Part shown: positions 1 to 64,000 of the stretch, piece after piece
Numbering within the stretch: position 1 is the stretch's first letter
How the letters are laid out: the number at the start of each line of letters is the position of its first letter
Translations under genes and position numbers: made by a program
The notes under the pieces: generated by a model
Database searches by the model: none
Told to the model about the DNA's origin: nothing
What the model saw: only the letters and a program-made list of their open reading frames with translations
Origin: Clostridiales bacterium
GTDB taxonomy: Bacteria > Bacillota > Clostridia > Lachnospirales > Lachnospiraceae
NCBI GenBank assembly: GCA_020859995.1
Contig: JAJBVE010000079.1
Span: 1-64,000, forward strand
Reading direction: 5' to 3'
DNA: 64,000 bases

Positions 1-290
1 TTGTGGGAAAATACAAGTATTTTTATTGCGAAAAGTTTTTATTCTTTAGCGCTGCCTATAGTTTCGTAAATTTTCGTAAAGTTTTTCGTAGTTTCGTAGA
101 CCCTGTTCATAAAAATAGTAATGCGGTATACACCGATCCATCTTGTACGTATAAAACACGCTATGCAAAAATTTGTGGTTTTAAAAATATGTTCAAACTT
201 AATGAGTGATATTATATATTTTATATTGCATTATACACCATAATATGATAATATTCAAGCATAAAATTTTATAAAACAAAAAAGCGGCTC
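1..290. other. AT-rich stretch without a supported gene
   Basis: This stretch is strikingly AT-rich compared with the rest of the window. It contains short iterations of the type TTTCGTA at about 65-100. A 68-codon open frame from position 3 has no ribosome binding site and no recognisable product, so I do not call it. The composition change could mark foreign DNA or simply a long promoter region for the Rpn gene downstream. Confidence 0.5.
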
Positions 291-319
291 TTGCGAAATG
301 ATATGTTTTTACCTATAAT
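291..319 (+). promoter_or_regulatory. Putative promoter of the Rpn nuclease gene
   Basis: A TTGCGA box at 291-296 is followed after 17 bases by a perfect TATAAT at 314-319. The first copy of a tandem 76-bp repeat begins at the next base, so the transcript would start inside the repeat and carry a leader of about 240 bases. Inferred from consensus match and spacing only. Confidence 0.5.
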
Positions 320-471
320 GTGACCAGAAGAAATTTGCGGCGCTTGCGCCAGGAAATTTCGAGGGTCAACGAGCAACGAAGTTGCGAGTAGGAAGGTGAC
401 CAGAAGAAATTTACGGTGCTTGCGCCAGGAAATTTCGAGGGTCAACGAGCAACGAAGTTGCGAGCAGGAAG
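320..471. repeat. Tandem duplication of a 76-bp palindromic element
   Basis: Two near-identical 76-base copies lie at 320-395 and 396-471, differing at three or four positions. Each holds a short palindrome (GGCGCTTGCGCC in copy 1), the string GAGGGTCAACGAGCAACGAA and a second arm with GTTGCGAG. A relative of the same element lies in inverted orientation at about 31691-31807. The duplication forms most of the leader of the Rpn gene. Confidence 0.85.
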
Positions 472-563
472 CAAGACAAATTAACAAACAGCGTTCCTTG
501 TCTTCCCTTAGGTCAAACATGATCATCATAAAAGAGCCGCCGCTATCTACGGAGGTGATTCTT

Positions 564-1487
564 TTGGAGACAACCATAGCAGCAAAGCAGCAGAGCCGTA
601 TAGAGGCCATCAGAAAAAGTGCAGACAATATACGGAATTCCAATCTGCTTAGCGACACTTTCGTCTCTATCGCTCTGGAGGACGTGGAAGCATGCCAGCA
701 TGTGCTCCGCACCATATTGGGCATTAGCGACCTGAACGTAGTCGCGGTCAAAGGACAGTACCGTCTTTTGAATTTAACCGCAAAAGACTCCATTCTGGAT
801 GTCTTCGCCCAGGATAGTCTGGGCAGACTTCTAAACGTGGAGATTCAGAGAAGAGACACCGTTGATCATGCGAGGCGGACAAGATTTTACAGTTCCATGA
901 TTGACAAAAGCAGCCTGGACAAGGGTTTGGAATATGACGAACTGCCTGATGAATATGTCATTTATATCAGTGAAACGGATCTATGGCATGCCGGGAAGGC
1001 CGTATACAAGGTTGAAAAAACACTTGGCACGGGCGAAACAGCCATTTCATATGATGACGGGAGCCATATCATTTATGTTAATGCTGAAGTAGATGATGGC
1101 AGTGCCATAGCTAAAATGATGCGGTATTTTAAAACTGCGGATCCTGACGATATGAGTCAGGGTGGATTATCAAAACGGGTACGGTATTTAAAACGAGAGA
1201 AAGGGGGCTACGAGCTGATGTGTGCTGAAGCGGAAAAATTGTATAAGCTCGGAAAAGAGGACGGCCATGAAGAGGGTCGCGAAGAAGGTCGGGAAGAAGG
1301 TCTGAAAGAAGGTCGCGAAGAAGGTCTGAAAGAGGGAATTGCGCAGGCGGAATTGAATCATGCGAAAGAAAAAGCAGAGGCGGTGATCCAAATGCTGCAG
1401 GACAAACTGCCTGTTGAAAAAATTGCAGTGTATCAAAATATGTCCATCGACGAGGTACGCAAAATAGAGGCTGAAATGCCTGCGTAA
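564..1487 (+). CDS. Rpn family recombination-promoting nuclease / PD-(D/E)XK putative transposase
   Basis: The 307-residue product belongs to the Rpn/YhgA-like family of PD-(D/E)XK nucleases, which are linked to RecA-independent horizontal gene exchange and are often annotated as putative transposases. The N-terminal two thirds carry the family pattern: a conserved ISDLNVV segment, then DVFAQDSLGRLLNVEIQRRD with the acidic and E-x-Q residues of the nuclease fold at about 100-120. The C-terminus has the typical charged repeat (EEGREEGLKEGREEGLKEG) at about 235-260, probably coiled coil. I chose TTG 564 because GGAGGTGA at 551-558 sits correctly before it; the frame is open back to 396 but that part lies in the tandem repeat. 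The gene stands alone and is followed by a hairpin. Confidence 0.85.
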   Translation: METTIAAKQQSRIEAIRKSADNIRNSNLLSDTFVSIALEDVEACQHVLRTILGISDLNVVAVKGQYRLLNLTAKDSILDVFAQDSLGRLLNVEIQRRDTVDHARRTRFYSSMIDKSSLDKGLEYDELPDEYVIYISETDLWHAGKAVYKVEKTLGTGETAISYDDGSHIIYVNAEVDDGSAIAKMMRYFKTADPDDMSQGGLSKRVRYLKREKGGYELMCAEAEKLYKLGKEDGHEEGREEGREEGLKEGREEGLKEGIAQAELNHAKEKAEAVIQMLQDKLPVEKIAVYQNMSIDEVRKIEAEMPA

Positions 1488-1534
1488 GAGGAACAGGAAT
1501 ATCTATAACGTGCGCCCGCCAGACGCACCCAAAG

Positions 1535-1570
1535 AAGCGGGAATGTCAGAACACCTGACTTTCCCGCTTT
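1535..1570. terminator. Hairpin between rpn and metY, probable bidirectional terminator
   Basis: AAGCGGGAA-T-GTCAG pairs with CTGAC-T-TTCCCGCTT around a five-base loop. It lies between the convergent 3' ends of the Rpn gene and metY. The uridine tract is weak on both sides, so the call rests on stem strength and position. Confidence 0.6.
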
Positions 1571-1713
1571 CATTATCATACTCGCTTTTGTTATCATATC
1601 TGTTTTTCAGTCTGTAAATCATCCGGTACTACGCTCTCCGCCATTGACAGGGAACACAATAGGAGCCCCGAAAAACAACCGATATCCTGTTCCTGTCATT
1701 GGCAGAAATAACC

Positions 1714-3000
1714 TTATCCGCGCACCGCCGCGAACCCTTTTTCCAGATCCGCGATCAGATCATCTACATGCTCGGTGCCGATAGAGAGACGAATCGTGTT
1801 CGGCCGGATCCCCTGATCCAGGAGCTCTTCCGCAGAGAGCTGGGAGTGGGTCGTGGTGGCAGGGTGGATCACCAGGCTCTTGACGTCCGCCACATTTGCC
1901 AGCAGGGAGAAGATTTCCAGATTGTCAATAAACTTCCACGCCTCCTCCTGGCCGCCCTTGATCTCAAAGGTGAAAATACTGGCTCCGCCGTTCGGAAAAT
2001 ATTTCTGGTACAGCTCGTGATCCGGATGCTCCGGCAGCGATGGGTGATTGACCTTTTCTACCTGCGGATGCTCCGCCAGGTATTCCACGATCTTTTTGGT
2101 ATTCTCCGCATGACGCTCCAGCCGCAGGGAAAGCGTCTCCACTCCCTGCAGAAGCAAAAAGGCATTGAATGGAGAGATCGTTGCACCAGTATCCCGCAGA
2201 AGAATCGCACGAATATAGGTGACAAACGCTGCCGGACCAGCCGCGTCTACGAAAGAAACCCCATGATAGCTGGGATTCGCCGCCGCGATCGGCGCGTATT
2301 TCCCGGAAGCCTTCCAGTCAAAGTTTCCGGAGTCCACGATAATGCCTCCGAGTGTCGTGCCGTGGCCGCCGATAAACTTAGTCGCGGAGTGGACGACGAT
2401 GTCCGCGCCATGCTCAATCGGCCGGATCAGATAGGGTGTGCCGAAGGTATTGTCGATCACCAGCGGCAGGCCATGCTTATGCGCTATCGCGGCAATCGCG
2501 TCGATATCCGGGATATCGCTGTTCGGATTGCCCAGGGTCTCCAGGTAAACCGCTTTGGTGTTCTCCTGAATCGCAGCCTCGACCTCAGCAAGGTTGTGCG
2601 CGTCCACAAAGGTGGTGGAAATCCCGTACTGCGGGAGGGTGTGCGCCAGCAGATTATAACTGCCGCCATAGATGGTCTTCTGCGCGACAATGTGCTCCCC
2701 GGCCTGCGCCAGTGCCTGGATAGTGTAGGAAATAGCCGCCGCGCCGGAAGCCACTGCCAGCGCCGCAACGCCGCCTTCCAGCGCCGCCAGCCTTTTTTCC
2801 AGCACGTCCTGTGTGGAATTGGTCAGGCGTCCGTAAATATTCCCTGCGTCTGTCAGGCCAAAGCGTGCCGCCGCATGCTCGGAATTGTGAAATACATAAG
2901 AGGTCGTCTGATAAATCGGCACCGCCCTCGCGTCGGTCGCCGGGTCTGCCTGCTCCTGTCCTACGTGAAGCTGAAGGGTCTCAAATCTGTATTCGCTCAT
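1714..3000 (-). CDS. metY: O-acetylhomoserine sulfhydrylase (aminocarboxypropyltransferase)
   Basis: The 428-residue protein is a pyridoxal-phosphate enzyme of the Cys/Met metabolism family. It is expected to make homocysteine (or methionine) from O-acetylhomoserine and sulfide (or methanethiol) in the cytoplasm. The length matches MetY. Visible signatures are [20 protein letters not shown] near the N-terminus, [20 protein letters not shown], and the PLP lysine in [16 protein letters not shown]. The C-terminal [14 protein letters not shown] and [14 protein letters not shown] segments are characteristic of the MetY branch. The start at 3000 is preceded by an AAGGAACCAGGA purine run. It is monocistronic, with its own sigma-A-like promoter. 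I see no SAM riboswitch in the leader. Confidence 0.95.
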
Positions 3001-3080
3001 TTTTCCTGGTTCCTTTCTTCTATTATTAATAAAATTGGGATGGAGTGGCCGAAGCCGTTCTCTGTTCTTGAACTGGAGCC

Positions 3081-3109
3081 ATCTTAGCACGCTTTTCCTA
3101 GTATGTCAA
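3081..3109 (-). promoter_or_regulatory. Putative sigma-A promoter of metY
   Basis: On the minus strand TTGACA (3109-3104) and TAAGAT (3086-3081) are separated by exactly 17 bases, about 80 bases upstream of the metY start. This is a near-consensus vegetative promoter. The leader is too short and lacks the conserved helices for a SAM riboswitch. Confidence 0.65.
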
Positions 3110-3185
3110 TAGGCATTCTGTGTTTTTATTCCTTATTTTTGTCAGCGTTTTTATGATACGATTCTTTTTCACGGATTTCCACAGA

Positions 3186-3234
3186 AAAGAAACGCAAAAT
3201 CCCGAATCGCCGCTTAAAAAGGCGATTCGGGATT
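3186..3234 (-). terminator. Terminator downstream of the toxin-antitoxin operon
   Basis: A perfect 14-bp stem (AATCCCGAATCGCC at 3198-3211 with its complement at 3221-3234) is followed, reading on the minus strand, by a T-rich stretch. It lies just past the toxin gene and upstream of the metY promoter, separating the two units. Confidence 0.65.
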
Positions 3235-3340
3235 GTTCTGAATTAATTTCTATATAAATGGCCGTTTCGTTAAATGACGGTTCTGGCTTGCTGCCAGGAA
3301 AAGCTAAGCTTTTATGTATTTCTCTGGATCCATTGCTTTA

Positions 3341-3664
3341 TTATCCCTTGCCAATCATATCATCCTGTAATACTCTAAGCAAAGTAACTGTCGCGCTGTC
3401 CTCATTCACCGTATAAAACAAAATATGTCCATTTACCGACTTCATGTATATATTGTAGCCCCTGTACTGAAAGCCCGAATACATGTATCCGGACGGCATC
3501 GTTTTAAGCTTTTGGGCTGCTTCCTTTATCATCTGTGAATAATTTTCCGCATATTCTCGATATTTAAAATGCTGAATAATATACTTCTTCTTTTGTGCAA
3601 TGTCCTCTTTGCCACTTCTGGCAATCACTACTTTATATTTTGGATAACCCATAATGTTCTCCAT
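3341..3664 (-). CDS. RelE/ParE family toxin of a type II toxin-antitoxin pair
   Basis: The 107-residue product has the size and layout of the RelE/ParE fold. An N-terminal strand (YKVVIARSGKEDI) is followed by two helices rich in Lys and Tyr, then the C-terminal strands FYTVNEDSATVTLLRVLQ, which correspond to the RelE segment ending in R-V-x. Family members are ribosome-dependent mRNA interferases or gyrase poisons; which applies here cannot be told. It lies 14 bases after the antitoxin gene on the same strand. The start is uncertain: ATG 3664 is used, but ATG 3703 (overlapping the antitoxin) and ATG 3652 are also possible and none has a strong ribosome binding site, so translation is probably coupled to the antitoxin. 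Confidence 0.75.
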   Translation of the reverse strand: MENIMGYPKYKVVIARSGKEDIAQKKKYIIQHFKYREYAENYSQMIKEAAQKLKTMPSGYMYSGFQYRGYNIYMKSVNGHILFYTVNEDSATVTLLRVLQDDMIGKG

Positions 3665-3678
3665 CGTGTAAACATTGC

Positions 3679-3837
3679 CTAAATAGAATCTATTTCCTCC
3701 CATGCATCTTCAATTGTCTGAACTCTGCCCTGCTCCATGTCATCAATGGCATCATCCAGTTTTCGCTGTAAAGCATTTATTGCCTCTTCTGCTGGAACCA
3801 TTGTCTTGTGAAATCTGGCGGTCTGTGATACTTCCAT
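3679..3837 (-). CDS. Small antitoxin paired with the RelE/ParE toxin
   Basis: This 52-residue acidic protein immediately precedes the toxin gene. It has no recognisable DNA-binding domain. Its C-terminal half (RKLDDAIDDMEQGRVQTIED) resembles the toxin-neutralising helix of small antitoxins found with RelE/ParE proteins. The start at 3837 follows an AAGGGGGAA ribosome binding site; a longer open frame to 3897 lacks one. Identification rests on gene order, size and composition, not on a family I can name. Confidence 0.65.
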   Translation of the reverse strand: MEVSQTARFHKTMVPAEEAINALQRKLDDAIDDMEQGRVQTIEDAWEEIDSI

Positions 3838-4072
3838 GCATTTATTTCCCCCTTTCTTCACACCTGCGTTCATGCGCTTTAGTATAACACAGTTCAACTA
3901 TATTATCTATATATTTTTTCAAAAATGCAGCCATTCAGTTTAAAAGCATTCGGTTTAAAAAACCGCATTCTAAAAAATCAGTATTATTTCAGTCCGAATC
4001 AGAATCCAGGCAGCAGACTGTCCCGTTATTTTTATCAGATTTTCTCCTCAAAACTGAAAATTTTTGTATCTC
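3838..4072. other. Divergent intergenic region between the toxin-antitoxin operon and the hydrogenase operon
   Basis: No coding frame is supported here. The stretch is AT-rich. On the minus strand a TATACT element at about 3883-3888 could be the -10 box for the antitoxin-toxin operon. The hydrogenase promoter begins at the right-hand edge. Confidence 0.4.
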
Positions 4073-4101
4073 TTGACAGAAAAACCAGGAGGTGTTAAGG
4101 T
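4073..4101 (+). promoter_or_regulatory. Putative promoter of the hydrogenase operon
   Basis: TTGACA at 4073-4078 and TAAGGT at 4096-4101 have a 17-base spacer. Transcription would start near 4108. The spacer contains AAAACCAGGAG (4081-4091), which is an exact inverted copy of 4136-4146 in the terminator hairpin just downstream. Confidence 0.6.
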
Positions 4102-4117
4102 ACAAGAGAAGTTGGGG

Positions 4118-4149
4118 CCAGGGGGGAGCGATTCTCTCCTGGTTTTTTT
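4118..4149 (+). terminator. Intrinsic terminator in the leader of the hydrogenase operon (candidate attenuator)
   Basis: CCAGGGGGGA pairs with TCTCTCCTGG (two G-U pairs) around a short loop, followed by seven T residues (4143-4149). It lies roughly 10 bases after the predicted transcription start and 40 bases before the first start codon. There is no plus-strand gene upstream that needs termination, since the preceding operon diverges, so it more likely gates the hydrogenase operon. Confidence 0.65.
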
Positions 4150-4187
4150 ATAGATTAGTCAAAGCGAACCGAAAGGAGTGAGTATTG

Positions 4188-6026
4188 ATGAGCAGACTGA
4201 GCATCATCACGAACAACAAAGCCCAGACGACGGTAGAATCACTCTACAAGGATCTGGAGCGGCGGATCAGCGCCAGCCCGCCAGGCCTGTGCCCGGTGGA
4301 TCTGGCCGCGTCTTTTCTGAAAATGTGCCACGCGCAGTCCTGCGGAAAATGTGTTCCCTGCCGCATCGGCCTGGGGCAGCTGCAGGATCTGCTGGAGATG
4401 GTGCTGGATGGCAAAGGGACTCTGGAGACCATCGACCTGATTGAAAAGACAGCGCAGAACATCTTTTATTCCGCGGACTGTGCCATCGGCTATGAGGCAG
4501 CCAACATCGTCCTCAAAGGCCTGCGCGGCTTCCGCGACGATTTTGAAGAGCACGTGCTGCGCCATCGGTGCAAATGCGAGCTCTACCAGCCGGTTCCCTG
4601 CGTATCACAGTGTCCGGCCGGGGTGGACATCCCCGGCTATGTCGCGCTGGTGGCGGAAGGCCGCTATGGCGACGCAGTGCGGCTGATCCGCAAGGACAAT
4701 CCGCTCCCTGCCGTCTGCGGACGGATCTGCGAGCATCCCTGCGAAGTGCGCTGCCGCCGGACATTGATTGACGATCCGGTCAATATCCGCGGTCTGAAGC
4801 GTTTCGCCGTGGATCACGCGGGTGAAGTGCCGCTCCCGGTTCCCGCGGCGTCGACCGGCAAAAAAGTCGCCGTCATCGGCGGAGGCCCCGGAGGCATCAG
4901 TGCGGCATATTATCTGACGCTGATGGGCCATAAGGTAACGATTTTCGAGCAGAGAAAACAGCTGGGCGGCATGCTGCGCTACGGCATTCCGAATTACCGT
5001 CTGCCGCGCGAAGAGCTTGACTGGGAAATCAACCAGCTTTTAAGCCTTGGGATCGCTGTAAAAACAAACGTAACCGTCGGTGAAAATCCGAGCATCGTAG
5101 ATTTGAGAAAAGAATACGACGCCGTTTACATCGCAATCGGTGCGCACACCGACCGTAAAATCGGCATCGAGGGTGAGGACGCGAAGGGCGTGATTTCTGC
5201 GGTAGAGCTGCTGCGCGGGATCGGTGACAACGAAATGCCCGATTTCACCGGCAAGAGCATCATCGTGATCGGCGGCGGAAATGTAGCGATGGATGTGGCC
5301 CGCTCGGCCGTGCGTCTCGGTGCGAGCCGCGTGCGCATCGCCTACCGGAGAAGGTCTGTCGATATGACCGCCATGCCGGAAGAGGTCGAGGGAGCCATTG
5401 AGGAAGGCTGCGAACTTCTGGATCTGCACGCGCCGCTTCGCATTGAAAAGGACGCCGACGGAAATGTCGCGGCTCTCTGGGTACAGCCGCAAATCATCGG
5501 ACCGATGAAAAACGGACGGCCGACGCCGGTCAATTCCTCTAACGACGAGGTACGGCTCCCCTGCGACATCGTATTGGTAGCCATCGGACAGGGCATTGAT
5601 TCCAGAGCCTTTGAAAAACAGGGCATTCCTGTGAAACGCGGTGTCATCGAGGCCTTAAACTGGAGCGGGGTAAACGCAAAGGATCTCACGGGCGTATTTG
5701 CCGGAGGCGACTGTGTGACGGGTCCTGCGACTGTAATCCGCGCCATCGCGGCGGGCAAGGTGGCGGCGGCGAATATTGATGAATTTCTCGGGTATCAGCA
5801 TCTGATCTCCGCAGACGTAGAGCTTCCGCAAGTGCGCCTGGATGACCGGAAGAACTGCGCCCGCATCAATCTCAAAGAGCGTCAGGCCTCCGACCGGGCG
5901 AAGGATTTCGAGCCCGTCGAGTGCGGCATGACCTGTGAAGAAGCCAATCAGGAGGCACGCCGGTGCCTGCGGTGCGACCACTTCGGCTACGGAGCATTCA
6001 AAGGAGGGAGGACCGAGCAATGGTAA
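4188..6026 (+). CDS. GltD-like NAD(P)H/FAD oxidoreductase with NuoF-type iron-sulfur N-terminus (hydrogenase partner)
   Basis: This 612-residue flavoprotein is encoded with the [FeFe] hydrogenase and probably passes electrons between NAD(P)H and the hydrogenase. Residues about 40-110 resemble the C-terminal 4Fe-4S module of NuoF/HydB (SCGKCVPCRIGLGQL, later DCAIGYEA). Residues about 125-215 are the GltD-type di-[4Fe-4S] domain (CVSQCPAGVDIPGYV, CGRICEHPCEVRCRR). The rest has two Rossmann motifs (VIGGGPGGISAAYY for FAD, VIGGGNVAMDVARSA for NAD(P)) and the FAD-closing VFAGGDCVTGPATVIRAIA. The C-terminus adds CEEANQEARRCLRC. The start at ATG 4188 follows GAAAGGAG; an in-frame TTG at 4185 is less likely. 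It overlaps the hydrogenase start by 7 bases. No FMN-binding NuoF core is present, so this is not a standard HydB. Confidence 0.85.
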   Translation: MSRLSIITNNKAQTTVESLYKDLERRISASPPGLCPVDLAASFLKMCHAQSCGKCVPCRIGLGQLQDLLEMVLDGKGTLETIDLIEKTAQNIFYSADCAIGYEAANIVLKGLRGFRDDFEEHVLRHRCKCELYQPVPCVSQCPAGVDIPGYVALVAEGRYGDAVRLIRKDNPLPAVCGRICEHPCEVRCRRTLIDDPVNIRGLKRFAVDHAGEVPLPVPAASTGKKVAVIGGGPGGISAAYYLTLMGHKVTIFEQRKQLGGMLRYGIPNYRLPREELDWEINQLLSLGIAVKTNVTVGENPSIVDLRKEYDAVYIAIGAHTDRKIGIEGEDAKGVISAVELLRGIGDNEMPDFTGKSIIVIGGGNVAMDVARSAVRLGASRVRIAYRRRSVDMTAMPEEVEGAIEEGCELLDLHAPLRIEKDADGNVAALWVQPQIIGPMKNGRPTPVNSSNDEVRLPCDIVLVAIGQGIDSRAFEKQGIPVKRGVIEALNWSGVNAKDLTGVFAGGDCVTGPATVIRAIAAGKVAAANIDEFLGYQHLISADVELPQVRLDDRKNCARINLKERQASDRAKDFEPVECGMTCEEANQEARRCLRCDHFGYGAFKGGRTEQW

Positions 6027-8009
6027 ACGTGACAATCAATGGAAAACAATACAAGGTGCAGGACGGTTCCACCATCCTCGATGCTGCCAGATCGGTCGGC
6101 ATCCATATTCCCACCCTCTGCTATCTGAAGGATATCAACAGCATCGGTGCCTGCCGCGTCTGCGTGGTTGAGGTTGAAGGCTGCGCGAAACTGGTTGCCG
6201 CCTGCAACAATCAGGTCTGGGAAGGAATGGTTGTACATACAAACAGTCCCAAGGTGCGCGAAAGCCGCCGCAACACCGTCGAGCTGATCATTTCTCAGCA
6301 TGACAGCCAGATCGTTCGCAATCGTCCGCAGCGGCAACTGCACCCTGCAGACGATTGCGAACGATCTGGGCATTGTCGAGCTTCCCTTCCGCAAGAAAGT
6401 GCCGAAGTTCGAATGGCCGAAGCGTTTCCCGCTGGTCCGCGACGCCAGAAAATGCATCAAATGCATGCGCTGCGTACAGATCTGTGACAAGGTGCAGGGC
6501 ATGCACATCTGGGACGTCTCCGGCACCGGCTCCAGGACAACTGTGGACGTCTCCCAGAACCGGATGATTAAGGAATCCGACTGCGCTCTCTGCGGTCAGT
6601 GCATCACCCACTGCCCGGTAGGCGCCCTCCGCGAATGGGACGACACGGACCGGGTGCTGGATGCCCTCGCGGATCCGGAAAAAATCACCGTCGTGCAGAT
6701 CGCTCCCGCCGTGCGCGCGGCCTGGGGCGAAGCCTTTGGTCTCTCCCCGGAATTCGCCACCGCAAAACGCCTGGTAGCCGCCCTGCGGCAGATGGGCTTT
6801 GACTATATTTTCGACACCAATTTCAGCGCCGACCTGACCATTATGGAAGAAGGAAGCGAGCTGATTGAGAAAATCAAGAGGGCTGCCGCGCAGGAAGCCT
6901 GTGAGCACATGGATTCTGCAGAACAAGATGTCTGTAAACACACGGATTCCGCGGAGCAGTCGACTGCCAAAGCTGAAACATCCGGCAAAACCGGTGAACC
7001 GGCAGGCACTCCCGAAAGGTTTCCGCTTTTTACCTCCTGCTGCCCCGGATGGGTGCGTTTTCTCAAATCGCAGTATCCGGACATGGTCGACCAGCTCTCC
7101 ACGGCGAAATCACCGCAGCAGATGTTCGGCGCGATCACAAAGTCCTACTATGCCAAGCTGCTCGGTGTAGACCCATCCAGGATTTACTGCATCTCCATCA
7201 TGCCCTGCGTGGCAAAGAAGCATGAGTGCGCGATTCCGGGGATGAATGACGGCGCGCGCGTAAGCCGGATGGAGCAGGCAAATGATTCTGTACCGCAGGG
7301 TGAAGCGGCAGCGTCAGCTGCTGAAAAGTCCGGCTCCGGCCTTCGCCAAAATGCCTCAGAAGAAAAGCCTCTCGTCCCGGATGTTGATGTGGTGCTGACC
7401 ACCCGCGAGGTCGACCGCCTGATCCGCGCGGAACAGATCCGCCCGGAAATGCTGCCTGAGGAGGAATTCGACATGCCTCTCGGCGTCGGCTCCGGTGCCG
7501 GCGTAATCTTCGGTGCGACCGGAGGCGTCATGGAAGCCGCCCTGCGCAGCGCCTACTATCTGGTCACCGGAAGGAACCCGGATCCGGATTCCTTCAAAAA
7601 GGTAAGAGGAATGAATGGCTGGAAAGAAGCGGAATTCAACCTTGCCGGAACCCAGCTGAAGGTTGCGGTCGTCAGCGGACTCGGAAACACCCGTAAGCTG
7701 ATCGAAGCGCTCCGCAGAGGAGATGTGAGCTATCACTTTGTAGAAGTCATGGCCTGTCCGGGCGGCTGCGCCGGAGGCGGCGGACAGCCGATCAAGGACG
7801 GCGAAGAGCGTGCCTCTGACCGGTGCGACGTGCTCTACGGTCTGGACAAAATCAACCAGCTGCGCTACTCGCATGAAAACCCGGCCGTGAAGCAGTGCTA
7901 CCAGGATTACCTCGGAGCGCCGCTCTCACACAAAGCGCATGAGCTGCTGCACACCGACCATCACGCATGGCAGATGCCGCAGGAAACAAAGTCAAATACC
8001 CCGAAGTAA
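6020..8009 (+). pseudogene. hydA: [FeFe] hydrogenase catalytic subunit, frameshifted near residue 97
   Basis: The gene would encode an HndD/HydA-type hydrogenase of about 660 residues. The first part (from ATG 6020, behind AAGGAGGGAGG) is a [2Fe-2S] domain with C-x11-C-x2-C-x12-C spacing. The frame then breaks: a 13-base segment at 6311-6323 stands where 12 bases should encode two cysteines of the H-x3-C-x2-C-x5-C cluster motif. The frame at 6324-8009 carries everything else: ARKCIKCMRCVQICDK and CALCGQCITHCPVGAL 4Fe-4S motifs, and all three H-cluster motifs, TSCCPGW, MPCVAKKHE and EVMACPGGCAGGGGQP. Upstream reading ends at 6487 out of frame. Linkers at about 6880-7010 and 7265-7375 are repetitive insertions not typical of the family. 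The stop codon lies inside an intergenic-type repeat. See the finding on the inverted repeat at 6307-6369. Confidence 0.85.
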
Positions 8010-8132
8010 GCATACGAGGCATCAAATTTGTGACAATGCAAGCATCGGGGTATTTGACCCTCGCGGCAGTCGCCAAATATCCGTGCAAGCTATGCCATAA
8101 GGGGGACCGGCTTGCCGGTGGATACCTTATGG
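7991..8132. repeat. Compound inverted repeats overlapping the 3' end of the hydrogenase gene
   Basis: GTCAAATACCCC at 7991-8002 is repeated in perfect inversion at 8047-8058. A second nested palindrome follows at about 8092-8132 (GCCATAAGG ... CCTTATGGC around CCGGCTTGCCGG). The stop codon of the hydrogenase frame (8007-8009) falls in the first element, so the last residues (SNTPK) are encoded by repeat sequence. The layout resembles REP-type intergenic elements. Confidence 0.65.
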
Positions 8133-8218
8133 CTCCGGCTACTTGGCTCGTTGCTTCGCGGGAATAGAACCGGAGTCACAGGTAACCATCGAGCAAGAAA
8201 TAGAGTAACAAATATCAA

Positions 8219-8252
8219 ATGGGCAGGGGACCGTTTTTTCGTCTCCTGCCCA
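8219..8252. terminator. Bidirectional terminator between the hydrogenase operon and nagA
   Basis: GGGCAGGGGAC pairs with GTCTCCTGCCC around a CGTTTTTTC loop. It lies between two convergent transcription units, 19 bases before the nagA stop, and can serve both. Confidence 0.7.
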
Positions 8253-8271
8253 TCTTCTATCGTTCTGAATA

Positions 8272-9528
8272 CTATTCGTTTTTCTTATTCCTCTGCCCAT
8301 GAATATACACTTCTCGAACGCAAAGCTCCTGATCGAGTATCACCAGATTCGCGTACTTTCCAGGCTCCAGACTTCCATATTCGTCAAAGATCCCCACCAC
8401 TTTTGCAGAGTTGACCGCAGCCGCGCGGACGGCGCTCGAAAGAGGGATACCCATCGTTTTCACAGCTGCGCGCAGGCAGTCCATCAGGTTGGAGGCGGAA
8501 CCCGCCAGCGTCCCATCCGGGAGGGTGGCACGTTTTTGTCTGACCTGAAAATGCTGGCCGCCCAATTCATACTCGCCGTCCGGCATTCCGCATGCCCGCA
8601 GGCTGTCGCTGATCAGGATGACGCGCTCCTCGCCAAAAAGCCGAAATGTAGCGCGCACCACTGCCGGATGAATATGGATGCCGTCGCAGATCAGTTCTAC
8701 CATGCAGGAAGGATCGTCCGCGGCCGCCCCAATCGGTCCCGGTTCCCGGTGATGAAATCCCGGCATTGCGTTGTAAAGATGCGTAATCTGGGAAGCACCC
8801 GCTTCGAGCGCCCTGCGCGTTGTCTCGTAATCAGCCGTCATGTGTGCCAGGGAAATATTTACTTTTTCTGCGTGCGCGCGAATAAACTCCAGAGCACCGT
8901 CCACCTCCGGCGCCAGCGCTATCGTGCGGATACATCCATTCGACGCCTCATTTAACCGTTGAAACAGCTCCGCATCCGGTCTGCGGATAAACCGCTCGTT
9001 CTGCGCCCCTTTTTTCGCTGCGCTGATAAACGGCCCTTCCAGATACAGACCGGCCAGAACGGCACCGACTGTCTCCCCTTCCGCATGATAACCTGCAGCG
9101 GTCTGTGCTGTCCCATCCGTCCATTTTTCCCTGCGGTACGCGGCGGCAGCCCTCACTGATTTGTCCGGCCATTCTTCCTCACGATATGCGGCAGCAGCCC
9201 GCGCCACCGCCATCAGCTGTTCTTCCGAGACTGTCATGGTCGCAGGTGTGATCGTCGTGATCCCATGTGCTCCCTCATAGCGGGCAATCCTGCGGAACGC
9301 TTCGACCGTGCCGTCGCAGGCGTCGCTGCCGGCGCAGCCATGAAAATGGATATCCGTAAGTCCTGGTATCACGTAACAGCCGGAAGCATCAATCACCGTA
9401 TCTTCTCCCTCGCGCGCCTCATAAGCCTCACGTTCCAGAATGCGTTCACCCGCCATATATACCGTCTTGTCCTCAAAACGATTCTGTTCCGTATACACCA
9501 TTCCATTCAGAATCCGGTACTTTTTCAT
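8272..9528 (-). CDS. nagA: N-acetylglucosamine-6-phosphate deacetylase
   Basis: The 418-residue amidohydrolase removes acetate from GlcNAc-6-phosphate in amino sugar catabolism and cell-wall recycling. Diagnostic segments are the metal-binding HFHGCAGSD, the catalytic-site YLEGPFISAAKKGAQ, SLAHMTADYETTRRALEAGA, THLYNAMPGFHHREPG and CDGIHIHPAV, and the catalytic aspartate in ILISDSLRACGM. The protein is about 30-40 residues longer than usual because of a repetitive insertion at about residues 118-156, where an Ala-Ala-Tyr-Arg unit recurs three times (AAAYREEEWPDKSV, AAAYRREKWTDGTA, AAGYHAEGE). Start 9528 is preceded by GGGGAGGCAGGG. No nagB lies nearby. Confidence 0.95.
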   Translation of the reverse strand: MKKYRILNGMVYTEQNRFEDKTVYMAGERILEREAYEAREGEDTVIDASGCYVIPGLTDIHFHGCAGSDACDGTVEAFRRIARYEGAHGITTITPATMTVSEEQLMAVARAAAAYREEEWPDKSVRAAAAYRREKWTDGTAQTAAGYHAEGETVGAVLAGLYLEGPFISAAKKGAQNERFIRRPDAELFQRLNEASNGCIRTIALAPEVDGALEFIRAHAEKVNISLAHMTADYETTRRALEAGASQITHLYNAMPGFHHREPGPIGAAADDPSCMVELICDGIHIHPAVVRATFRLFGEERVILISDSLRACGMPDGEYELGGQHFQVRQKRATLPDGTLAGSASNLMDCLRAAVKTMGIPLSSAVRAAAVNSAKVVGIFDEYGSLEPGKYANLVILDQELCVREVYIHGQRNKKNE

Positions 9529-9596
9529 CCCTGCCTCCCCGCCTTCACCTTGACGTTTTTCGAACCATCAGCGGCAAAATCTGTTACAGACTTTGA

Positions 9597-9953
9597 TCAT
9601 TCTTTCATCTTCGGCTTAAAAATCCAGCTCGCGATATAAGAAAAGATCAGCGCCGCGCTGATCCCGACCGCGCTTGCCTTCAGGCCGCCAGCGAACAGCC
9701 CCAGCAATCCCTTATCATCGACCGCCTCTTTCACGCCCTTCCACAGCGTATTTCCAAAGCCCAGCAGCGGCACAGATGCCCCTGCTCCGGCAAAATCAAT
9801 CAATTTATCATACCATCCAAAAGAGCCGAGCACCGCGCCCAGGCACACGAGAATCACCATAACCCGCCCCGGCATCAGCTTCGTTTTTTCCAGTAAAATC
9901 TGGACGAGCGCGCAGATCAGGCCGCCCACCCAAAAAGCGTTAAAATAATCCAT
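9597..9953 (-). CDS. spoVAE: Stage V sporulation protein AE
   Basis: The 118-residue membrane protein matches SpoVAE, part of the SpoVA channel that moves dipicolinic acid into the forespore and out on germination. It has an amphipathic start (MDYFNAFWVGGLICALVQIL), further hydrophobic segments (VMVILVCLGAVLGSF and ASAVGISAALIFSYIASWIF) and the conserved GASVPLLGFGN loop. Start 9953 has a clear GGGGGAC ribosome binding site; the longer frame to 10019 lacks one. It follows spoVAD by 140 bases, in the usual order. Expression would be in the forespore (sigma-G), but I did not identify a promoter. Confidence 0.9.
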   Translation of the reverse strand: MDYFNAFWVGGLICALVQILLEKTKLMPGRVMVILVCLGAVLGSFGWYDKLIDFAGAGASVPLLGFGNTLWKGVKEAVDDKGLLGLFAGGLKASAVGISAALIFSYIASWIFKPKMKE

Positions 9954-10093
9954 AATAGTCCCCCTTTTTCTGCTGTCATCCTTCTTTGAAACACCGGCCG
10001 CCGCTAAAGCACTATACATGCACTATGCACGCACCGGAACGGTACATCCCTGCATGTAATTACGCGGAATGCTGATATCACATTATGCACGCA

Positions 10094-11107
10094 CTATACC
10101 CGTTCCAGAATCACTGCGTGCGCAATCCCCGGCACGCTCTGTCCCTCATTAAAGCTGACTTTTGAGAGCAGCGCCCCCGTCGGCACAAACAAAACCCTGT
10201 TCCAGAGGCCCGACTCGATTTGGGGAAGAATCATTGCCGCAAGGACGACCGCAGAGCAGCCGCATCCGCTCCCTCCCGCGTGCGTATCCTGTTTTTCTTT
10301 ATCGTAAATCTCTAAACCGCAGTCCATGTGCTGTCCGGAAATATCGTATCCCTTTTCCTTCATCAGATCAAGCAGGATGCGGCTTCCGACCTCACCAAGG
10401 TCGCCGGTAATGATTTTATCGTAGTCCTCCGGTCGGAAATGAAAATCCTTCAGGTTCTGACAGATGGTATCCTGCGCCGCCGGAGCCATGCACGCGCCCA
10501 TGTTCATGTTATCGCGGACACCCATGTCCACAATTTTCCCCGGTGTCGCGCCGCGCACCTTTACATGCCCGCCTCTGGCGGAAAGTAGAAAGGCTCCGCT
10601 CCCTGTAACCGTCCAGGTAGCTGATAAGGGACGCTGATTTCCATACCCAAGGGGAAACCGAAACTCCTTCTCTGCGCTGCCAAAATGACTGGACGTGATT
10701 GCTGCCGCGTAATCCGCGTATCCTCCCGCCACCGTCATCGCGGAAAGCATCAGAGACTCTCCGCAGGTCGAACACGCGCCGTATAGCCCAAAAAGCGGAA
10801 TCTCCGTATCTCCATTTCCAAAAGAAGTCGCAATCAGCTGCGCGAGCAGATCTCCGCCAAACAGATACCGGATCTGGCAGTTTTTCAGGCCTGCTTTCCC
10901 GATCGCCGTCTGCAAAGCCTCCTTCTGCATCGTACTTTCCGCCTTTTCCCAGGTGTCCTCCCCAAATTCTGCCTCATCACAGACAAAATCAAACGCCTCA
11001 CCAAGAGGACCTTCGCCCTCCTTGGGGCCAACCACTGAGGCACTGCTGACAATCCGCGGCGCGTTCTGAAACTCTACGCTCTGCTCTCCCATCATTTGAT
11101 TAATCAT
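10094..11107 (-). CDS. spoVAD: Stage V sporulation protein AD (dipicolinate-binding, thiolase fold)
   Basis: The 337-residue protein has the SpoVAD size and sequence: YLFGGDLLAQLIATSFG, LYGACSTCGESLMLSAM, the conserved SSHFGSAEKEFRFPLGYG, and MGVRDNMNMGACMAPAAQD. SpoVAD sits on the outer face of the spore inner membrane and binds dipicolinic acid during uptake. ATG 11107 is chosen because GAGGAGG lies five bases upstream; a TTG at 11125 would overlap that site. In Bacilli and Clostridia spoVAD normally follows spoVAC, but here plsC is the next gene upstream, so the set is incomplete at this locus. Confidence 0.93.
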   Translation of the reverse strand: MINQMMGEQSVEFQNAPRIVSSASVVGPKEGEGPLGEAFDFVCDEAEFGEDTWEKAESTMQKEALQTAIGKAGLKNCQIRYLFGGDLLAQLIATSFGNGDTEIPLFGLYGACSTCGESLMLSAMTVAGGYADYAAAITSSHFGSAEKEFRFPLGYGNQRPLSATWTVTGSGAFLLSARGGHVKVRGATPGKIVDMGVRDNMNMGACMAPAAQDTICQNLKDFHFRPEDYDKIITGDLGEVGSRILLDLMKEKGYDISGQHMDCGLEIYDKEKQDTHAGGSGCGCSAVVLAAMILPQIESGLWNRVLFVPTGALLSKVSFNEGQSVPGIAHAVILERV

Positions 11108-11311
11108 CTCATCCTCCTCATTCAAAACCTGTCATTTGTTAATTCCCGCGTAGTTTATTTTTCTCTTTTTTCTCTATATTATACAGGTTTGAATTATACA
11201 GTTTTGAACGGATTTTTAATCAGTCAGACCGCGATTCACCCGCGCCGCTCAGTCACCGCCGCGATCTTCTCTCTGATTCATGCGCTGTATTTCTCCGTGA
11301 GCTTCTCTCTA

Positions 11312-11414
11312 AATTCACGCATAGGAATCCTCCGCGATTTTTCTTAATTCACGCGCAGGATTCCTCCGCGATTTTTCTTAATTCACGCGCAGGATTCCTC
11401 CGCAATTTTTTCCT
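11312..11414. repeat. Three tandem copies of a 34-bp unit covering the 3' end of plsC
   Basis: Copies start at 11312, 11346 and 11380. The rightmost copy encodes the last codons of plsC and its stop; the other two lie just beyond the gene as non-coding duplicates. This looks like replication-slippage expansion of a gene end. Confidence 0.8.
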
Positions 11415-12099
11415 CGATCCGCCGCCTTACTTCCGCCGCGATCTGGGTTGTCTTCATATCTTTGTATTCTTCATAAAGAATCGGGTCCAAAAAATGTGCC
11501 TGTACCGTCACCCGCTCAAGGGAGCCGGTGTCCATCGCCTTATAGGAATCAATAAGCGCCACCGGGATGATCGGGCATTTCGCCTTTGTCGCGCTCTTGA
11601 AGCTGCCGCCCTTGAATTCCTGCACCTTGTTGCCGTCACGGCTGCGCGTACCCTCCGCGAAGATGATGTATTTGCCGCCTTTTTTCACATCCTCCGCCAC
11701 CTGCAGGACAACCTGCAGTCCCTGGCGCGCGTCTGACCGGTCCAGAGCGAGAGCGCCCAGGCATTGGATGATCTGCTTCAGAAGCGGGATTTTCGTGAGT
11801 TCCTGCTTAAGTACAACGGAAATCGGCTGCTCGTGCAGATCAATCAGCACCATCACATCAAACAGCCCCTGATGGTTGGGATACAGGATATATCCGCCCT
11901 CCCTGGGCAGCTTTTCCAGGCCGGTGGAAACCACGTCGACACGCCCGCCTTTGATCCCCCGCTCCGCGATTTCATGAACAGTGGAGTACCGCTGCTCAAT
12001 CGTGTAGCGTTCCGGATGCGCCGCTCTTCTTAACAGCTGAATTAACACCCTCGGCACATGCACGAGATTCATCAGCATCATCCACAAAATACGCTTCAT
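11383..12099 (-). CDS. plsC: 1-acyl-sn-glycerol-3-phosphate acyltransferase
   Basis: The 238-residue protein adds the second acyl chain in phosphatidic acid synthesis at the cytoplasmic membrane. It carries the acyltransferase motifs in order: NHQGLFD (H-x4-D catalytic pair), the substrate-binding FAEGTRSRDGN, and CPIIPVALID. An N-terminal hydrophobic segment (MKRILWMMLMNLVHVPRVLI) is a likely membrane anchor. Start 12099 has AAGGAGGAG upstream. It is the last gene of an apparent MarR-HAD-PlsC operon, 14 bases after the HAD gene. The terminal codons lie in a 34-bp tandem repeat that continues past the stop. Confidence 0.92.
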   Translation of the reverse strand: MKRILWMMLMNLVHVPRVLIQLLRRAAHPERYTIEQRYSTVHEIAERGIKGGRVDVVSTGLEKLPREGGYILYPNHQGLFDVMVLIDLHEQPISVVLKQELTKIPLLKQIIQCLGALALDRSDARQGLQVVLQVAEDVKKGGKYIIFAEGTRSRDGNKVQEFKGGSFKSATKAKCPIIPVALIDSYKAMDTGSLERVTVQAHFLDPILYEEYKDMKTTQIAAEVRRRIEEKIAEESCA

Positions 12100-12113
12100 T
12101 TTTGCACTCCTCC

Positions 12114-12758
12114 TTAACCAATCATCTCTTTGAGCTGTGCGAAACAGGAAATTTCTCCGTCCCTATGGTCTGCCGTTCCGAATCCATACGCCGCGTACAC
12201 AAAGGAAACCCCTGCCTGCGCGGCCGCATCAGCGTCGCCCTGTGTGTCTCCCACATAAACCGGTGTCTTCAGCCCGTTTCGGTCCGCCAGCAGGCGGATA
12301 TTCTCACCCTTGCTTTTACCTGTATTTCCAAAGCACTCAATATCCGTCACATAAGGCCCCAGGCCCGTCTTTTTCAGGAACAGCTCAATATAGCCGGACT
12401 GACAGTTGCTTACAATAAATACCGGCACCTTTTTTGACAGCTCCCGGATGGTCTGCTGCACGAGAGGATAGCAGATCCGGCACTCCGTTTCATCCATATG
12501 TTCCAGCGCCTGCTGTTCGTAGTTACTGCAGACATCCATAATCTGGCTGCGCTGCTCTTTTGTCAGATCCGGCAGCAGATTTTCCGCTATCACATCCATC
12601 GTCCTGCCAAAAAGCCCCCGCAGCATTTGAGCGGTCACCGTCATATCCGGACATCCATTTTCCCGCACAGCTCTGGTCCAGGCCTTCGCGACAATTCCCG
12701 TAGAATCCCAAAGCGTGCCATCCACATCAAGTATGATTCCATCTGTCTCTAATCTCAT
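12114..12758 (-). CDS. HAD superfamily hydrolase, phosphoglycolate phosphatase-like
   Basis: The 214-residue protein is a haloacid dehalogenase-type phosphatase. Motif I is LDVDGTLWDS with the nucleophilic Asp, motif II the Ser in VFIVSNCQSG, motif III the Lys in GNTGKSKGENI, and motif IV VGDTQGDADAAAQAG. A helical cap lies between motifs I and II, as in the Gph/PGMB-like subfamily. The physiological substrate is unknown. The start at 12758 has GGGAGATTG upstream. The gene sits between a MarR-type gene and plsC on the same strand with small gaps, so the three are probably cotranscribed. Confidence 0.88.
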   Translation of the reverse strand: MRLETDGIILDVDGTLWDSTGIVAKAWTRAVRENGCPDMTVTAQMLRGLFGRTMDVIAENLLPDLTKEQRSQIMDVCSNYEQQALEHMDETECRICYPLVQQTIRELSKKVPVFIVSNCQSGYIELFLKKTGLGPYVTDIECFGNTGKSKGENIRLLADRNGLKTPVYVGDTQGDADAAAQAGVSFVYAAYGFGTADHRDGEISCFAQLKEMIG

Positions 12759-12820
12759 AAATTCAATCTCCCATGAAAAGTAAACGGTTCCTGCCGTTTC
12801 TCATGAACAACGCCCATTGC

Positions 12821-13503
12821 TCAAAGCAGCCATACATCCGGATCCTGCTTCTTTGCGCTTTTCTCCGGCTCCGGAGATCGAGCAGGCGACGGCTCGTCGT
12901 CTCCTGCACGGTCCTGCGCGTCATTGGCAGGGGGCTGCTGCGGTTGCGTCCCCTCTCTTCGGTCGTGGGATATCCCGCCCGAAGGGCGGAGATGCCACCC
13001 GGCGAGGGCAGGCCGCTCCTCCCGTTCCGATATGCTTCGCGTGAGTCGGGGCTGCTGCATTTTTTCTCTGACGTTGGGGAAGCCGGCCTCGCTTTCCTTT
13101 CGCGCGCGCGCTTCCAGTGTATGCAGCACTTTGCAGAACTGCCCGTACTCAGCATCAGAGAGGCCCTCCAGCAGCCAGTCATAAAAAAGTCTTCCGCTGA
13201 GCCCGCGTCATTCATCTTTGCCGTCTTTTCCTCCGGAAACAGCAGCTGGCTGCGGGCATCTTTCGGATTGCTCCTGCGCGATAGATATCCCTTCTGCTCC
13301 AGATTGACTGCCCGCCGCGCAAGCGCGCCCTTATCCATGCCGAGCCGTGCGCAGGCATCCTTCTGTGAAATGCCAGGCTGCTGCTTCACAAGTCTCAGAA
13401 GCTCATATTCCGCTGTCCCAAGCCCTGCCTCACGCATCAGGCGTACCGACAGCAGGTTAGCGGTCTGCGCGATTTTCGATATTTCATTTCCAGAATCACT
13501 CAT
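12821..13503 (-). pseudogene. MarR family transcriptional regulator, frameshifted in a run of six T residues
   Basis: The first 105 or so residues are a MarR-type winged helix (QQPGISQKDACARLGMDKGA for the recognition region, then GYLSRRSNPKDARSQLL for the wing). After EDFF the reading frame loses the family pattern. One base away, a second frame continues it: YDWLLEGLSDAEYGQFCKVL, then a helix ending in ESEAGFPNVREKMQ, and runs to 12821. The switch point is the T6 run (A6 at 13183-13188 on the plus strand); seven T residues would restore the frame. The original frame runs on to a stop at 12763. The C-terminal extension past residue about 150 is encoded by a REP-like palindrome (12949-13011). 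Start 13503 follows AGGGGTGA. Confidence 0.7.
12949..13011. repeat. REP-like palindromic element inside the MarR-type gene
   Basis: The core is GGGATATCCC (12967-12976) followed by a CGCCCGAAGGGCG hairpin and GATGCCACCCGGCGAGGG. The same modules occur, in the opposite orientation, inside the GH115 gene at 15421-15477 and 16451-16502, and as a tandem array at 38899-39016. Confidence 0.7.
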
Positions 13504-13725
13504 TGTATCACCCCTGTTTTCATCTCATATATAGTTGCACCATCAACCAGAAACATATTACCACAGCCGCTTACATCTGGCAAGCATTATCTTAGGCTTC
13601 GGCAGCAGGCGCGAGCAGCTTTAGCTGCTAATTTCCAATCGCGGCTCTGTGCATAAAAAAGCGTGCAGACCCTCCGCCTGCACGCCTCCGTAAAAACAAT
13701 CCTGTGGCAGATACTCCCAGCCACA

Positions 13726-14253
13726 TTAAACCCTTATCACATAATCCTGCTTACGCGGTTTCGCTGCCGGAGCATCGCCCGCGCCGTAGCCCAGAATACA
13801 ATTGGCTACGCCGACATAATTCTCATCAAGTCCCCAGCTCTTCATAAGCGCAAGACCTTCCTCAGAAGAAAAAGCCTCCTTCGCGCGGTAAATATAGCAG
13901 GAATCCACGCCAACCGCATGCGCGGCATTCAAAAGGTTTCCCGCCACCAGGCAGGCATCCTCAAACCATGTAGGAGCTGCCTCTTTATTGCCAAATACAA
14001 TCGCGACCACCGGCGCGCCATAGAACGGATCCACATCCGTCTTCCCCATCACGGCGGCATTCAGGCCGCTGATCTTTTTAACCAGTTCCGGATCCTGCAC
14101 CAGCACAATCACAGGCGACTGCCGCCCCATACCGGTAGGCGCGTACGTAGCCGCTTCAAGGATCGCGTCAAGCTTATCCTGCTCAATGGGGCGCTCCGAA
14201 TAGCTGCGCACACTGCGTCGTGTTTTCAGACTTTCCAATACCATATTTTCCAT
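13726..14253 (-). CDS. Nitroreductase family protein
   Basis: The 175-residue flavoprotein has the FMN-binding signature of the family: SLKTRRSVRSYSERPI at the N-terminus, AATYAPTGMGRQSPVIVLV, the central EDACLVAGNLLNAAHAVGVD helix and CILGYG near the C-terminus. Members reduce nitro compounds, quinones or flavins with NAD(P)H in the cytoplasm; the natural substrate is not predictable. Start 14253 is seven bases past an AGGAGGA site; the ATG two codons earlier would be too close to it. It is monocistronic. Confidence 0.9.
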   Translation of the reverse strand: MENMVLESLKTRRSVRSYSERPIEQDKLDAILEAATYAPTGMGRQSPVIVLVQDPELVKKISGLNAAVMGKTDVDPFYGAPVVAIVFGNKEAAPTWFEDACLVAGNLLNAAHAVGVDSCYIYRAKEAFSSEEGLALMKSWGLDENYVGVANCILGYGAGDAPAAKPRKQDYVIRV

Positions 14254-14415
14254 GATCATTCCTCCTGGTTGGTACAAAATCATAAAAGCAGCCAAAATCC
14301 CCGAATGTTACCTGGGGTTCACCGCGATCATTATACTCCCTCCGGCCGTTTTTTACAATCCCTAACCTATCCCAGCGCCTTTAATTTTTTAGCAATTTTT
14401 TAGCAAAATACGTGT

Positions 14416-14454
14416 AGAGGGTCACAGGTTCGAGTCCAGCTATCTCCACTTTTA
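14416..14454 (+). other. Possible 3'-end remnant of a tRNA gene
   Basis: The segment contains a T-loop-like GGTTCGAGTCC and an acceptor-like TATCTCCA, as in alanine tRNAs ending in a TCTCCACCA-type sequence. The T-stem is imperfect (ACAGG against CCAGC), the CCA is not intact, and no D-arm or anticodon arm precedes it. It may be an attachment-site scar of an integrated element next to the polysaccharide locus. No matching second site was found in the window. Confidence 0.35.
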
Positions 14455-14505
14455 AGAGCCGGGTATGATTGCCCGCTCTTTGCATAGCTGCTGTGCAAAT
14501 GATTG

Positions 14506-16920
14506 TCATTTTCCTTTTCGTTTGTGGCCAAACGGCCGGCGGCTGCAGTCATTCTCTGTTTTTTTCTCCATCAGTTCAAACAATTCCTGGTTGTTCAGAT
14601 GGTTTTCAAAATTCAGAATCATGCGCACGTTCCGGTCTTCTTTTGCGTAGAGGAAGTCCCGCTGCCATTCGTAAAAGTGCGGACCGTCGCCGAGATTGCG
14701 GATATAGCCCATCACGGTTTCCAGCACCCAGGCGGTCTGCGCGATATCGGTCAGGCACTCGTTCCGGTAGAAATTTTGCCATACGTCGTGCTCGCGGTCC
14801 CGCATTGCGCAGCGTGCCCGCAGATATTCTTTCCGGCCTTTTCCCACCAGATAAAAGGCCTTCTGATACTCGCCTTCATAAGCTTCTTCGAGACCGCGGC
14901 ACACCAGATAGCCGCCTTTCGCGCAGTACGCATAGATTTTCGCCTGCAGGTAAATGCTGTCCTCAAACAGCGTTTTCGCGGAGCCGGTCAGTTTTGCAGA
15001 AAGACTCCCGCAAGTGTCCAGCAGGGCGCCATAGGACTGCATCCCCGCCTCGCAGTGCTGCTGATACCAGCTGATCTGCTCTGTGAGCGTCTCCGCTTTT
15101 TTTGCCCATTGAAACTCTAACGCAGCACTGCCTGAATCCTTCAGGTACTGGGATACCAGTATCCGGATTCCATGGTTGTAAAACTGCTCTCCGGCATGGT
15201 CGTCCTCGTGAGGACCGTAGGAGACCGCTGAGGCAAAATACTGCTGCAGGCAGGCCGAGAGTTCGTCCAGGTGCTCTGAGCCATAATAGTTCTGCAGGTA
15301 TTGCTTGCAGTGTTCTTCTGCAAATGCCACTGGGACAGGCGTTTCCATCGACTCGCCGGGTTTTGCCCCCAATCTCTGATTGCGGGGCGTGGTATGTCCG
15401 CAATCTTTGATTGGGGATGTGGGCATCTCCGCCCTCTGGACGGGATATCTCTCAGCCGAAGGGAGGGGGCGTTTCCACATCTCTGCAACCAGATCCAGCA
15501 TATACACATGAGGTTTTATATTCGAACAGTTGATCAGCCAGAAGTCGTTCACACCATGCCGCAGCACTTCATTCAGTTCACGCACCACGAATTCAGGGGA
15601 GTTGGGAAGCATAGTGATATGGTTTGCCGCCTGCAAATCATAGAAGGAAACGTGATAGTAGATTCCGTGGTGCTCTCCTTTTGGAATTCCATTGGAAGCT
15701 CCGTAATCTCCTCCGCCGATTTTTTTCGGCAGCATATCTGTACGCTGAGTATCCTCGTTATTAAAGATGCTTTCATCATTGATTTTATTCGCGGATGCTC
15801 CCAGGCTGTACGATGTCTGCTGATTACGATCCTGCTCATTGCGATCCAGCAAATTATGAGCCTCCGGCAGCGCCAGTACACGCGGGTTGTGGTTCCCCTG
15901 CCGCCGCGATACCATCTTCCCATAGCCATTGTCCGCCCAGACCTTTATGACCTGTTCGGGCAGCTTCAGACAGCCCTTCTGGTACAGCTCCATGGTCTCT
16001 CCATACAGGTTCGTACAGCAGATGGCTCCCGGCTGTGCTTCCTGCACCATTTCATACTGGAGCTGAATCAGCTCACTGATCAGCTTTCCCCGCGCTTCGT
16101 CGGTCTGGTATGCAGGATCATTTTCCCAGAAGGGAGCGTCTCCCTGGCCGCGAAAGCCGAGGTTCCATACGGTTTTGCGGTCCTTCTGCTCTTCGATCCC
16201 CCGTCTCCACAGTGCCTGAAATTTTTCCGGATATTTTGCATAGGAAGGCTGCAGATCCGGATATTCTCTGGCAAAAATCGGTGCTCCAAGCGGCTCTGCG
16301 TGGTGATGGGTCACATACAGCCCCATGGAGGAGGCCAATGGCCGGTATTTTTCGGAATTGCGGTCTGTCCCAGGGATCACCAGGTTTCCGCCCAGACGCA
16401 ACAATGCCTCCAGAGCCATCTCCCATGGGCGGTCCGGTTTCTGATTAACAGGTCCGCCCTCTGGGCGGGATATCCGTCGACCGCTGGGAAGGGGCGTTTC
16501 CATCATCCAGTCGGCCAGCAGAACCTCATCATTTATAAACCACCCGCGAAAGCGGATGGCGTAAGGCTCTGAAGCGTAGTGAAACCCAGCCGGAATTTCA
16601 ACAAATGCTTTCTGCTCTATCACCTGGTCGTTCCAGAACCAGAACGGCAAAATGCCCAGAAACCGGCGGCTGATCTCGTACAGGCCGTAGATAAAACCCA
16701 GCTCGTCCGACGCTGAGAGAATCAGCGCATCCTCTGCTGCATCCAGGGTGAAGCACTCCTCTGCTTCGTCTCCAGGTATGAGGCGAATTTCACCGCCAGC
16801 ATCTGCCCGTTCGGGCATCGGTATAATGACTTTCCTGATATCGCGCAGCAAACTGGCAGCGGCTTTTTGCGTCGCCTCACTGGGAACGCCAGTTATTTTC
16901 GTACCTTTCCCGATTATCAT
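14506..16920 (-). CDS. Glycoside hydrolase family 115-like protein (xylan/pectin alpha-glucuronidase) with two in-frame repeat insertions
   Basis: This 804-residue protein resembles GH115, whose members release 4-O-methylglucuronic or glucuronic acid side chains from xylan and related glycans. Family-like segments are GFIYGLYEISRRFLG, IRFRGWFINDEVLLADW, GLYVTHHHAEPLG, KVWADNGYG and IYYHVSFYDLQAANHI. No signal peptide is present, so it likely acts on imported oligosaccharides. Two stretches do not belong to the family: residues about 140-157 (PLPSGRRISRPEGGPVN) and about 480-526 (PLPSAERYPVQRAEMP and on). Both are encoded by copies of a palindromic repeat also found in intergenic DNA. The start at 16920 follows CGGAG. 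It is the last gene after the AAA/PD-(D/E)XK gene at 16968, 47 bases away. Confidence 0.75.
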   Translation of the reverse strand: MIIGKGTKITGVPSEATQKAAASLLRDIRKVIIPMPERADAGGEIRLIPGDEAEECFTLDAAEDALILSASDELGFIYGLYEISRRFLGILPFWFWNDQVIEQKAFVEIPAGFHYASEPYAIRFRGWFINDEVLLADWMMETPLPSGRRISRPEGGPVNQKPDRPWEMALEALLRLGGNLVIPGTDRNSEKYRPLASSMGLYVTHHHAEPLGAPIFAREYPDLQPSYAKYPEKFQALWRRGIEEQKDRKTVWNLGFRGQGDAPFWENDPAYQTDEARGKLISELIQLQYEMVQEAQPGAICCTNLYGETMELYQKGCLKLPEQVIKVWADNGYGKMVSRRQGNHNPRVLALPEAHNLLDRNEQDRNQQTSYSLGASANKINDESIFNNEDTQRTDMLPKKIGGGDYGASNGIPKGEHHGIYYHVSFYDLQAANHITMLPNSPEFVVRELNEVLRHGVNDFWLINCSNIKPHVYMLDLVAEMWKRPLPSAERYPVQRAEMPTSPIKDCGHTTPRNQRLGAKPGESMETPVPVAFAEEHCKQYLQNYYGSEHLDELSACLQQYFASAVSYGPHEDDHAGEQFYNHGIRILVSQYLKDSGSAALEFQWAKKAETLTEQISWYQQHCEAGMQSYGALLDTCGSLSAKLTGSAKTLFEDSIYLQAKIYAYCAKGGYLVCRGLEEAYEGEYQKAFYLVGKGRKEYLRARCAMRDREHDVWQNFYRNECLTDIAQTAWVLETVMGYIRNLGDGPHFYEWQRDFLYAKEDRNVRMILNFENHLNNQELFELMEKKTENDCSRRPFGHKRKGK
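15367..15477. repeat. REP-like element with an adjacent inverted repeat, inside the GH115 gene (copy 1)
   Basis: At 15421-15477 are the modules GGCATCTCCGCCCTCTGG, GGGATATCTC and GGGGGCGTTTCC. Next to it, 15367-15385 and 15398-15416 form an inverted repeat with 16 of 19 positions pairing. The whole insertion keeps the GH115 frame open and is flanked on both sides by GGCGTTTCCA. Confidence 0.7.
16451..16502. repeat. REP-like element inside the GH115 gene (copy 2)
   Basis: GGTCCGCCCTCTGGGCGGG, GGGATATCC and GGGGCGTTTCC repeat the modules of the 15421 copy in the same orientation. It adds about 17 residues in frame between the FRGWFINDE segment and the following conserved region. Confidence 0.7.
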
Positions 16921-16967
16921 AAATATTCTCCGAAGGGTATCCTATATCAAATTTTAAAGAATACCAC

Positions 16968-18551
16968 TTATACAACCGCTTCGATTAGTAGCTTATCACC
17001 AAGAACAATTTCCTGAATCCCCGTGGTTTTCTTCTTATTAAAATTAAAGCTCAGCATATATCCCTTTTTCAGATGAAAATAATCCAGATACCCAGAAAGC
17101 TGCGCTTCTCCACGCTGATTATACGCATTTCCCCGCCACAGTTTAAGTTCAAGAACATTTTGCTCGCCTTTATAAAAAATCACCAGATCCATGCGCTCGC
17201 TGTTACGGGTCTGCGGCTCAATGCTATAATTTCCAACACCATTAATGATTGGTTTGAGAAAAAGGAGAAAATATTTTCTACCCACATTTTCCAGGAACCT
17301 GTCATCTTCCTGGCTATATAATTCTTCAAATGTCTCAATAAACTTTTCCAATATTCTCCGAATGTCCAGATGTCCACCCACAAAAAAATAGTTTCGTTCC
17401 CGCTCACCGGCATCATACATCCTGCTCGTCACAAATTCTTCCGCGATAAAATTATTGTACAGCACTGCCTCAAATATCCTGTTTGATATCACCGCGCGTT
17501 CGTTTTCATTGCGAATAAATCCAAACATAGCTGCATCTTTAATATAAGAGTTTGTCGCAACATAAGGAATGGATTTGCCGTTAAACAACAATTCATAAAC
17601 TACTGTCCGCAGTTCCGGATAGGTTTCCAGTTTCCCCATAAGAGATTCATAAAGAGGATTGTCTTCTTTTACAAGTCTTTTTTCCGCCTCATAAAATCCT
17701 TCTTTCGTCCAGGCACTGTTTTTGCCCGGGAATTCGCCGCTTCCCACAATTTTTTCATCCATAAGCTTGCAGATACGCGAAACCAGCACTGGATATCCTG
17801 ATGTATAACTATATATCAGTTCAGAAAGCTTTTGAATATCCATACCCGTGTGATAATCGTTTTCATACTGAGCGAGCATATTTTTAATATCTTCTGTAGA
17901 AAAGCTCATGTCAATGTCGAAATCAGCAGCAATATTCCAGGGACTATTCATCTTATGTTCTTCGTCAGGTCGAATTTTTCTCTTAATACTTCGGACATCA
18001 TAAACACCCGCGAGAATCACTGACCAAAAGGCAGCTACTTCCGGACGTTTCAAATAGTAGGCACGCAATTGCGCCAGAAAATCCAGGAACACCTGATTAT
18101 TGGTAGCAGTATCCACCTCATCAATCAGTAATACAATCTTTCTGTCTGCCTTTTGACACCACATCTTTAAAACTCTGAACAGATCCTGCAGCGAATAATT
18201 CTGCTCTATCGGTTTTTTCCCAAGTGCTTTAAGTTTCTCTTCTATTCCGTTTGGAAACGAAGGAACATTATCCAGAAGTTCATTCGCAAACGCTGCTACA
18301 AATGCAGAAATATTCTGAAAGCACCCTGCATCCAGTGTTTGAAAATCAAGGCTTACCACCTCATAATCTCTTCTCAAATATCGCGCCAGAGCACGCAATG
18401 TAGTTGTTTTACCATACTGTCTGGCTCTGTTTATCGTAAAATATTCTCCCTGATCTATCATCTCCCGGATTGCTTTCAATCTGGAATCCAGATTCACCAT
18501 ATAATGTCGGTTTGGGTCGCAGGCACCACTTACATTAAATCTTTTCGCCAT
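16968..18551 (-). CDS. AAA-ATPase-like protein with C-terminal PD-(D/E)XK nuclease domain (paralogue A)
   Basis: The 527-residue protein has an N-terminal AAA-type domain with a Walker A variant (INRARQYGKTTTLRALARYL) and a Walker B (KIVLLIDEVDTATNNQVFL). The C-terminal part contains the PD-(D/E)XK signature spread over NSERMDLVIFYKGEQNVLELKLWRG. Such proteins are abundant in gut Bacteroidetes and Clostridia; their function is unproven and they are often treated as mobile or defence-related. A close paralogue (526 residues, almost identical over the C-terminal half) lies at 36242-37822 in the same orientation. The start at 18551 follows AAAGGGAGA. It sits between the SGNH esterase and GH115 genes. 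Confidence 0.85.
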   Translation of the reverse strand: MAKRFNVSGACDPNRHYMVNLDSRLKAIREMIDQGEYFTINRARQYGKTTTLRALARYLRRDYEVVSLDFQTLDAGCFQNISAFVAAFANELLDNVPSFPNGIEEKLKALGKKPIEQNYSLQDLFRVLKMWCQKADRKIVLLIDEVDTATNNQVFLDFLAQLRAYYLKRPEVAAFWSVILAGVYDVRSIKRKIRPDEEHKMNSPWNIAADFDIDMSFSTEDIKNMLAQYENDYHTGMDIQKLSELIYSYTSGYPVLVSRICKLMDEKIVGSGEFPGKNSAWTKEGFYEAEKRLVKEDNPLYESLMGKLETYPELRTVVYELLFNGKSIPYVATNSYIKDAAMFGFIRNENERAVISNRIFEAVLYNNFIAEEFVTSRMYDAGERERNYFFVGGHLDIRRILEKFIETFEELYSQEDDRFLENVGRKYFLLFLKPIINGVGNYSIEPQTRNSERMDLVIFYKGEQNVLELKLWRGNAYNQRGEAQLSGYLDYFHLKKGYMLSFNFNKKKTTGIQEIVLGDKLLIEAVV

Positions 18552-18787
18552 TTAGAATCTCCCTTTAGTCGTCCGCTTTCATACAGATTTCTACATACAT
18601 GGTTTTCTCATGCACGATCCACCAATTAAATCTGACATTTACTATAGCGCACTATAACACATGTTTGCATGAAAATCCATGCACTTTTGCTCAGTTTCAA
18701 GGTTGTTTCAAGATTATTATACGCTTCACATGGGATATTCCTTTCACAAAACGGCCTTCCATTGGCAGTACATTTCCCGATGAGCTT

Positions 18788-21151
18788 CTATACTTTCATC
18801 CTCCGGCACAATTCAGCTGCCTCGCCTCGGGTGACAACCCGATGCAGATCATCTCTCCCATCTCGCTCCAACAGTCCCAATTCACTGGCTGCCCGCACAT
18901 AGGGCATCGCCCAGGGTGTACAGTTTTCGTCGTATGCGCAGGGTGTCTGGGGCGGCAGCTCTCTCCGGCTCTTATAACCATTAATCGCAAAAACCAAAAA
19001 TTCCTCCAGTGTCACTTCTTTTTCCGGATAAAAATATCCATTTTCTACAAGATGTTCGTCAATAATCCCATTCTGGTACGCGCACTCGACGGCACCCGCA
19101 TACCATTCGTGGCCGATCACATCTGCAAACATGTCGTTGTAAACGTTCGTATAGAAAAAACGCACTGTCTTAATGACCATGTCCAGCACATCCACCCGGC
19201 TGGCCAGGTGATCCGGGTCTGAAATCTCTGCAAAGAGCTGCGCGTCCCCTTCCGGATTTGAAACATGCTCATAGGCTGCAGGTTTCACAGGCAATGTGAT
19301 GCAGGCGGGCGGATTCCATTCGCCGAAGCCGCCTGTCACGCAGGCTGCCAAAAATGGATAACCTGGCCAGTTCCGGCATACATGCGCCAGCTCGTCCGCC
19401 ACAAATCCTGCCATCCGGTATGCGCCGTAATCGTTCGTGTGCGTATAATCGTCCGGGAAAAAGCTCGTCCGGACGGCTTCCCGGCCATTTTGCATGATCC
19501 ATTCCATGCTGCGTCCATGCAGATCCACCACCGGCACCTGCAGCTCGCTGCCTATCTCTTTGCACACCCCGGCGTATTCCGCCAGAAGATCATTGTAGCT
19601 GCCGTCGCCGCCCTTCCAGGTGTTCCGCGCAAGCGGCGTAACAAGAATCGGATACGCGCCCTTTTCCCGGCATTCGCGGATGTAGTGCTCCAGATTTTGC
19701 CGGTAGCCGCCCTGCGCTTTCAGATGATCCAGCTTCTGGTCATTGTGGGCAAACTGGAACAGGCAGTAATCTCCCTTGCGAATATATTTTTCCACAATCG
19801 CATAATGCCCTTCCTCACGGAAGGATTCGGTCGTCAGGCCAGAATGGGCATGGTTGGACACCGCCACATCGCCGGTCAGATACGCTGAGAGCATCTGGCC
19901 CCAGCCTGAGTAGCTCGTGCCGGGCGCATAAGGATAATCCGCGCTCTGGTCCGTCACCGTGGAATCGCCGGCGATATAAATGGTTGCACAGTCAACCTCT
20001 TCTACGGTAAGTTCGCTGATGCGTGGCTGTCCGGCGAGGATCGTGATATCGAGGGTTGTATCGCTGTAAGCGGTCGTCTGGCCGCGGGGAATGATATCAC
20101 AGACGTTGACAGTCATGGTGTATGTCTGTTCTGTCCATGGTACTTTTGAAGATTCTTTGGAGTGTTCTCTGAATGATTCATCTGATAAATCATTGGATGT
20201 TTCTGTCGATGATATATTTATAGAGTCTGCTCCAGAAATCCCGTTCTGAGCCCCTGAGTTCTTTGCGTAAATTGCTTCGCCAGAGTCCGCAAAACCGTCT
20301 GGTTGAAGTATTTCCTTTGCAGAGCCAGAGTGCTTCACAAGATATCCCAGCCGTCTCCGGCCGGTAAATATCATCAAATTCGTATCTGAAGTATCTGAAA
20401 GGACCGAATCCGTACACGGGTCTTTATACAGCCGGGGGCTGCGGATTTTTACCGTCACTCTGTAATTTCCCTGGTGCGGCACATCCAGCTTGAAGGAAAG
20501 CGGAATCCGCCGGGACTCAGCCTCCTGCGGTCGAGTTTCTTCTGCAAAACCTTCTCCGGCTAGGTTTTCTCTGGATGAACCTATATGATCCAAATCTTCT
20601 GCACAGTTTTCTCTTTCTGAAATTTTTTTATCTGAACCTTTATCGCCCGATTTTTTTATTGTATCTACAACCTTTTCATCAGGATTCAAACTTTCCCTAC
20701 GCTTCAGTTCCGCCATTATTCCATCCGAGTCCAGATAACAGCCGTACTCATCCTCCTCTATACGAGAAAGGATCTCATCCTGATACCAGTAAACCGTGTC
20801 AAACCCAGAGTTCAGTTCCGGCAATTTCAGCAGCTCCTGCTCCCGCCTGTTTTCTTCCGTCGCGAAGCCGTAGCCTTTTTCCGACTGATACAGATCCTGT
20901 GCGGATACATGGACGATATTTTTGATATTTTTGATTTCTCTGGTTTCTTCTAGTACGTTGAGTTCTTTGATTTCTTCGATTTTTTTGCTTTCTTCAATAT
21001 CTTCGTTTTGCCCGCTCAGACTGCTCCCGGACAAACCGCACTCATCCGCCCTCCCAGGCAGATGGAGCCCGTCCGGCGCCTCTGCCCTCCCGGGCGAATA
21101 AAACGCATCTGTCTCAGTTGCTGTTCCAAATACAAATTTTCTGTAAAACAC
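18788..21151 (-). CDS. SGNH-type rhamnogalacturonan acetylesterase-like protein with C-terminal SLH-like repeats
   Basis: The 787-residue protein has an N-terminal beta-rich region, an SGNH hydrolase core and a tail resembling two S-layer homology repeats. The catalytic blocks are IYIAGDSTVTDQ (Ser, about 395), FQFAHNDQ (block III) and DDYTHTNDYGA (Asp-His, about 569). Together with the pectinases this suggests removal of acetyl groups from rhamnogalacturonan fragments. From about 674, MFADVIGHEWYAGAVECAY and PWAMPYVRAASELGLL are SLH-like, yet no signal peptide is seen. Long acidic low-complexity stretches (for example EESKKIEEIKELNVLEETRE) interrupt the N-terminal domain. GTG 21151 is preferred because GGAAGG lies just upstream; the frame extends to a GTG at 21220. 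Confidence 0.8.
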   Translation of the reverse strand: MFYRKFVFGTATETDAFYSPGRAEAPDGLHLPGRADECGLSGSSLSGQNEDIEESKKIEEIKELNVLEETREIKNIKNIVHVSAQDLYQSEKGYGFATEENRREQELLKLPELNSGFDTVYWYQDEILSRIEEDEYGCYLDSDGIMAELKRRESLNPDEKVVDTIKKSGDKGSDKKISERENCAEDLDHIGSSRENLAGEGFAEETRPQEAESRRIPLSFKLDVPHQGNYRVTVKIRSPRLYKDPCTDSVLSDTSDTNLMIFTGRRRLGYLVKHSGSAKEILQPDGFADSGEAIYAKNSGAQNGISGADSINISSTETSNDLSDESFREHSKESSKVPWTEQTYTMTVNVCDIIPRGQTTAYSDTTLDITILAGQPRISELTVEEVDCATIYIAGDSTVTDQSADYPYAPGTSYSGWGQMLSAYLTGDVAVSNHAHSGLTTESFREEGHYAIVEKYIRKGDYCLFQFAHNDQKLDHLKAQGGYRQNLEHYIRECREKGAYPILVTPLARNTWKGGDGSYNDLLAEYAGVCKEIGSELQVPVVDLHGRSMEWIMQNGREAVRTSFFPDDYTHTNDYGAYRMAGFVADELAHVCRNWPGYPFLAACVTGGFGEWNPPACITLPVKPAAYEHVSNPEGDAQLFAEISDPDHLASRVDVLDMVIKTVRFFYTNVYNDMFADVIGHEWYAGAVECAYQNGIIDEHLVENGYFYPEKEVTLEEFLVFAINGYKSRRELPPQTPCAYDENCTPWAMPYVRAASELGLLERDGRDDLHRVVTRGEAAELCRRMKV

Positions 21152-21204
21152 GCTGTTCCTTCCATCCTTTCCATCAACGCCCCTACTGGCTTCCGCATCC
21201 GTAG

Positions 21205-21284
21205 TGTAACATTTTTCCACGATATTTCAAAGATGAATGCCACATTTTTCCGTAAAAATTTATTTGCAGGTGCCACATTTTTCA
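21205..21284 (-). promoter_or_regulatory. Three iterated boxes at 33-bp spacing upstream of the SGNH gene
   Basis: The boxes begin at 21205, 21238 and 21271 and read TGTAACATTTTTCC, TGCCACATTTTTCC and TGCCACATTTTTCA on the plus strand. The period of exactly 33 bases is about three helical turns, as expected for cooperative binding by a regulator. Candidates include the YesN-like regulator encoded at 26426, but this is inference. Confidence 0.4.
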
Positions 21285-21392
21285 TCTAAATCCATCTCAT
21301 GTATATAGTCAGGCAGGGAGATGCTCAACAATCAGACGGGAGAACATCTTTCTCCCCTAACCGCCGCGCAGGCTGCGTCCGGCGCATCAAAA

Positions 21393-21425
21393 GAATATCC
21401 CGTCCAAAAAACGGACAGGATATTC
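21393..21425 (-). terminator. Terminator after the GH28 gene
   Basis: GAATATCC-C-GTCC pairs with GGAC-A-GGATATTC around a short A-rich loop. On the minus strand it is followed by TTTT. It separates the GH28 pair from the SGNH esterase gene. Confidence 0.65.
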
Positions 21426-21464
21426 GGACCCAGGATTTCTCTGGTTCGTATCGTACATCTATTT

Positions 21465-23090
21465 CTATTCCTCAAACCGCACGTCTTCGCACAGTTCAAC
21501 AGCCACTCCCAGACCGCCGGTGATTTTGACGTTCTTAAACAGTATCTTGCGGATCGGATGCGTCTCATCAAATCCTTTGAATTCGATGGCCCTACAGTCC
21601 GTCCAGTCCTCGAGAAGGCTCCTGCCTGTGACAGTCACACGCTCATAGGTAAAATTCTCAAAATGCGGCGGTTCAGGCGCCGGGATGCCGTCATCGTTGT
21701 AACCGACGGAGACAGCCTGCAGACAGGGGACTATGCAGTCCTGCACACGCAGGCCGCGGACATAGCCGCCTCGCTTTGGGGTACCCTTGACCTGAATGCC
21801 GACCATGGAGTGCTCCAGGTCGCAGTCCCAGATTTTCACATCCTCGACACCGCCGCTCATCTCGCTGCCAATACACAGGCCATGACCGAAGGCACTGTAG
21901 CAGTCAAAGATGCGGATGTGCCGTGTGGGGCGGTTGATTTCGTTGCCCTCCGGGTTCTTGCCGGACTTAATAGCAACGGAATCGTCTTCCGTATGGAATG
22001 TACAGGCAAAAAGCGTACAGTTCTCGCTGGAATCCGGATCCCAGCCATCCCCGTTCCAGGTACCCTTCGAGCTAAAAAGACAATGGTCCGTAATAATATG
22101 GTCACTGTAGACCATGTGCAGATTCCAGCTGGCGCCGTCCGCAAGGGTCAGACCGCTGATCCGGATATGGCTGCAGTTGCTCATATTGATGAGACGTCCG
22201 CGCACACGCCCGGGAATCGTATTGTCATTCTCGCAGGTCGCCACGTAGTCGGCGTTGGCTGCCAGGTAATCCTTTAACCGCTCCTTCTCAGACTGAATGG
22301 TGGCCCAGGCCAGCGCAAACCCGCCGCCCCTGATGGCACCTTTGCCGCGGATAATCACATTTGTACAGTTAGGGCCGGATGTATGATCAAGATCGCCCAG
22401 ATTCAACAGGCTCTGATAACACTCCATCTCCGTCCCCTCGAACCGGCTTCTGATACGCGGCAGATAGTCAGCAGGATCCGCAGAGCCCTGCAAAACGGCA
22501 CCCTCATCCAGATACAATTCCATATCACTGTGAAGACGCAGCGCACCGGTGAGATAAGCGCCTGCTGGGAGATAAACTGAGCCGCCCGCAGGACAGTCAT
22601 CGAACGCCTTCTGCAGAATGGCCGTGTTCATCGTCTGACCGTCGCCCGTCGCAAAGTAGGGAGCGGCTGTGACATCGATGCACTTTCGCGGCATGGGCGT
22701 TTGAAATGTGACAGAAACGCCATCCTGAGATAAAGCCCCGGCAGGAACCGCTGCAACCGCTGCGGCTCCTCCAGCAGAATGGTGCTCCTCCATATGAATG
22801 CTGCCCGGACGTGCAGGATAAGCAGCAGTACTGCCATCAGAGGGATTCTGCCCGCCTGACTGTATCGCAGAAGTCTGTTGGTCAACAGACAGCACAGCTA
22901 CCTGTATCATATACTCCCTGCCCGCCTCCAGATTTTCCACGGTAAAATGCGTCCTGTCCGTCTCTCCCGCGATCGCACCGTCCAGGAAAACCTGATAACG
23001 TGTGCAGGCGCCTGCGCCTTCGGGTTTTTCCCACCACAGTTCAACCCTGTCCGGGTCGGTATAATAATTTATTTGCCGTATCTGTTCCAT
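21465..23090 (-). CDS. GH28 family polygalacturonase-like protein with N-terminal fibronectin type III-like domain
   Basis: The 541-residue protein starts with an FN3-like domain of about 80 residues (YTDPDRVELWWEKPEGAG ... REYMIQVAVL) followed by a parallel beta-helix typical of GH28. The GH28 signatures are NGDGWDPDSSENC (first catalytic Asp), TEDDSVAIKSG (catalytic Asp pair) and FGHGLCIGSEMSGG (His motif), with GIQVKGT in place of the usual R-I-K. It should hydrolyse galacturonic acid linkages in pectin or rhamnogalacturonan fragments. There is no signal peptide, which points to cytoplasmic action on imported oligomers. ATG 23090 is chosen because AGGAGG lies at the right distance. It follows the second GH28 gene by 42 bases. 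Confidence 0.88.
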   Translation of the reverse strand: MEQIRQINYYTDPDRVELWWEKPEGAGACTRYQVFLDGAIAGETDRTHFTVENLEAGREYMIQVAVLSVDQQTSAIQSGGQNPSDGSTAAYPARPGSIHMEEHHSAGGAAAVAAVPAGALSQDGVSVTFQTPMPRKCIDVTAAPYFATGDGQTMNTAILQKAFDDCPAGGSVYLPAGAYLTGALRLHSDMELYLDEGAVLQGSADPADYLPRIRSRFEGTEMECYQSLLNLGDLDHTSGPNCTNVIIRGKGAIRGGGFALAWATIQSEKERLKDYLAANADYVATCENDNTIPGRVRGRLINMSNCSHIRISGLTLADGASWNLHMVYSDHIITDHCLFSSKGTWNGDGWDPDSSENCTLFACTFHTEDDSVAIKSGKNPEGNEINRPTRHIRIFDCYSAFGHGLCIGSEMSGGVEDVKIWDCDLEHSMVGIQVKGTPKRGGYVRGLRVQDCIVPCLQAVSVGYNDDGIPAPEPPHFENFTYERVTVTGRSLLEDWTDCRAIEFKGFDETHPIRKILFKNVKITGGLGVAVELCEDVRFEE

Positions 23091-23132
23091 AATCATCCTC
23101 CTGGTAATCCCATCTTATGTAGACAGCTACTG

Positions 23133-24389
23133 TCAGACTGACTGACGGCAGTCCACGTTCGTTACCTGTATTCCATCCACGAGCCCTTCACAAAACCCAT
23201 TTTTTTCGGCTGTAACAGTCAGATTCTCCAGAATAAAATCCTTCAGCTGATACTGATCGTCCTGCCTCAGTACATCGAAATAAGTTTTACAGGTAAATTC
23301 ACAGTCCCGCACCGTTATCTTCTGCGCAACCGACAGTGGAATATCCTCACGGTCTTTGAGATCGAAAAACTGAGTCCAGGGATGAATGTTGATAAAGCTG
23401 TCCGCCTTTCCGGTGATCTGCTCGACCAGCAGATATTCATATAGCTGCGGAGTATCCGGGCGCATCTTAAGCCAGAGGAAATTCATCGATTCCCGTACAT
23501 GGATTCTGCGCATAATAATATTTCGGTTGTGTATGGATTCCGAGCCGCAGGTCAGGCAGCCATGGCAGAATCCATACATGCAGTCTTCAATGATAATTCT
23601 TTCATTCGAGCCATTTTCAGGAGCGGAATCTGCCCAGGGACCTTTGCCTCCTTTGAGCACCACTGCGTCATCGTTCACTTCCATATAGCAGTTTTTGACC
23701 AGGACGTCCGTACACGCATCAATATCAATCGCGTCCGTGCTTGGTGCTTTTACAGGAGCCGCCGGTGAAAAGAAGCGGCAGTTCAAATATTTTACATGGT
23801 CACATTTATAAATATGGGTCGTCCAGAAATGGGAATTCTGCAGCTTCAGGTTCGCTATCGTCACATTGCGCGCATTCGAGAGATAAACCAGGCGCGGCCT
23901 CTGCTCATCCTTGTTTGTGCAGTCCGGATTCCACTGCCGCCGCAGCCAGAATGAACGCCAGGATTTTAATCCATTGCCGTCGATTGTCCCCGGGCCGCAC
24001 ATTGTGAAGCCGTCCACACCATCCGCATTAATCAGCGCAGCAAAGTAAAGACAGGTCTCCCCTTCTATGCGGGTCTCACAGATGGAATAATCCGAAATAT
24101 CATCGCTGCCCTTTAATGTGCCGCCCTCCGCGACATACAGATGGACCCCCTGCCGGAAGAAAAGGGAGCCTGTCAGATAAGTTCCTGCCGGAACTACAAT
24201 GACGCCGCCGCCCCCGGCCGCTGCCCGATCAATCACTGCCTGAATTTCTTTTGTATATACCTTTCCATCATCATATACCTGGTATTGTGTCAGCACATAC
24301 TGCTTTCCCAGTTCCGCAAGCTCCGGCACCTGCGTGTCAGAAAACCATTCCGATATGGGTGTGCCATCCGGGAATAATTGATTTGCCAT
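23133..24389 (-). CDS. GH28 family polygalacturonase-like protein
   Basis: The 418-residue protein is a compact GH28 beta-helix without accessory domain. Key motifs are STDAIDIDAC, VNDDAVVLKGG and YGFCHGCLTCGSESIH, which hold the catalytic aspartates and histidine, and MRRIHVRES further on. The N-terminus contains the family opening YTKEIQAVIDRAAAGGGGVI and VPAGTYLTGSLFFRQGV. The absence of a signal peptide suggests an exo-acting cytoplasmic enzyme. ATG 24389 follows GAGGAGGAG. It is the first gene of a GH28 pair, the second starting 43 bases after its stop. Confidence 0.9.
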   Translation of the reverse strand: MANQLFPDGTPISEWFSDTQVPELAELGKQYVLTQYQVYDDGKVYTKEIQAVIDRAAAGGGGVIVVPAGTYLTGSLFFRQGVHLYVAEGGTLKGSDDISDYSICETRIEGETCLYFAALINADGVDGFTMCGPGTIDGNGLKSWRSFWLRRQWNPDCTNKDEQRPRLVYLSNARNVTIANLKLQNSHFWTTHIYKCDHVKYLNCRFFSPAAPVKAPSTDAIDIDACTDVLVKNCYMEVNDDAVVLKGGKGPWADSAPENGSNERIIIEDCMYGFCHGCLTCGSESIHNRNIIMRRIHVRESMNFLWLKMRPDTPQLYEYLLVEQITGKADSFINIHPWTQFFDLKDREDIPLSVAQKITVRDCEFTCKTYFDVLRQDDQYQLKDFILENLTVTAEKNGFCEGLVDGIQVTNVDCRQSV

Positions 24390-24464
24390 TTTTTCTCCTC
24401 CTCTGAAATATTGAAAACACAAATATTTCGTTGTCTATATATAGCAACAGGTCAATGATCGCAG

Positions 24465-24511
24465 AAAAAGCGGATGTATGCGGTGCCTTTATTCACCTTT
24501 CTCATACATCC
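24465..24511 (-). terminator. Terminator after the AAA/PD-(D/E)XK gene at 24532
   Basis: GGATGTATG at 24472-24480 pairs with CATACATCC at 24503-24511, and on the minus strand the stem is followed by CTTTTTC. It isolates this gene from the GH28 pair. Confidence 0.65.
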
Positions 24512-24531
24512 GTCCAAGTTGTAGCAGCAGG

Positions 24532-26148
24532 TTACAATACCTCAATTTTGCAATGATGCACCTTATCTTTTTTCCGGTAGCTGATCCCAACGGCGAGAAT
24601 ACGTCCATTCGTCTTTGGTCTCTCGCCAAGCTTTCCTCTAAATTTCAGAGCATATTTCTTATCTTTGATCTGTTTGATTGCATTCTCCGCAGTATCATCC
24701 ACCTTCAGCTCGATGATTATTCCATCTTCTTTTTTATTATATGGATAAAAAATATAGTCTACATAACCGATACCCGCCTGGTCTTCACGCTGAATATCAT
24801 ACCTGTTTCTTGCTGAAATGTATGCCAGGCGAATGCTTCCAGAGAGTTCCGCTTCATCATTATAAGCTTTCAAAGGCGATTCTGAATGATGGACAAATTC
24901 CAGTATTTCTTCAATCACCCCTGTATTTCCGGCCAATGTTGCCTGCAAAACCCTCTCGGACTGTTTTTCCAGTTCCCGCACATAACTATAAGAAGCCTCT
25001 TTCCGAATCGTTTTGCCAAATTCATCCATCAGCTCCCGGTTTGGAATTCGCACACATCCGTCTTCATAATTCAAAAATCCATATACCACCATCGCTGAGA
25101 AAACTTCCTCTTTTGTACTTAAATTCATCGCTGTGGCAGCATACTCCTCGATGCTTGCAGGAACCGCTTCACCGGCCACCATCATAATCACATCGTCTTT
25201 CAGGCCCTCAATTTTTCCTGCGTCCCCCGCAATATAGGCTGATATTTCTGAATACTGGCCAGAGCCTGTCCAATAGCTCGCAAGATGATTATTGGTCAGC
25301 GCATATACCACGGAACGTGGATTATACATTCTTGTCCCGGCTGCGGTATGATATCCGTCATACCAGAAGCGCAGATCTTCTCTTGTAACGGCAGGATTCT
25401 TCTGTATCCTGCAATATCTTTCATAAAGATCGTCCACTTCTTCATCTGTAAATCCAAAGTACTCATTGTACATCGGCTGTGTAGCCATGGTGTATTCCAT
25501 AAAATTGTTAAGCGTATCACTCTGAGAATACTTTGCGATTGGCAAAACCCCCGTCATATACGTGAAAGAAACACAGCCCACTCCCTTAGTCAGATTTGCC
25601 AGAAAGCTTACGTAGCTTTTTCTGTCATTCTCGGTGAAAAAATTTTTATGAAAAACACAGTCCCACTCATCAAATACCAGAATGAATCTCTCACCCGTAC
25701 TTTGATGAATGCGTTTCATATCCTCCGCGACTGTACCTTTTTTGCGAAAATACACATCCGGGTAGGCAGCATGCAGATCTTCCCGCAGAATATCTTTAAT
25801 AGTTCCGATGTAGCTGCTGTAATCATGATACTCGTCGTCATATTTGCTGAAATCGACATATATCAGGTTGTGCTGATTCAGATGGGAGCGATAATTCGAG
25901 TTTTTAGAAATTTTAAGCGAATCAAACACAACACTGCTGTCCATACCTCTGCTAAAATATGAACCAATCATAGAGGCAATCATTGATTTCCCGAATCTCC
26001 TTGGGCGGGTAATGCACAGGCTGTACCCACCTTGCTCTACTAAAGGAATGATTTCATTCAAAATACAGGTTTTGTCTACAAAAAAGGGCTTCGCTGCCTC
26101 ATTTTGAAATTGAGAAAGGCAGTCATTGCTGTTTAAATAATAACCCAT
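24532..26148 (-). CDS. AAA-ATPase-like / DUF1703-type PD-(D/E)XK nuclease family protein
   Basis: The 538-residue protein belongs to the AAA-ATPase_like plus DUF1703 family. The N-terminus has the family opening (FVDKTCILNEIIPLVEQGG) and the Walker A variant ITRPRRFGKSMIASMIGSYF. The Walker B-like segment is RFILVFDEWDCVFH. The C-terminal nuclease motif is YVDYIFYPYNKKEDGIIIELK. These genes occur in many copies in gut anaerobes; no role has been shown. It differs clearly from the paralogues at 16968 and 36242. The start at 26148 follows AGGGGGTGA. It interrupts the pectin locus between the GH28 genes and the two-component system. Confidence 0.85.
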   Translation of the reverse strand: MGYYLNSNDCLSQFQNEAAKPFFVDKTCILNEIIPLVEQGGYSLCITRPRRFGKSMIASMIGSYFSRGMDSSVVFDSLKISKNSNYRSHLNQHNLIYVDFSKYDDEYHDYSSYIGTIKDILREDLHAAYPDVYFRKKGTVAEDMKRIHQSTGERFILVFDEWDCVFHKNFFTENDRKSYVSFLANLTKGVGCVSFTYMTGVLPIAKYSQSDTLNNFMEYTMATQPMYNEYFGFTDEEVDDLYERYCRIQKNPAVTREDLRFWYDGYHTAAGTRMYNPRSVVYALTNNHLASYWTGSGQYSEISAYIAGDAGKIEGLKDDVIMMVAGEAVPASIEEYAATAMNLSTKEEVFSAMVVYGFLNYEDGCVRIPNRELMDEFGKTIRKEASYSYVRELEKQSERVLQATLAGNTGVIEEILEFVHHSESPLKAYNDEAELSGSIRLAYISARNRYDIQREDQAGIGYVDYIFYPYNKKEDGIIIELKVDDTAENAIKQIKDKKYALKFRGKLGERPKTNGRILAVGISYRKKDKVHHCKIEVL

Positions 26149-26425
26149 TCTTCTTTCACCCCCTGATTTTCGTACACAGCCAGTAAGTAAATGCTCTCTG
26201 CCGCACGCAGTAATTACTTATACCTTCACAGTTACGATTAATTTACTATACCATATACAAAAATGAAAATCCATTCTTTTTGGCCTTGCACGATTATATT
26301 CTGACTGTGGCTGTCCCGACAGTGCATGCATCCCGGTATGCAAGCCAGATAAACCTTAGCAGCACTATCGCGTTGATACGCGAGTGCGTGTATACGCCCC
26401 GAACCGCAAGTCAAAAAGCATTCGT

Positions 26426-27232
26426 TCAGATCTTCTGCGTCTTCCTGATGTAATTCCGATATTCGGTAGGCGTATACCCGGTGTACTTCTTAAACAGGCT
26501 GCTGAAATACTGCGCGTTATTGCCATATCCGCATCTGCGGGCAATGTCCTGAATCGAGCCGCCCTGCTCTTTGACCAGCAGCTGCATGGCAAGCGTCATT
26601 CTCCGCTCCAGCAGGTAGGCGGAAAATTTCTTTCCGACCTCCTTGCGAAAGGTTTTGCTGAGATAATTTTCCGTCATAAACATGCGGTTCGCGGATATCC
26701 ATTTCAGGCTCAGATCCTCGTTGTCAATCTCTTCTTCGATATAGCGCAGAATCTCGTTGACGGTATGCGAATAAGAGTAAATCTGCACAGAGCCGGATGC
26801 TCCATCCTCCGGTTCCAGTTTTTCCCGAATCGAGTCCATGAATTTTCTGGACTCTCTCTCTTTTTTGCACTTTTGAACGGCCTCCAGCAGGCTTTCCTCA
26901 TTGACCGGCTTCAGCAGATAGTCCTTCGCCCCGCACCGCATGGCCTCCTGCGCCCAGGCGAACTCCGCGTAGCCGCTCAGCACAATAAAGTCGATATCCG
27001 GCCGAAGGGAGCGCACCTTCTTCTGGAGCTCCAGACCATTCATCACTGGCATCTGAATATCCACCAGAATCAGGTCTGCCTCGTTGTCCTTCAGATAATC
27101 CAGGGCCTCCAGCGCGTTGCCCGCTGCAGAGGCAAGCGTGATCCCGTAGTCCTCCCACGCGATCCCGTCGGCAATCGCTTCCCGCACAATCCGCTCATCA
27201 TCCACTACCATGATCCGGTATTTTTCTTCCAT
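26426..27232 (-). CDS. YesN-type response regulator (receiver domain plus AraC helix-turn-helix)
   Basis: The 268-residue protein has an N-terminal receiver domain (residues 1-125) with the acidic pair VVDDE, the phosphoacceptor Asp in LILVDIQMPVMNG, the Thr/Ser site IVLSGYAEF and the Lys in YLLKPVNEE. The C-terminal 100 residues form an AraC/XylS DNA-binding domain, ending in the signature QDIARRCGYGNNAQYFSSLF and FKKYTGYTPTEYRNY. It is the partner of the histidine kinase just upstream (gap about 200 bases). By context it should activate the pectin-use genes. Its targets cannot be confirmed here. The start at 27232 follows AGAGGAC. Confidence 0.93.
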   Translation of the reverse strand: MEEKYRIMVVDDERIVREAIADGIAWEDYGITLASAAGNALEALDYLKDNEADLILVDIQMPVMNGLELQKKVRSLRPDIDFIVLSGYAEFAWAQEAMRCGAKDYLLKPVNEESLLEAVQKCKKERESRKFMDSIREKLEPEDGASGSVQIYSYSHTVNEILRYIEEEIDNEDLSLKWISANRMFMTENYLSKTFRKEVGKKFSAYLLERRMTLAMQLLVKEQGGSIQDIARRCGYGNNAQYFSSLFKKYTGYTPTEYRNYIRKTQKI

Positions 27233-27430
27233 TGTGTCCTCTTTTCCTGAAGCTGTCCTTTATGATGCAAATAATTATACTGCACCCTCTGTTTCATACC
27301 TTTGTAGCACAAATATTCATGATGCTTTCTCCAGCTTATCTTTTGCTTATCTTTTCTCAGAATGCAAGCGACAGTTATCGGCCAGTTTTTTCCTGTATCT
27401 ATGACAGACAGGCGGAGCGGCTTTCGCAGG

Positions 27431-29296
27431 TCAGCCCTGCCTGCCGCCGTCTTTATTCTCCTCCAAAGGGACCTGCCTCATCCGTACCTGCACGACTGTA
27501 AATTTGCCTTCTCTGAATATGCGGATTCCATATTCCTCTCCAAATACGGAGCGGACTCTCTTTTCGATATTCAACAGTCCAATCCCGTTTCCACGGGGAA
27601 GCAGCGTTCCGCTGCGCAGCTTTTCCATCAGGTTTTCTTCGGGAGCCGGCCCATTATTGCGGACCTCACAGATGTAGTCGAGAGCTCTCTCGGGGGCATT
27701 CTTTTTCTTCAATTTCATCTGTTGTCCTTCTTCCAGATCTTGTACAGGAGGCCTCTCAGGCTCCGCCCGATAGACCCGCACCTCAATCGTACAGGGCTCC
27801 AGCATCTGCTCTAAGCCGTAATTAATCGCATTTTCCGCGAGCGGCTGTATGGTGAATTTGGGGATTTGCAGATACCGGCAGTCATCCGCGAGATCTATAC
27901 TTACGTTCAGCCTGTCCTCATACCGGTATTTCTGGATCACAAAGTAATGGCTGACGATGCTGATTTCCTTTTCCACCGCAATGAGGAATTCCTGATTGCT
28001 GATCGCCTCCTTCAGCATGATGCTCAGGCTGCTGATCATCTCCGCCGCGTTTTTGTGACCGGCAGTCTTCACCATCCAGTAGACAGAATTCAGCGCGTTG
28101 TATAGAAAATGAGGATTCATCTGCGACTGCAGAGCCTGCAGCTGTGTCTCCTTAATCAGCAGCTGGTTGGCGTAATTGTCCCGAATCAATTCGTTGAAAT
28201 TGTGCGACATCTGATTAAACGCGCATTTCAGTTCATAAGCATCCTTGTCGTGTACCTCTTTTTCATACAGAGGCAGCTGATCAGAATTCGCGTCCGGCAC
28301 CTGCTGGATATAATGGATGAACTGGCGGATGTCCTTCGTGATCCACTGCGCAAAAATCAGCCCGACTGCCAGAGCGGCCACACCGCTCAAGATCAACAGA
28401 ATCATATAAAAACGGTAGGCAGCCTGCGTTCCATGAAAGAGGTCGGAATAAGGCGTCAGCACCATATAGGAAAACGTATAGTCTGACTGTATACGCTCCA
28501 CCAGAAAATAAGCTTCCCCATGGATTTTTTCCACATGAAATCCGTTTTCTCCCGGCACAGAGACCGTTTCCGAGTCGAGTACGCCATCACTGTCGTTCAG
28601 AATATAATGGTAATTTCCATCCGTATCTCCCAGTACATAGATCCCGTCATGGCTGTCTGTCAATTCCTTCCCCAACGTATTAAGATCTACAAAAAATACG
28701 ATCACGCCCAGATGAGCCAGAGAAAGATCTTTCTTTTCCTTGATCTCCATCGCCATGATCAGCACATTTTCCGCCCCGGTCATCTCCGTTCCGTCCAGCA
28801 GAATGATTTTCCCGCTCGCACGGACCGCCTCATCGATGACCGTCGCGGCGTCTTCTTCTGAAAGCTGATAATAATGTGTCATCGCAATGCTTCGGCCGGA
28901 ATTACTGCGGTCAAAAAAGCTGGCGCATACGATTGAGCTGTCCGAGCGAATATTTTTCTGAATGCAGTCTGTGATCGCATTATAGCTGGCATTTTTTTCA
29001 GAGCTGGAAACTGTTCCCTCTTCTTCTGCCTCCAGCAGATTGCCGGCCGCGTTCTGCACATCGTCAGATAATACTACATTATACAGGGTTGTCTGGATGG
29101 CATCCAGATTATCTTCCAGGTTTTCGACAGAAGAGTCAATGAGCTCCCCAATCAGTTCGTAGATGTACTCCATGTTGTGCTGCTCCAGCCGGTACAGAGA
29201 AAAAAAACCGCCGCCGGAGCATAGTAAAAGTGTAATAATCAGGGTTGCAGCCACCTTCTGCACCATGCTCCATCGTTTTTGTCCTTTTTGCTCCAT
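27431..29296 (-). CDS. YesM-type sensor histidine kinase
   Basis: The 621-residue membrane kinase has a first transmembrane helix at about 12-35 (VAATLIITLLLCSGGGFFSL), an extracytoplasmic sensor of about 270 residues, a second helix (YMILLILSGVAALAVGLIFA), a HAMP-like linker and a His_kinase domain with the phosphoacceptor in LQSQMNPHFLYNALNSVYWM. The ATPase domain shows LAENAINYGLEQ and GNGIGLLNIEKRV. YesM-type kinases commonly respond to plant oligosaccharides. ATG 29296 is chosen for its AAAGGAG site; a long open frame upstream of it is not supported. It follows the solute-binding protein gene by 77 bases. Confidence 0.92.
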   Translation of the reverse strand: MEQKGQKRWSMVQKVAATLIITLLLCSGGGFFSLYRLEQHNMEYIYELIGELIDSSVENLEDNLDAIQTTLYNVVLSDDVQNAAGNLLEAEEEGTVSSSEKNASYNAITDCIQKNIRSDSSIVCASFFDRSNSGRSIAMTHYYQLSEEDAATVIDEAVRASGKIILLDGTEMTGAENVLIMAMEIKEKKDLSLAHLGVIVFFVDLNTLGKELTDSHDGIYVLGDTDGNYHYILNDSDGVLDSETVSVPGENGFHVEKIHGEAYFLVERIQSDYTFSYMVLTPYSDLFHGTQAAYRFYMILLILSGVAALAVGLIFAQWITKDIRQFIHYIQQVPDANSDQLPLYEKEVHDKDAYELKCAFNQMSHNFNELIRDNYANQLLIKETQLQALQSQMNPHFLYNALNSVYWMVKTAGHKNAAEMISSLSIMLKEAISNQEFLIAVEKEISIVSHYFVIQKYRYEDRLNVSIDLADDCRYLQIPKFTIQPLAENAINYGLEQMLEPCTIEVRVYRAEPERPPVQDLEEGQQMKLKKKNAPERALDYICEVRNNGPAPEENLMEKLRSGTLLPRGNGIGLLNIEKRVRSVFGEEYGIRIFREGKFTVVQVRMRQVPLEENKDGGRQG

Positions 29297-29373
29297 TTTT
29301 TCTCCTTTATACCGTCTGGCTGCATTTTTTCGGCATTTTTCCGTATGCTGATGCATTCGGGCAATTTCCCGCA

Positions 29374-30768
29374 CTACTGACCGCTCTCCAGTATCTGCGC
29401 AATCCCCTCTTCCACAGACAGATCTCCATACATAATAGCCTGATATGCCTCTTTCATCACTTCGATCACTTCCGCGGAATCTTCCGGGTCCGGCGGGGTC
29501 ACGGCTGACACCATCCCTCCTACATGATCCACAAAGGCGAAAACATTTTTCGTATATACATCGGTATCTTCCGATGTAAAAAACGCACTGCGGATTTCGG
29601 AGGAGACAGACACCCCTCTGTCCATTCCAATCGTCAGTGCGGCATTTGGATCGTTGATCAGATAATTGATCAGGGACGCGGCTGCTTCCGGGTCTTCGCA
29701 GCCGGTGGAAATGCACCAGTACATGCTCGGAAGCGCATACATGCCGCTCTGTGTTCCGTCATCCATTTTCGGAAGCAGCGCCAGCCCCAGCTCATCTCCA
29801 AACGCATTGCAATAGGTCGTATAGTAATTATTCAGAATAAATGAGGTCGCAGACTTTCCCTGTATAATATAGTAATCTTCTGTCGCAGACCACGACATCT
29901 GCGTCTCGGGATCGATAAAAAATCCTTCCTGAATCCCGTCATAGATCTCAGAAAGAACTTCCGTCAGTCCGCCAATTACCCTCTCATCCTCTGCCCAGGG
30001 AAGAAGATTCCCATCCGAGTCCTCATCGGAAGAAAAAAATTCATAGCCGTAGCTGCGCACCATAGATTCCAGTATCCAGCGCGCCTCTGTCAGAAACGGA
30101 ATATCCGATGGGATTCCGGTCGCCTCATAGATGGTCTTCACGGTCTCCAGATAGTCGCTCCAGGTCCAGTCATCTGCGGGCGCGTTCACTCCTGCTTCTG
30201 CAAAGACAGCCTGGTTGTAAACGACCGACACCGTATTGAGCCCCGTCGAAAATCCGGTCAGGACTCCGTCGACCTCTCCTCCGCTCAGAGCATCCTCGGA
30301 AATCCCTGTGGTGTCAATCACACCGCTGTCAATATAGCTTTGCAGATCCAGAAACTGTCCGCTTCTGGAAAAATCAACCAGATCCGTGGTCGAAATCTGG
30401 ATCAGATCGGGAAGATTGTTTCCCGCCGCCTGCGTCATCAGGTTCTCCACATAACCTGTCCAGACCGTATATTCGTACGTCAAATCCGCCCCGGTCAGCG
30501 CAGTATACGCATCCAGCACCTCGATGGTCGTATTATTTCTCTCCTGATTGCCCCACCAGGCAACCCGCAGGCTGACAGTTTCATCTGTTAAATCGAAAGC
30601 TGCGTCAGAGGTCTGCGGCAATGCATTTGTATCACTAGTTTGCTGTAAAGCAGCCGTACTCGTATCGTTTTGTCCCCAAGCCAGAACACTATGAGAAGCC
30701 GCCATCATCCCCATACCCAGCGTCAGGACGAAAGCCCAAGCCAGTGTCAGGATTTCTTTTTTCTTCAT
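29374..30768 (-). CDS. Extracellular solute-binding protein, family 1 (possible sensor partner of the kinase)
   Basis: The 464-residue protein is a CUT1-type sugar-binding protein with a typical signal sequence (KKKEILTLAWAFVLTLGMGM). No lipobox cysteine is present, which is unusual for a Gram-positive binding protein; it may stay anchored by an uncleaved signal or be released. Ligand-binding family segments include SLRVAWWGNQERNNTT, DLIQISTTDLVDFSRSGQFL and MYALPSMYWCISTG. No permease gene is adjacent; instead it is first in line with the histidine kinase and response regulator. That arrangement suggests a role as periplasm-side sensor. The start at 30768 follows GGAGAAGGA. Confidence 0.85.
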   Translation of the reverse strand: MKKKEILTLAWAFVLTLGMGMMAASHSVLAWGQNDTSTAALQQTSDTNALPQTSDAAFDLTDETVSLRVAWWGNQERNNTTIEVLDAYTALTGADLTYEYTVWTGYVENLMTQAAGNNLPDLIQISTTDLVDFSRSGQFLDLQSYIDSGVIDTTGISEDALSGGEVDGVLTGFSTGLNTVSVVYNQAVFAEAGVNAPADDWTWSDYLETVKTIYEATGIPSDIPFLTEARWILESMVRSYGYEFFSSDEDSDGNLLPWAEDERVIGGLTEVLSEIYDGIQEGFFIDPETQMSWSATEDYYIIQGKSATSFILNNYYTTYCNAFGDELGLALLPKMDDGTQSGMYALPSMYWCISTGCEDPEAAASLINYLINDPNAALTIGMDRGVSVSSEIRSAFFTSEDTDVYTKNVFAFVDHVGGMVSAVTPPDPEDSAEVIEVMKEAYQAIMYGDLSVEEGIAQILESGQ

Positions 30769-30885
30769 ATTCCTTCTCCCATTATGAAAAATGGCAGTTA
30801 TCGTCCGGATTTCTGGTGTGAGTCTGGATGTAAGTCGGCGGTCCAAAATCCGGCTTTCTGACGACCATTGATTCTTAATTGCTTC

Positions 30886-31683
30886 CTATAGCAGACTCTT
30901 CTGCTCTCCTCCCGGAAGCTTCACGATCTCCCCATCCACGGAAAGCCATAGATCCATAGCAGTCGGATTATACACAAAGCTCTCGTCCGCGGCAAATTGC
31001 AGCAGCTTCGATGCCTCCATATAATCATGGATCTCGATGTTGGTGGCATACCAGATATCCGGCTGCCCTCCCATCATCTTACAGAATTTCTCGATTGTCT
31101 CCCAATTTTGATGCATGGTAAACTCGTAGGAATGTCCCTAGACATACATGCATTTTAAATACTGCGTCTTTTTGAAATCCAGGAATTTCTCTCCCAGTTC
31201 AAGGAGATTGTGATTGTGGTGGCAGGTTGCCTTCCAGTTCATCCACTCGTTCGGCAGTTCAAAGCCGCCAGTCTCCTCGACTGTACGCCCATAAGCAATG
31301 CCGCAGTCGGAGAAAATGCGCTTTACCTGATCGCTTACCGATCCGTTAGGGTAGGCGTGCCCTCTCACCGGATAACCAGTGATCTCCTCCAGAGCCTTTC
31401 TGTCTTCAGTGATTTCTCTGTAAATCTGCGTCGCCGGACAGCGGGCGATGGTGGGATGTGTGGCAGTATGCGTCGCGATCTCATGGCCCCGGTAAACCTC
31501 TTTGAGTTCTTCCTTGTGTATCCGCTGTTCCTGATCCATCAAACCCGAATTCAGGTTAAACGTGCCTCGTATTCCATATTCATTGAAAACAGAGACCAGC
31601 CTTTTGTCTTCTGTTCTGCCGTCGTCATAGCTCATGGTGAGCGTTTTCGCTTTCCCCTCCGGGAAACAGATATAGATTTTCAT
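30886..31683 (-). pseudogene. Polysaccharide deacetylase (NodB-like) with an in-frame amber codon
   Basis: The complete frame would give 265 residues. The first 181 carry the NodB-type motifs: LTMSYDDGRTEDKRL (catalytic Asp pair), HEIATHTATHPTI (H-x3-H metal site) and VRGHAYPNGSVSDQVKR. A TAG at 31138-31140 then interrupts the frame after LKCMYV. The next codons read GHSYEFT and continue without a frameshift to 30886, ending in the family's C-terminal segment. In homologues the position before G-H-S-Y-E-F is normally tryptophan, so a TGG-to-TAG change fits. The gene is probably inactive unless the codon is suppressed. It lies upstream of the solute-binding protein gene. Start 31683 has AGAAGGAGG. 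Confidence 0.8.
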
Positions 31684-31861
31684 TTTTCCTCCTTCTGGTC
31701 GGCGCAGGCGCCGGAAATTTCTTCATCTCACGTTCCACACTCGCAGCACAGCTGCTCGTTGACCCTCGAAATTTCCCGACGCAAGCGTCGGAAATTTCTT
31801 CAGGTCATATTATATCGCACTCGAAAATGAATGGCAATGAAGTTCTGGAAAATACAAATAT
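31684..31861. repeat. Intergenic region with inverted copy of the 76-bp element
   Basis: About 31740-31807 matches, in reverse complement, the element duplicated at 320-471: CTCGTTGACCCTCGAAATTT, then GACGCAAGCGTC and AAATTTCTTCAGGTCA. A partial second unit (TTCTGGTCGGCGCAGGCGCC) precedes it at 31691-31725. No gene is supported between 31684 and 32103. Confidence 0.65.
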
Positions 31862-31921
31862 GAGAAACGGCGTCCGTCTTTTCATTCGCCTTTGGCGATG
31901 ACGGGTGCCGTTTCTCTTTTT
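31862..31921. terminator. Strong hairpin after the Lpl-type solute-binding protein gene
   Basis: GAGAAACGGC-GT-CCGTC (31862-31878) pairs with 31900-31916. The T tract is best on the plus strand (CTTTTT) and weaker on the minus strand, where the 32104 gene ends. It may act in both directions. Confidence 0.55.
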
Positions 31922-32103
31922 AGGTCTATGTCCGTACTAATAGCGCGTATCGTAATTCCATGTGCATTCTGCCTGTTTCACCGGCAGCACGATCAAAATC
32001 CTCGGCGCAGCTTAGTCCGGAGTTCAGGCGATTGTAAAAGGTACGCTTTCATACGTACCTCGCAGCGAGTGCAAGGTACTGTCCTGAATAGTTGCATACG
32101 ATT

Positions 32104-33777
32104 TTACTCTGCACTAAAGGTCGTCGCTACCGCGTTCTCATAGGTCGGAAGCTTGGTGGTCATGCCCTCATTGAAGAGCTCCAGGCGCTCGTCAATGACT
32201 TCCTGATATCCTGCGTCGAGATAGCGCTGCGCGTATTCTTCATACAGAGCATCAAATTCGTCCTCAGAAGCTACAACCAGCTGATCACGAAGCTCGATGT
32301 AAAGGTTCACCAGAGTCTCCTGATATTCCGTCACAGATTCAAGGGAGTCGCCGAACATGCAGTCGGTCACGGCCCAGCCATAGGACGCTACTTCTACCTG
32401 GTTGTAGTAGTTCTCGATCACTGCGTCATTGAAGTTCTGCGGCAGATCCTGCGGCAGGGAAGCGATGATCGTATCCTCAATCGAGCCTGAGCTTCTGGAT
32501 GCGGTCACGATGCACCAGTAGTCGATGCTGTTGTTGTAGCCCTGCTTGTAATCAGAGGACTGCTCGCTGTAGTCGATCGATACCTTGTTGCCGTCTTCGT
32601 CATAGGTGAAGTTTTCACCCTCGATGCCCCACTGGAAGGTTTCAAGGACATCATCCTGGCACATCCACTCCATGTACATCATGGCAGCTTTGATCTCATC
32701 CTCTGATGCCAGAGAGGAGAAGCCGATCATCATACCGAACGGATTGTTCGCACGGTAAGCCGGTGCATAGCCTTCGTCATTGAGCTCGGTAGACTGCACC
32801 ACAACTGCCAGCTCCGCATCCGGATTCTGCTCATAGAAGGAGGTCAGCCAGTCCATGGATGCGGAAATATATCCGCCGTAAGCGAAGGTCTCGCCGTTGA
32901 TGAAGTTGGACTTATCGGTCTCAGTATCAATGGTGTAATACTCCGGATTCATGATGCCTGCATTGTACTTCTGATTGAGGAAGGAAAGCAGAGCGTAGTT
33001 TTCGTCACTGCCCAGAGACGGGATCTGATAATCGCCGTACATTACCCAGTTCTCCTCATCCTGCGGGTAGGTTCTCCATGCGTAGGTCTGGTCAGAGCCG
33101 ACGCCCGTCAGCATCACACCGCCGTCCGGATACTCTGCAAGTCCGGCTTCCTTGATCGCCAGCATCGCATCGATGTAATCCTGGGAATTCAGATCCGGAA
33201 TGTAGTCATAGCCGACTGCCTCCAGCCAGTCCATACGGACAAAGGTAATGTAGGTATAGTTTGTCTCATAATACGGTCTCTCGCTCAGCACCAGATAATC
33301 GCCGCCGGCGATCTCCACATACTGCAGCTGGTCGCGGTCTACCATGCCCTGATAATAGGTCGGGGCAATTTCCGCAAACTGCTCGATGTCATACTCGGTC
33401 AGGTACCCTTCCGTTGCCCAGGTTGCGAGCTTGTCGTAATCATATTCCATCAGGACGGTCGGAAGCTCTCCGGACGCGCCCAGCAGCGCATAGTCTGTCA
33501 TAACATCCGTACGGGTAATGCCGACATATTCTACATTAATGTTGTACTTGTCGCCAAACTCACTCTGTACCCACTGAGTCCAGTAGTTGTCCGTCACATC
33601 CGGAACGCCCTCTGCGCCTCTGTCGTAGACCGGGATCTTGATCGTCACGGTCTCGTCAAACGCTTCCCAGGCGTCCATGCCCGTCGCTTCCTCAGCGCCG
33701 GCGATCGCCGGAACACTTCCGAATACCATTGTACCGGCAAGTGCCGCAGCAAGAACTCTGCTCATTTTCTTAGTCAT
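32104..33777 (-). CDS. Extracellular solute-binding protein of an Lpl-type ABC importer
   Basis: The 557-residue protein is a large family 1 solute-binding protein of the type found with LplB/LplC permeases, which import complex oligosaccharides. It has a signal peptide (MTKKMSRVLAAALAGTMVFG, probably cut after IAGAEE) without a lipobox cysteine. The mature part shows IKIPVYDRGAEGVPDVTDNY, LPTVLMEYDYDKLATWATEG and the C-terminal DQLVVASEDEFDALYEEYAQ. It lies 256 bases after lplC on the same strand, an interval that probably allows separate mRNA stability. Within this locus the natural cargo would be a pectin fragment, but that is inference. Start 33777 follows AAAGGAGGA. Confidence 0.9.
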   Translation of the reverse strand: MTKKMSRVLAAALAGTMVFGSVPAIAGAEEATGMDAWEAFDETVTIKIPVYDRGAEGVPDVTDNYWTQWVQSEFGDKYNINVEYVGITRTDVMTDYALLGASGELPTVLMEYDYDKLATWATEGYLTEYDIEQFAEIAPTYYQGMVDRDQLQYVEIAGGDYLVLSERPYYETNYTYITFVRMDWLEAVGYDYIPDLNSQDYIDAMLAIKEAGLAEYPDGGVMLTGVGSDQTYAWRTYPQDEENWVMYGDYQIPSLGSDENYALLSFLNQKYNAGIMNPEYYTIDTETDKSNFINGETFAYGGYISASMDWLTSFYEQNPDAELAVVVQSTELNDEGYAPAYRANNPFGMMIGFSSLASEDEIKAAMMYMEWMCQDDVLETFQWGIEGENFTYDEDGNKVSIDYSEQSSDYKQGYNNSIDYWCIVTASRSSGSIEDTIIASLPQDLPQNFNDAVIENYYNQVEVASYGWAVTDCMFGDSLESVTEYQETLVNLYIELRDQLVVASEDEFDALYEEYAQRYLDAGYQEVIDERLELFNEGMTTKLPTYENAVATTFSAE

Positions 33778-34033
33778 TTGAAATCCTCCTTTTTAAATAC
33801 CTGACTTGATACAAGCGAGTCGCGGAACAGTCCGCAGTATCCTATTTTTTCTCGCTCGAATCGTGGTTTATATGCACCCAAAGATTCGTCCATTCAAAGT
33901 CACTTTGCGAAGGGAATATCCCAGTCAAAGCGAGACCGAGTCTTCAGGATACAATCTGATAAAACTGCTCTGTTTGTCCTGCGACATTTTTCCATAAAGC
34001 AGTCACATCTGCAGACGGATAACCGAACATCTC

Positions 34034-34963
34034 TCAGCCCTTCACTGCGCCGAGCATCGTACCCGATACGAAATATTTCTGCAGGAACGGGTAAATGCAG
34101 ATGATCGGGATCGTGACAAACATGATCGCCGCTGCCTGCAGCACCTCCGGTGTGCTGGTCACGGCCGCCGCCTCAGAAAGGGTTGTCGTCTGTGCCTCAC
34201 TCGCGGAAGCCACCATCTGATAGAGCTTGTACTGCACCATCTTCAGGCTGTCCGTGCGAATATAGTACATGTTATCTGCGTAGGAATTCCAGCGGCCTAC
34301 CGCATAGAACAAAGACAGTGTCGCAAGGATCGGCTTGGAAAGTGAAAGCACAATCTTCGTCAGCACCTGGACATTCGTCGCGCCGTCGATAAATGCAGAC
34401 TCCTCCAGGCTGTCCGGTATGTTGGACGTAAAATAGTTCTTCATAATCAGCATATTATACGGCGAGTAGATCAATGGCCAGATCAATACCCATACCGTAT
34501 CCAGCAGTCCTAAGTCATGCATCAGCAGGTAAGATGGAATAATACCGGCGGTAAAATACATCGGAACCATCAGGACAAATGTAATCCATGACTTCCCTTT
34601 CAGCCTTTTCTTTGAGAGCGGATACGCCGCACAGGTACAGGCCACCATACCAAGCGCCGTAAAAATCAGCGTCACGCCCAGGCTGTAGACGAATGAATAA
34701 ACCAGACTGCCGTCCTTAAAAATCGAGATATAGGCGTCAAAATTGACTCCTTTCGGCCAGAAGGTCACCTGCTTTGCCAGCACCGCGCTGTTGCTGGAAA
34801 TGGATTTTGCCAGCAGATGAACAAACGGGAGCACACAGGTCGCGCAGAGCAGCACCAGGATGATCATCATGACTGCGTCGCTGACCTTAAATTTCGATAT
34901 TGCGTGGCTGCCGCCGGCACTGAAATCACCCTCGCTGGAAACATTTTTCTTTTTCTTAGCCAT
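34034..34963 (-). CDS. ABC sugar transporter permease, LplC/YtcP-like (CUT1)
   Basis: The 309-residue protein is an inner-membrane permease with six predicted helices. The first hydrophobic segment is AVMMIILVLLCATCVLPFVH. The cytoplasmic EAA loop reads ESAFIDGATNVQVLTKIVLS followed by LSKPILATLSLFYAVGRWN. The C-terminus FLQKYFVSGTMLGAVKG is the standard end of this subfamily. It forms the permease dimer with the LplB-like protein encoded 14 bases upstream. No ATPase gene is nearby, as is usual for CUT1 systems that share an MsmK-type ATPase. The start at 34963 follows AGGGGGTG. Confidence 0.93.
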   Translation of the reverse strand: MAKKKKNVSSEGDFSAGGSHAISKFKVSDAVMMIILVLLCATCVLPFVHLLAKSISSNSAVLAKQVTFWPKGVNFDAYISIFKDGSLVYSFVYSLGVTLIFTALGMVACTCAAYPLSKKRLKGKSWITFVLMVPMYFTAGIIPSYLLMHDLGLLDTVWVLIWPLIYSPYNMLIMKNYFTSNIPDSLEESAFIDGATNVQVLTKIVLSLSKPILATLSLFYAVGRWNSYADNMYYIRTDSLKMVQYKLYQMVASASEAQTTTLSEAAAVTSTPEVLQAAAIMFVTIPIICIYPFLQKYFVSGTMLGAVKG

Positions 34964-34977
34964 ATGTACACACCCCC

Positions 34978-35925
34978 TTAGAGCAATCCGTCTTCGCCAA
35001 GCTGCTTGGCAACTCGGTCAGCCAGCAGCACCAGCACCACACCTACCAGCGACTGGAACAGGTTTACCGCCGTTGCCATACTGTACTTGCCGGCAGAAAG
35101 ACCCTTTTCATAAATGTACACCGCAAACTGATAGGAGAAATCACGCACCATGGAGTTCTCAAACGCCGTCAGACGCTCCAGGTTGCTTCCCATCACACGG
35201 CCAAGGTTCATAATCAGCAGAGTCACGATCGTCGGCCTGATGCCCGGAAGGGTGATGTGCAGCATCCTCTTCCAGCGCCCGGCGCCGTCGATCATGGCCG
35301 CTTCATAGAGGTCGCCGCTGATACCGGTGATCGCCGCCAGGTACATGATTGTGCCCCAGCCCATCGTCTGCCATACGCCCAGCAGCAGATAGGTCACCGC
35401 CCAGTGCCATTTCTCCGTCAGGAACGGAATGCCGCTCTCAATAACCCCTGCATCCATAAGAATGATGTTCACAAGACCGGTCGACGGGCGGAACATGGTG
35501 TAAGCCACACTGCCGATGATTGCCCAGGAAAGGAAATGCGGCAGATAGAGAATCGTCTGCGTCACCTTTTTAAACTTCGCGTACCGCAGCTCGTTGAGGA
35601 TCAGAGCCAGGATAATCGGAAGCGGAAAGCCCACCGCCAGATCCAGCAGATTAAATGCAATCGAGTTCCTCAGCGCCCGGATAAAATCATTATCGCTGAA
35701 AATCTTTTTGAAGGTCTCCAGACCGACCCATTCACTGCCCGAGTAGCCCTTCATCGGCTTGTAGTCCATGAAGACCATCCGCAGACCCGGATACGCCGCA
35801 TAGCTGAACACAACCACCAGAATGATCGGAAACGCCAGCATCACATAGAGCTGCCAGTCCCGCTTCATCGCTTTTCCCAATGGAATATCATTTTTGGGAA
35901 CCGCAGGTTTCTTCGTCTTTGCCAT
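34978..35925 (-). CDS. ABC sugar transporter permease, LplB/YteP-like (CUT1)
   Basis: The 315-residue permease is the first gene of the importer operon. Its features are an N-terminal helix (WQLYVMLAFPIILVVVFSYA), the family segment GLRMVFMDYKPMKGYSGSEW, and the EAA loop DLYEAAMIDGAGRWKRMLHI with LPGIRPTIVTLLIMNLG. Permeases of this YteP/LplB branch transport rhamnogalacturonan or other branched oligosaccharides in characterised Firmicutes; here the substrate is inferred from context. The start at 35925 follows AAGGGAGG. Confidence 0.93.
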   Translation of the reverse strand: MAKTKKPAVPKNDIPLGKAMKRDWQLYVMLAFPIILVVVFSYAAYPGLRMVFMDYKPMKGYSGSEWVGLETFKKIFSDNDFIRALRNSIAFNLLDLAVGFPLPIILALILNELRYAKFKKVTQTILYLPHFLSWAIIGSVAYTMFRPSTGLVNIILMDAGVIESGIPFLTEKWHWAVTYLLLGVWQTMGWGTIMYLAAITGISGDLYEAAMIDGAGRWKRMLHITLPGIRPTIVTLLIMNLGRVMGSNLERLTAFENSMVRDFSYQFAVYIYEKGLSAGKYSMATAVNLFQSLVGVVLVLLADRVAKQLGEDGLL

Positions 35926-36149
35926 TTCATTACCTCCCTTGTCAGATTTGGAAAAATTAAACAGAAAAACCGTAACTGCAACAATTATTTACATTTTAAT
36001 GCTTTCACCAGAATATTTTAATAAAGAAAAGTGGGGATTTTGTTCAAAAAAATGGGATTTTCGTTCCGTGAAATGTCATTATTGCCGGGACAGCCTTCGT
36101 GTTGTACGCCGGAGAATGTACTTTATTCCCCATTGATGCCGGCGGGCAG
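35926..36149. other. Region upstream of the Lpl-type importer operon
   Basis: No coding frame is supported. The stretch is AT-rich near the lplB start and should hold the operon promoter on the minus strand. I could not assign convincing -35 and -10 boxes. Confidence 0.4.
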
Positions 36150-36199
36150 AAAAAAGCCGGATGCGCAGGAAGGTTATATTTCCCTTCCTATACATCCGG
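36150..36199 (-). terminator. Terminator after AAA/PD-(D/E)XK paralogue B
   Basis: On the minus strand an ACCGGATGTATAGGAAGG arm pairs with CCTTCCTGCGCATCCGG and is followed by CTTTTTTC. The arm ACCGGATGTAT resembles the terminator stem after the gene at 24532. Confidence 0.7.
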
Positions 36200-36241
36200 T
36201 TATTCTGCTGTAAGCCTTCTCCAGCGTATTCGCTTTTTGTT

Positions 36242-37822
36242 TTATACAACCGCTTCAATCAGCAGCTTATCTCCCAATACGATTTCCTGTATCCCCGGTT
36301 TTTTATTTTTATTAAAACAAAAGCTCAGCATATATCCTTTTTTCAGATGAAAATAGTCCAGATACCCGGAAAGCTGTGCCTCTCCGCGCTGATTGTATGC
36401 ATTTCCGCGCCAGAGCTTGAGTTCGAGGATGTTTTGCTCTCCTTTATAATAAATCACCAGATCCATGCGCTCACTGTTCCGGGTCTGCGGCTCAATACTG
36501 TAGTTTCCGACACCATTGATAATTGGTTTGAGAAAAAGGAGAAAATATTTTCTTCCAACATTTTCCAGAAATCTTTCATCTTCCTGACTATACAGTTCTT
36601 CAAATGTCTCGATAAATTTTTCCAGTATTCTCCGGATATCCAGATGCCCGCCAACAAAAAAATAATTTCTTTCCCTCTCACCGGCATCATACATTTTGCT
36701 TGTTATAAATTCTTCCGCTATAAAATTATTATACAGCACCGCCTCGAAAATCCTGTTCGAAATCACCGCACGGTCGTTTTCGCAGCGAATAAATCCGAAC
36801 ATCGCCGCATCTTTGATGTAAGGACTTGTAGCAACATATGGAATGGACTTGCCATTAAACAGCAATTCATAAATAACCGTTCGTAATTCCGGATAAGTTT
36901 CCAGTTTTCCCATAAGGGATTCATATAACGGATTGTCTTCTCTGACAATCCTCTTCTCTGCTTCATAAAATCCTTCTTTGGTCCATGCACTCTTTCTGTC
37001 AGGAAATACATCGCTTCCCGCAATCTTCTCGTCCAGAAGCTTGCAAATACGGGAGACCAGAACCGGATATCCCGATGTGTAATTATAAATCAGCTGAGAA
37101 ACTTCCTGAATATCCATACCTGTATGGTAATCGTTCTCATACTGATCAATCATATTTGCGATATCCTTTACGGAAAAGCTCATGTCGATATCAAAATCGG
37201 CAGCAATGTTCCAAGGACTATTCACTTTATGAGCTTCGTCTGGTCTGATCTTTCTTTTAATACTGCGGATGTCATAAACACCGGCGAGAATCACAGACTG
37301 AAAAGCTGCAATCTCCGGACGTTCCAGATAAGAGGCTCTCAACTGCGCCAGAAAATCCAGAAACACCTGATTGTTTGACGCGCTGTCCACTTCATCTATA
37401 ATCAAAACAATGGGCTGAACTGCTTCTTTACACCATAAATCCAAAACCGCAAATAAAGACTGCAAGGAGTTTGCATTTCCATCTCTTTTTGTAATGATAT
37501 GCAATTTATCTCGAATTCCTTCCGGAAAGTCAGACCCCCGGCGAAGTAATTCATTGGCGAAAGCCGATGCAAAAGCTGCTTCATTTTCATATGACGCAGA
37601 GCCAAGTCTCTGAAAATCCAGGCTTATCACTTCATATTCACTTCTTAAAAATCTCGTAAGAGCCTGCAAAGTAGTTGTTTTCCCATACTGTCTCGCCCGG
37701 TTGATTGCAAAGTATTCCCCATCATCCACCATATTGCGGATTTTCTGTAATCTTTCGTTCAGATTCACCATATAATGTCGATTCGGGTCACAGGCACCAT
37801 TTACATTAAACCGTTTTGCCAT
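36242..37822 (-). CDS. AAA-ATPase-like protein with C-terminal PD-(D/E)XK nuclease domain (paralogue B)
   Basis: The 526-residue protein is a close relative of the one at 16968-18551: the same INRARQYGKTTTLQAL Walker A, IVLIIDEVDSASNNQVFL Walker B, and NSERMDLVIYYKGEQNILEL nuclease core. Identity is nearly complete over the C-terminal half and lower between residues 60 and 160, where the inserted and partner-contacting parts probably differ. The two genes are in direct orientation about 19 kb apart, on either side of the pectin genes. Function is unknown. It may form a unit with the DUF89 gene, whose stop is 60 bases upstream of its start. The start at 37822 follows GGGAGAAG. Confidence 0.85.
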   Translation of the reverse strand: MAKRFNVNGACDPNRHYMVNLNERLQKIRNMVDDGEYFAINRARQYGKTTTLQALTRFLRSEYEVISLDFQRLGSASYENEAAFASAFANELLRRGSDFPEGIRDKLHIITKRDGNANSLQSLFAVLDLWCKEAVQPIVLIIDEVDSASNNQVFLDFLAQLRASYLERPEIAAFQSVILAGVYDIRSIKRKIRPDEAHKVNSPWNIAADFDIDMSFSVKDIANMIDQYENDYHTGMDIQEVSQLIYNYTSGYPVLVSRICKLLDEKIAGSDVFPDRKSAWTKEGFYEAEKRIVREDNPLYESLMGKLETYPELRTVIYELLFNGKSIPYVATSPYIKDAAMFGFIRCENDRAVISNRIFEAVLYNNFIAEEFITSKMYDAGERERNYFFVGGHLDIRRILEKFIETFEELYSQEDERFLENVGRKYFLLFLKPIINGVGNYSIEPQTRNSERMDLVIYYKGEQNILELKLWRGNAYNQRGEAQLSGYLDYFHLKKGYMLSFCFNKNKKPGIQEIVLGDKLLIEAVV

Positions 37823-37882
37823 CCTCTTGCTTCTCCCTTCTATGATTTTTACCCCTTCTGTCTTCCAATGGAAGTCAATCTT

Positions 37883-38758
37883 TCATCCATGCACCAGCAC
37901 CCCCGTAAACCGCGGCACCTGAAAGTTTCTGCAAAACATTTCACATTTACAGAGAAACAGGAAATAAATATTCTTCTCACAGAGCCGCAGCGTCTCATAG
38001 TTTGCCTGCCCCTTGGCGATGATCACATCCGATTCTTCCCAGATAGTTTTCGCCTGCGGGGACAGCTCCGGAAGCCAGGTTCCGGCAATTCCGTTGCCGT
38101 TGTCATATACCTCGGCCACATTTTGCAGCCCGATTTCCAGGGCGTCCTCCATCGTCACATCGTTTAAGACGGGTTTGCCCCTGACCAGCACCCTGATGTT
38201 CAGCTGAGGATACATTTCCCGGATCACTTCCAAAAGCAGCTTGTCCAGAACGCCTTCGCCCGCATTGTCTGTCAAAAACAGAAGCTGCTGTTTTTCGCTT
38301 AAATCCTGCTTTAATTTTTCAAAGGTCTCTTTCGCAATCCCATTTTTCTCGGGAGATTCGATTTCTTCCAGAAGCTTCTCCAGATAAGCCTCCTCCACGT
38401 TCTCGACAGCGGAAAAATCAATGTAATTTCCCACCAGGGAAAACCGCAGTGCCTTTAACAGTGGATCCTCTGCGCCGTGAATCTTCTCCCGAATAGCCTG
38501 CTCCTTTTGCAGCATGAGCTGATTGTAATGAGATTTTTCTTCCGTATAATCCACGGTCTCGCCGAACATCTCCTGATGCAATCTATTCAGATCCCGCACA
38601 ATCACCGGAGCGCATGTCTCCTTCGGAGTTTTAGAGAGAATCTCAAACATTTTCTGTAAAAAGATAAGCTTCTCATCTTCTGCCGCATCCGCCGGAAGTG
38701 CGTGCAGCTGCTTTTTTGTCAGACATTCGAGACATTCCGAGCGTAGTAATGTATTCAT
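37883..38758 (-). CDS. DUF89/ARMT1-type damage-control phosphatase
   Basis: The 291-residue protein matches the DUF89 family of metal-dependent phosphatases that clear damaged or excess phosphometabolites. Family features are the N-terminal CLECLTKKQL cysteine pair, the central metal site FLTDNAGEGVLDKLLLEVI, RVLVRGKPVLNDVTMEDA, and near the C-terminus SDVIIAKGQANYETL with the lysine and glycine typical of the active site. The substrate is not known; characterised members act on sugar phosphates or phosphopantetheine. The start at 38758 follows AAAGGAC. No pathway link to its neighbours is obvious. Confidence 0.85.
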   Translation of the reverse strand: MNTLLRSECLECLTKKQLHALPADAAEDEKLIFLQKMFEILSKTPKETCAPVIVRDLNRLHQEMFGETVDYTEEKSHYNQLMLQKEQAIREKIHGAEDPLLKALRFSLVGNYIDFSAVENVEEAYLEKLLEEIESPEKNGIAKETFEKLKQDLSEKQQLLFLTDNAGEGVLDKLLLEVIREMYPQLNIRVLVRGKPVLNDVTMEDALEIGLQNVAEVYDNGNGIAGTWLPELSPQAKTIWEESDVIIAKGQANYETLRLCEKNIYFLFLCKCEMFCRNFQVPRFTGVLVHG

Positions 38759-38820
38759 GATAAGCTGTCCTTTCCTTCTGAAATCCGCTGCGAACTATTA
38801 TGCAGCCGCTCTCTGCTACC

Positions 38821-39148
38821 GGAAAAATGCCCCCTCACTGCGTCTCCGCTACCGCTCCGGTCGGTGCTAAACGCCTGCCACTGGCAGGCAGCACCGGCGA
38901 ATATCCCATGCGAAGCGTGGGATGCCCACCCGGCGTGGGATATCCCATGCGAAGCGTGGGATGCCGCCCCGGCGAGGGATATCCCATGCGAAGCGTGGGA
39001 TGCCGCCCCGGCGAGGGATCAGGTCGGTTCGTCCATGTTAAGTTCGCTTCGCGAAGGACGAACCTGCTAAGGAAACGCCCCCTCACTGCGTTCGGCGGCA
39101 GGTCGGTTCGTCCATATCAAATTCGCTTCGCGAAGGACGAACCTGCCG
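38821..39148. repeat. Mosaic cluster of palindromic REP-like repeats
   Basis: Three tandem units of 39-40 bp start at 38899, 38939 and 38978, each with GATATCCC, ATGCGAAGCGTGGGATGCC and a CCGGCGAGG tail. A second palindrome, GGTCGGTTCGTCC ... GGACGAACCTGC, occurs at about 39019-39069 and again at 39097-39148. Between and before them stand copies of GCCCCCTCACTGCG. The second palindrome enters the 3' end of nhaC and supplies its last residues. The GATATCCC module is shared with the repeats inside the GH115 and MarR-type genes. Confidence 0.8.
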
Positions 39149-40777
39149 GAGTCCCAGCAGCACCAGGATCAGCAGCACAAACGTAATCGGTGTCGCCGCC
39201 AGCGCCGCGCCGGTCCCTGCGAGCGCGCCCAGGATGCCTGAAATCAGGAAGCCCACCGCGCTTACGCCAGCCGCTGTCAGGGCATAGGGCAGCTGCGTGA
39301 CGACATGACTGATATGGTCGCATCCGGCCCCTGCGGACGACATGATGGTCGTATCGGAAATCGGGGAGCAATGGTCTCCGCAGACCGAGCCGGACAGGCA
39401 TGCGGCCATGGAAATCATAAGCATGGTTTCATTGCCCTCGAACACGGTACAGATAATGGGGATCAAAATCGTAAATGTCCCCCAGCTGGTGCCCGACGCA
39501 AAGGACAGTCCGACCGAAATCAGGAAGATCATAAATGGAAGAAACATCCAGAGGCCGCCCGCAGTCGCTTCCACCAGATCATGGATGTAGACGGCAATCC
39601 CCAGAAGCTGCGTGATTCCGGAAAGATTCCAAGCCAGAATCAGGATGATCATCGGGCCGCACATTGTCTTCAGGCCATTGGGGATGCATTCCATAAAGTC
39701 ACGGAAGCCCATCACACCCCGCAGCATATAAAGTGCAAAAGTAAATAATAAGGAAATAAATGCGCCCGTTACCAGCGCTCTTACCGCGTCGCAGTCCGCG
39801 AAGGCTTCCATCAGGCTCACTCCCTGGAAGAACCCGCCGGTGTCCAGCATCCCCCAGATGCTAAATCCGATCAGAACCAGCAGCGGCAGAACCGTGTTGC
39901 TTACCTTGCCATTTCCGTCGTTTTTCGCCGAAGCCGTCTCATTTCCGGTCGGAACCGTGAACAGGTCGCCATTTTCGGCGTTAGCCTCATACTTTTTCAT
40001 AGGGCCGTAATCCAGCTGGAAAAGGACAACAAGAAACAGCATCAGCAGAGTCACCAGCGGATACAGATTCAGCGGAATCAGGCGGATAAACATCTGAAAA
40101 CCGTTGATCCCCATCTCCTCCGGCACGGAGGTCGTCACCGCCGCCGCCCAGCTCGAGATAGGCGCAATGATACAGATAGGCGCCGCCGTGGAATCAATGA
40201 TATAGGCCAGCTTGGCCCGGGAAATCTTTTCTCTGTCCGTGAGCGGGCGCATGACCGAGCCCACCGTCATACAGTTAAAACCGTCGTCCACGAAAATAAG
40301 CAATCCCAGCAAAATCGTCGCCAGCTGCGCTCCCGTCCTTGTTTTTACATGCGTACTCGCCCACTTCCCAAAGGCCTCAGCGCTGCCTGACTGGTTCAGT
40401 ATGTAGACAAGCATAAACAGCATGCCGCAGAAAATCAGCACGCCAGAGTGCCCGATGGTCGCCACATTCGCCACCAGACCGCCGGTTTCATCATACAGCA
40501 TCGTCTCCAGCGCAAGCTCCAGATTGCCATTCGCGTAGAGCAGCGCACCCACGATGATGCCGGCCAGCAGCGAGCTGTACACCTCCTTCGTGATCAGGGC
40601 CAGCACGATCGCCAGAAGCGGCGGCACAATCGACAAAATCGTCGCGTAGGCCGCCGATGTATGCTCAGAGCTGCCTGACTGACCGGAGGTGACGGTCATG
40701 TAAAGCAAAATCACGCCAGCCGCCAGCAAAAGTACAGCAATGATATGTTTCAAAAGAGTTTTCCTGGATTCGCTCAT
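39083..40777 (-). CDS. Na+/H+ antiporter, NhaC family
   Basis: The 564-residue membrane protein has about twelve hydrophobic segments and the NhaC hallmarks: LLIFVDDGFNCMTVGSVMRP with the conserved aspartates, YIIDSTAAPICIIAPISSW, and SFASGTSWGTFTILIPI and GDHCSPISDTTIMSSAGAGC near the end. It probably exchanges sodium for protons (or an organic acid pair) across the cytoplasmic membrane. The last residues (about 18, from RPSRSEFDMDEP) are encoded by a palindromic repeat copy and are not part of the family. The start at 40777 follows AGGAAAGGG. A degenerate terminator-like repeat lies 120 bases upstream. Confidence 0.93.
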   Translation of the reverse strand: MSESRKTLLKHIIAVLLLAAGVILLYMTVTSGQSGSSEHTSAAYATILSIVPPLLAIVLALITKEVYSSLLAGIIVGALLYANGNLELALETMLYDETGGLVANVATIGHSGVLIFCGMLFMLVYILNQSGSAEAFGKWASTHVKTRTGAQLATILLGLLIFVDDGFNCMTVGSVMRPLTDREKISRAKLAYIIDSTAAPICIIAPISSWAAAVTTSVPEEMGINGFQMFIRLIPLNLYPLVTLLMLFLVVLFQLDYGPMKKYEANAENGDLFTVPTGNETASAKNDGNGKVSNTVLPLLVLIGFSIWGMLDTGGFFQGVSLMEAFADCDAVRALVTGAFISLLFTFALYMLRGVMGFRDFMECIPNGLKTMCGPMIILILAWNLSGITQLLGIAVYIHDLVEATAGGLWMFLPFMIFLISVGLSFASGTSWGTFTILIPIICTVFEGNETMLMISMAACLSGSVCGDHCSPISDTTIMSSAGAGCDHISHVVTQLPYALTAAGVSAVGFLISGILGALAGTGAALAATPITFVLLILVLLGLRQVRPSRSEFDMDEPTCRRTQ

Positions 40778-41127
40778 TTTTATTGCCCTTTCCTGTCGAA
40801 TGCCAATATATGTGCATCTTCTACATTCATAAGCTTCATTTTCTTAAATTATACACTCATTATTCCTGTTTCCGCAAGGCAAATCTACAAAACACCTTAT
40901 ACGCCCCTGTCTGCAAAGTGAGCGGTTATTCCGATAATTCATTCAATTTTCAGTAAAGCATACTTCTCTGGCTTTGCCAACAGTAAATCTTTCTGTATTT
41001 GTTTTTTCACGCAATGCGCGATTAATTTGGCAAATCTGATTTCAACAAAGCACTTTTTCCTTCCGAAATGGAAGCAGAAAAATAACCAAACGTCTGATAA
41101 CTGATCTGTTCATAGTTTGTTAAGCGA
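40778..41127. other. Intergenic region upstream of nhaC, with the left direct repeat
   Basis: No gene is supported. It should hold the nhaC promoter on the minus strand. It contains the left copy (40902-40958) of a direct repeat whose right copy lies at 43971-44027. Confidence 0.6.
40902..40958. repeat. Left copy of a 57-bp direct repeat
   Basis: The first 34 bases (CGCCCCTGTCTGCAAAGTGA ... TTCCGAT) are identical to 43971-44004 and the remaining 23 match imperfectly. In the right copy the sequence is a working terminator; here the left arm of the stem is changed, so the hairpin is lost. Confidence 0.85.
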
Positions 41128-41789
41128 TTGACAAAAATGAAATATCATGTTACTTTTGTATTCAAAGGAAACAACTCTGGGACAATGATGAATTGTATTG
41201 CCTCAAATGTTACTCTAACGCATCTTTATGGATATAATTATTCAAGCGGTCTTTGCTCACAAAACAAAGGCGTTATATCCGATTGTTCATTCACAGGCAC
41301 TGCAAATTATATGGGCATATATAATAATCAGGGAACTCTGGTCTAGAAATTCCAGGACTTCTCTGCCAATTCAATTTGAAAGCTTTATCCAAGAAAATAA
41401 ATAATACCTTCCGAGTCCCCTATGAACCACCTCGATGCACGTCTCGAGGTGGTTCTCGTAAAAACAAATCAACTACTGTAAAAGTCAGGATTTCGACCTA
41501 CCTAACTTCTCAAACGCATTGCTATATGAGCGGTATTATCCGTTATAACAAAGGAACGGTTTCGAATTGCAGTGCTTCAGGGATAACACTTACAGCCAAC
41601 GGAATAGATGCAAGCGGTGGACGTTGCCAGACAAACGACAGCCTGATCAAGGAATGCTCATTCGTAAATGGCACAGCAGACAACACTGGTGTATGTTTCC
41701 AGAATGGCACCCTGATCTGGCAGTCATCAAAAGACTGTTTTACCAGAACAATTCCCACAGGTTGCTTTACGCATTCTGGAGCTCTTTAG
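41128..41789 (+). pseudogene. Decayed fragments of a repetitive beta-helix-type (GLUG-like) surface protein
   Basis: Two short open frames (41128-41346 and 41376-41789) encode runs such as NKGVISDCSFTGTAN, NKGTVSNCSASGITL and NDSLIKECSFVNGTADNTG. These N-x-G-x-I-x-[ND]-C-[ST] periodic units are typical of GLUG or right-handed beta-helix adhesins. Neither fragment has a signal peptide, a convincing ribosome binding site or the rest of such a protein. A perfect hairpin splits the second one near its start. I read them as remnants, not functional genes. Confidence 0.55.
41424..41455. repeat. Perfect 12-bp hairpin in the beta-helix remnant
   Basis: GAACCACCTCGA is followed by an eight-base loop and its exact complement. 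Hairpins with GAACCACC arms occur at the ends of IS200/IS605-type elements, so this may be a transposon-end scar. No transposase is present. Confidence 0.5.
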
Positions 41790-41808
41790 TGAAATAACAT
41801 TTTAACAG

Positions 41809-41849
41809 AATCCACAGATTTCGTTTTACATCGGGGTCTGTGGGTTTTT
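41809..41849 (+). terminator. Terminator after the beta-helix remnant
   Basis: AATCCACAGA pairs with TCTGTGGGTT and is followed by TTTTT on the plus strand. It suits the end of the former gene at 41128-41789. Confidence 0.65.
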
Positions 41850-41900
41850 CATTTCTCTAAGCGCAATAATCTGACATCACAGTACATAACAGCAATATGC

Positions 41901-42662
41901 TTACGGTTCTTCTTCCATTTCCAAAATTCCCATCTGCAAAAATGCAAGGGTCAGCATAGAAAAAAGCCGGAATCCTTCACCTGCCAGATATTCCGTTTCC
42001 TGCTTCATAAAAACAGCATGGCTTGTAGATGAAAAATCGTCTATATCAAGTTCCATATGCCCACTTTCCAGGTAATCCAGAAATGCCTGCGCTGCTTTCA
42101 CAACTGTCTCTTCAGAAATCTTGTTCAGTTGGATGTCAGTATTCGTTCCGATATAAGTCTTTGCATCCTTTCCCAAAGAAAAACGAAGCAGTTTTACATC
42201 CTTAAAGTTTGATATTGTATAGCTTTCAATACTCGGATAGCTTAAAAGCAGCTGTCCTGCTTTATAACCATCTTTATTGTCATACGGATTTGCAAGAACA
42301 GAGATATAATTCTCAATCAACACCGAATCTGTATTGGATTCCGGGTCACGATCAAACAGATAATAAATTGCAGACTGATCTACAGGAAACTGATACTGTT
42401 CGCGCAGTACGTCAAACACATCATCAAGGTATGTCTCATTTTCGCTAATGTCGCGAATATTGCTCTCACGAGTATTGATGACCACAACCTGTGAAAATCG
42501 GTCCTGACTGCTTATAAAATAATCCGGTCTGTTCCTCCGTTTCTCGATATAACTATAGCCAAGCAGATTGCAGAAAATTCGTCGGAGGATCGCAAATTCC
42601 GTCCGGCTTCCCTCAACAATAAACAGCACCCTGCCGATATGCTTTTCTCTGTTAAGCTTCAT
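41901..42662 (-). CDS. TOPRIM/RloB-like protein partnered with an AAA ATPase (candidate defence effector)
   Basis: The 253-residue protein opens with VLFIVEGSRTEFAILRRIF and later has YYLFDRDPESN. The E-G-x-x-T-E and D-x-D motifs are those of TOPRIM-type nucleases such as OLD, RloB or AriB. Its start codon overlaps the end of the ATPase gene by 11 bases, so the two proteins are made together. ATPase/TOPRIM pairs are a common antiphage design (OLD, Gabija, PARIS). I cannot assign this pair to a named type. The start at 42662 follows AGAGGT. A phage-sensing or nuclease role is inference. Confidence 0.65.
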   Translation of the reverse strand: MKLNREKHIGRVLFIVEGSRTEFAILRRIFCNLLGYSYIEKRRNRPDYFISSQDRFSQVVVINTRESNIRDISENETYLDDVFDVLREQYQFPVDQSAIYYLFDRDPESNTDSVLIENYISVLANPYDNKDGYKAGQLLLSYPSIESYTISNFKDVKLLRFSLGKDAKTYIGTNTDIQLNKISEETVVKAAQAFLDYLESGHMELDIDDFSSTSHAVFMKQETEYLAGEGFRLFSMLTLAFLQMGILEMEEEP

Positions 42663-43821
42663 CGCTTACCTCTCTGTAATCAGGAAGCCCTCCAAAGACC
42701 CCGCTGACGTACATTTTTTCTATATTTTGTGCAGAGCGCGGCTGTTCGGAAGAAAAGCGCTTTACCGAGCTGCCATCTTCGCGCCGAAATTCAACAGAGT
42801 ATTCCTGATCTGGACGGAGGATGGAATTACTCAACAGGTTTGTAGAATGGGAAACAAACAGCATCTGTGCCCTGTCTGCTTTTTCCATAAAATAACGGAC
42901 AAGGAGGTTCTCAAGATCATTATGGAATCCGCTTGAAAACTCATCAATCAGCAGCATACCGCCATCCTCAATCACACTAAGAAATGAAGGAAGAATGCGA
43001 AGTAGATTCTGATTACCGAGGGATTCTTCTCCAAATGGAATCGGGACGTCAATTCCCTTTCGCTTAAAAAATATCCCTTTCTCACTGTCATCATTGCCAA
43101 CAATCAGGCAGACACGGCCACCCGAACTGCTATGGTCATATTCAATATTCTGTTCAAAATTATATTCGTCGAAGAAATCATTGATAGACTGGCATCCGCC
43201 CCTGTCCAGATAACGGGCAACTGAGACTTCTGCTTTTCCATAAGGAATAATCGTCTTGTCAAACATATTGATATAAATAGATTTCTTCAAAAAATCCATC
43301 CATGCTTTCAAAACATTGTTGGATGCAAATTTCGTATTAAAATAAAGTGTCCTCAGAAACAGAGAATCTTTCCCTACATCTGATTCATCATAGTTTATGC
43401 CATCCGGTTCTGCGATATAGGACTTTGCTGACAGTCCCATTCTTTCCATCATCAGTTTATGTGCAACAAACAGCTTCTCGGAAATCATATTTTTTCTTGT
43501 ATCAACTTCAAATGAGTATTCAATATTTTTTCCGTCTATCAGAAATTCATAGGAAAGCGAATAACAAGGACTGTCTCCAAACATGCAGACAAAGATACCG
43601 GAATTCAGATTTCTTTCTGAAAACAGGAAATCCAGGAGCAACTTTATGCCAAGCACAATCGTAGATTTCCCTGATGCATTCGCCCCAACAAAAATGCATC
43701 CTTTCAGCACACCATTATCCGCAACATTTTGCGGCAATATAGAATAATTTGTTTTCATCAAATCCACGGTCACCGTATTCTTAAAGGATTTAAAATTCTT
43801 CATTGTGATTTTTGTCAACAT
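42652..43821 (-). CDS. AAA ATPase (AAA_15/AAA_21, SMC/ABC-like) of an ATPase-TOPRIM pair
   Basis: The 389-residue protein has the N-terminal ITMKNFKSFKNTVTVDL opening of SMC-like ATPases, Walker A IFVGANASGKSTIVLGI, Walker B GGMLLIDEFSSGFHNDLENL and the H-loop LFVSHSTNLLSNS. Between them lies a helical region of about 250 residues. Related ATPases are partners or sensors in OLD-, PARIS- and RloA-type systems. ATG 43821 is chosen for its GGAG site; the longer frame to 43902 has none. The gene and its partner are the only intact genes between the 57-bp direct repeats at 40902 and 43971. Confidence 0.75.
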   Translation of the reverse strand: MLTKITMKNFKSFKNTVTVDLMKTNYSILPQNVADNGVLKGCIFVGANASGKSTIVLGIKLLLDFLFSERNLNSGIFVCMFGDSPCYSLSYEFLIDGKNIEYSFEVDTRKNMISEKLFVAHKLMMERMGLSAKSYIAEPDGINYDESDVGKDSLFLRTLYFNTKFASNNVLKAWMDFLKKSIYINMFDKTIIPYGKAEVSVARYLDRGGCQSINDFFDEYNFEQNIEYDHSSSGGRVCLIVGNDDSEKGIFFKRKGIDVPIPFGEESLGNQNLLRILPSFLSVIEDGGMLLIDEFSSGFHNDLENLLVRYFMEKADRAQMLFVSHSTNLLSNSILRPDQEYSVEFRREDGSSVKRFSSEQPRSAQNIEKMYVSGVFGGLPDYREVSDEA

Positions 43822-43960
43822 AGCACGATCTCCATAATTTATCAAGTTTTGTGTATAACGATTATAGCACGGCTTTTTCTGTATCGCAACTTTTTTCCGC
43901 AATGTTTCTCTACATTCGTAAATTTATTACGATGATTCCTCTCGTGCCCCTGTACATCAT

Positions 43961-43998
43961 AAAAAATAACCGCCCCTGTCTGCAAAGTGAGCGGTTAT
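43961..43998 (-). terminator. Terminator of the NitT/TauT-type ABC operon
   Basis: On the minus strand ATAACCGC pairs with GCGGTTAT across a loop and is followed by TTTTTT (A6 at 43961-43966 on the plus strand). It lies about 90 bases past the permease gene. Confidence 0.75.
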
Positions 43999-44027
43999 TC
44001 CGATCATGAATTCAATTATCAGCAAAG
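43971..44027. repeat. Right copy of a 57-bp direct repeat
   Basis: Identical over its first 34 bases to 40902-40935. It contains most of the ABC operon terminator. Its presence on both sides of the AAA/TOPRIM segment suggests insertion with duplication, or recombination between copies. Confidence 0.85.
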
Positions 44028-44086
44028 GAATCTGCCAGGTTGATGTAACGATGGAGTTTTGCTTCCCGGGCGGCTTCAGAAATCAT

Positions 44087-45016
44087 TCATTGCAGTCCCC
44101 TGCTCTTCTGTAACCGCCTCTCCAGTGTAGAGAATACGCACCGGTCTATGAGGATTCCGATTACGATGATGACCAACATCACGGCTGTTACCTGGTTGAT
44201 ATCCGCCATATCCCGGCCCGCCATCAGGGAATAGCCCAGACCGACGTAAGCGGACATTACTTCGCCGGACATTAGGGCTCTCCAGGCGAAGGACCACGAC
44301 TGTCTTAATCCGGCGAGAAACCCCGGAAGAGCTGCCGGGAAAATGACTTTGGTATACATCTGGATCCGGGTGGCTCCCATCGTCGCCGCCGCCCTTTTGT
44401 AAATCGGAGGCACCTGGGCGATGGCGTTCTCGATCGCGAGCGCCACGCTGAAGGTAGAGCCGATGACGACCACAAACAGGACTGCGCTCTCATCCAGTCC
44501 GAACCAGAGGATCGCGAACGGTACCCAGCAGACACTTGGAAGCGACTGCAGTCCGTTCATCAAAGGCTTCAGGCAGCGGTTTAAAAACCGGGAAGCGGAA
44601 ATCAAAAGTCCCAGAACAATCCCGAGCAGCAATGAGATCACAAAGCCGATCAGCACACGCCGCAGGCTGTAGATCACTGCCTGCCAGAGGGTACCGTTGG
44701 CGATGAGCTTTTCCAGACTTTTTACGACGCCGGCCGGAGATGGCATCGCATAGGATTTCCACCAGCCGAATGTCCCGGTCCCAAGGGTGTAAATGGCCTG
44801 CCACAGCAGGATGAGGAGGATGTAAAAGCAAATGCAGGAGAGAATTCGAAAGACTGTATTCTCGCCGAGCGCCTTTTTCAAGGAAGTATTACCGCCACCT
44901 CCAGCCACATTTTTTTCAGCAGCAGTTTTAGCCGGGTTGTTCTTTTGCGATTTATTTTCATTGATTGCCCTCTTCTTAGGCGATAAGGTTTCACTGGTCG
45001 TACTCTTCTTTTGCAA
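44087..45016 (-). CDS. ABC transporter permease, NitT/TauT (SsuC-like) family
   Basis: The 309-residue permease belongs to the nitrate/sulfonate/taurine-type importers. After a basic, Ala/Asn-rich N-terminal tail come six predicted helices (first FRILSCICFYILLILLWQAI), the EAA loop YKRAAATMGATRIQMYTKVI followed by FPAALPGFLAGLRQSWSFAW, and the family's C-terminal DRCVFSTLERR. TTG 45016 is the likely start: GGAGGTGG lies eight bases before it and it overlaps the ATPase gene by 26 bases. The frame extends to 45115 but that would overlap far more. The N-terminal tail of about 50 residues is longer than usual. Confidence 0.85.
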   Translation of the reverse strand: MQKKSTTSETLSPKKRAINENKSQKNNPAKTAAEKNVAGGGGNTSLKKALGENTVFRILSCICFYILLILLWQAIYTLGTGTFGWWKSYAMPSPAGVVKSLEKLIANGTLWQAVIYSLRRVLIGFVISLLLGIVLGLLISASRFLNRCLKPLMNGLQSLPSVCWVPFAILWFGLDESAVLFVVVIGSTFSVALAIENAIAQVPPIYKRAAATMGATRIQMYTKVIFPAALPGFLAGLRQSWSFAWRALMSGEVMSAYVGLGYSLMAGRDMADINQVTAVMLVIIVIGILIDRCVFSTLERRLQKSRGLQ

Positions 45017-45770
45017 GCTTCTCCACCTCCTTTTCCACGCACGATAAAATCTGATGCCGCGCTGCCAGAAATTCCGGTGAATCGATCTGGCGCGGGCGTG
45101 AAAGACGATTCTCAAAAATATCCTTTATACAGCCAGGGTTGTCGGACAGCACCACGATCCGGTCTGCCAGGAATACCGCTTCTTCCACACTATGGGTTAC
45201 AAAGAGAACGGTCTTCTGCGTCTCTTCCCAGATCTGCTCCAGGTCGGAACGCAGCTTATTGGTCGTCTGCTTGTCCAGCGCAGAAAAAGGCTCATCCATC
45301 AAAAGGATGGGACTGTTCAGGCAGAGGGCACGCGCAAGAGCCGTCCGCTGTTTCATTCCTCCCGAAATTTCGTGAATCCGGTAGCTGCGAAACTCCCACA
45401 GTTTCACCATTTTCAGATATTTTTCAACCCGGCGATCCTGCTCCTCCTTCGGGGTTCCCGCCAGCTGCATGCCAAACCGGACATTATCGATCACGTTCAG
45501 CCAGGGATACAGCGCATGCTCCTGAAACATCATGACGCGGTCCGCGCCGGGACCGGTTACTTTTTTTCCATTTACAAGGAGTTCCCCGGAGGTCGGGGCG
45601 TCCAATCCCGCAATGATATTCAGCAGCGTCGATTTCCCGCAGCCGGACGGTCCCACGATACAGACAAACTCTCCGTCGTTTACAGTAAGGAAAATATCCT
45701 TCAATGTCTCCTTTGCTGAAGGAGCAGTGTTCGAAAAGGTTTTCGAAATATGTTTTAATTCTAGTGACAT
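44991..45770 (-). CDS. ABC transporter ATP-binding protein, NitT/TauT (SsuB-like) family
   Basis: The 259-residue ATPase drives the importer. It carries Walker A VGPSGCGKSTLLNIIAG, the Q-loop VMMFQEHALYPW, the signature EISGGMKQRTALARAL, Walker B ILLMDEPFSALD and the H-loop LFVTHSVEEAVFLAD. The extended ENRLSRPRQIDSPEF tail is standard for SsuB/TauB-like proteins. ATG 45770 follows GAGGAAG; the frame continues upstream without a site. It lies 197 bases after the binding-protein gene and overlaps the permease gene. Confidence 0.95.
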   Translation of the reverse strand: MSLELKHISKTFSNTAPSAKETLKDIFLTVNDGEFVCIVGPSGCGKSTLLNIIAGLDAPTSGELLVNGKKVTGPGADRVMMFQEHALYPWLNVIDNVRFGMQLAGTPKEEQDRRVEKYLKMVKLWEFRSYRIHEISGGMKQRTALARALCLNSPILLMDEPFSALDKQTTNKLRSDLEQIWEETQKTVLFVTHSVEEAVFLADRIVVLSDNPGCIKDIFENRLSRPRQIDSPEFLAARHQILSCVEKEVEKLAKEEYDQ

Positions 45771-45967
45771 GTTTTCTTCCTCATGCAACGCATCAGATAG
45801 GGGATTGTTTTTCCCCTGTCCGCCCACCGCTGGCCGCATCCGACGACAGCTGAACTCTCCTCACAGTTCTGGGCATCATACAGCGCTTATTTCCATTTCA
45901 GCCATCTCTGCCTTTCATCATAGGCAGCGCTGGCACACATCGTTACAATTTTATAATCATGCAATTG

Positions 45968-47116
45968 TCAAGATTCGCCATCAAGCAATCCCTGCAATAT
46001 GGAAAGATCAACCAGCGAGTCATCCGGCAGCTCATCAATAAAGCCTTCTGCCAGGGAGACATCCGCAAATTCGAGCAGGGCGTCTTCATTGAGTTCCACG
46101 GTGACTGTCGTGCGCGAGAAGGAGCTCAGGATCACATCCTTCTCATAGGTATTTCCAGTGACCTCGCTGATCTCTTCGATCATTGCGTCGACAGCGCCGT
46201 CCAGATCCGCGTTGATCGCATCGGTCGTATCGACATGCACCTGCAGGAAGGTCTCTACCACTTCGGGGTACTCTTCCAGAAAATCCTTGCGCACTACGAT
46301 GACAGCCACCGGATAATTTCCGGAATAATAGATGTCCTGATAATCGAGCACCAGCTCCACGTTGTCCGATGCGGTCAGGATCGTCCCCCATGGCTCCGGG
46401 ACCAGCGCGGCATCCACGCTGCCCTGGTCAAACATGTTCTGCAGGTTGGAATTGTCCACCGCCACCACCTCTACGGTGCCGCCCGATGAAACCGGAGAAA
46501 GGTCATTCTGGGAAAGCAGGTTGAGCAGGCACAGATGCTGGGTATTTCCTACCTGCGGGATCGCCACGGTCTTCCCGTCCAGATCCTCTACGGAAGAAAT
46601 GCCGGAATCTGCTGCGGCCACCAGCACAGCGCCCGCGTCTGACGCGTTGGCAATCACGATTACGTCCCCGTCTGATTTCACGTTTCCATTGATCGCCGGC
46701 ACAGGCCCGATATAGCCGATATCAATTTCCTGCGCAAACAGAGCCTCCACCTCGGAAGACCCTGCCGTAAAAGACGTCCAGGAAACCTCATACCCATCTC
46801 CAAGCGCTTCCTCCAGACTTCCTTCGTTCTTCATCACCAGCGCCTGGGCGTGTGTAATATTGGGAAAATAGGCCATCCGCACCTCGACGGCCTCCGCTTC
46901 CGCGTCGCTTCCGGAAGCAGAATCCGTACCGCTTCCAGACGAGGAGCTCGTGCTTCCGGACGTAGATCCGCTGCTCCCTGAGCCGCATCCGGTCAAACTA
47001 AGAGCCGCCGCTATAAACAATATCATCCAGCGCTTTTTCCGTCTTCCGCTGCTGCGTCCGGAGGTTGTGCAAACGTTTTCACGCCTGTTGTCTTTGCTTT
47101 TTTCCGCATGATTCAT
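45968..47116 (-). CDS. ABC transporter substrate-binding lipoprotein, NitT/TauT (SsuA/NMT1-like) family
   Basis: The 382-residue lipoprotein has a lipobox (ALSLTGCGSGS) and a Ser/Gly-rich linker of about 35 residues. The binding domain shows VRMAYFPNITHAQALVMKN, ALFAQEIDIGYIGPVPAING and QVGNTQHLCLLNLLSQNDLS. Family members bind aliphatic sulfonates, taurine, nitrate or thiamine precursors; the ligand here cannot be told. The N-terminal 30 residues before the membrane segment are unusually long, so the true start could be internal, but no better site is seen. The start region contains a cre/LacI-type operator at 47069-47083. Confidence 0.88.
   Translation of the reverse strand: MNHAEKSKDNRRENVCTTSGRSSGRRKKRWMILFIAAALSLTGCGSGSSGSTSGSTSSSSGSGTDSASGSDAEAEAVEVRMAYFPNITHAQALVMKNEGSLEEALGDGYEVSWTSFTAGSSEVEALFAQEIDIGYIGPVPAINGNVKSDGDVIVIANASDAGAVLVAAADSGISSVEDLDGKTVAIPQVGNTQHLCLLNLLSQNDLSPVSSGGTVEVVAVDNSNLQNMFDQGSVDAALVPEPWGTILTASDNVELVLDYQDIYYSGNYPVAVIVVRKDFLEEYPEVVETFLQVHVDTTDAINADLDGAVDAMIEEISEVTGNTYEKDVILSSFSRTTVTVELNEDALLEFADVSLAEGFIDELPDDSLVDLSILQGLLDGES
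47069..47083. promoter_or_regulatory. cre-like / LacI-type operator within the start of the binding-protein gene
   Basis: GCAAACGTTTTCACG occurs here and again, identically, at 47272-47286. Read on the minus strand, TGAAAACGTTTGCA matches the CcpA cre consensus at all 14 positions. It lies in codons 12-16 of the lipoprotein gene, where bound regulator would block elongation. Confidence 0.6.
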
Positions 47117-47196
47117 GCCGTTTCCCGCCTTTCTTTTCGCCTGGTTTCAGCCCTTTTTTAAAAACATTTCCTTCTGTTTTTTATCTGGAAAGGTCC

Positions 47197-47225
47197 TTGT
47201 ATTTCTCCCCGTTTTTCTCTATAAT
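47197..47225 (+). promoter_or_regulatory. Putative promoter of the LacI-type regulator gene
   Basis: TTGTAT at 47197-47202 and TATAAT at 47220-47225 have a 17-base spacer. The transcript would pass through the second operator (47272-47286) before the start codon at 47306. Confidence 0.6.
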
Positions 47226-47271
47226 AGCTGTATCTTACACGAAGAACGCCGATTAGAAAAGCGTTTTTTAC

Positions 47272-47286
47272 GCAAACGTTTTCACG
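47272..47286. promoter_or_regulatory. cre-like / LacI-type operator in the leader of the regulator gene
   Basis: This is the second identical GCAAACGTTTTCACG, just before the AGAAGGAG site of the LacI-type gene. Its placement suggests autorepression. Whether the LacI protein, CcpA, or both bind is undecided. Confidence 0.6.
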
Positions 47287-47305
47287 ATCAGAAGGAGCAA
47301 TCGAT

Positions 47306-48352
47306 ATGTCTTTGAAAAAAATAGCAGAAATGACCGGTGCCTCGGTTTCAACAGTCTCCAGAGTTTTAAATAACCGGGATTACAATTGCGCCTCTGAGGA
47401 ACTTAAAGACCGAATCTGGAAAGCAGCAGAAGAAATCCGCTATATTCCAAATGAAAGCGCGCGCAATCTCAAGAAGGGAAAATCAGCCGGCAGTCCGATG
47501 TCAGTATGGAATCTCGCTGTGATACTGGAACGTTTCAGTTCTCTGGACGACGACCCGTTTTTCCGCGAATTGTACCGCAGTGTTGAACAGGAAGCCTTTG
47601 CCTGCGGCTGTACGGTCAGCCAGGTCCGTTCACTGGATGCAGGCTCTGCGGACGGATACCTCATCCTCGGCCGCTGCCGCCCCGAAACCCTCAGAAAATT
47701 GAAATCGCTCAGTAAAAACATTGTCTCCATCAGCCGCAACCCGACACAGTTTGAAGTGGATGAGATTATCTGCGATGGAAGAGCCGCCGCTGTATGCGCG
47801 GTGGAATACCTGATCCGCAAAGGATTCCGGCGGATCGGATATATCGGCGACTGCTCCTACGAGGATCGATATGTAGGATACTGCGACACCATGATCCGCA
47901 ACAATCTTCCTATGGATTACGCGAACATCATTCCGACCGACCAGACCAGCCGCAGCGGCTGCGAGGCAATGAAAAAACTTCTGAAGCAAAAGGAGCATCC
48001 TGTGGAAGCGGTTTTCTGCGCCAACGACGCTACCGCCATCGGCGCGCTGCAGGGATGGCGGGAGCATCGGGAGCATCATGCAGCTGTGCCTTCCAACCGG
48101 GCAGAAAGCAGCGTCAGCGGCTCATACCCTCCTACGCACATAAAAATAACTCAAGCGATGCCTGCGCTGATTTCCATTGATGATATCCGGGAAGCAGCGG
48201 AAGTCACACCGCCCCTGACCACCGTGCACGTCCCATACGAAGATATGGGGAAAACCGCCGTCAAGGTTCTCCTGGACCGCATGAAAAAAGGACATGCCGA
48301 GCATGTCCGTGTCGAATTTCCAAGCCGTCTGGTGATACGGGAGAGCTGCTGA
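47306..48352 (+). CDS. LacI family transcriptional regulator
   Basis: The 348-residue protein has an N-terminal helix-turn-helix of the LacI type (LKKIAEMTGASVSTVSRVLN), the hinge helix (NESARNLKKGKSAG), and a periplasmic-binding-protein-like effector domain (GYIGDCSYEDRYVGYCD, VEAVFCANDATAIGALQGW, TTVHVPYEDMGKTAV). It is divergent from the NitT/TauT-type importer and flanked by two identical operators, so it probably controls itself and the importer. Residues about 250-285 (from REHREHHAAVPSNRAE) are an insertion in the effector domain, not seen in typical members. Start 47306 follows AGAAGGAG. It ends four bases from the convergent exporter gene. Confidence 0.92.
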   Translation: MSLKKIAEMTGASVSTVSRVLNNRDYNCASEELKDRIWKAAEEIRYIPNESARNLKKGKSAGSPMSVWNLAVILERFSSLDDDPFFRELYRSVEQEAFACGCTVSQVRSLDAGSADGYLILGRCRPETLRKLKSLSKNIVSISRNPTQFEVDEIICDGRAAAVCAVEYLIRKGFRRIGYIGDCSYEDRYVGYCDTMIRNNLPMDYANIIPTDQTSRSGCEAMKKLLKQKEHPVEAVFCANDATAIGALQGWREHREHHAAVPSNRAESSVSGSYPPTHIKITQAMPALISIDDIREAAEVTPPLTTVHVPYEDMGKTAVKVLLDRMKKGHAEHVRVEFPSRLVIRESC

Positions 48353-48356
48353 GGAT

Positions 48357-50084
48357 CTACCGATTCTCATACAATTTCGTATACACTCCATTTTTCGCAA
48401 GCAGCTCCTCGTGTGTCCCCTGCTCCTCGATCCCCTTCGAGGTAAGAACCAGGATCTTCTGCGCATTGCGGATGGTGGACAGCCGGTGCGCAATGACAAA
48501 GGTCGTGCGCCCTTTTGCCAGCTTTTCGAGGGACTGCTGCACGATCCGCTCGCTTTCGTTATCCAGCGCGGAGGTCGCCTCATCAAAAATCAGGATCGGC
48601 GGATTTTTCAGAAACACCCGCGCGATCGAAAGACGCTGTTTCTGGCCGCCGGAGAGCTTCACGCCGCGCTGACCGATATCCGTCTGATAGCCGTCCGGCA
48701 GCCGCATGATAAATTCATGCGCGTTGGCCAGCTTTGCCGCCTCGATGACCTCCTCGTCCGTCGCGTCGGGCCTGCCGTAGCGGATATTTTCCATAATATT
48801 TTCTGTAAACAGATACACGTCCTGCTGAACAATACCGATCTGTCTGCGCAGATCCGCCAGCTTTATTTTTCGAATGTCCCTGCCGTCGAGCTGAATTTCG
48901 CCGCTGTCCACATCATAAAACCGCGGAATCAGGCTGCAAAGAGTCGTCTTGCCGCCGCCCGAAGCGCCCACGATTGCCAGATAATCTCCAGCTTTTACAG
49001 TCAGGTCAATATGGCTGAGCACAGTATCCTGCCCTTCCTCATATTTAAAGGAAACATTTTTAAAACGGATATCGCCCTTTGCCTTTTCCATGCCGATCGC
49101 GTCTGGCGCGTCCTTAATATCCGGCTCAATATCCATGACCTCCAGAAAGCGCTCGTACCCGGAAAACCCATTTTGGAACTGCTCCGTCAGCGTAATCAGC
49201 TTTTTGATCGGCTCCGTGAAATTATTGATATACAAAAGAAATGTTACCAGATCCGCGATCGCCATCAGGCCGGCCGTAATCAGTCCCGCGCCGACCAGCA
49301 AAACAACAATCGTCACCAGCGTCGTCATCACGCCGAGTCCGGAATTATACAGCGCCATATACTTATAGCTGAGCTTTTTGGCCTCCACGAAACGCTCATT
49401 GCCAACATGGAACTTTTCTTCCTCTATATGCTCATTTCCGAAGGATTTGACCACACGGATCCCGGAAAGACTATCCTCTATCTGCCCATTGATATCCGCC
49501 ATCCGGCGGCGGTTCTCCTTGTACGCGGCCTTCATCTTTTTATTCAGAAACAGCGCGTAAGCTGCGATAAACGGAATAAACAGATAGGTCACAACCGTCA
49601 GCTTCCAGTTGATCTGCAGAAGAATCACAAACGAGCCCACCAGCTTGATCAGGGAAATCACGATGTCCTCCGGTCCGTGGTGCAGCAGCTCGCTGATGTC
49701 AAACAGGTCCGCCGTAATCCGTGAGAGCATCTGGCCGGTCTGGTGATTGTCATAATAGGTAAAAGAAAGCTTCTGATAGTGCCCGAAGATCTCGCCGCGC
49801 ATATCATGTTCAATTTTCGCGCCCATGATATGGCCATAGTAGCCAATGTAAAAATTGCAAAAGCATTCCACCGCCACCATCACCAGCATGGCCGCTCCCA
49901 GCTTCGTGATGATCGGAACTGCCTCAGAAGACGGCAGCTGTATGACATTGTACGTGATATAGCGGACGACCAGAGGGATCGCCAGGGTCACCGCGCCCCC
50001 AAGTATCGCAAAAAACATATCTGAGAAAAACATTCCCAGATATGGTCTGTAATAGCTCAGAAGGCGCTTCCACTTGTGCTCCAT
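48357..50084 (-). CDS. ABC exporter, MsbA/MDR-like (fused membrane and ATPase domains)
   Basis: The 575-residue protein is a half-transporter: six transmembrane helices in the first 310 residues and a nucleotide-binding domain after. The ATPase shows Walker A VGASGGGKTTLCSLI, signature KLSGGQKQRLSIARVFL, Walker B PILIFDEATSALDN and the H-loop FVIAHRLSTI. It acts as a homodimer, exporting lipids, peptides or drugs; the substrate is not predictable. The start at 50084 follows AGAGGAG. Its stop is four bases from that of the convergent LacI-type gene, with no separate terminator visible. Confidence 0.93.
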   Translation of the reverse strand: MEHKWKRLLSYYRPYLGMFFSDMFFAILGGAVTLAIPLVVRYITYNVIQLPSSEAVPIITKLGAAMLVMVAVECFCNFYIGYYGHIMGAKIEHDMRGEIFGHYQKLSFTYYDNHQTGQMLSRITADLFDISELLHHGPEDIVISLIKLVGSFVILLQINWKLTVVTYLFIPFIAAYALFLNKKMKAAYKENRRRMADINGQIEDSLSGIRVVKSFGNEHIEEEKFHVGNERFVEAKKLSYKYMALYNSGLGVMTTLVTIVVLLVGAGLITAGLMAIADLVTFLLYINNFTEPIKKLITLTEQFQNGFSGYERFLEVMDIEPDIKDAPDAIGMEKAKGDIRFKNVSFKYEEGQDTVLSHIDLTVKAGDYLAIVGASGGGKTTLCSLIPRFYDVDSGEIQLDGRDIRKIKLADLRRQIGIVQQDVYLFTENIMENIRYGRPDATDEEVIEAAKLANAHEFIMRLPDGYQTDIGQRGVKLSGGQKQRLSIARVFLKNPPILIFDEATSALDNESERIVQQSLEKLAKGRTTFVIAHRLSTIRNAQKILVLTSKGIEEQGTHEELLAKNGVYTKLYENR

Positions 50085-50247
50085 TTTTCTTTTTCTCCTC
50101 TTCTTAAATATTCTGAAAATTGATATTCCTTTTTTAAATCATTTTTCCAAAGTCCGAAACCATCTCTTCCTCTTTTTTCGAAGCTTTCCGTTCATTTTCC
50201 TAACCGCTGCATTCAGAAACTTTCGATAGAATCCTCAGAACAGACAC

Positions 50248-50283
50248 GCGGACAGGCAAAGCCTCTCCTGCCTGTCCGTCCGC
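50248..50283. terminator. Hairpin between glmM and the ABC exporter gene
   Basis: GCGGACAGGC pairs with GCCTGTCCG-T-CCGC around a 12-base loop. Neither side has a clear T tract. It probably ends the glmM transcript. The rest of the 50085-50372 gap holds no supported gene. Confidence 0.45.
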
Positions 50284-50372
50284 TTATCTTAATTTAATAT
50301 CATGAGAAAAAACACTCTTCGCTCCGCTTTGGTCGGCACATTGCTTCACGGGAATAAACGCTGTCAACAACA

Positions 50373-51722
50373 TTACGCACACACAAGTCCCTGCCCGCTC
50401 ATAACCGCAATGACCGCGTCCACATGCTTTGCGCAGATCTCATCCGTCTCGGCTTCCACCATGACGCGGATCACCGGCTCTGTGCCGCTGGCGCGCACCA
50501 GGATGCGTCCATCATCGCCCAGGGCCTGCTCCGCCGCCGCAATCGCTTCCTGTACGGCCTGATTCCCCAAAGCGGCCTCTTTGTCCGAAACACGCACATT
50601 TTTGAGCAGCTGGGGATAAATCTGCACCTCAGAAGCCAGTTCGGCCAAAGACTTCTTTTTGTTCATCATGACTTCCATAATCATGATTGACGTCAGGATG
50701 CCGTCACCGGTCGTGGCATATTTGGAAAAGATGATGTGGCCGGACTGCTCGCCGCCGATGCAGTGTCCGTTCTCGCACATATTCTCATAGACATGCTTGT
50801 CGCCGACCGCAGTCTTTTCATAACGGATGCCTTCACGGTCCAGCGCCTTGTACAGTCCAAGGTTGGACATGATAGTCGTGACAATCGTATTATTGGAAAG
50901 CATCCCGTTTTCCTTGAAATATTTCCCGCAGACATACAGAATGCGGTCGCCGTCCACAACATTGCCTTCACCATCTACCGCAATGCAGCGGTCCGCGTCG
51001 CCGTCATAGGCAAATCCAACGTCCAGTCCCTTTTCCAGGACGAATTTTTGCAGCGTCTCAATGTGCGTGGAGCCGCAGTCACGGTTGATATTCGTCCCAT
51101 CCGGCTCGTTGTGAATCACGTAAGTCTTCGCCCCAAGGGCGTCAAAAACACTTTTCGCGATGGAGGAGGAACTGCCGTTCGAACAATCCAGACCCACCTT
51201 TGTATTTTTGTAGGAACGGGTGGCCAGTGAAATCAGGTGGCCAATGTAGCGGTTGCGGCCGGCCTGATGGTCCACCGTGCGCCCAATCTTCTCGCCTGTA
51301 GCCAGCGGAAGCTCGCCCAGCTCCCCGTCAATGTATTTTTCAATCTGCTCCTCCACCTCGGCAGCAATCTTTTTTCCGCTGCCGCTGATGATTTTCAGTC
51401 CGTTGTCGTAATAAGGATTATGGCTCGCCGAGATCATGATTCCGCAGTCAAAATCCTCCGTGCGCACCACATAAGAAACGCTCGGCGTCGTCGTCACGTG
51501 CAGAAGATACGCGTCCGCGCCCGAAGCGGTCAGTCCGGCAGAGAGCGCGTACTCAAACATATAGCTGGAGCGGCGCGTATCCTTACCGATCACGATATTC
51601 GCCCTGCGGTGCGGAGAGCCAAAATACCAGCCCAGGTAGCGCCCCACCTGAAAAGCGTGTTCAACCGTAAGCTTCACATTCGCCTCCCCGCGAAATCCGT
51701 CCGTGCCAAAATATTTTCCCAT
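50373..51722 (-). CDS. glmM: Phosphoglucosamine mutase
   Basis: The 449-residue enzyme converts glucosamine-6-phosphate to glucosamine-1-phosphate on the way to UDP-GlcNAc. It has the GlmM N-terminus GKYFGTDGFRGEANVKLT, the phosphoserine loop GIMISASHNPYYDNGLKIIS, the metal-binding loop FAYDGDADRCIAVD, the sugar-specificity GGEQSGHIIF and the phosphate-binding VRASGTEPVIRVMVE. The length is typical. Start 51722 follows AAAAAGGAG. It may be cotranscribed with rlmB upstream. Confidence 0.97.
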   Translation of the reverse strand: MGKYFGTDGFRGEANVKLTVEHAFQVGRYLGWYFGSPHRRANIVIGKDTRRSSYMFEYALSAGLTASGADAYLLHVTTTPSVSYVVRTEDFDCGIMISASHNPYYDNGLKIISGSGKKIAAEVEEQIEKYIDGELGELPLATGEKIGRTVDHQAGRNRYIGHLISLATRSYKNTKVGLDCSNGSSSSIAKSVFDALGAKTYVIHNEPDGTNINRDCGSTHIETLQKFVLEKGLDVGFAYDGDADRCIAVDGEGNVVDGDRILYVCGKYFKENGMLSNNTIVTTIMSNLGLYKALDREGIRYEKTAVGDKHVYENMCENGHCIGGEQSGHIIFSKYATTGDGILTSIMIMEVMMNKKKSLAELASEVQIYPQLLKNVRVSDKEAALGNQAVQEAIAAAEQALGDDGRILVRASGTEPVIRVMVEAETDEICAKHVDAVIAVMSGQGLVCA

Positions 51723-51830
51723 TATAAAAACATCTCCTTTTTAAAACATAAACGCTTTCCTGGAATCCAAACCGTCTTTTGCCGGCAGACATTCTGCCCG
51801 GTAGAATACATCACATTTTTCATTAATGGT

Positions 51831-52808
51831 TTACTTATCGCTCTGTCCATTTTTGCATTCTCTCTGCCGCGCGATCTCAAAACTGAGGATCCCGGCCGCT
51901 ACCGAGGCGTTCAGAGAATCAATATCCCCCTTCATCGGGATCGAAACCGCAAAATCGCATTTTTCCCGAACCAGCCGGCTGACCCCGTTCCCTTCCGCGC
52001 CGATCACCAGGCCGATGGGACCAGTGAGGTTCGCGCGATAGCAGGGGGTTGCTCCCATATCCGCACAGGCAAACCAGATGCCTTCTTTTTTCAGTTCCTC
52101 GATCGTGTTGCCCAGATTGGTCACACGGGCGACCGGCGTATAGTTCAGCGCCCCGGCGGATGTCCGGGCCACAGACGCTGTCAAGCCGACCGCTCTGCGC
52201 TTCGGAATAATCACTCCATGAGCGCCCGCCAGATTCGCGGTGCGGATGATCGCGCCCAGATTGTAGGGATCTTCAATCCCATCCAGTAAAATCAAAAAAG
52301 GCGGCTCTCCTTTTTCTCTGGCCTTCTCCAGAATGTCTGAAACCTCCGCGTAATCATAAGCGGCGGCACAGGCAATCACGCCCTGATGCTTTCCGGTCTC
52401 TGACATGTGATCCAAGCGTTCCTTCGGCACAAAATCTACGATGGAGCCCGCTTTTTTCGCCTCCCGTTTGATGGACTGGATCGGTCCGTCCTGACAGCCG
52501 TCCAGGATCAGTACGCGGTCAATCGTCTTGCCGGAGCGGAAAGCTTCCAGGACGGCATTCCTGCCCTCAATGAGGCAGGAATCCGACAGGATTTCGTTTT
52601 CATTCTCATCCTCCCGGGGCATGGCGCTTTTTTCACGGACTGCCGTCTGAGCAGGTGCCGCATGTGTTCCATATGAATTCTTTTTTCCATAAGCGTTCTT
52701 TGAGCCTCGAACAGTCTTTGTTTCATAGGCTGCCTTTGAACGATAACCAGTATGTTCCGATGCAGAGGTTTTCCTTCCTCTGCCAGCATATTCTATGTTG
52801 TTTTTCAT
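51831..52808 (-). CDS. rlmB: 23S rRNA 2'-O-ribose methyltransferase, TrmH/RlmB family
   Basis: The 325-residue SPOUT methyltransferase should methylate G2251 of 23S rRNA. After a basic N-terminal tail of about 75 residues comes the substrate-binding domain (LIEGRNAVLEAFRSGKTIDR) and the catalytic SPOUT domain with motif 1 LDGIEDPYNLGAIIRTANLAG, motif 2 GLVIGAEGNGVSRLV and motif 3 IPMKGDIDSLNASVAAGIL. The tail is longer than in most RlmB proteins. Two adjacent ATG codons (52811, 52808) follow GGAGAA; the second has better spacing. It is the last gene of the cysS-mrnC-rlmB cluster. Confidence 0.93.
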   Translation of the reverse strand: MKNNIEYAGRGRKTSASEHTGYRSKAAYETKTVRGSKNAYGKKNSYGTHAAPAQTAVREKSAMPREDENENEILSDSCLIEGRNAVLEAFRSGKTIDRVLILDGCQDGPIQSIKREAKKAGSIVDFVPKERLDHMSETGKHQGVIACAAAYDYAEVSDILEKAREKGEPPFLILLDGIEDPYNLGAIIRTANLAGAHGVIIPKRRAVGLTASVARTSAGALNYTPVARVTNLGNTIEELKKEGIWFACADMGATPCYRANLTGPIGLVIGAEGNGVSRLVREKCDFAVSIPMKGDIDSLNASVAAGILSFEIARQRECKNGQSDK

Positions 52809-52964
52809 CATTTCTCCAAATAAATTCAAGTCATTCCCTTGCCAAGCCTGTATTTTCAAGCTCTGCCACAGTTATGACTGGTTCACGCCCTGAGGACTCT
52901 GTCACTTTGGCTGACTTGCGTTATTACTACTTCCATCACTGGTCTAATGACCTCCACAATGGTT

Positions 52965-53558
52965 TCATACCCGACGCGTTTCTCCCATTCCAAGTGCCTC
53001 CAGCCCCTTCGCAGTCAGTTCGTTCATACGCTCAAAACGCTCTTCCAGATACAAGTACCCCATGACCGCCTCAAAGCCGGTCGCCTCCAGATATTCCGCC
53101 ATGGTTGCGTTTTTGGCTTTCGTGTAAGGCTTGGCATTGCGCCCGCGGCGGTAAATGGCCATCTCCTCTTCATCAAATACCGGAAGCAGAGCCGTAATCA
53201 TTTTCGCCTGTGCTTTTGCGCTGACGCAGCGGGTCACCTTTCTGTGCAGCTTTTCCACCTGCATATCCGCCCGCTTTACGAAAATCGTGCGGATGATCAG
53301 CTCATAGACTGCATCCCCGATATAGGCGAGAGCCAGAGCAGAATACTGCTTCCAGTCTCTTGATGGAAGAGAAAACATCAATTCCATACTGCCGGCAAAA
53401 CGATCCTTATTGTCCTTTGCAGGATCCTCTGGTCTGGTGCCGCGTTCCGGCGTATCATAGGCAGACCGTCCGATACCACTTTCTGTCATTATCTGCCCCG
53501 GCAGAGAGGAGCCGCATTCTGCAGTCCTCTGCTCCGGCTGTGTTACGCTCTCTTCCAT
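52965..53558 (-). CDS. mrnC: Mini-ribonuclease III
   Basis: The 197-residue protein contains the RNase III catalytic domain without a double-stranded RNA-binding domain, as in MrnC, which matures 23S rRNA. The signature is ALALAYIGDAVYELIIRTIF with the catalytic Asp and Glu, and RRGRNAKPYTKAKNATMAEY with the second acidic pair in YLEATGFEAVMGYLYL. About 55 residues at the N-terminus (SSLPGQIMTESGIGRSAYDT and around) precede the usual start and resemble no domain. ATG 53558 is supported by GAGGGTG and overlaps the cysS stop by 16 bases. Confidence 0.92.
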   Translation of the reverse strand: MEESVTQPEQRTAECGSSLPGQIMTESGIGRSAYDTPERGTRPEDPAKDNKDRFAGSMELMFSLPSRDWKQYSALALAYIGDAVYELIIRTIFVKRADMQVEKLHRKVTRCVSAKAQAKMITALLPVFDEEEMAIYRRGRNAKPYTKAKNATMAEYLEATGFEAVMGYLYLEERFERMNELTAKGLEALGMGETRRV

Positions 53559-55114
53559 TTTACACCCTCGCGTGTGTCCAGAAGCGTGATCCCCTGCGCG
53601 GCGAGCTGATCACGAATCTCATCTGCCCGGGCGAAATTCCGCGCCTTCCGCGCTGCCTGCCGCTCTGCGATGAGTGCTTCCACATCCGCGTCCAGCAGCT
53701 CTTCTTTCTCTTCCACGATCAGGCCCAGGATGCCGCAAAGTCCTACGATCTCCTCCCGCACTTCCTGGATCAGTTCTTTTGAATTGCCAGAAGAAAGATT
53801 GCTGTTTGCATATTTTACCAGCTCAAAAACAGCGGCGATCGCATCTGCCGTATTAAAATCATCATCCATCGCCTCGTCAAACTTCGCTTCAAAGGCTTTC
53901 GCCCCGGCCAGGATTTCCTGCTCGGACACGGACAATCCCAAGCCCGCTTCGGTCTGCATATCAGCAGTATCAGATGCCGTTTTTCCCGATGCAATCGTTT
54001 TCTCCATGTCAGAGGCTGCTTTTCCCGATGCAATCGTTTTCTCCATGTCAGAGGCTGCTTTTCCCGATGCAGAAGTGGTTTCAGCACCAGACGTTTCCTG
54101 ATTCGTCGCAGACGCATTTTCTGCCAGATAGCTCAGGTTCGACACTGCGTTCTGAATGCGCTCCAGGGCATTTTTCGCCGCATCCATCAGGTCCGCGCTG
54201 AAATTCAGCGGGCTGCGGTAGTGGGCGCTCAGCATAAAGAAGCGCAGTACCTGCGCGTCATATTTCTCCAGGATCTCCCGCACGGTAAAGAAATTTCCCA
54301 GAGACTTTGACATCTTGCGGTTGTCAATATTCAAAAACGCATTGTGCAGCCAATATTTCGCGAACGGTCTGCCGTTGCAGCACTCGCTCTGCGCAATCTC
54401 ATTTTCATGATGCGGGAAAATCAGATCCTCGCCGCCCGCATGGATATCGATCTCCTCGCCGAGATATTTTTTGGACATCACCGAACACTCGATGTGCCAG
54501 CCCGGCCGCCCGTCACTCCACGGCGAAGGCCAGGACGGCTCGCCCTCTTTTTTCGGCTTCCAGAGCACAAAATCAAGCGGATCCTCCTTCTGATCCTCGC
54601 CGGTCACCAGCAGCGAACGGCCGCCGGAACGAAGGTCATCCAGATTCTTATGCGACAGCTTGCCATATTCTTTAAACTTTCTCGTCCGGAAATAGACGGT
54701 GCCGTCCACATCATACGCATAGCCCTTATCCATCAGCGTCTGAATCATGTCGATCATCCCGTCGATCTCCTGAGTCGCGCGCGGATGCGTCGTCGCCGGG
54801 CGCACATTCAGCGCCTCCATATCCTTCTGGCATTCCGCGATGTAGCGCTCAGAAATCTCCTGCGAGGAGACGCCCTCCTCATTGGCCTTAGCGATGATTT
54901 TATCATCCACATCGGTAAAGTTCGACACATAGTTGACTTCATAGCCCTTGTGTTCCAGATAGCGGCGCGCCGTGTCAAACACGATCATCGGGCGCGCGTT
55001 CCCGATATGAATCAGATTGTAAACCGTGGGGCCGCATACATACATTTTTACCTTGCCTGGCTCCAACGTGACAAATTCTTCTTTTTTCTTTGAAAGTGTA
55101 TTATAAACTCTCAT
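53543..55114 (-). CDS. cysS: Cysteinyl-tRNA synthetase with a tandem-repeat insertion
   Basis: The 523-residue class I synthetase charges tRNA-Cys. It shows [18 protein letters not shown] with the HIGN signature, the zinc-site [20 protein letters not shown], and [10 protein letters not shown]. Most bacterial CysRS are about 460-470 residues; the excess lies at about residues 335-393, where [13 protein letters not shown] is repeated exactly, with further degenerate copies around it. The DNA holds two perfect 39-base units. The insertion sits between the catalytic core and the C-terminal helical domain, a surface linker. Start 55114 follows AGAGGAA. It heads the cysS-mrnC-rlmB set. Confidence 0.95.
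53988..54065. repeat. Perfect 39-bp tandem duplication inside cysS
   Basis: Two identical 39-base units (53988-54026 and 54027-54065), flanked by a partial third, encode the repeated 13-residue [13 protein letters not shown]. The multiple of three keeps the frame. Confidence 0.9.
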
Positions 55115-55198
55115 TTGGGTTCCTCTGCTTTCTTACTATTGTTCCAAACACATGTCAGGTATCAGTCTATGCAAATTTCCTGCTTTTGTCAATTATTT

Positions 55199-55618
55199 TC
55201 AGCTTTCTGTTTTCATCTCTTCCATATATACGTCCGCTTTTTCCCGAAACTGCACCAGCAACGGAAGATAGCCATGGAGAATACTGTCAAAAGCTTCGGC
55301 TGCCATTTTCCCATTATAATCATGCGCCAGATTGTTTCTCAGCGAAAGCATCTGCATCCAGCCATCATCCTCAATCAGTCCGACACTATATGCCATCCGC
55401 AAAGTTTCCCTGGGAGAGCCGGTCGCAAAATCCAGAATTTTATGATACTTTACAAGAATATCCTTCATTACCTTCCAGGAAATGTCAAAGGTTAGATTAA
55501 ATTTCTGCACAGTTCCGCTCAGTACAAACTCATCCTCCGGATCTCTTTGTCTGGCTCTTTCCAGACCGCTCAGGCTGTCACAAAAACTCTTATAACGGTT
55601 AATATATTTTTCTTCCAT
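55199..55618 (-). CDS. HEPN-type toxin / nucleotidyltransferase substrate-binding protein
   Basis: The 139-residue helical protein matches the HI0074-like family. It has the R-x4-H motif of HEPN ribonucleases in LRNNLAHDYNG and the family pattern VMKDILVKYHKILDFATGSP, MAYSVGLIEDD. With its MNT partner it forms a HEPN/MNT toxin-antitoxin module, in which the HEPN protein is an RNase and the nucleotidyltransferase adenylylates it into an inactive state. Its start at 55618 overlaps the MNT gene by 20 bases. The module sits between ispF and cysS, normally neighbours in related genomes. Confidence 0.88.
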   Translation of the reverse strand: MEEKYINRYKSFCDSLSGLERARQRDPEDEFVLSGTVQKFNLTFDISWKVMKDILVKYHKILDFATGSPRETLRMAYSVGLIEDDGWMQMLSLRNNLAHDYNGKMAAEAFDSILHGYLPLLVQFREKADVYMEEMKTES

Positions 55619-55880
55619 AGCGATCCATATCCTCCTTCAGATAAAGATTTGCGCATTTATCATATTCGAAGACATCTATTTTCTTTAAGGTCGGGATCCT
55701 GTCAATTTCATCCATCAACCCGAAAATATCCGTTCCGCCTTTTATGATAATATCAATATCGCTTGTCCGGGTCGCAGTCCCGGTTGCATACGATCCAAAC
55801 AGATATAAATGCTCCACCTGATATTTGCGACACGCCTTTTCAATCATGCCCAATATTTCTTCCAGTGTAAGATTTGCCAT
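55599..55880 (-). CDS. Minimal nucleotidyltransferase (MNT), antitoxin of a HEPN/MNT pair
   Basis: The 93-residue protein has the nucleotidyltransferase signature LYLFGSYATGTATRTSDIDI, that is G-S-x10-D-x-D, followed by a conserved LKKIDVFEYD. It is expected to transfer AMP to a tyrosine of the HEPN partner. The start at 55880 follows AAGGGAAG. No other member of the pair is in the window. Confidence 0.88.
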   Translation of the reverse strand: MANLTLEEILGMIEKACRKYQVEHLYLFGSYATGTATRTSDIDIIIKGGTDIFGLMDEIDRIPTLKKIDVFEYDKCANLYLKEDMDRYGRKIY

Positions 55881-55990
55881 AATTTTCTTCCCTTACCAAA
55901 TCAATCGCGCAAAAGATTCCAAATTTTAAAAAGAAATCGAGAGTGATACCGATTTCTCCATGCGCGGCTCTCCTGGTCCGTACTCGCAGC

Positions 55991-56563
55991 TCATCCCAAT
56001 TGTCCCGGGCAGCCGGCGCATCCTCCGCATCCCATTCCTGGCAAGCCGCGATCCGATATCCCCCGCATCCGATCATCCGCGATCTGGTCCGCAAGCGGCT
56101 CCAGCAGGCACACCGCCTGCGCGGAAATCCCCTCACCGCTGCCGGTAAAGCCGAGCCCCTCCTCCGTAGTCGCCTTCACATTCACTCGTCCTGGCTCCAG
56201 ATGCAGCGCTTCCGCAATGTTCTGCTTCATCTGCTCCATATAGGGCAGCAGCTTCGGCCGCTGCGCAATCACCGTCGCGTCGATATTCTCAATCACCACA
56301 CACTGCTCATCGAGCATCTCTCCGACCCGTTTCAAAAGCTCCACGCTGGAAATGCCGCGGTACCGCTCGTCGGTATCTGGAAAATGCTTCCCGATATCTC
56401 CCAGAGCCGCAGCCCCCAGCAAAGCGTCCATGACCGCGTGCAGCAGCACATCTGCGTCCGAGTGCCCGAGCAGTCCTTTTTCATACGGAATCTCCACGCC
56501 CCCGAGGATCAGTTTGCGGTCCGCCACAAGGCGGTGTACGTCATAGCCCATTCCAATTCGCAT
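55991..56563 (-). CDS. ispF: 2-C-methyl-D-erythritol 2,4-cyclodiphosphate synthase with C-terminal extension
   Basis: The 190-residue enzyme makes the cyclic diphosphate of the MEP isoprenoid pathway. It has [18 protein letters not shown] with the metal-binding Asp-x-His, [20 protein letters not shown] and [18 protein letters not shown]. The usual length is about 157-160. The last 30 or so residues, from [10 protein letters not shown] to the Gly/Cys-rich [15 protein letters not shown], are extra and may have arisen by loss of the original stop. The start at 56563 follows TGGAGA. In many Clostridia ispF precedes cysS; here the HEPN/MNT pair is in between. Confidence 0.95.
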
Positions 56564-56672
56564 ATTAGTTCTCCATTCCTGATCTCAAAGAATACTATTG
56601 AACCTTCTGTCTGTTACTGACTTATCTGTTCCGAGTACGAAAGATTTCCGCTGCCGTTTCCGATAAATCAGA

Positions 56673-57320
56673 TTAAAAAGCGACAATATCAGCTATCCAT
56701 TTCCTGAAATGGGGACACTGTTCTATTATAGCATCAATTCCCATATTTCTCGCCACCTCCGTACCATTCCTGATCTTGGCATATCCCGGGATTAACCGTT
56801 CCAATCGTCTTGACGGTGCCGTTTCATACGTTTGATTGATATGTTCAGGAGTTGGAAAGGAAGCACGAATTTTTCGAATTTCCTCAACTGTCCGCTCATC
56901 TGTAATGATCTTAAAAGCCTCTGGTTTCGAAAACAAAATCCCTTCAAACTCATGCAGCATAAAATGAAACCTGCAATTCGGAAGGTTTAACGCTTCATTG
57001 ATGGTCATTTCTATCTGGTCTATTCGTTTGAAAACATCCGACTCATGATTGCTTATTCCCGGAGTATCCGCAGGCATAGCATTGTAATCAAACATAGTAG
57101 TTACATATTCATGAGGATGGCTTTTGCTTAGCATGGTAAGCTCTCTTCTCATTTTTTCATAGCTGCTGACCCCGCCTGCATACTTTTTATTAGTAGTTCT
57201 CTTCGTTGTGCAAATGATCGGGCAAACATAAATATCCAGGTTCGTAAAATAAGGATACAGTAATTCATTTATAAAGGATTCTTCCGTTGGACCTTCGCAA
57301 TAAATATACACATTCTTCAT
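56673..57320 (-). CDS. DUF4276 family protein partnered with an AAA ATPase (candidate defence effector)
   Basis: The 215-residue protein begins VYIYCEGPTEESFINELLYP, the DUF4276 signature and a TOPRIM-like E-G-x-T-E motif. TMFDYNAMPADTPG and FMLHEFEGILFSKPEAF follow, with the acidic residues of the proposed metal site. DUF4276 belongs to the TOPRIM-like group and is usually found beside an AAA_21 ATPase, as here. Its ATG overlaps the ATPase stop by four bases (ATGA). The activity is uncharacterised as far as I know; a nuclease that is unleashed by the ATPase is a reasonable guess. It lies downstream of the ispF promoter region. Confidence 0.8.
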   Translation of the reverse strand: MKNVYIYCEGPTEESFINELLYPYFTNLDIYVCPIICTTKRTTNKKYAGGVSSYEKMRRELTMLSKSHPHEYVTTMFDYNAMPADTPGISNHESDVFKRIDQIEMTINEALNLPNCRFHFMLHEFEGILFSKPEAFKIITDERTVEEIRKIRASFPTPEHINQTYETAPSRRLERLIPGYAKIRNGTEVARNMGIDAIIEQCPHFRKWIADIVAF

Positions 57321-58417
57321 TTAGAAAGTCTGCCTCCCAAAACGTTCTTTTTCCATAAATCCCCCAAAGAATAATCTTCCTCGAGCCACATTTCCAGTTC
57401 TTTCGCGTTTAACCTTTTAAATTCAGACCCTTCTTTACCCCGATCTACTACAATCACATCTTCAACATCAAATTCGTTTAACAATTCTATCGACTGCGTC
57501 GAAATAATCAGCTGTTTTTCCTGCGATATTTGTCGCGTCATCTCCGCAAAGACTGTGATCGCATATGGATGTAATCCCAATTCTGGCTCATCAATAATAA
57601 TCGTTGCCGGCTGTAATTCACGAGGCTGCAGTAATAAGGTGGCAAGGCAGATAAAACGCAGCGTCCCATCAGACAATTGCGATGCATTAAAAATATCTTC
57701 GCATCCTTTCTGCTGCCATTTCAAAATAATCAGTTCCTCATTCCCTTCCTGTGGTTCTAAAACAAAGTCGGAAAAATATGGAGCAATCAACCGAACGGTT
57801 CGAATGATTTCTTCGTAGTTTTTCTGATAATTGTTTTTTAGACGGTAGAGAAAAGCTGCAAGATTTGCCGCATCATACAAAAGTGCTCTATTGTTGGAAA
57901 TATTATGCTCCTGTTTTACTCTGGCACTTCTTCCGGTATCATGAAAGTGATAAACTCTCCATACCTGTTTTTTTAAAATAGGCATAACATACGAATCCAT
58001 ATGATTCGGTACCCCAGTATCCCACATAGATTCACTATTTCCCTGAGCAACAACACTCTCATTTTTCCATTTGCCATGATACCCAAAATACTCTTTTTGA
58101 AAAATAAGCCGATTATCATCTGTTGGAATCAACTCAAATCCATAGGAATTTTCTCCGAAAAAAACTTCAAAATCAATTTCTTCTGTTGTTTTTCTACCAT
58201 TATACAGTAAAGCATTCACTCCCTTCTTTGCAACCGACACCTGCAAATTCTTTGCAAGTATATTTTGAAGCATCGAAAAAGCAGAAATGAAATTGGACTT
58301 ACCTGCTCCATTACTTCCAATCAAAACATTGATATTCCCAAATGAAATATCACATTTTTGGATTGATTTATACCCTCTTATAATAATCTGACTCAATTGA
58401 TCACTCTGCAATGGCAT
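57317..58417 (-). CDS. AAA ATPase (AAA_21, SMC/ABC-like) of an ATPase-DUF4276 pair
   Basis: The 366-residue ATPase has the opening QIIIRGYKSIQKCDISFGN, Walker A VLIGSNGAGKSNFISAFSM, the ABC signature-like FNASQLSDGTLRFICLATLL, Walker B ATIIIDEPELGLHPYAI and LIISTQSIELLNEFDVEDV. The middle is a helical insertion of about 200 residues. This is the layout of ATPases paired with nucleases in OLD-like systems. ATG 58417 follows AGAAGGTG; the frame to 58492 has no site. It sits between galT and the DUF4276 gene and differs clearly from the ATPase at 42652. Confidence 0.8.
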   Translation of the reverse strand: MPLQSDQLSQIIIRGYKSIQKCDISFGNINVLIGSNGAGKSNFISAFSMLQNILAKNLQVSVAKKGVNALLYNGRKTTEEIDFEVFFGENSYGFELIPTDDNRLIFQKEYFGYHGKWKNESVVAQGNSESMWDTGVPNHMDSYVMPILKKQVWRVYHFHDTGRSARVKQEHNISNNRALLYDAANLAAFLYRLKNNYQKNYEEIIRTVRLIAPYFSDFVLEPQEGNEELIILKWQQKGCEDIFNASQLSDGTLRFICLATLLLQPRELQPATIIIDEPELGLHPYAITVFAEMTRQISQEKQLIISTQSIELLNEFDVEDVIVVDRGKEGSEFKRLNAKELEMWLEEDYSLGDLWKKNVLGGRLSK

Positions 58418-58508
58418 CTGTACACCTTCTTTCCGGTCAATTGATGCAGGGCGCACTAACTGTTCAGTACCTTCACAGTTACATAGCGTCAACTATTTCA
58501 GGTTTTCC

Positions 58509-58538
58509 CACCTGCCATGCAATCATGCATAGCAGGTG
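58509..58538. terminator. Hairpin between galT and the AAA ATPase gene
   Basis: CACCTGC-C-ATGCA pairs with TGCAT-A-GCAGGTG around a four-base loop. It lies just past galT on the minus strand. No T tract follows on that strand, so the terminator role is tentative. Confidence 0.45.
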
Positions 58539-58554
58539 TACAACCCACATTTTT

Positions 58555-60315
58555 TCAAATTTGATTTACGCTCTCCACAAAGCGCAGGAACGCCGCCTGT
58601 CCTTCGGCGGTACGCTTATAAACACCCGCGTGCTCCAGCACCTTGCTGAACACAAGGCCAACCTCATCCTCGATAATCCGGTCGATATCGCCGCGCACGA
58701 AACAGATCACTCCGGCATCATTGACCGTCGTACTGGTGCTGTTGCGGTATTTTACTTTCAGCTCCTCTACCCAGGCTGCGTGCTTGGAAAGCTCCTCGTC
58801 GCCGGAGATGTCGCGGCCCTCAACCATCGCGTCCTTCAAATGCTCCAGCTCACCTTTCAGCCGCGCCGGAAGTACCGCCAGACCCATCACCTCGATCAGA
58901 CCGATGTTTTCTTTTTTAATATGATGCAGCTCCGCGTGCGGATGGAAAACGCCCAGCGGATGCTCTTCGGTCGTAATGTTGTTGCGCAGCACCAGATCCA
59001 GTTCAAACTTATCGCCGCGCTTTCTCGCGATCGGCGTGATCGTGTTGTGCGGCTCCCAGCCCCCGTCTACTTCCGTCCTGGCAAAAATAAACGCTGATTC
59101 GTCGGTGTACCCGCGCCATGCCTGAAGAATCTTATCTGCCAGATCAATCAGGCGGCCCGTCTGCTCACTGCGGATGCGGATCACGGACATCGGCCATTTT
59201 ACAATGCCCGCTTCCACATCCTCATAACCGGAGAATGTGATTTTTTTCTCGATCGGCGCTTTCGCCATCGCGAATTCATAATGCCCGCCCTGGAAGTGGT
59301 CATGGCTTAAAATGGAACCGCCGACGATCGGCAGATCCGCGTTTGAGCCGACAAAATAATGCGGAAACTGAGTCACGAAATCCAGAAGCTTTGCAAAGGT
59401 TGCACGTTCAATCTTCATCGGTACATGCTGCGAATTAAACACGATGCAGTGCTCATTATAATAAACATAAGGAGAATACTGGAAGTACCACGGGCTGCCG
59501 TTGATCGTCACCGGAATAATACGGTGGTTCTGCCTCGCCGGATGGTTCAGGCGCCCTGCGTATCCTTCATTTTCCATGCACAGCTGGCACTTCGGGTAGG
59601 CAGACTGCTTCGCGTTCCGCGCCGCCGCGATTGCTTTGGGATCCTTCTCCGGCTTCGACAGGTTGATGGTGATGTCGAGATCTCCATATTCGGTCGGCGC
59701 TACCCATTTCATATCCCGCGCAATGCGGTAACGGCGGATATAGTCCGTATCCTGGCTGAATTTATAATGGGCATCCGTCGCCAGCTTCGGATCAATCTGA
59801 TAAAGCTCCTGGAAATGCCGGATCACATTCGACGGACGGTCAACCAGCAGTCCCATCACCTTCGTATCAAATAGATCCCGGTAGCCGATCGTATTCTCCT
59901 CCAGAATCCCGGCCTCATACGCGTAATCACAGATCGCGCCCAGGATGTCAGGCAGCTGCGCGATGAGATCCTGCGATTCGCTTCCTGCTCCCGGTGCGTC
60001 CGCTGCTGTACTGACGTCTGCTGCCGTTCTGAGCTCCGCAGCTTTATCATCCGCCGCTGTTTTTCCATCTGCTGCTGTTTTCGTATTTGCCGCTGTCATG
60101 GCATCTGCCGATGCTTTGGCAGTCGCCGCTGCTTTAGCCTCTGCCGACGCTTGGGCTTCAGCGGCCGCATTCATTTCTGCCTCCGCCGCCTCATCCAGCG
60201 AGTCGATTTTCAGCAGCTCCAAAATACGGTTTGCCGTAAAAACCGCGTCCTCCGGCGCAATCAGGCCGGTTACGAGTCCATATTGTACAAGCTTTGCTAT
60301 ATTTTTCTGAATCAT
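58555..60315 (-). CDS. galT: Galactose-1-phosphate uridylyltransferase, class 2, with Ala-rich insertion
   Basis: The 586-residue enzyme exchanges UMP between UDP-glucose and galactose-1-phosphate in the Leloir pathway. It matches the GalT2 type of Firmicutes: GLLVDRPSNVIRHFQELYQI, CQLCMENEGYAGRLNHPARQ, and the active-site GGSILSHDHFQGGHYEFAMA. The C-terminus (SVNQI region) is normal. The usual length is about 490-510; the excess is at about residues 40-112, a run of Ala-Lys-Thr-rich repeats (AEAQASAEAKAAATAKASAD and on). Start 60315 follows GAAAGGAG. No galK or galE is adjacent. Confidence 0.94.
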   Translation of the reverse strand: MIQKNIAKLVQYGLVTGLIAPEDAVFTANRILELLKIDSLDEAAEAEMNAAAEAQASAEAKAAATAKASADAMTAANTKTAADGKTAADDKAAELRTAADVSTAADAPGAGSESQDLIAQLPDILGAICDYAYEAGILEENTIGYRDLFDTKVMGLLVDRPSNVIRHFQELYQIDPKLATDAHYKFSQDTDYIRRYRIARDMKWVAPTEYGDLDITINLSKPEKDPKAIAAARNAKQSAYPKCQLCMENEGYAGRLNHPARQNHRIIPVTINGSPWYFQYSPYVYYNEHCIVFNSQHVPMKIERATFAKLLDFVTQFPHYFVGSNADLPIVGGSILSHDHFQGGHYEFAMAKAPIEKKITFSGYEDVEAGIVKWPMSVIRIRSEQTGRLIDLADKILQAWRGYTDESAFIFARTEVDGGWEPHNTITPIARKRGDKFELDLVLRNNITTEEHPLGVFHPHAELHHIKKENIGLIEVMGLAVLPARLKGELEHLKDAMVEGRDISGDEELSKHAAWVEELKVKYRNSTSTTVNDAGVICFVRGDIDRIIEDEVGLVFSKVLEHAGVYKRTAEGQAAFLRFVESVNQI

Positions 60316-60485
60316 GATTTTCTCCTTTCTATTATGTCAAGCCCTTCAAAAATTAGGAAACGGTTGCTTATTTCAACGTATTCCTCTGCTTATTCCGCTT
60401 CCGTCCGTTTTTTCAGTGCCATTTCAAATCGTTCAAACGCCTAAATTCATCAGTCACATTGTACAAAGTCGGCCGTCTGACGTCA

Positions 60486-60526
60486 AGCAAAAAAAATGCC
60501 GGGAATCTGAAAGTTCAGTTCCCGGC
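60486..60526 (-). terminator. Terminator of the CUT1 importer operon
   Basis: GCCGGGAA (60498-60505) pairs with TTCCCGGC (60519-60526), extended by CTGAA/TTCAG. On the minus strand the stem is followed by ATTTTTTTTG. It lies about 80 bases past the second permease gene. The rest of 60316-60606 holds no supported gene. Confidence 0.8.
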
Positions 60527-60606
60527 CTGACTTAACCTTGTGTACAAGCTCTGCCCTGAAAGCAGACGCCTGTGCCGCCAATATATTTCAGTAAAATGTC
60601 CGCCGC

Positions 60607-61419
60607 CTATTTCACGGCTCCCGTAATGCCTTCCGCGAAGCTCTTCTGCAGAATGAAGAAGATGATAATCGTCGGAACCGTACAGAACAGTACGCCGAGC
60701 ATCAGCATGCCATAGTCCGTCACATAGCCGGAGATCAGGTTGGCGATCAGCATCGGCATCGTGATGGAATCCGACTTTGTCATGATCACCTTCGGCCAGA
60801 GGTAGTTGTTCCAGGCGTTCATGAAGGTAATCGTCATGGCCGCCGCATAGGTGGAGCGCATGGTCGGGAAAAACAGCTTGACGAAAATGCCAAATTCCGT
60901 CATCCCGTCGAGCCGCCCGGCTTCAATGATTTCATGCGGAAAAGAACGTGCGCTCTGCCGGAACATCATAATCAGAAACGGGGTCGAGATCGTCGGCAGG
61001 ATGAAGCCGAGCGTTGTGTTCAGCAGTCCCGCAGAGGAAAACATCCGGAACAGCGGGATCATGGTCGCCGCAAATGGCACCATCATCGCCATCAGGATGA
61101 TCGTCATCACAGTATCCTTGCCCTTGTCATGATAAATCTCAAAGCCATATCCGGCCAGGGAGCAGACAAACAATGCCAGCAGGGTCAGCGTGATGGAATA
61201 CTTAAACGAATTGATCATCGCCTGTCCCAGGTTCTGATTAGCGATCAGATTCTTGAAATTTTCAATCAGGTAGGTCCCCGGTATCAGCTTTCCGCGGATA
61301 ACATCCACACTCTTATTGGTCGCCGCGCAGGCCATCCAGTAAAGCGGGAAAACAGAAATAATCGATACAATCGTGAGGAAAAGATATTTCAGAGCTCTTT
61401 TTAATCTCACCTTAGTCAC
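60607..61419 (-). CDS. ABC sugar transporter permease, MalG-like (CUT1)
   Basis: The 270-residue permease has six predicted helices. The EAA loop is HEIIEAGRLDGMTEFGIFVK followed by LFFPTMRSTYAAAMTITFMN, and the conserved NAWNNYLWPKVIM stretch follows. The C-terminal LQKSFAEGITGAVK is standard for MalG-like proteins. The start is either GTG 61419, behind AGGTGATA, or GTG 61428; both overlap the stop of the first permease gene. With the gene upstream it forms the translocation pore. No ATPase is encoded nearby. Confidence 0.92.
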   Translation of the reverse strand: MTKVRLKRALKYLFLTIVSIISVFPLYWMACAATNKSVDVIRGKLIPGTYLIENFKNLIANQNLGQAMINSFKYSITLTLLALFVCSLAGYGFEIYHDKGKDTVMTIILMAMMVPFAATMIPLFRMFSSAGLLNTTLGFILPTISTPFLIMMFRQSARSFPHEIIEAGRLDGMTEFGIFVKLFFPTMRSTYAAAMTITFMNAWNNYLWPKVIMTKSDSITMPMLIANLISGYVTDYGMLMLGVLFCTVPTIIIFFILQKSFAEGITGAVK

Positions 61420-62314
61420 GTGTATCACCTACTTTCATCTGCAGTACCGCAAGGATTGCCACCAGGATAAAGATCACATACGACATCGCCGCCGAATACC
61501 CGAAGTTCGGAGTAAACTTAAAGGAGATATTATATATGTAGTGGGACAATGTGATCGTCGCGTTGCCCGGGCCGCCGCTGGTCAGGTTTACCGACTCATC
61601 GAAGAGCTGCAGGGTACCGTTCGTGGACATGATCGTCGTCAGCAGGATCGTCGGCTTCAAAAGCGGAACCGTCAGACGCCAGAAAGACTGCACCGCACTG
61701 GCGCCGTCGATGCGCGCTGCCTCGTAAATCGTGTAGTCAATATTCTGCAGGCCGGAAAGATAAAACACCATATTGTATCCGGTCCACCGCCAGATTAAAG
61801 CAATGATGATGACAAACTTCGCCGTCCCCGGCTTGCCCAGCCAGTTGATCGCAGAATCAATGATGTGCAGATTCATCAGTACGGTATTGACAAAGCCATC
61901 CGTCGCGAACAGTGTCCGGAACACGATCGCGTAGGATACCAGTGAAGTCGCGCACGGCAGGAAGATCGCTGTGCGGAATAATCCCTTGAACTTCAGATCC
62001 TTGTCATTGAGCATCTGTGCCAGAATCAGTGCGAGCACCAGCATGATTGGCACCTGGATGATCAGATAGAAAAATGTATTTTTCAGAGCTGTCCAGAAGG
62101 TGGCATCCTTCAACATACGTGTGTAATTGTAAAGGCCGGCCCATGTCATGTTCACGCCAATGCCTGTCTTGAAAGACAGAATCAGTGCCTGTACCATGGG
62201 CACGAAATTCATGATCACGATCAGCAGCACTGCCGGAAGCAGAAACACCCATCCGGTCAGATTGTGCTTCCGGCTCAGAGTCAGCCACTTCTTTTTCGGT
62301 TTCGAATCCTCCAT
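61412..62314 (-). CDS. ABC sugar transporter permease, MalF/UgpA-like (CUT1)
   Basis: The 300-residue permease starts with a basic tail (MEDSKPKKKWLTLSRKHNL) and a first helix (WVFLLPAVLLIVIMNFVPMV). The EAA loop is YTIYEAARIDGASAVQSFWR followed by LTVPLLKPTILLTTIMSTNG, and FDESVNLTSGGPGNATITLS is the usual conserved segment after it. ATG 62314 follows GGGAGGGG; the frame open to 62557 is not supported upstream. It lies 279 bases after the solute-binding protein gene and overlaps the next permease gene. Confidence 0.92.
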   Translation of the reverse strand: MEDSKPKKKWLTLSRKHNLTGWVFLLPAVLLIVIMNFVPMVQALILSFKTGIGVNMTWAGLYNYTRMLKDATFWTALKNTFFYLIIQVPIMLVLALILAQMLNDKDLKFKGLFRTAIFLPCATSLVSYAIVFRTLFATDGFVNTVLMNLHIIDSAINWLGKPGTAKFVIIIALIWRWTGYNMVFYLSGLQNIDYTIYEAARIDGASAVQSFWRLTVPLLKPTILLTTIMSTNGTLQLFDESVNLTSGGPGNATITLSHYIYNISFKFTPNFGYSAAMSYVIFILVAILAVLQMKVGDTRD

Positions 62315-62517
62315 CCAAATCCCCTCCCTGTCGTTGTTTATGTGAGCTACCTGTCGTCTAAAGCTGATAAGATTATGAATTGCAGTCTCAAAAGCCGACG
62401 GATGCCGCATTAAAGCGAATCTACATAGATTGAGCTTATTACACGATTGAACATACACCATAAATCGTATATAAAAATATATGATAGGCGTCAAGATAAC
62501 TACAATTAAGAATAAAG

Positions 62518-62572
62518 AACCCCCGCGGACATTCGCCAGCCCGTCCGGCGGCACCATGCCTTGCGAGGGTTC
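62518..62572 (-). terminator. Imperfect hairpin between the solute-binding protein and permease genes
   Basis: GAACCC-C-CGC pairs with GCG-A-GGGTTC around a GC-rich inner stem. On the minus strand it is followed by TTCTTTATTCTT. Such partial terminators commonly let the binding protein be made in excess of the permeases. Confidence 0.5.
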
Positions 62573-62593
62573 CTGTAGGTTATTCTATTATAA

Positions 62594-63877
62594 TTACATA
62601 CCCATTGCAAACTCTACGGTCGACTGAGCGGTATCCAGCTCGGAAGCGATGTCCGCGCCCGCTACTACGTTCGTCACAGCGATAGCCAGAGCCTCGCGTG
62701 CCTCATAGTAATAAACGCCCGTGTAGTTGCTCGGAGTATTTCCGGAGAACTCTACGATCTTAGCATAGATCGCGTCGCCGCCGAAGTATTCCTGCGGCTC
62801 TGCGTATACGTCGCTGTCGCCTGCCGGCAGATAAGTAGCGATCGCTGCGGAGCTCGGAAGGATGGTCTCATAGAACTCTACGCTGCCTGCGAAGGTATTC
62901 GCCAGGAAATCAGTTGCAAGGTCAACATTCGAGCAGTTTGCTGTGATTGCCCAGCTGGAGCCGCCGTTGTTGGAGTAGTTGGTTGCGCCGTCAATGCCTA
63001 CCAGGCTCGGCATATTGGTGATCGCCCAGTTGCCGGACTGATCCTCTGCGGTCTGGATGGAAGCCAGGATCCAGCAGCCATTGATGGTGCCAGCTACGGT
63101 GGAGTTTACCATGGTAGCTACGTACTCATCCCAGCTGTTTACTTCGATCAGGATGCCTTCGTCAACGAGGGTCTTGTAGGTCTCCATCACCTTGGTGATG
63201 ATCTCATTGCCGGAGATGTTCGGTGTGCCGTCTTCGTTGCACCAGCTGCCGCCTGCGGACTGCAGCATCATCATCAGAAGGTCGCACTCGCCTGCCTGCA
63301 TGGAAAGAAGCGGCATGCCAGTGGTCTCAAGAACGGTCTTGCCAAGCTCGATGTACTCATCCCAGTCAATGTCTGTGAAGTCGTCAACGGTCAGACCGCA
63401 CTGCTCAAGAACATCCGTCCTGTAGCATGCAACAACTGCGCCGTTATCAAACGGAACGCCATAATTTGCGCCGTCTACGATCGAATAAGCGGTCTTGCCT
63501 TCTGCGAAGGATGCGAAATCAATGCCGGAGTCCGTGATATCTACAAACAGTCCCGGATAGCTGATTACGTTCTTCTGGAACGCGTTGTCCTGCATCAGCA
63601 GGATATCCGGAAGTGTGCTGTAGTCGCCGGAAGCCGCCGCTGTGGTAACCAGTGTCTGTACATCGTCCCATGCTGTCTCAACAATCTCCAGTGAGAAGTC
63701 CGGATTGATCTCCTGATAAACCTTCTCAGCCTCTTCCATCGCGTAGATGTTGAACGCCGGGTCCCAGCACCATACGGTGAGCGTGTTGGACTCTTCGTCT
63801 GCGGAAACCGGTACACATGCAAGACCAGCCACCATCGCTGCCGTCATAGCAACACTAAGAATCTTCTTCAATTTCAT
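62594..63877 (-). CDS. Extracellular solute-binding protein, family 1 (CUT1 importer)
   Basis: The 427-residue protein has a signal peptide (MKLKKILSVAMTAAMVAGLA) with a cysteine in LACVPVSADEE, which is not a convincing lipobox. The mature protein begins TLTVWCWDPAFNIYAMEEAE and carries NPDFSLEIVETAWDDVQTLV, LPDILLMQDNAFQKNVIS and GGSSWAITANCSNVDLATDF, as in family 1 sugar-binding proteins. It is the first gene of the importer. The sugar is unknown. ATG 63877 follows AGGAAAGG; the frame open to 63934 is not supported. Confidence 0.92.
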   Translation of the reverse strand: MKLKKILSVAMTAAMVAGLACVPVSADEESNTLTVWCWDPAFNIYAMEEAEKVYQEINPDFSLEIVETAWDDVQTLVTTAAASGDYSTLPDILLMQDNAFQKNVISYPGLFVDITDSGIDFASFAEGKTAYSIVDGANYGVPFDNGAVVACYRTDVLEQCGLTVDDFTDIDWDEYIELGKTVLETTGMPLLSMQAGECDLLMMMLQSAGGSWCNEDGTPNISGNEIITKVMETYKTLVDEGILIEVNSWDEYVATMVNSTVAGTINGCWILASIQTAEDQSGNWAITNMPSLVGIDGATNYSNNGGSSWAITANCSNVDLATDFLANTFAGSVEFYETILPSSAAIATYLPAGDSDVYAEPQEYFGGDAIYAKIVEFSGNTPSNYTGVYYYEAREALAIAVTNVVAGADIASELDTAQSTVEFAMGM

Positions 63878-64000
63878 AATGCCTTTCCTCCTTGTTTTCT
63901 GATTCCCTCTCCTTTTGCTCCTGTGCACCTGCATCTTGGCATATCTGCACGTCTATACAGCTGTAAATCCACTCATCTGCATATCCGCATGACCGCATGT

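Follow-up and report, generated by a model that had tools for sequence, protein, structure and literature searches.

What are the palindromic repeats that lie inside two protein-coding genes of a Lachnospiraceae genome and again in its non-coding DNA, and how did they come to be there? In the window, by which we mean the whole stretch of 64,000 nucleotides analysed, these copies belong, in decayed form, to a modular repeat that is present in dozens of copies in the genome, and we put at roughly 85% the probability that they are decayed remnants of a mobile hairpin element, non-autonomous and modular, whose movement itself we infer. This reading is supported by many dispersed copies, patchy occurrence, presence and absence at orthologous sites, in-frame insertion into unrelated genes on both strands, and stems that remain paired although their letters vary.

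An intergenic region on the reverse strand carries three 39-nt units of type U in tandem (38901..39019; two have the exact U start), then a first copy of hairpin H (39020..39067), 94% identical to the H at 39099-39146, and a complete unit made of H and K (39067..39147) with the stem GGTTCGTCC. The initial annotation had correctly seen a copy here, but it is longer than proposed, running over 38901-39147 with two hairpin copies and a match to the Rfam family GA-cis (RF02987). That match, at 39067-39147, scores 57.7 bits against a gathering score of 34.7, which no Rfam GA-cis match reaches at 12947-13056, 15339-15477 or 16451-16502; these copies within genes are tied to GA-cis by BLAST and by R1, a model built from the genome itself, the R1 match of the last being weak (E 0.87).

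The first of them is a GA-cis-derived composite in the tail of a MarR-type gene (ORF 12763..13503, reverse strand; PF12802, PF01047), sense to the gene at 12947..13056 on the reverse strand. It consists of a diverged K end (about 12947-12967), U (12968-13006), a linker (13007-13014) and a diverged H (about 13013-13056), and R1 matches it at 12984-13056 with 30.5 bits (E 2.9e-4). The GH115 gene (14506..16920, reverse strand; PF15979) holds two insertions, both on the forward strand and thus antisense to it. Site 1 (15339..15477, residues ~482-528) is a mosaic of K (15451-15476), a U end (15438-15450), a K-like second end recognised by eye (about 15339-15350) and a further repeat word, Y (CCCAATCTCTGATTG), which is exact at 15368-15382 and recurs with two mismatches at 15399-15413. 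Site 2 (16451..16502, residues 140-157) comprises a U end (16463-16475) and K (16476-16501), a net gain of 18 residues or 54 nt relative to the same-genus genome G042. The MarR copy does run opposite to those in GH115, as had been claimed: 12947-12996 is 82% complementary to 15422-15471 and 12947-12990 is 80% complementary to 16453-16496, while 15428-15477 and 16453-16502 are 84% identical. The window contains 13 instances of the word GGGATATC where 2.29 would be expected, a count reached by none of 100 shuffles; GGAAACGCCCC alone, with at most one mismatch, occurs three times against 1.13 expected, a count that 12 of 100 shuffles reach and that is not above chance.

When 62 nt of GH115 site 1 are searched against their own genome, 23 places match (E≤10), of which five span at least 48 nt: the query itself, C158:16453 (E 3e-9), C97:13486 (3e-9), C158:12947 (1e-7) and C71:64446 (8e-4). 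The likeness to GA-cis is genome-wide, with 36 Rfam matches (E≤10), 21 of them above the gathering score at 35.8-62.6 bits. R1, scored on 150 of 1,424 first-look candidates, gives at least 101 matches at E≤1 and at least 28 at E<1e-7, and the U start has 36 exact matches where a reversed-pattern control has none. The copies first noted are therefore not the only ones in the genome, and their description as a multi-copy palindromic repeat, coding and intergenic and in both orientations, is borne out by dozens of others. Among genomes the distribution is patchy: GA-cis is present in 24 of 47 genomes of the same genus and in 31 of 397 sampled across the family, this genome (G000) being a draft that is 97% complete and the compared genomes also drafts. 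One of the latter, G042, is identical to a named MAG across 3196 nt.

The host genes can be set beside their relatives. GH115 is otherwise intact, as had been suggested, with a single open frame of 804 aa. In 17 of its 38 homologues, those aligned, site 2 is missing from all 17 and site 1 from 16, the seventeenth having an array of 75-nt units there, so that the peptides are not conserved GH115 structure. The assertion that both copies are read in the same frame holds for PLPS, which appears in both owing to a one-base difference between their C runs, but not for the ATATCCC part, which by our reading is translated in different frames (ERYPVQRAE and RRISRPEGG). A copy is indeed present in the MarR-type gene, but the ORF departs from the frame of the G027 and G042 orthologues upstream of the element, and the mechanical ORF therefore does not give the native frame. 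By eye, GA-cis-like peptides are recognisable in the same tail of these two orthologues. This frame departure was overlooked initially, as were the Rfam identity, the nested module and the locus-specific stems.

Genome-wide, 10 of the 28 strongest R1 copies lie within a spanning open frame of a gene on either strand, four sense and six antisense; the coding test was applied to 58 of the 101 R1 hits and, because it requires a spanning open frame, gene-breaking inserts would escape it. All ten host proteins match a Pfam or NCBIfam family. In six, the family matches flank or cross the element (HemB, GH2, rhamnosidase, AAA-ATPase-like/PDDEXK_9, GH43 and an antiporter); in the other four they fall on one side only, and two of these (C206 and C199) have a slightly negative codon score on one flank. 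In other genomes, 8 of 21 copies are in frame by codon score, the sample comprising 21 of 28 loci initially retrieved (without L110 and L115-L120). The element is found in proteins of about nine unrelated kinds and, since it sits in frame within otherwise intact genes, the predicted proteins carry repeat-derived extra peptides. It had been proposed that the repeat can do so because it is open in several frames: GA-cis is open in 4.16 of six frames, but shuffles average 3.84 (sd 0.16, maximum 4.23), and we reject a special openness, as the value hardly exceeds that expected from base composition.

Presence and absence can be compared at hemB, where the exact site is empty in G042 (TTATCCAC-ATACCC) and filled in this genome (TTATCCAC-[112 nt]-TCCAC-ATACCC; 117 nt in total), with an exact 5-bp repeat, TCCAC, on either side. 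Across 30 loci read, 29 of which have the loop, the same insert recurs in G001; in G008 and G039 the position is occupied by a different GA-cis, these two being 78 nt longer than G014; and G021 has a 78-nt tandem array that stays in frame until the contig ends. The insert differs between G000 and G001 at 1 of 117 positions, against 73 of 1,005 elsewhere (Fisher p 0.005) and 5 of 120 in the two 60-nt flanks; this concerns one genome pair only, and so nothing is built upon it. Several species of the genus have, in their HemB and antiporter loops, extra residues of other kinds as well.

Flanking repeats extend statistically beyond hemB. With 32 of 37 listed copies used, and L195 dropped because it shares the hemB site, permutation over 31 copies gives p 0.0084 for 5-mers and 0.0014 for 6-mers, and over the 21 without a trailing partial repeat of their own p 0.015 and 0/5000; an exact repeat is seen at one empty site, and most other flank pairs are imperfect. 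Such repeats would suit a staggered-cut transposase, and there is some chance, though a minor one, that GA-cis is a non-autonomous derivative (MITE) of a DDE insertion sequence. MITEs, too, are small and geneless with short flanking repeats, and their in-frame fusions are known according to the available text of PMC10969869. GA-cis, however, begins AG.. and ends ..GTTTCC with no clear terminal inverted repeat in the 37 listed copies (judged by eye only), and no parent transposon is known.

The architecture of the unit bears on a different explanation. A whole GA-cis unit measures ~75 to 85 nt from AG through to TTTCC: a first stem of 7-10 bp whose letters differ by locus, with a GNA loop (mostly GCGAAGC); a linker, mostly CGACCTGCC, after which U is optionally lodged; and a second hairpin, GCCGA..GAGGGGGCG, then TTTCC. 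The GGGATATCCC part is a component of U, a distinct 39-nt module lodged within the GA-cis core. Stems remain paired while their letters vary between loci: with the register fixed, pairing is complete (7/7 positions) in 30 of 49 copies, a set without L052 and L055, two weak copies of this genome, against a mean of 0.93 and a maximum of 6 with shuffled arms. We used this count instead of RNAalifold on alignment A1, which overlooked the first stem because of misalignment, and we do not count as proof the 99% pairing in copies selected for pairing. By our reading, two stem positions at the antiporter site are changed in G033 relative to G000 and G042, and each change is compensated. Among 30 distinct stems that had been selected because they pair, 29 have GAA, GGA or GCA as their central triloop, which is the GNA loop rule for stable DNA mini-hairpins (PMC4686876). 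Stems that are locus-specific yet paired, GNA mini-hairpin loops and a U nested in GA-cis make the element unusual.

Rfam types RF02987 as Gene; sRNA, and the paired stems could be taken to mean that GA-cis is a functional structured RNA whose presence in genes is incidental. RNA folding lends this some support, as at most 4 of 200 shuffles are as good or better in at least four of seven whole copies (L026 3, L031 4, L047 3, L039 2, L044 1; L036 31 and L027 17). We nevertheless consider it improbable. The family appears here as a repeat dispersed through the genome, some of its copies being within coding genes and in both orientations there, same-genus genomes differ in its presence at one site (hemB), and it forms tandem arrays. 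Furthermore, the first hairpin is present in the best DNA fold of 7/7 whole copies against 5/7 for RNA (both hairpins take the family form in about 4/7 DNA folds), and the triloops follow the DNA rule; GA-cis may still have an RNA role in addition.

The initial annotation had suggested mobilisation by a RAYT (Y1) transposase, as for REP elements, which in the accessible text of PMC3733652 are likewise palindromic, dispersed and partly genic. Y1 transposases do exist in other genomes of the genus, but this route is decidedly doubtful: no Y1_Tnp was found at E≤1e-5 in this 97% complete draft or in 6 of 15 GA-cis-rich genomes, and its presence in 9/15 of these against 10/23 GA-cis-free genomes of the genus reveals no association (Fisher p 0.51; nine with 1-14 GA-cis matches were set aside). 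GTAG precedes the stem in none of 22 aligned copies, with CGTC following it in 3 and CGACC in 9. To our knowledge, Y1 enzymes generally leave no target duplication. A REPtron-like flanked transposase was also sought in 10 stretches between neighbouring copies ~1-2 kb apart, and none of the 10 ORFs scanned there matched a transposase family in Pfam (MatE, FAD-binding, GHKL, SASA twice, Fpg, ParB, a weak GH2 and two matchless). As for vehicles, the exact GA-cis pattern has no match in viral contigs, and weak partial matches to nine plasmid records and one phage record (E 0.2-0.7; no plasmid match spans 80% of the query) were judged to be chance.

Expansion or conserved structure of host-protein loops, which the other extra residues in the HemB and antiporter loops might suggest, is scarcely credible given the DNA-level likeness to intergenic copies, the absence from homologues (notably the empty sites at GH115 site 2 and hemB) and the same element in about nine unrelated protein kinds.

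Returning to a mobile hairpin element, we envisage that it would move as a folded single strand, recognised by its shape by a trans-acting enzyme that we infer, none having been found, and joined at TCC-type sites with a short duplication. In-gene copies would persist only where the frame is kept, no stop arises and the loop is tolerant, and would then decay under the host gene's own constraints. It counts against this reading that the MarR copy and the folded piece of GH115 site 1 fold no better than shuffles. More tentatively, as a possibility that we would not yet favour, GA-cis may be primarily a shape-recognised DNA element that would move folded and single-stranded, its GNA mini-hairpins being very stable. 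Its enzyme would read shape and not stem letters, so that copy lineages would rewrite their stems yet stay paired, while taking in modules (U, Y), recolonising the same gene loops through re-created TCC-type targets and adding peptides to core proteins.

The element works like the Rickettsia palindromic elements, a resemblance proposed at the outset and strengthened by in-frame inserts that are missing from homologues (GH115, hemB). Those elements are described, in the available portions of PMC2229807 and PMC10969869, as palindromic, ~100-150 bp, dispersed, and found in frame in unrelated, often conserved genes as well as between genes. GA-cis is likened to them by description, not sequence; it belongs to another phylum, and its stems vary by locus, with a second module nested, arrays within genes and copies on both strands. 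GTAG- or CGTC-tagged REPs are also high-copy hairpins, some within genes, where their clusters encode 43-82 residues, and those of CGTC type likewise lack a dedicated transposase (PMC3733652, as far as its available text extends, in which no word begins with Clostridi), whereas the GA-cis unit is longer, has two hairpins and no GTAG, and only occasionally has CGTC beside the stem.

No host role of the element emerged. RF02987 appears only in Rfam 15 in the available text of the literature searched, and this sRNA-typed family merits a second look. Gene-invading, tolerated palindromic DNA, already known in Rickettsia and in some bacteria rich in REPs, is found here in Lachnospiraceae, where its hosts include core genes (hemB, of haem synthesis, and an antiporter subunit) and glycosidases. 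As genomes of the same genus form natural pairs with and without the element, how proteins absorb foreign peptides, and how hairpin pairing is kept despite changes of letter, can be put to the test.

The repeats that the initial annotation had placed in frame within the MarR-type and GH115 genes are present in the sequence and stand above chance in a genome search with the piece from GH115 site 1 (15339-15477; gene 14506..16920, minus strand). This 62-nt piece found 23 places at E ≤ 10 in the source genome (G000; 4.40 Mb in 239 contigs, the window being contig C158), five of which span at least 48 nt, itself included. An Rfam scan identified window 39067-39147 as GA-cis (RF02987, 57.7 bits) and marked the same family at 11 places in 17 loci collected through partial matches. 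The proposed genome-wide copy search gave 36 GA-cis matches in G000 at E ≤ 10, a loose limit at which 11 of 14 control genomes match too, and 21 above the gathering score, which no control match exceeds; at the stricter limits used for the genus and family surveys, the control genomes gave no match.

Whole copies, read in the GA-cis sense, share a common plan of AG, a 7-10 bp stem, a GCGAAGC-type loop, a linker (mostly CGACCTGCC), a second hairpin and GGGGGCGTTTCC. The copies first annotated are fragments of this unit that carry a 39-nt module, U (CTCGCCGGGTGGCATCCTCGCCCTTCGGGCGGGATATCC), inserted after the linker, which is why four GA-cis matches measure 119-123 nt and not the usual ~80 nt. 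U is a high-copy module by itself: its start has 36 exact matches and a reversed-pattern control none, it lies within several other composites among the 30 loci read, and it is tandem at window 38901-39019. A third repeated word, Y, lies within GH115 site 1. The window also holds two tandem 76-nt copies, 95% alike, at 317-468, and another copy in inverted orientation, with 86% complementarity, 31 kb away at 31739-31814; paralogous ORFs at 16968-18551 and 36242-37822, 86% and 74% identical over end stretches; and a 57-nt direct repeat, 91% identical, at 40902-40958 and 43971-44027, with 3 kb between.

The first hairpin is conserved in pairing more than in sequence. In a fixed register, with the best stem not chosen, 30 of 49 copies (28 from G000 and 21 from other genomes) form 7 of 7 pairs, against a mean of 0.93 and a maximum of 6 when arms are shuffled between copies; 38 of the 49 arms are distinct, and of the 16 copies forming fewer than six pairs, roughly half are offset by one base. 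In a set selected for pairing, agreement between copies is 51% in the arms and 95% at positions picked from the linker and the second hairpin. Two stem positions separate G033 from G000 and G042 at the antiporter site; by our reading both changes are compensated, if the units are orthologous. Stem pairing may be maintained through selection, or through arm-to-arm copying at replication. Some stems recur, GAGCCGGAC at two loci and GCGCCGCC at several, and are therefore not new at each insertion. Of 30 distinct stems, again selected for pairing, 29 have GAA, GGA or GCA as their central loop; DNA mini-hairpins with a GNA loop closed by G-C pairs are described as extraordinarily stable in PMC4686876. 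The best fold contains the first hairpin in 7/7 whole copies with DNA parameters (z-scores -1.1 to -3.1) and in 5/7 with RNA parameters. Neither the MarR copy (DNA z 0.15, RNA z -0.38) nor the 59-nt GH115 site 1 piece (0.66 and -1.06) folds better than shuffles, which is what decayed copies would be expected to show. G000 also contains a second family of hairpins (CGCAGGCCGCGCCAATCGCGCAGCGATTTTC..GCGCGGCTTTCATTG), at C58:7977, C97:3302, C156:10360, C143:11717, C231:4408 and C176:43120, whose loop is of the same kind and which follows a smaller hairpin, CGTACTCGCGCAGCGAGTATGGA.

Some copies lie within genes. With codon scoring trained on 34 long ORFs of the window, we examined 58 of the 101 matches to a repeat model built from G000; 10 of 28 copies with E < 1e-7 sit in a spanning open frame, and by this open-frame test, which is blind to gene-destroying inserts, the remaining strong copies lie between genes or at their ends. 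The hosts are a helicase, GH2 and GH43 enzymes, two rhamnosidase-like and two AAA-ATPase-like proteins, HemB, a PGA_cap protein and a proton-antiporter subunit; family matches flank or span the element in six and lie on one side only in four. Four copies are sense and six antisense relative to GA-cis, and the repeat peptides come from several frames: ARSASE (C59, C26), QREAS (C71), ETPP (C24, C97) and KRPF (C206). GH115 contributes two more, and the extra residues of a flavoprotein with a weaker copy (C39:7973, E 3e-5) suggest a thirteenth case; the MarR copy was left out because its ORF (12763-13503) departs from the frame of its orthologues. Elsewhere in the genus, 21 copies were tested, of which 8 are in frame with a positive codon score on both sides, and the AAA-ATPase site on C130 is occupied in reverse orientation in another genome (L103). 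A SASA-family esterase ORF in G031 (L256 10-2487) contains two GA-cis copies, and a relative in G015 (L260 886-2559) one.

Empty and occupied sites can be compared directly in hemB, matched at E ≤ 1e-60 in 38 of 47 genus genomes. Pfam ALAD matches HemB in two stretches, and the element precedes the better one, which begins at residue 183 and covers the profile from position 133 on. The site is empty in G042 and G027, and holds GA-cis with U in G000 and G001; in G008 and G039 the same position is taken by a GA-cis that lacks U and has a different stem, and in G013 and G014 it is unoccupied. The G000 insert is 117 nt, or 39 codons, made up of 112 nt and a second TCCAC; G008 is longer than G014 by 78 nt, and in G021 an array of 78-nt units on the sense strand runs into the contig end. 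Further extra residues in this loop (G033, G036, G010, G031, G037, G015, G040) are possibly decayed inserts.

Relatives of GH115 were likewise checked for the same peptides. The insert at site 2 (16451-16502), 18 residues or 54 nt against G042, appears in none of the 17 homologues shown, one locus (L081) having a shorter, unrelated insertion there, and that at site 1 is absent from 16 of 17. At site 1, G042 has three second-hairpin (K) units at 75-nt spacing, each starting TGTGGAAACGCC and separated by two different stems; other arrays, such as that of G021, have like units. Neighbouring units with different stems lead us to infer repeated insertion at a re-created target over plain tandem duplication. 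The antiporter loop is short in several species among the 30 loci read, and carries differing in-frame GA-cis and U arrangements in G000, G028 (protein identical to G000), G042 and G033 (which has a run of N); others carry different extra residues.

The Y1 (RAYT) transposase suggested as the mover has no representative in G000; across the genus it is present in 9 of 15 genomes with at least 20 GA-cis matches and in 10 of 23 with none, a comparison that omits nine genomes with 1-14. The element was not assigned to REP/RAYT, on grounds of both transposase and tag, and MITE membership is doubtful, inverted ends not being evident. A search between neighbouring GA-cis copies found no transposase. 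Flanking sequences of copies match one another more than permutation gives, and all 32 copies compared, two of them from one hemB site, have A as the base preceding the stem. The element would insert into sites of TCC type through a single-strand or staggered-cut mechanism, carried out by a putative enzyme.

A GA-cis match occurs in 24 of 47 genomes of the genus and in 2 of 97 other relatives (E ≤ 0.01); among 397 genomes drawn from the family, 31 have a match at E ≤ 0.001, 29 of them above the cut-off, spread over 28 of 334 genera. The literature searched, which covers few subscription journals, contained no earlier description of the element, carried the RNA name GA-cis and the accession RF02987 solely in the Rfam 15 paper, and gave nothing recognised as it among palindromic elements of clostridia, Lachnospiraceae or Firmicutes. 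High copy number and patchy presence are what a mobile repeat would give, and the GA-cis element works like the Rickettsia palindromic elements and intragenic REPs, as these are described in PMC2229807, PMC10969869 and PMC3733652.
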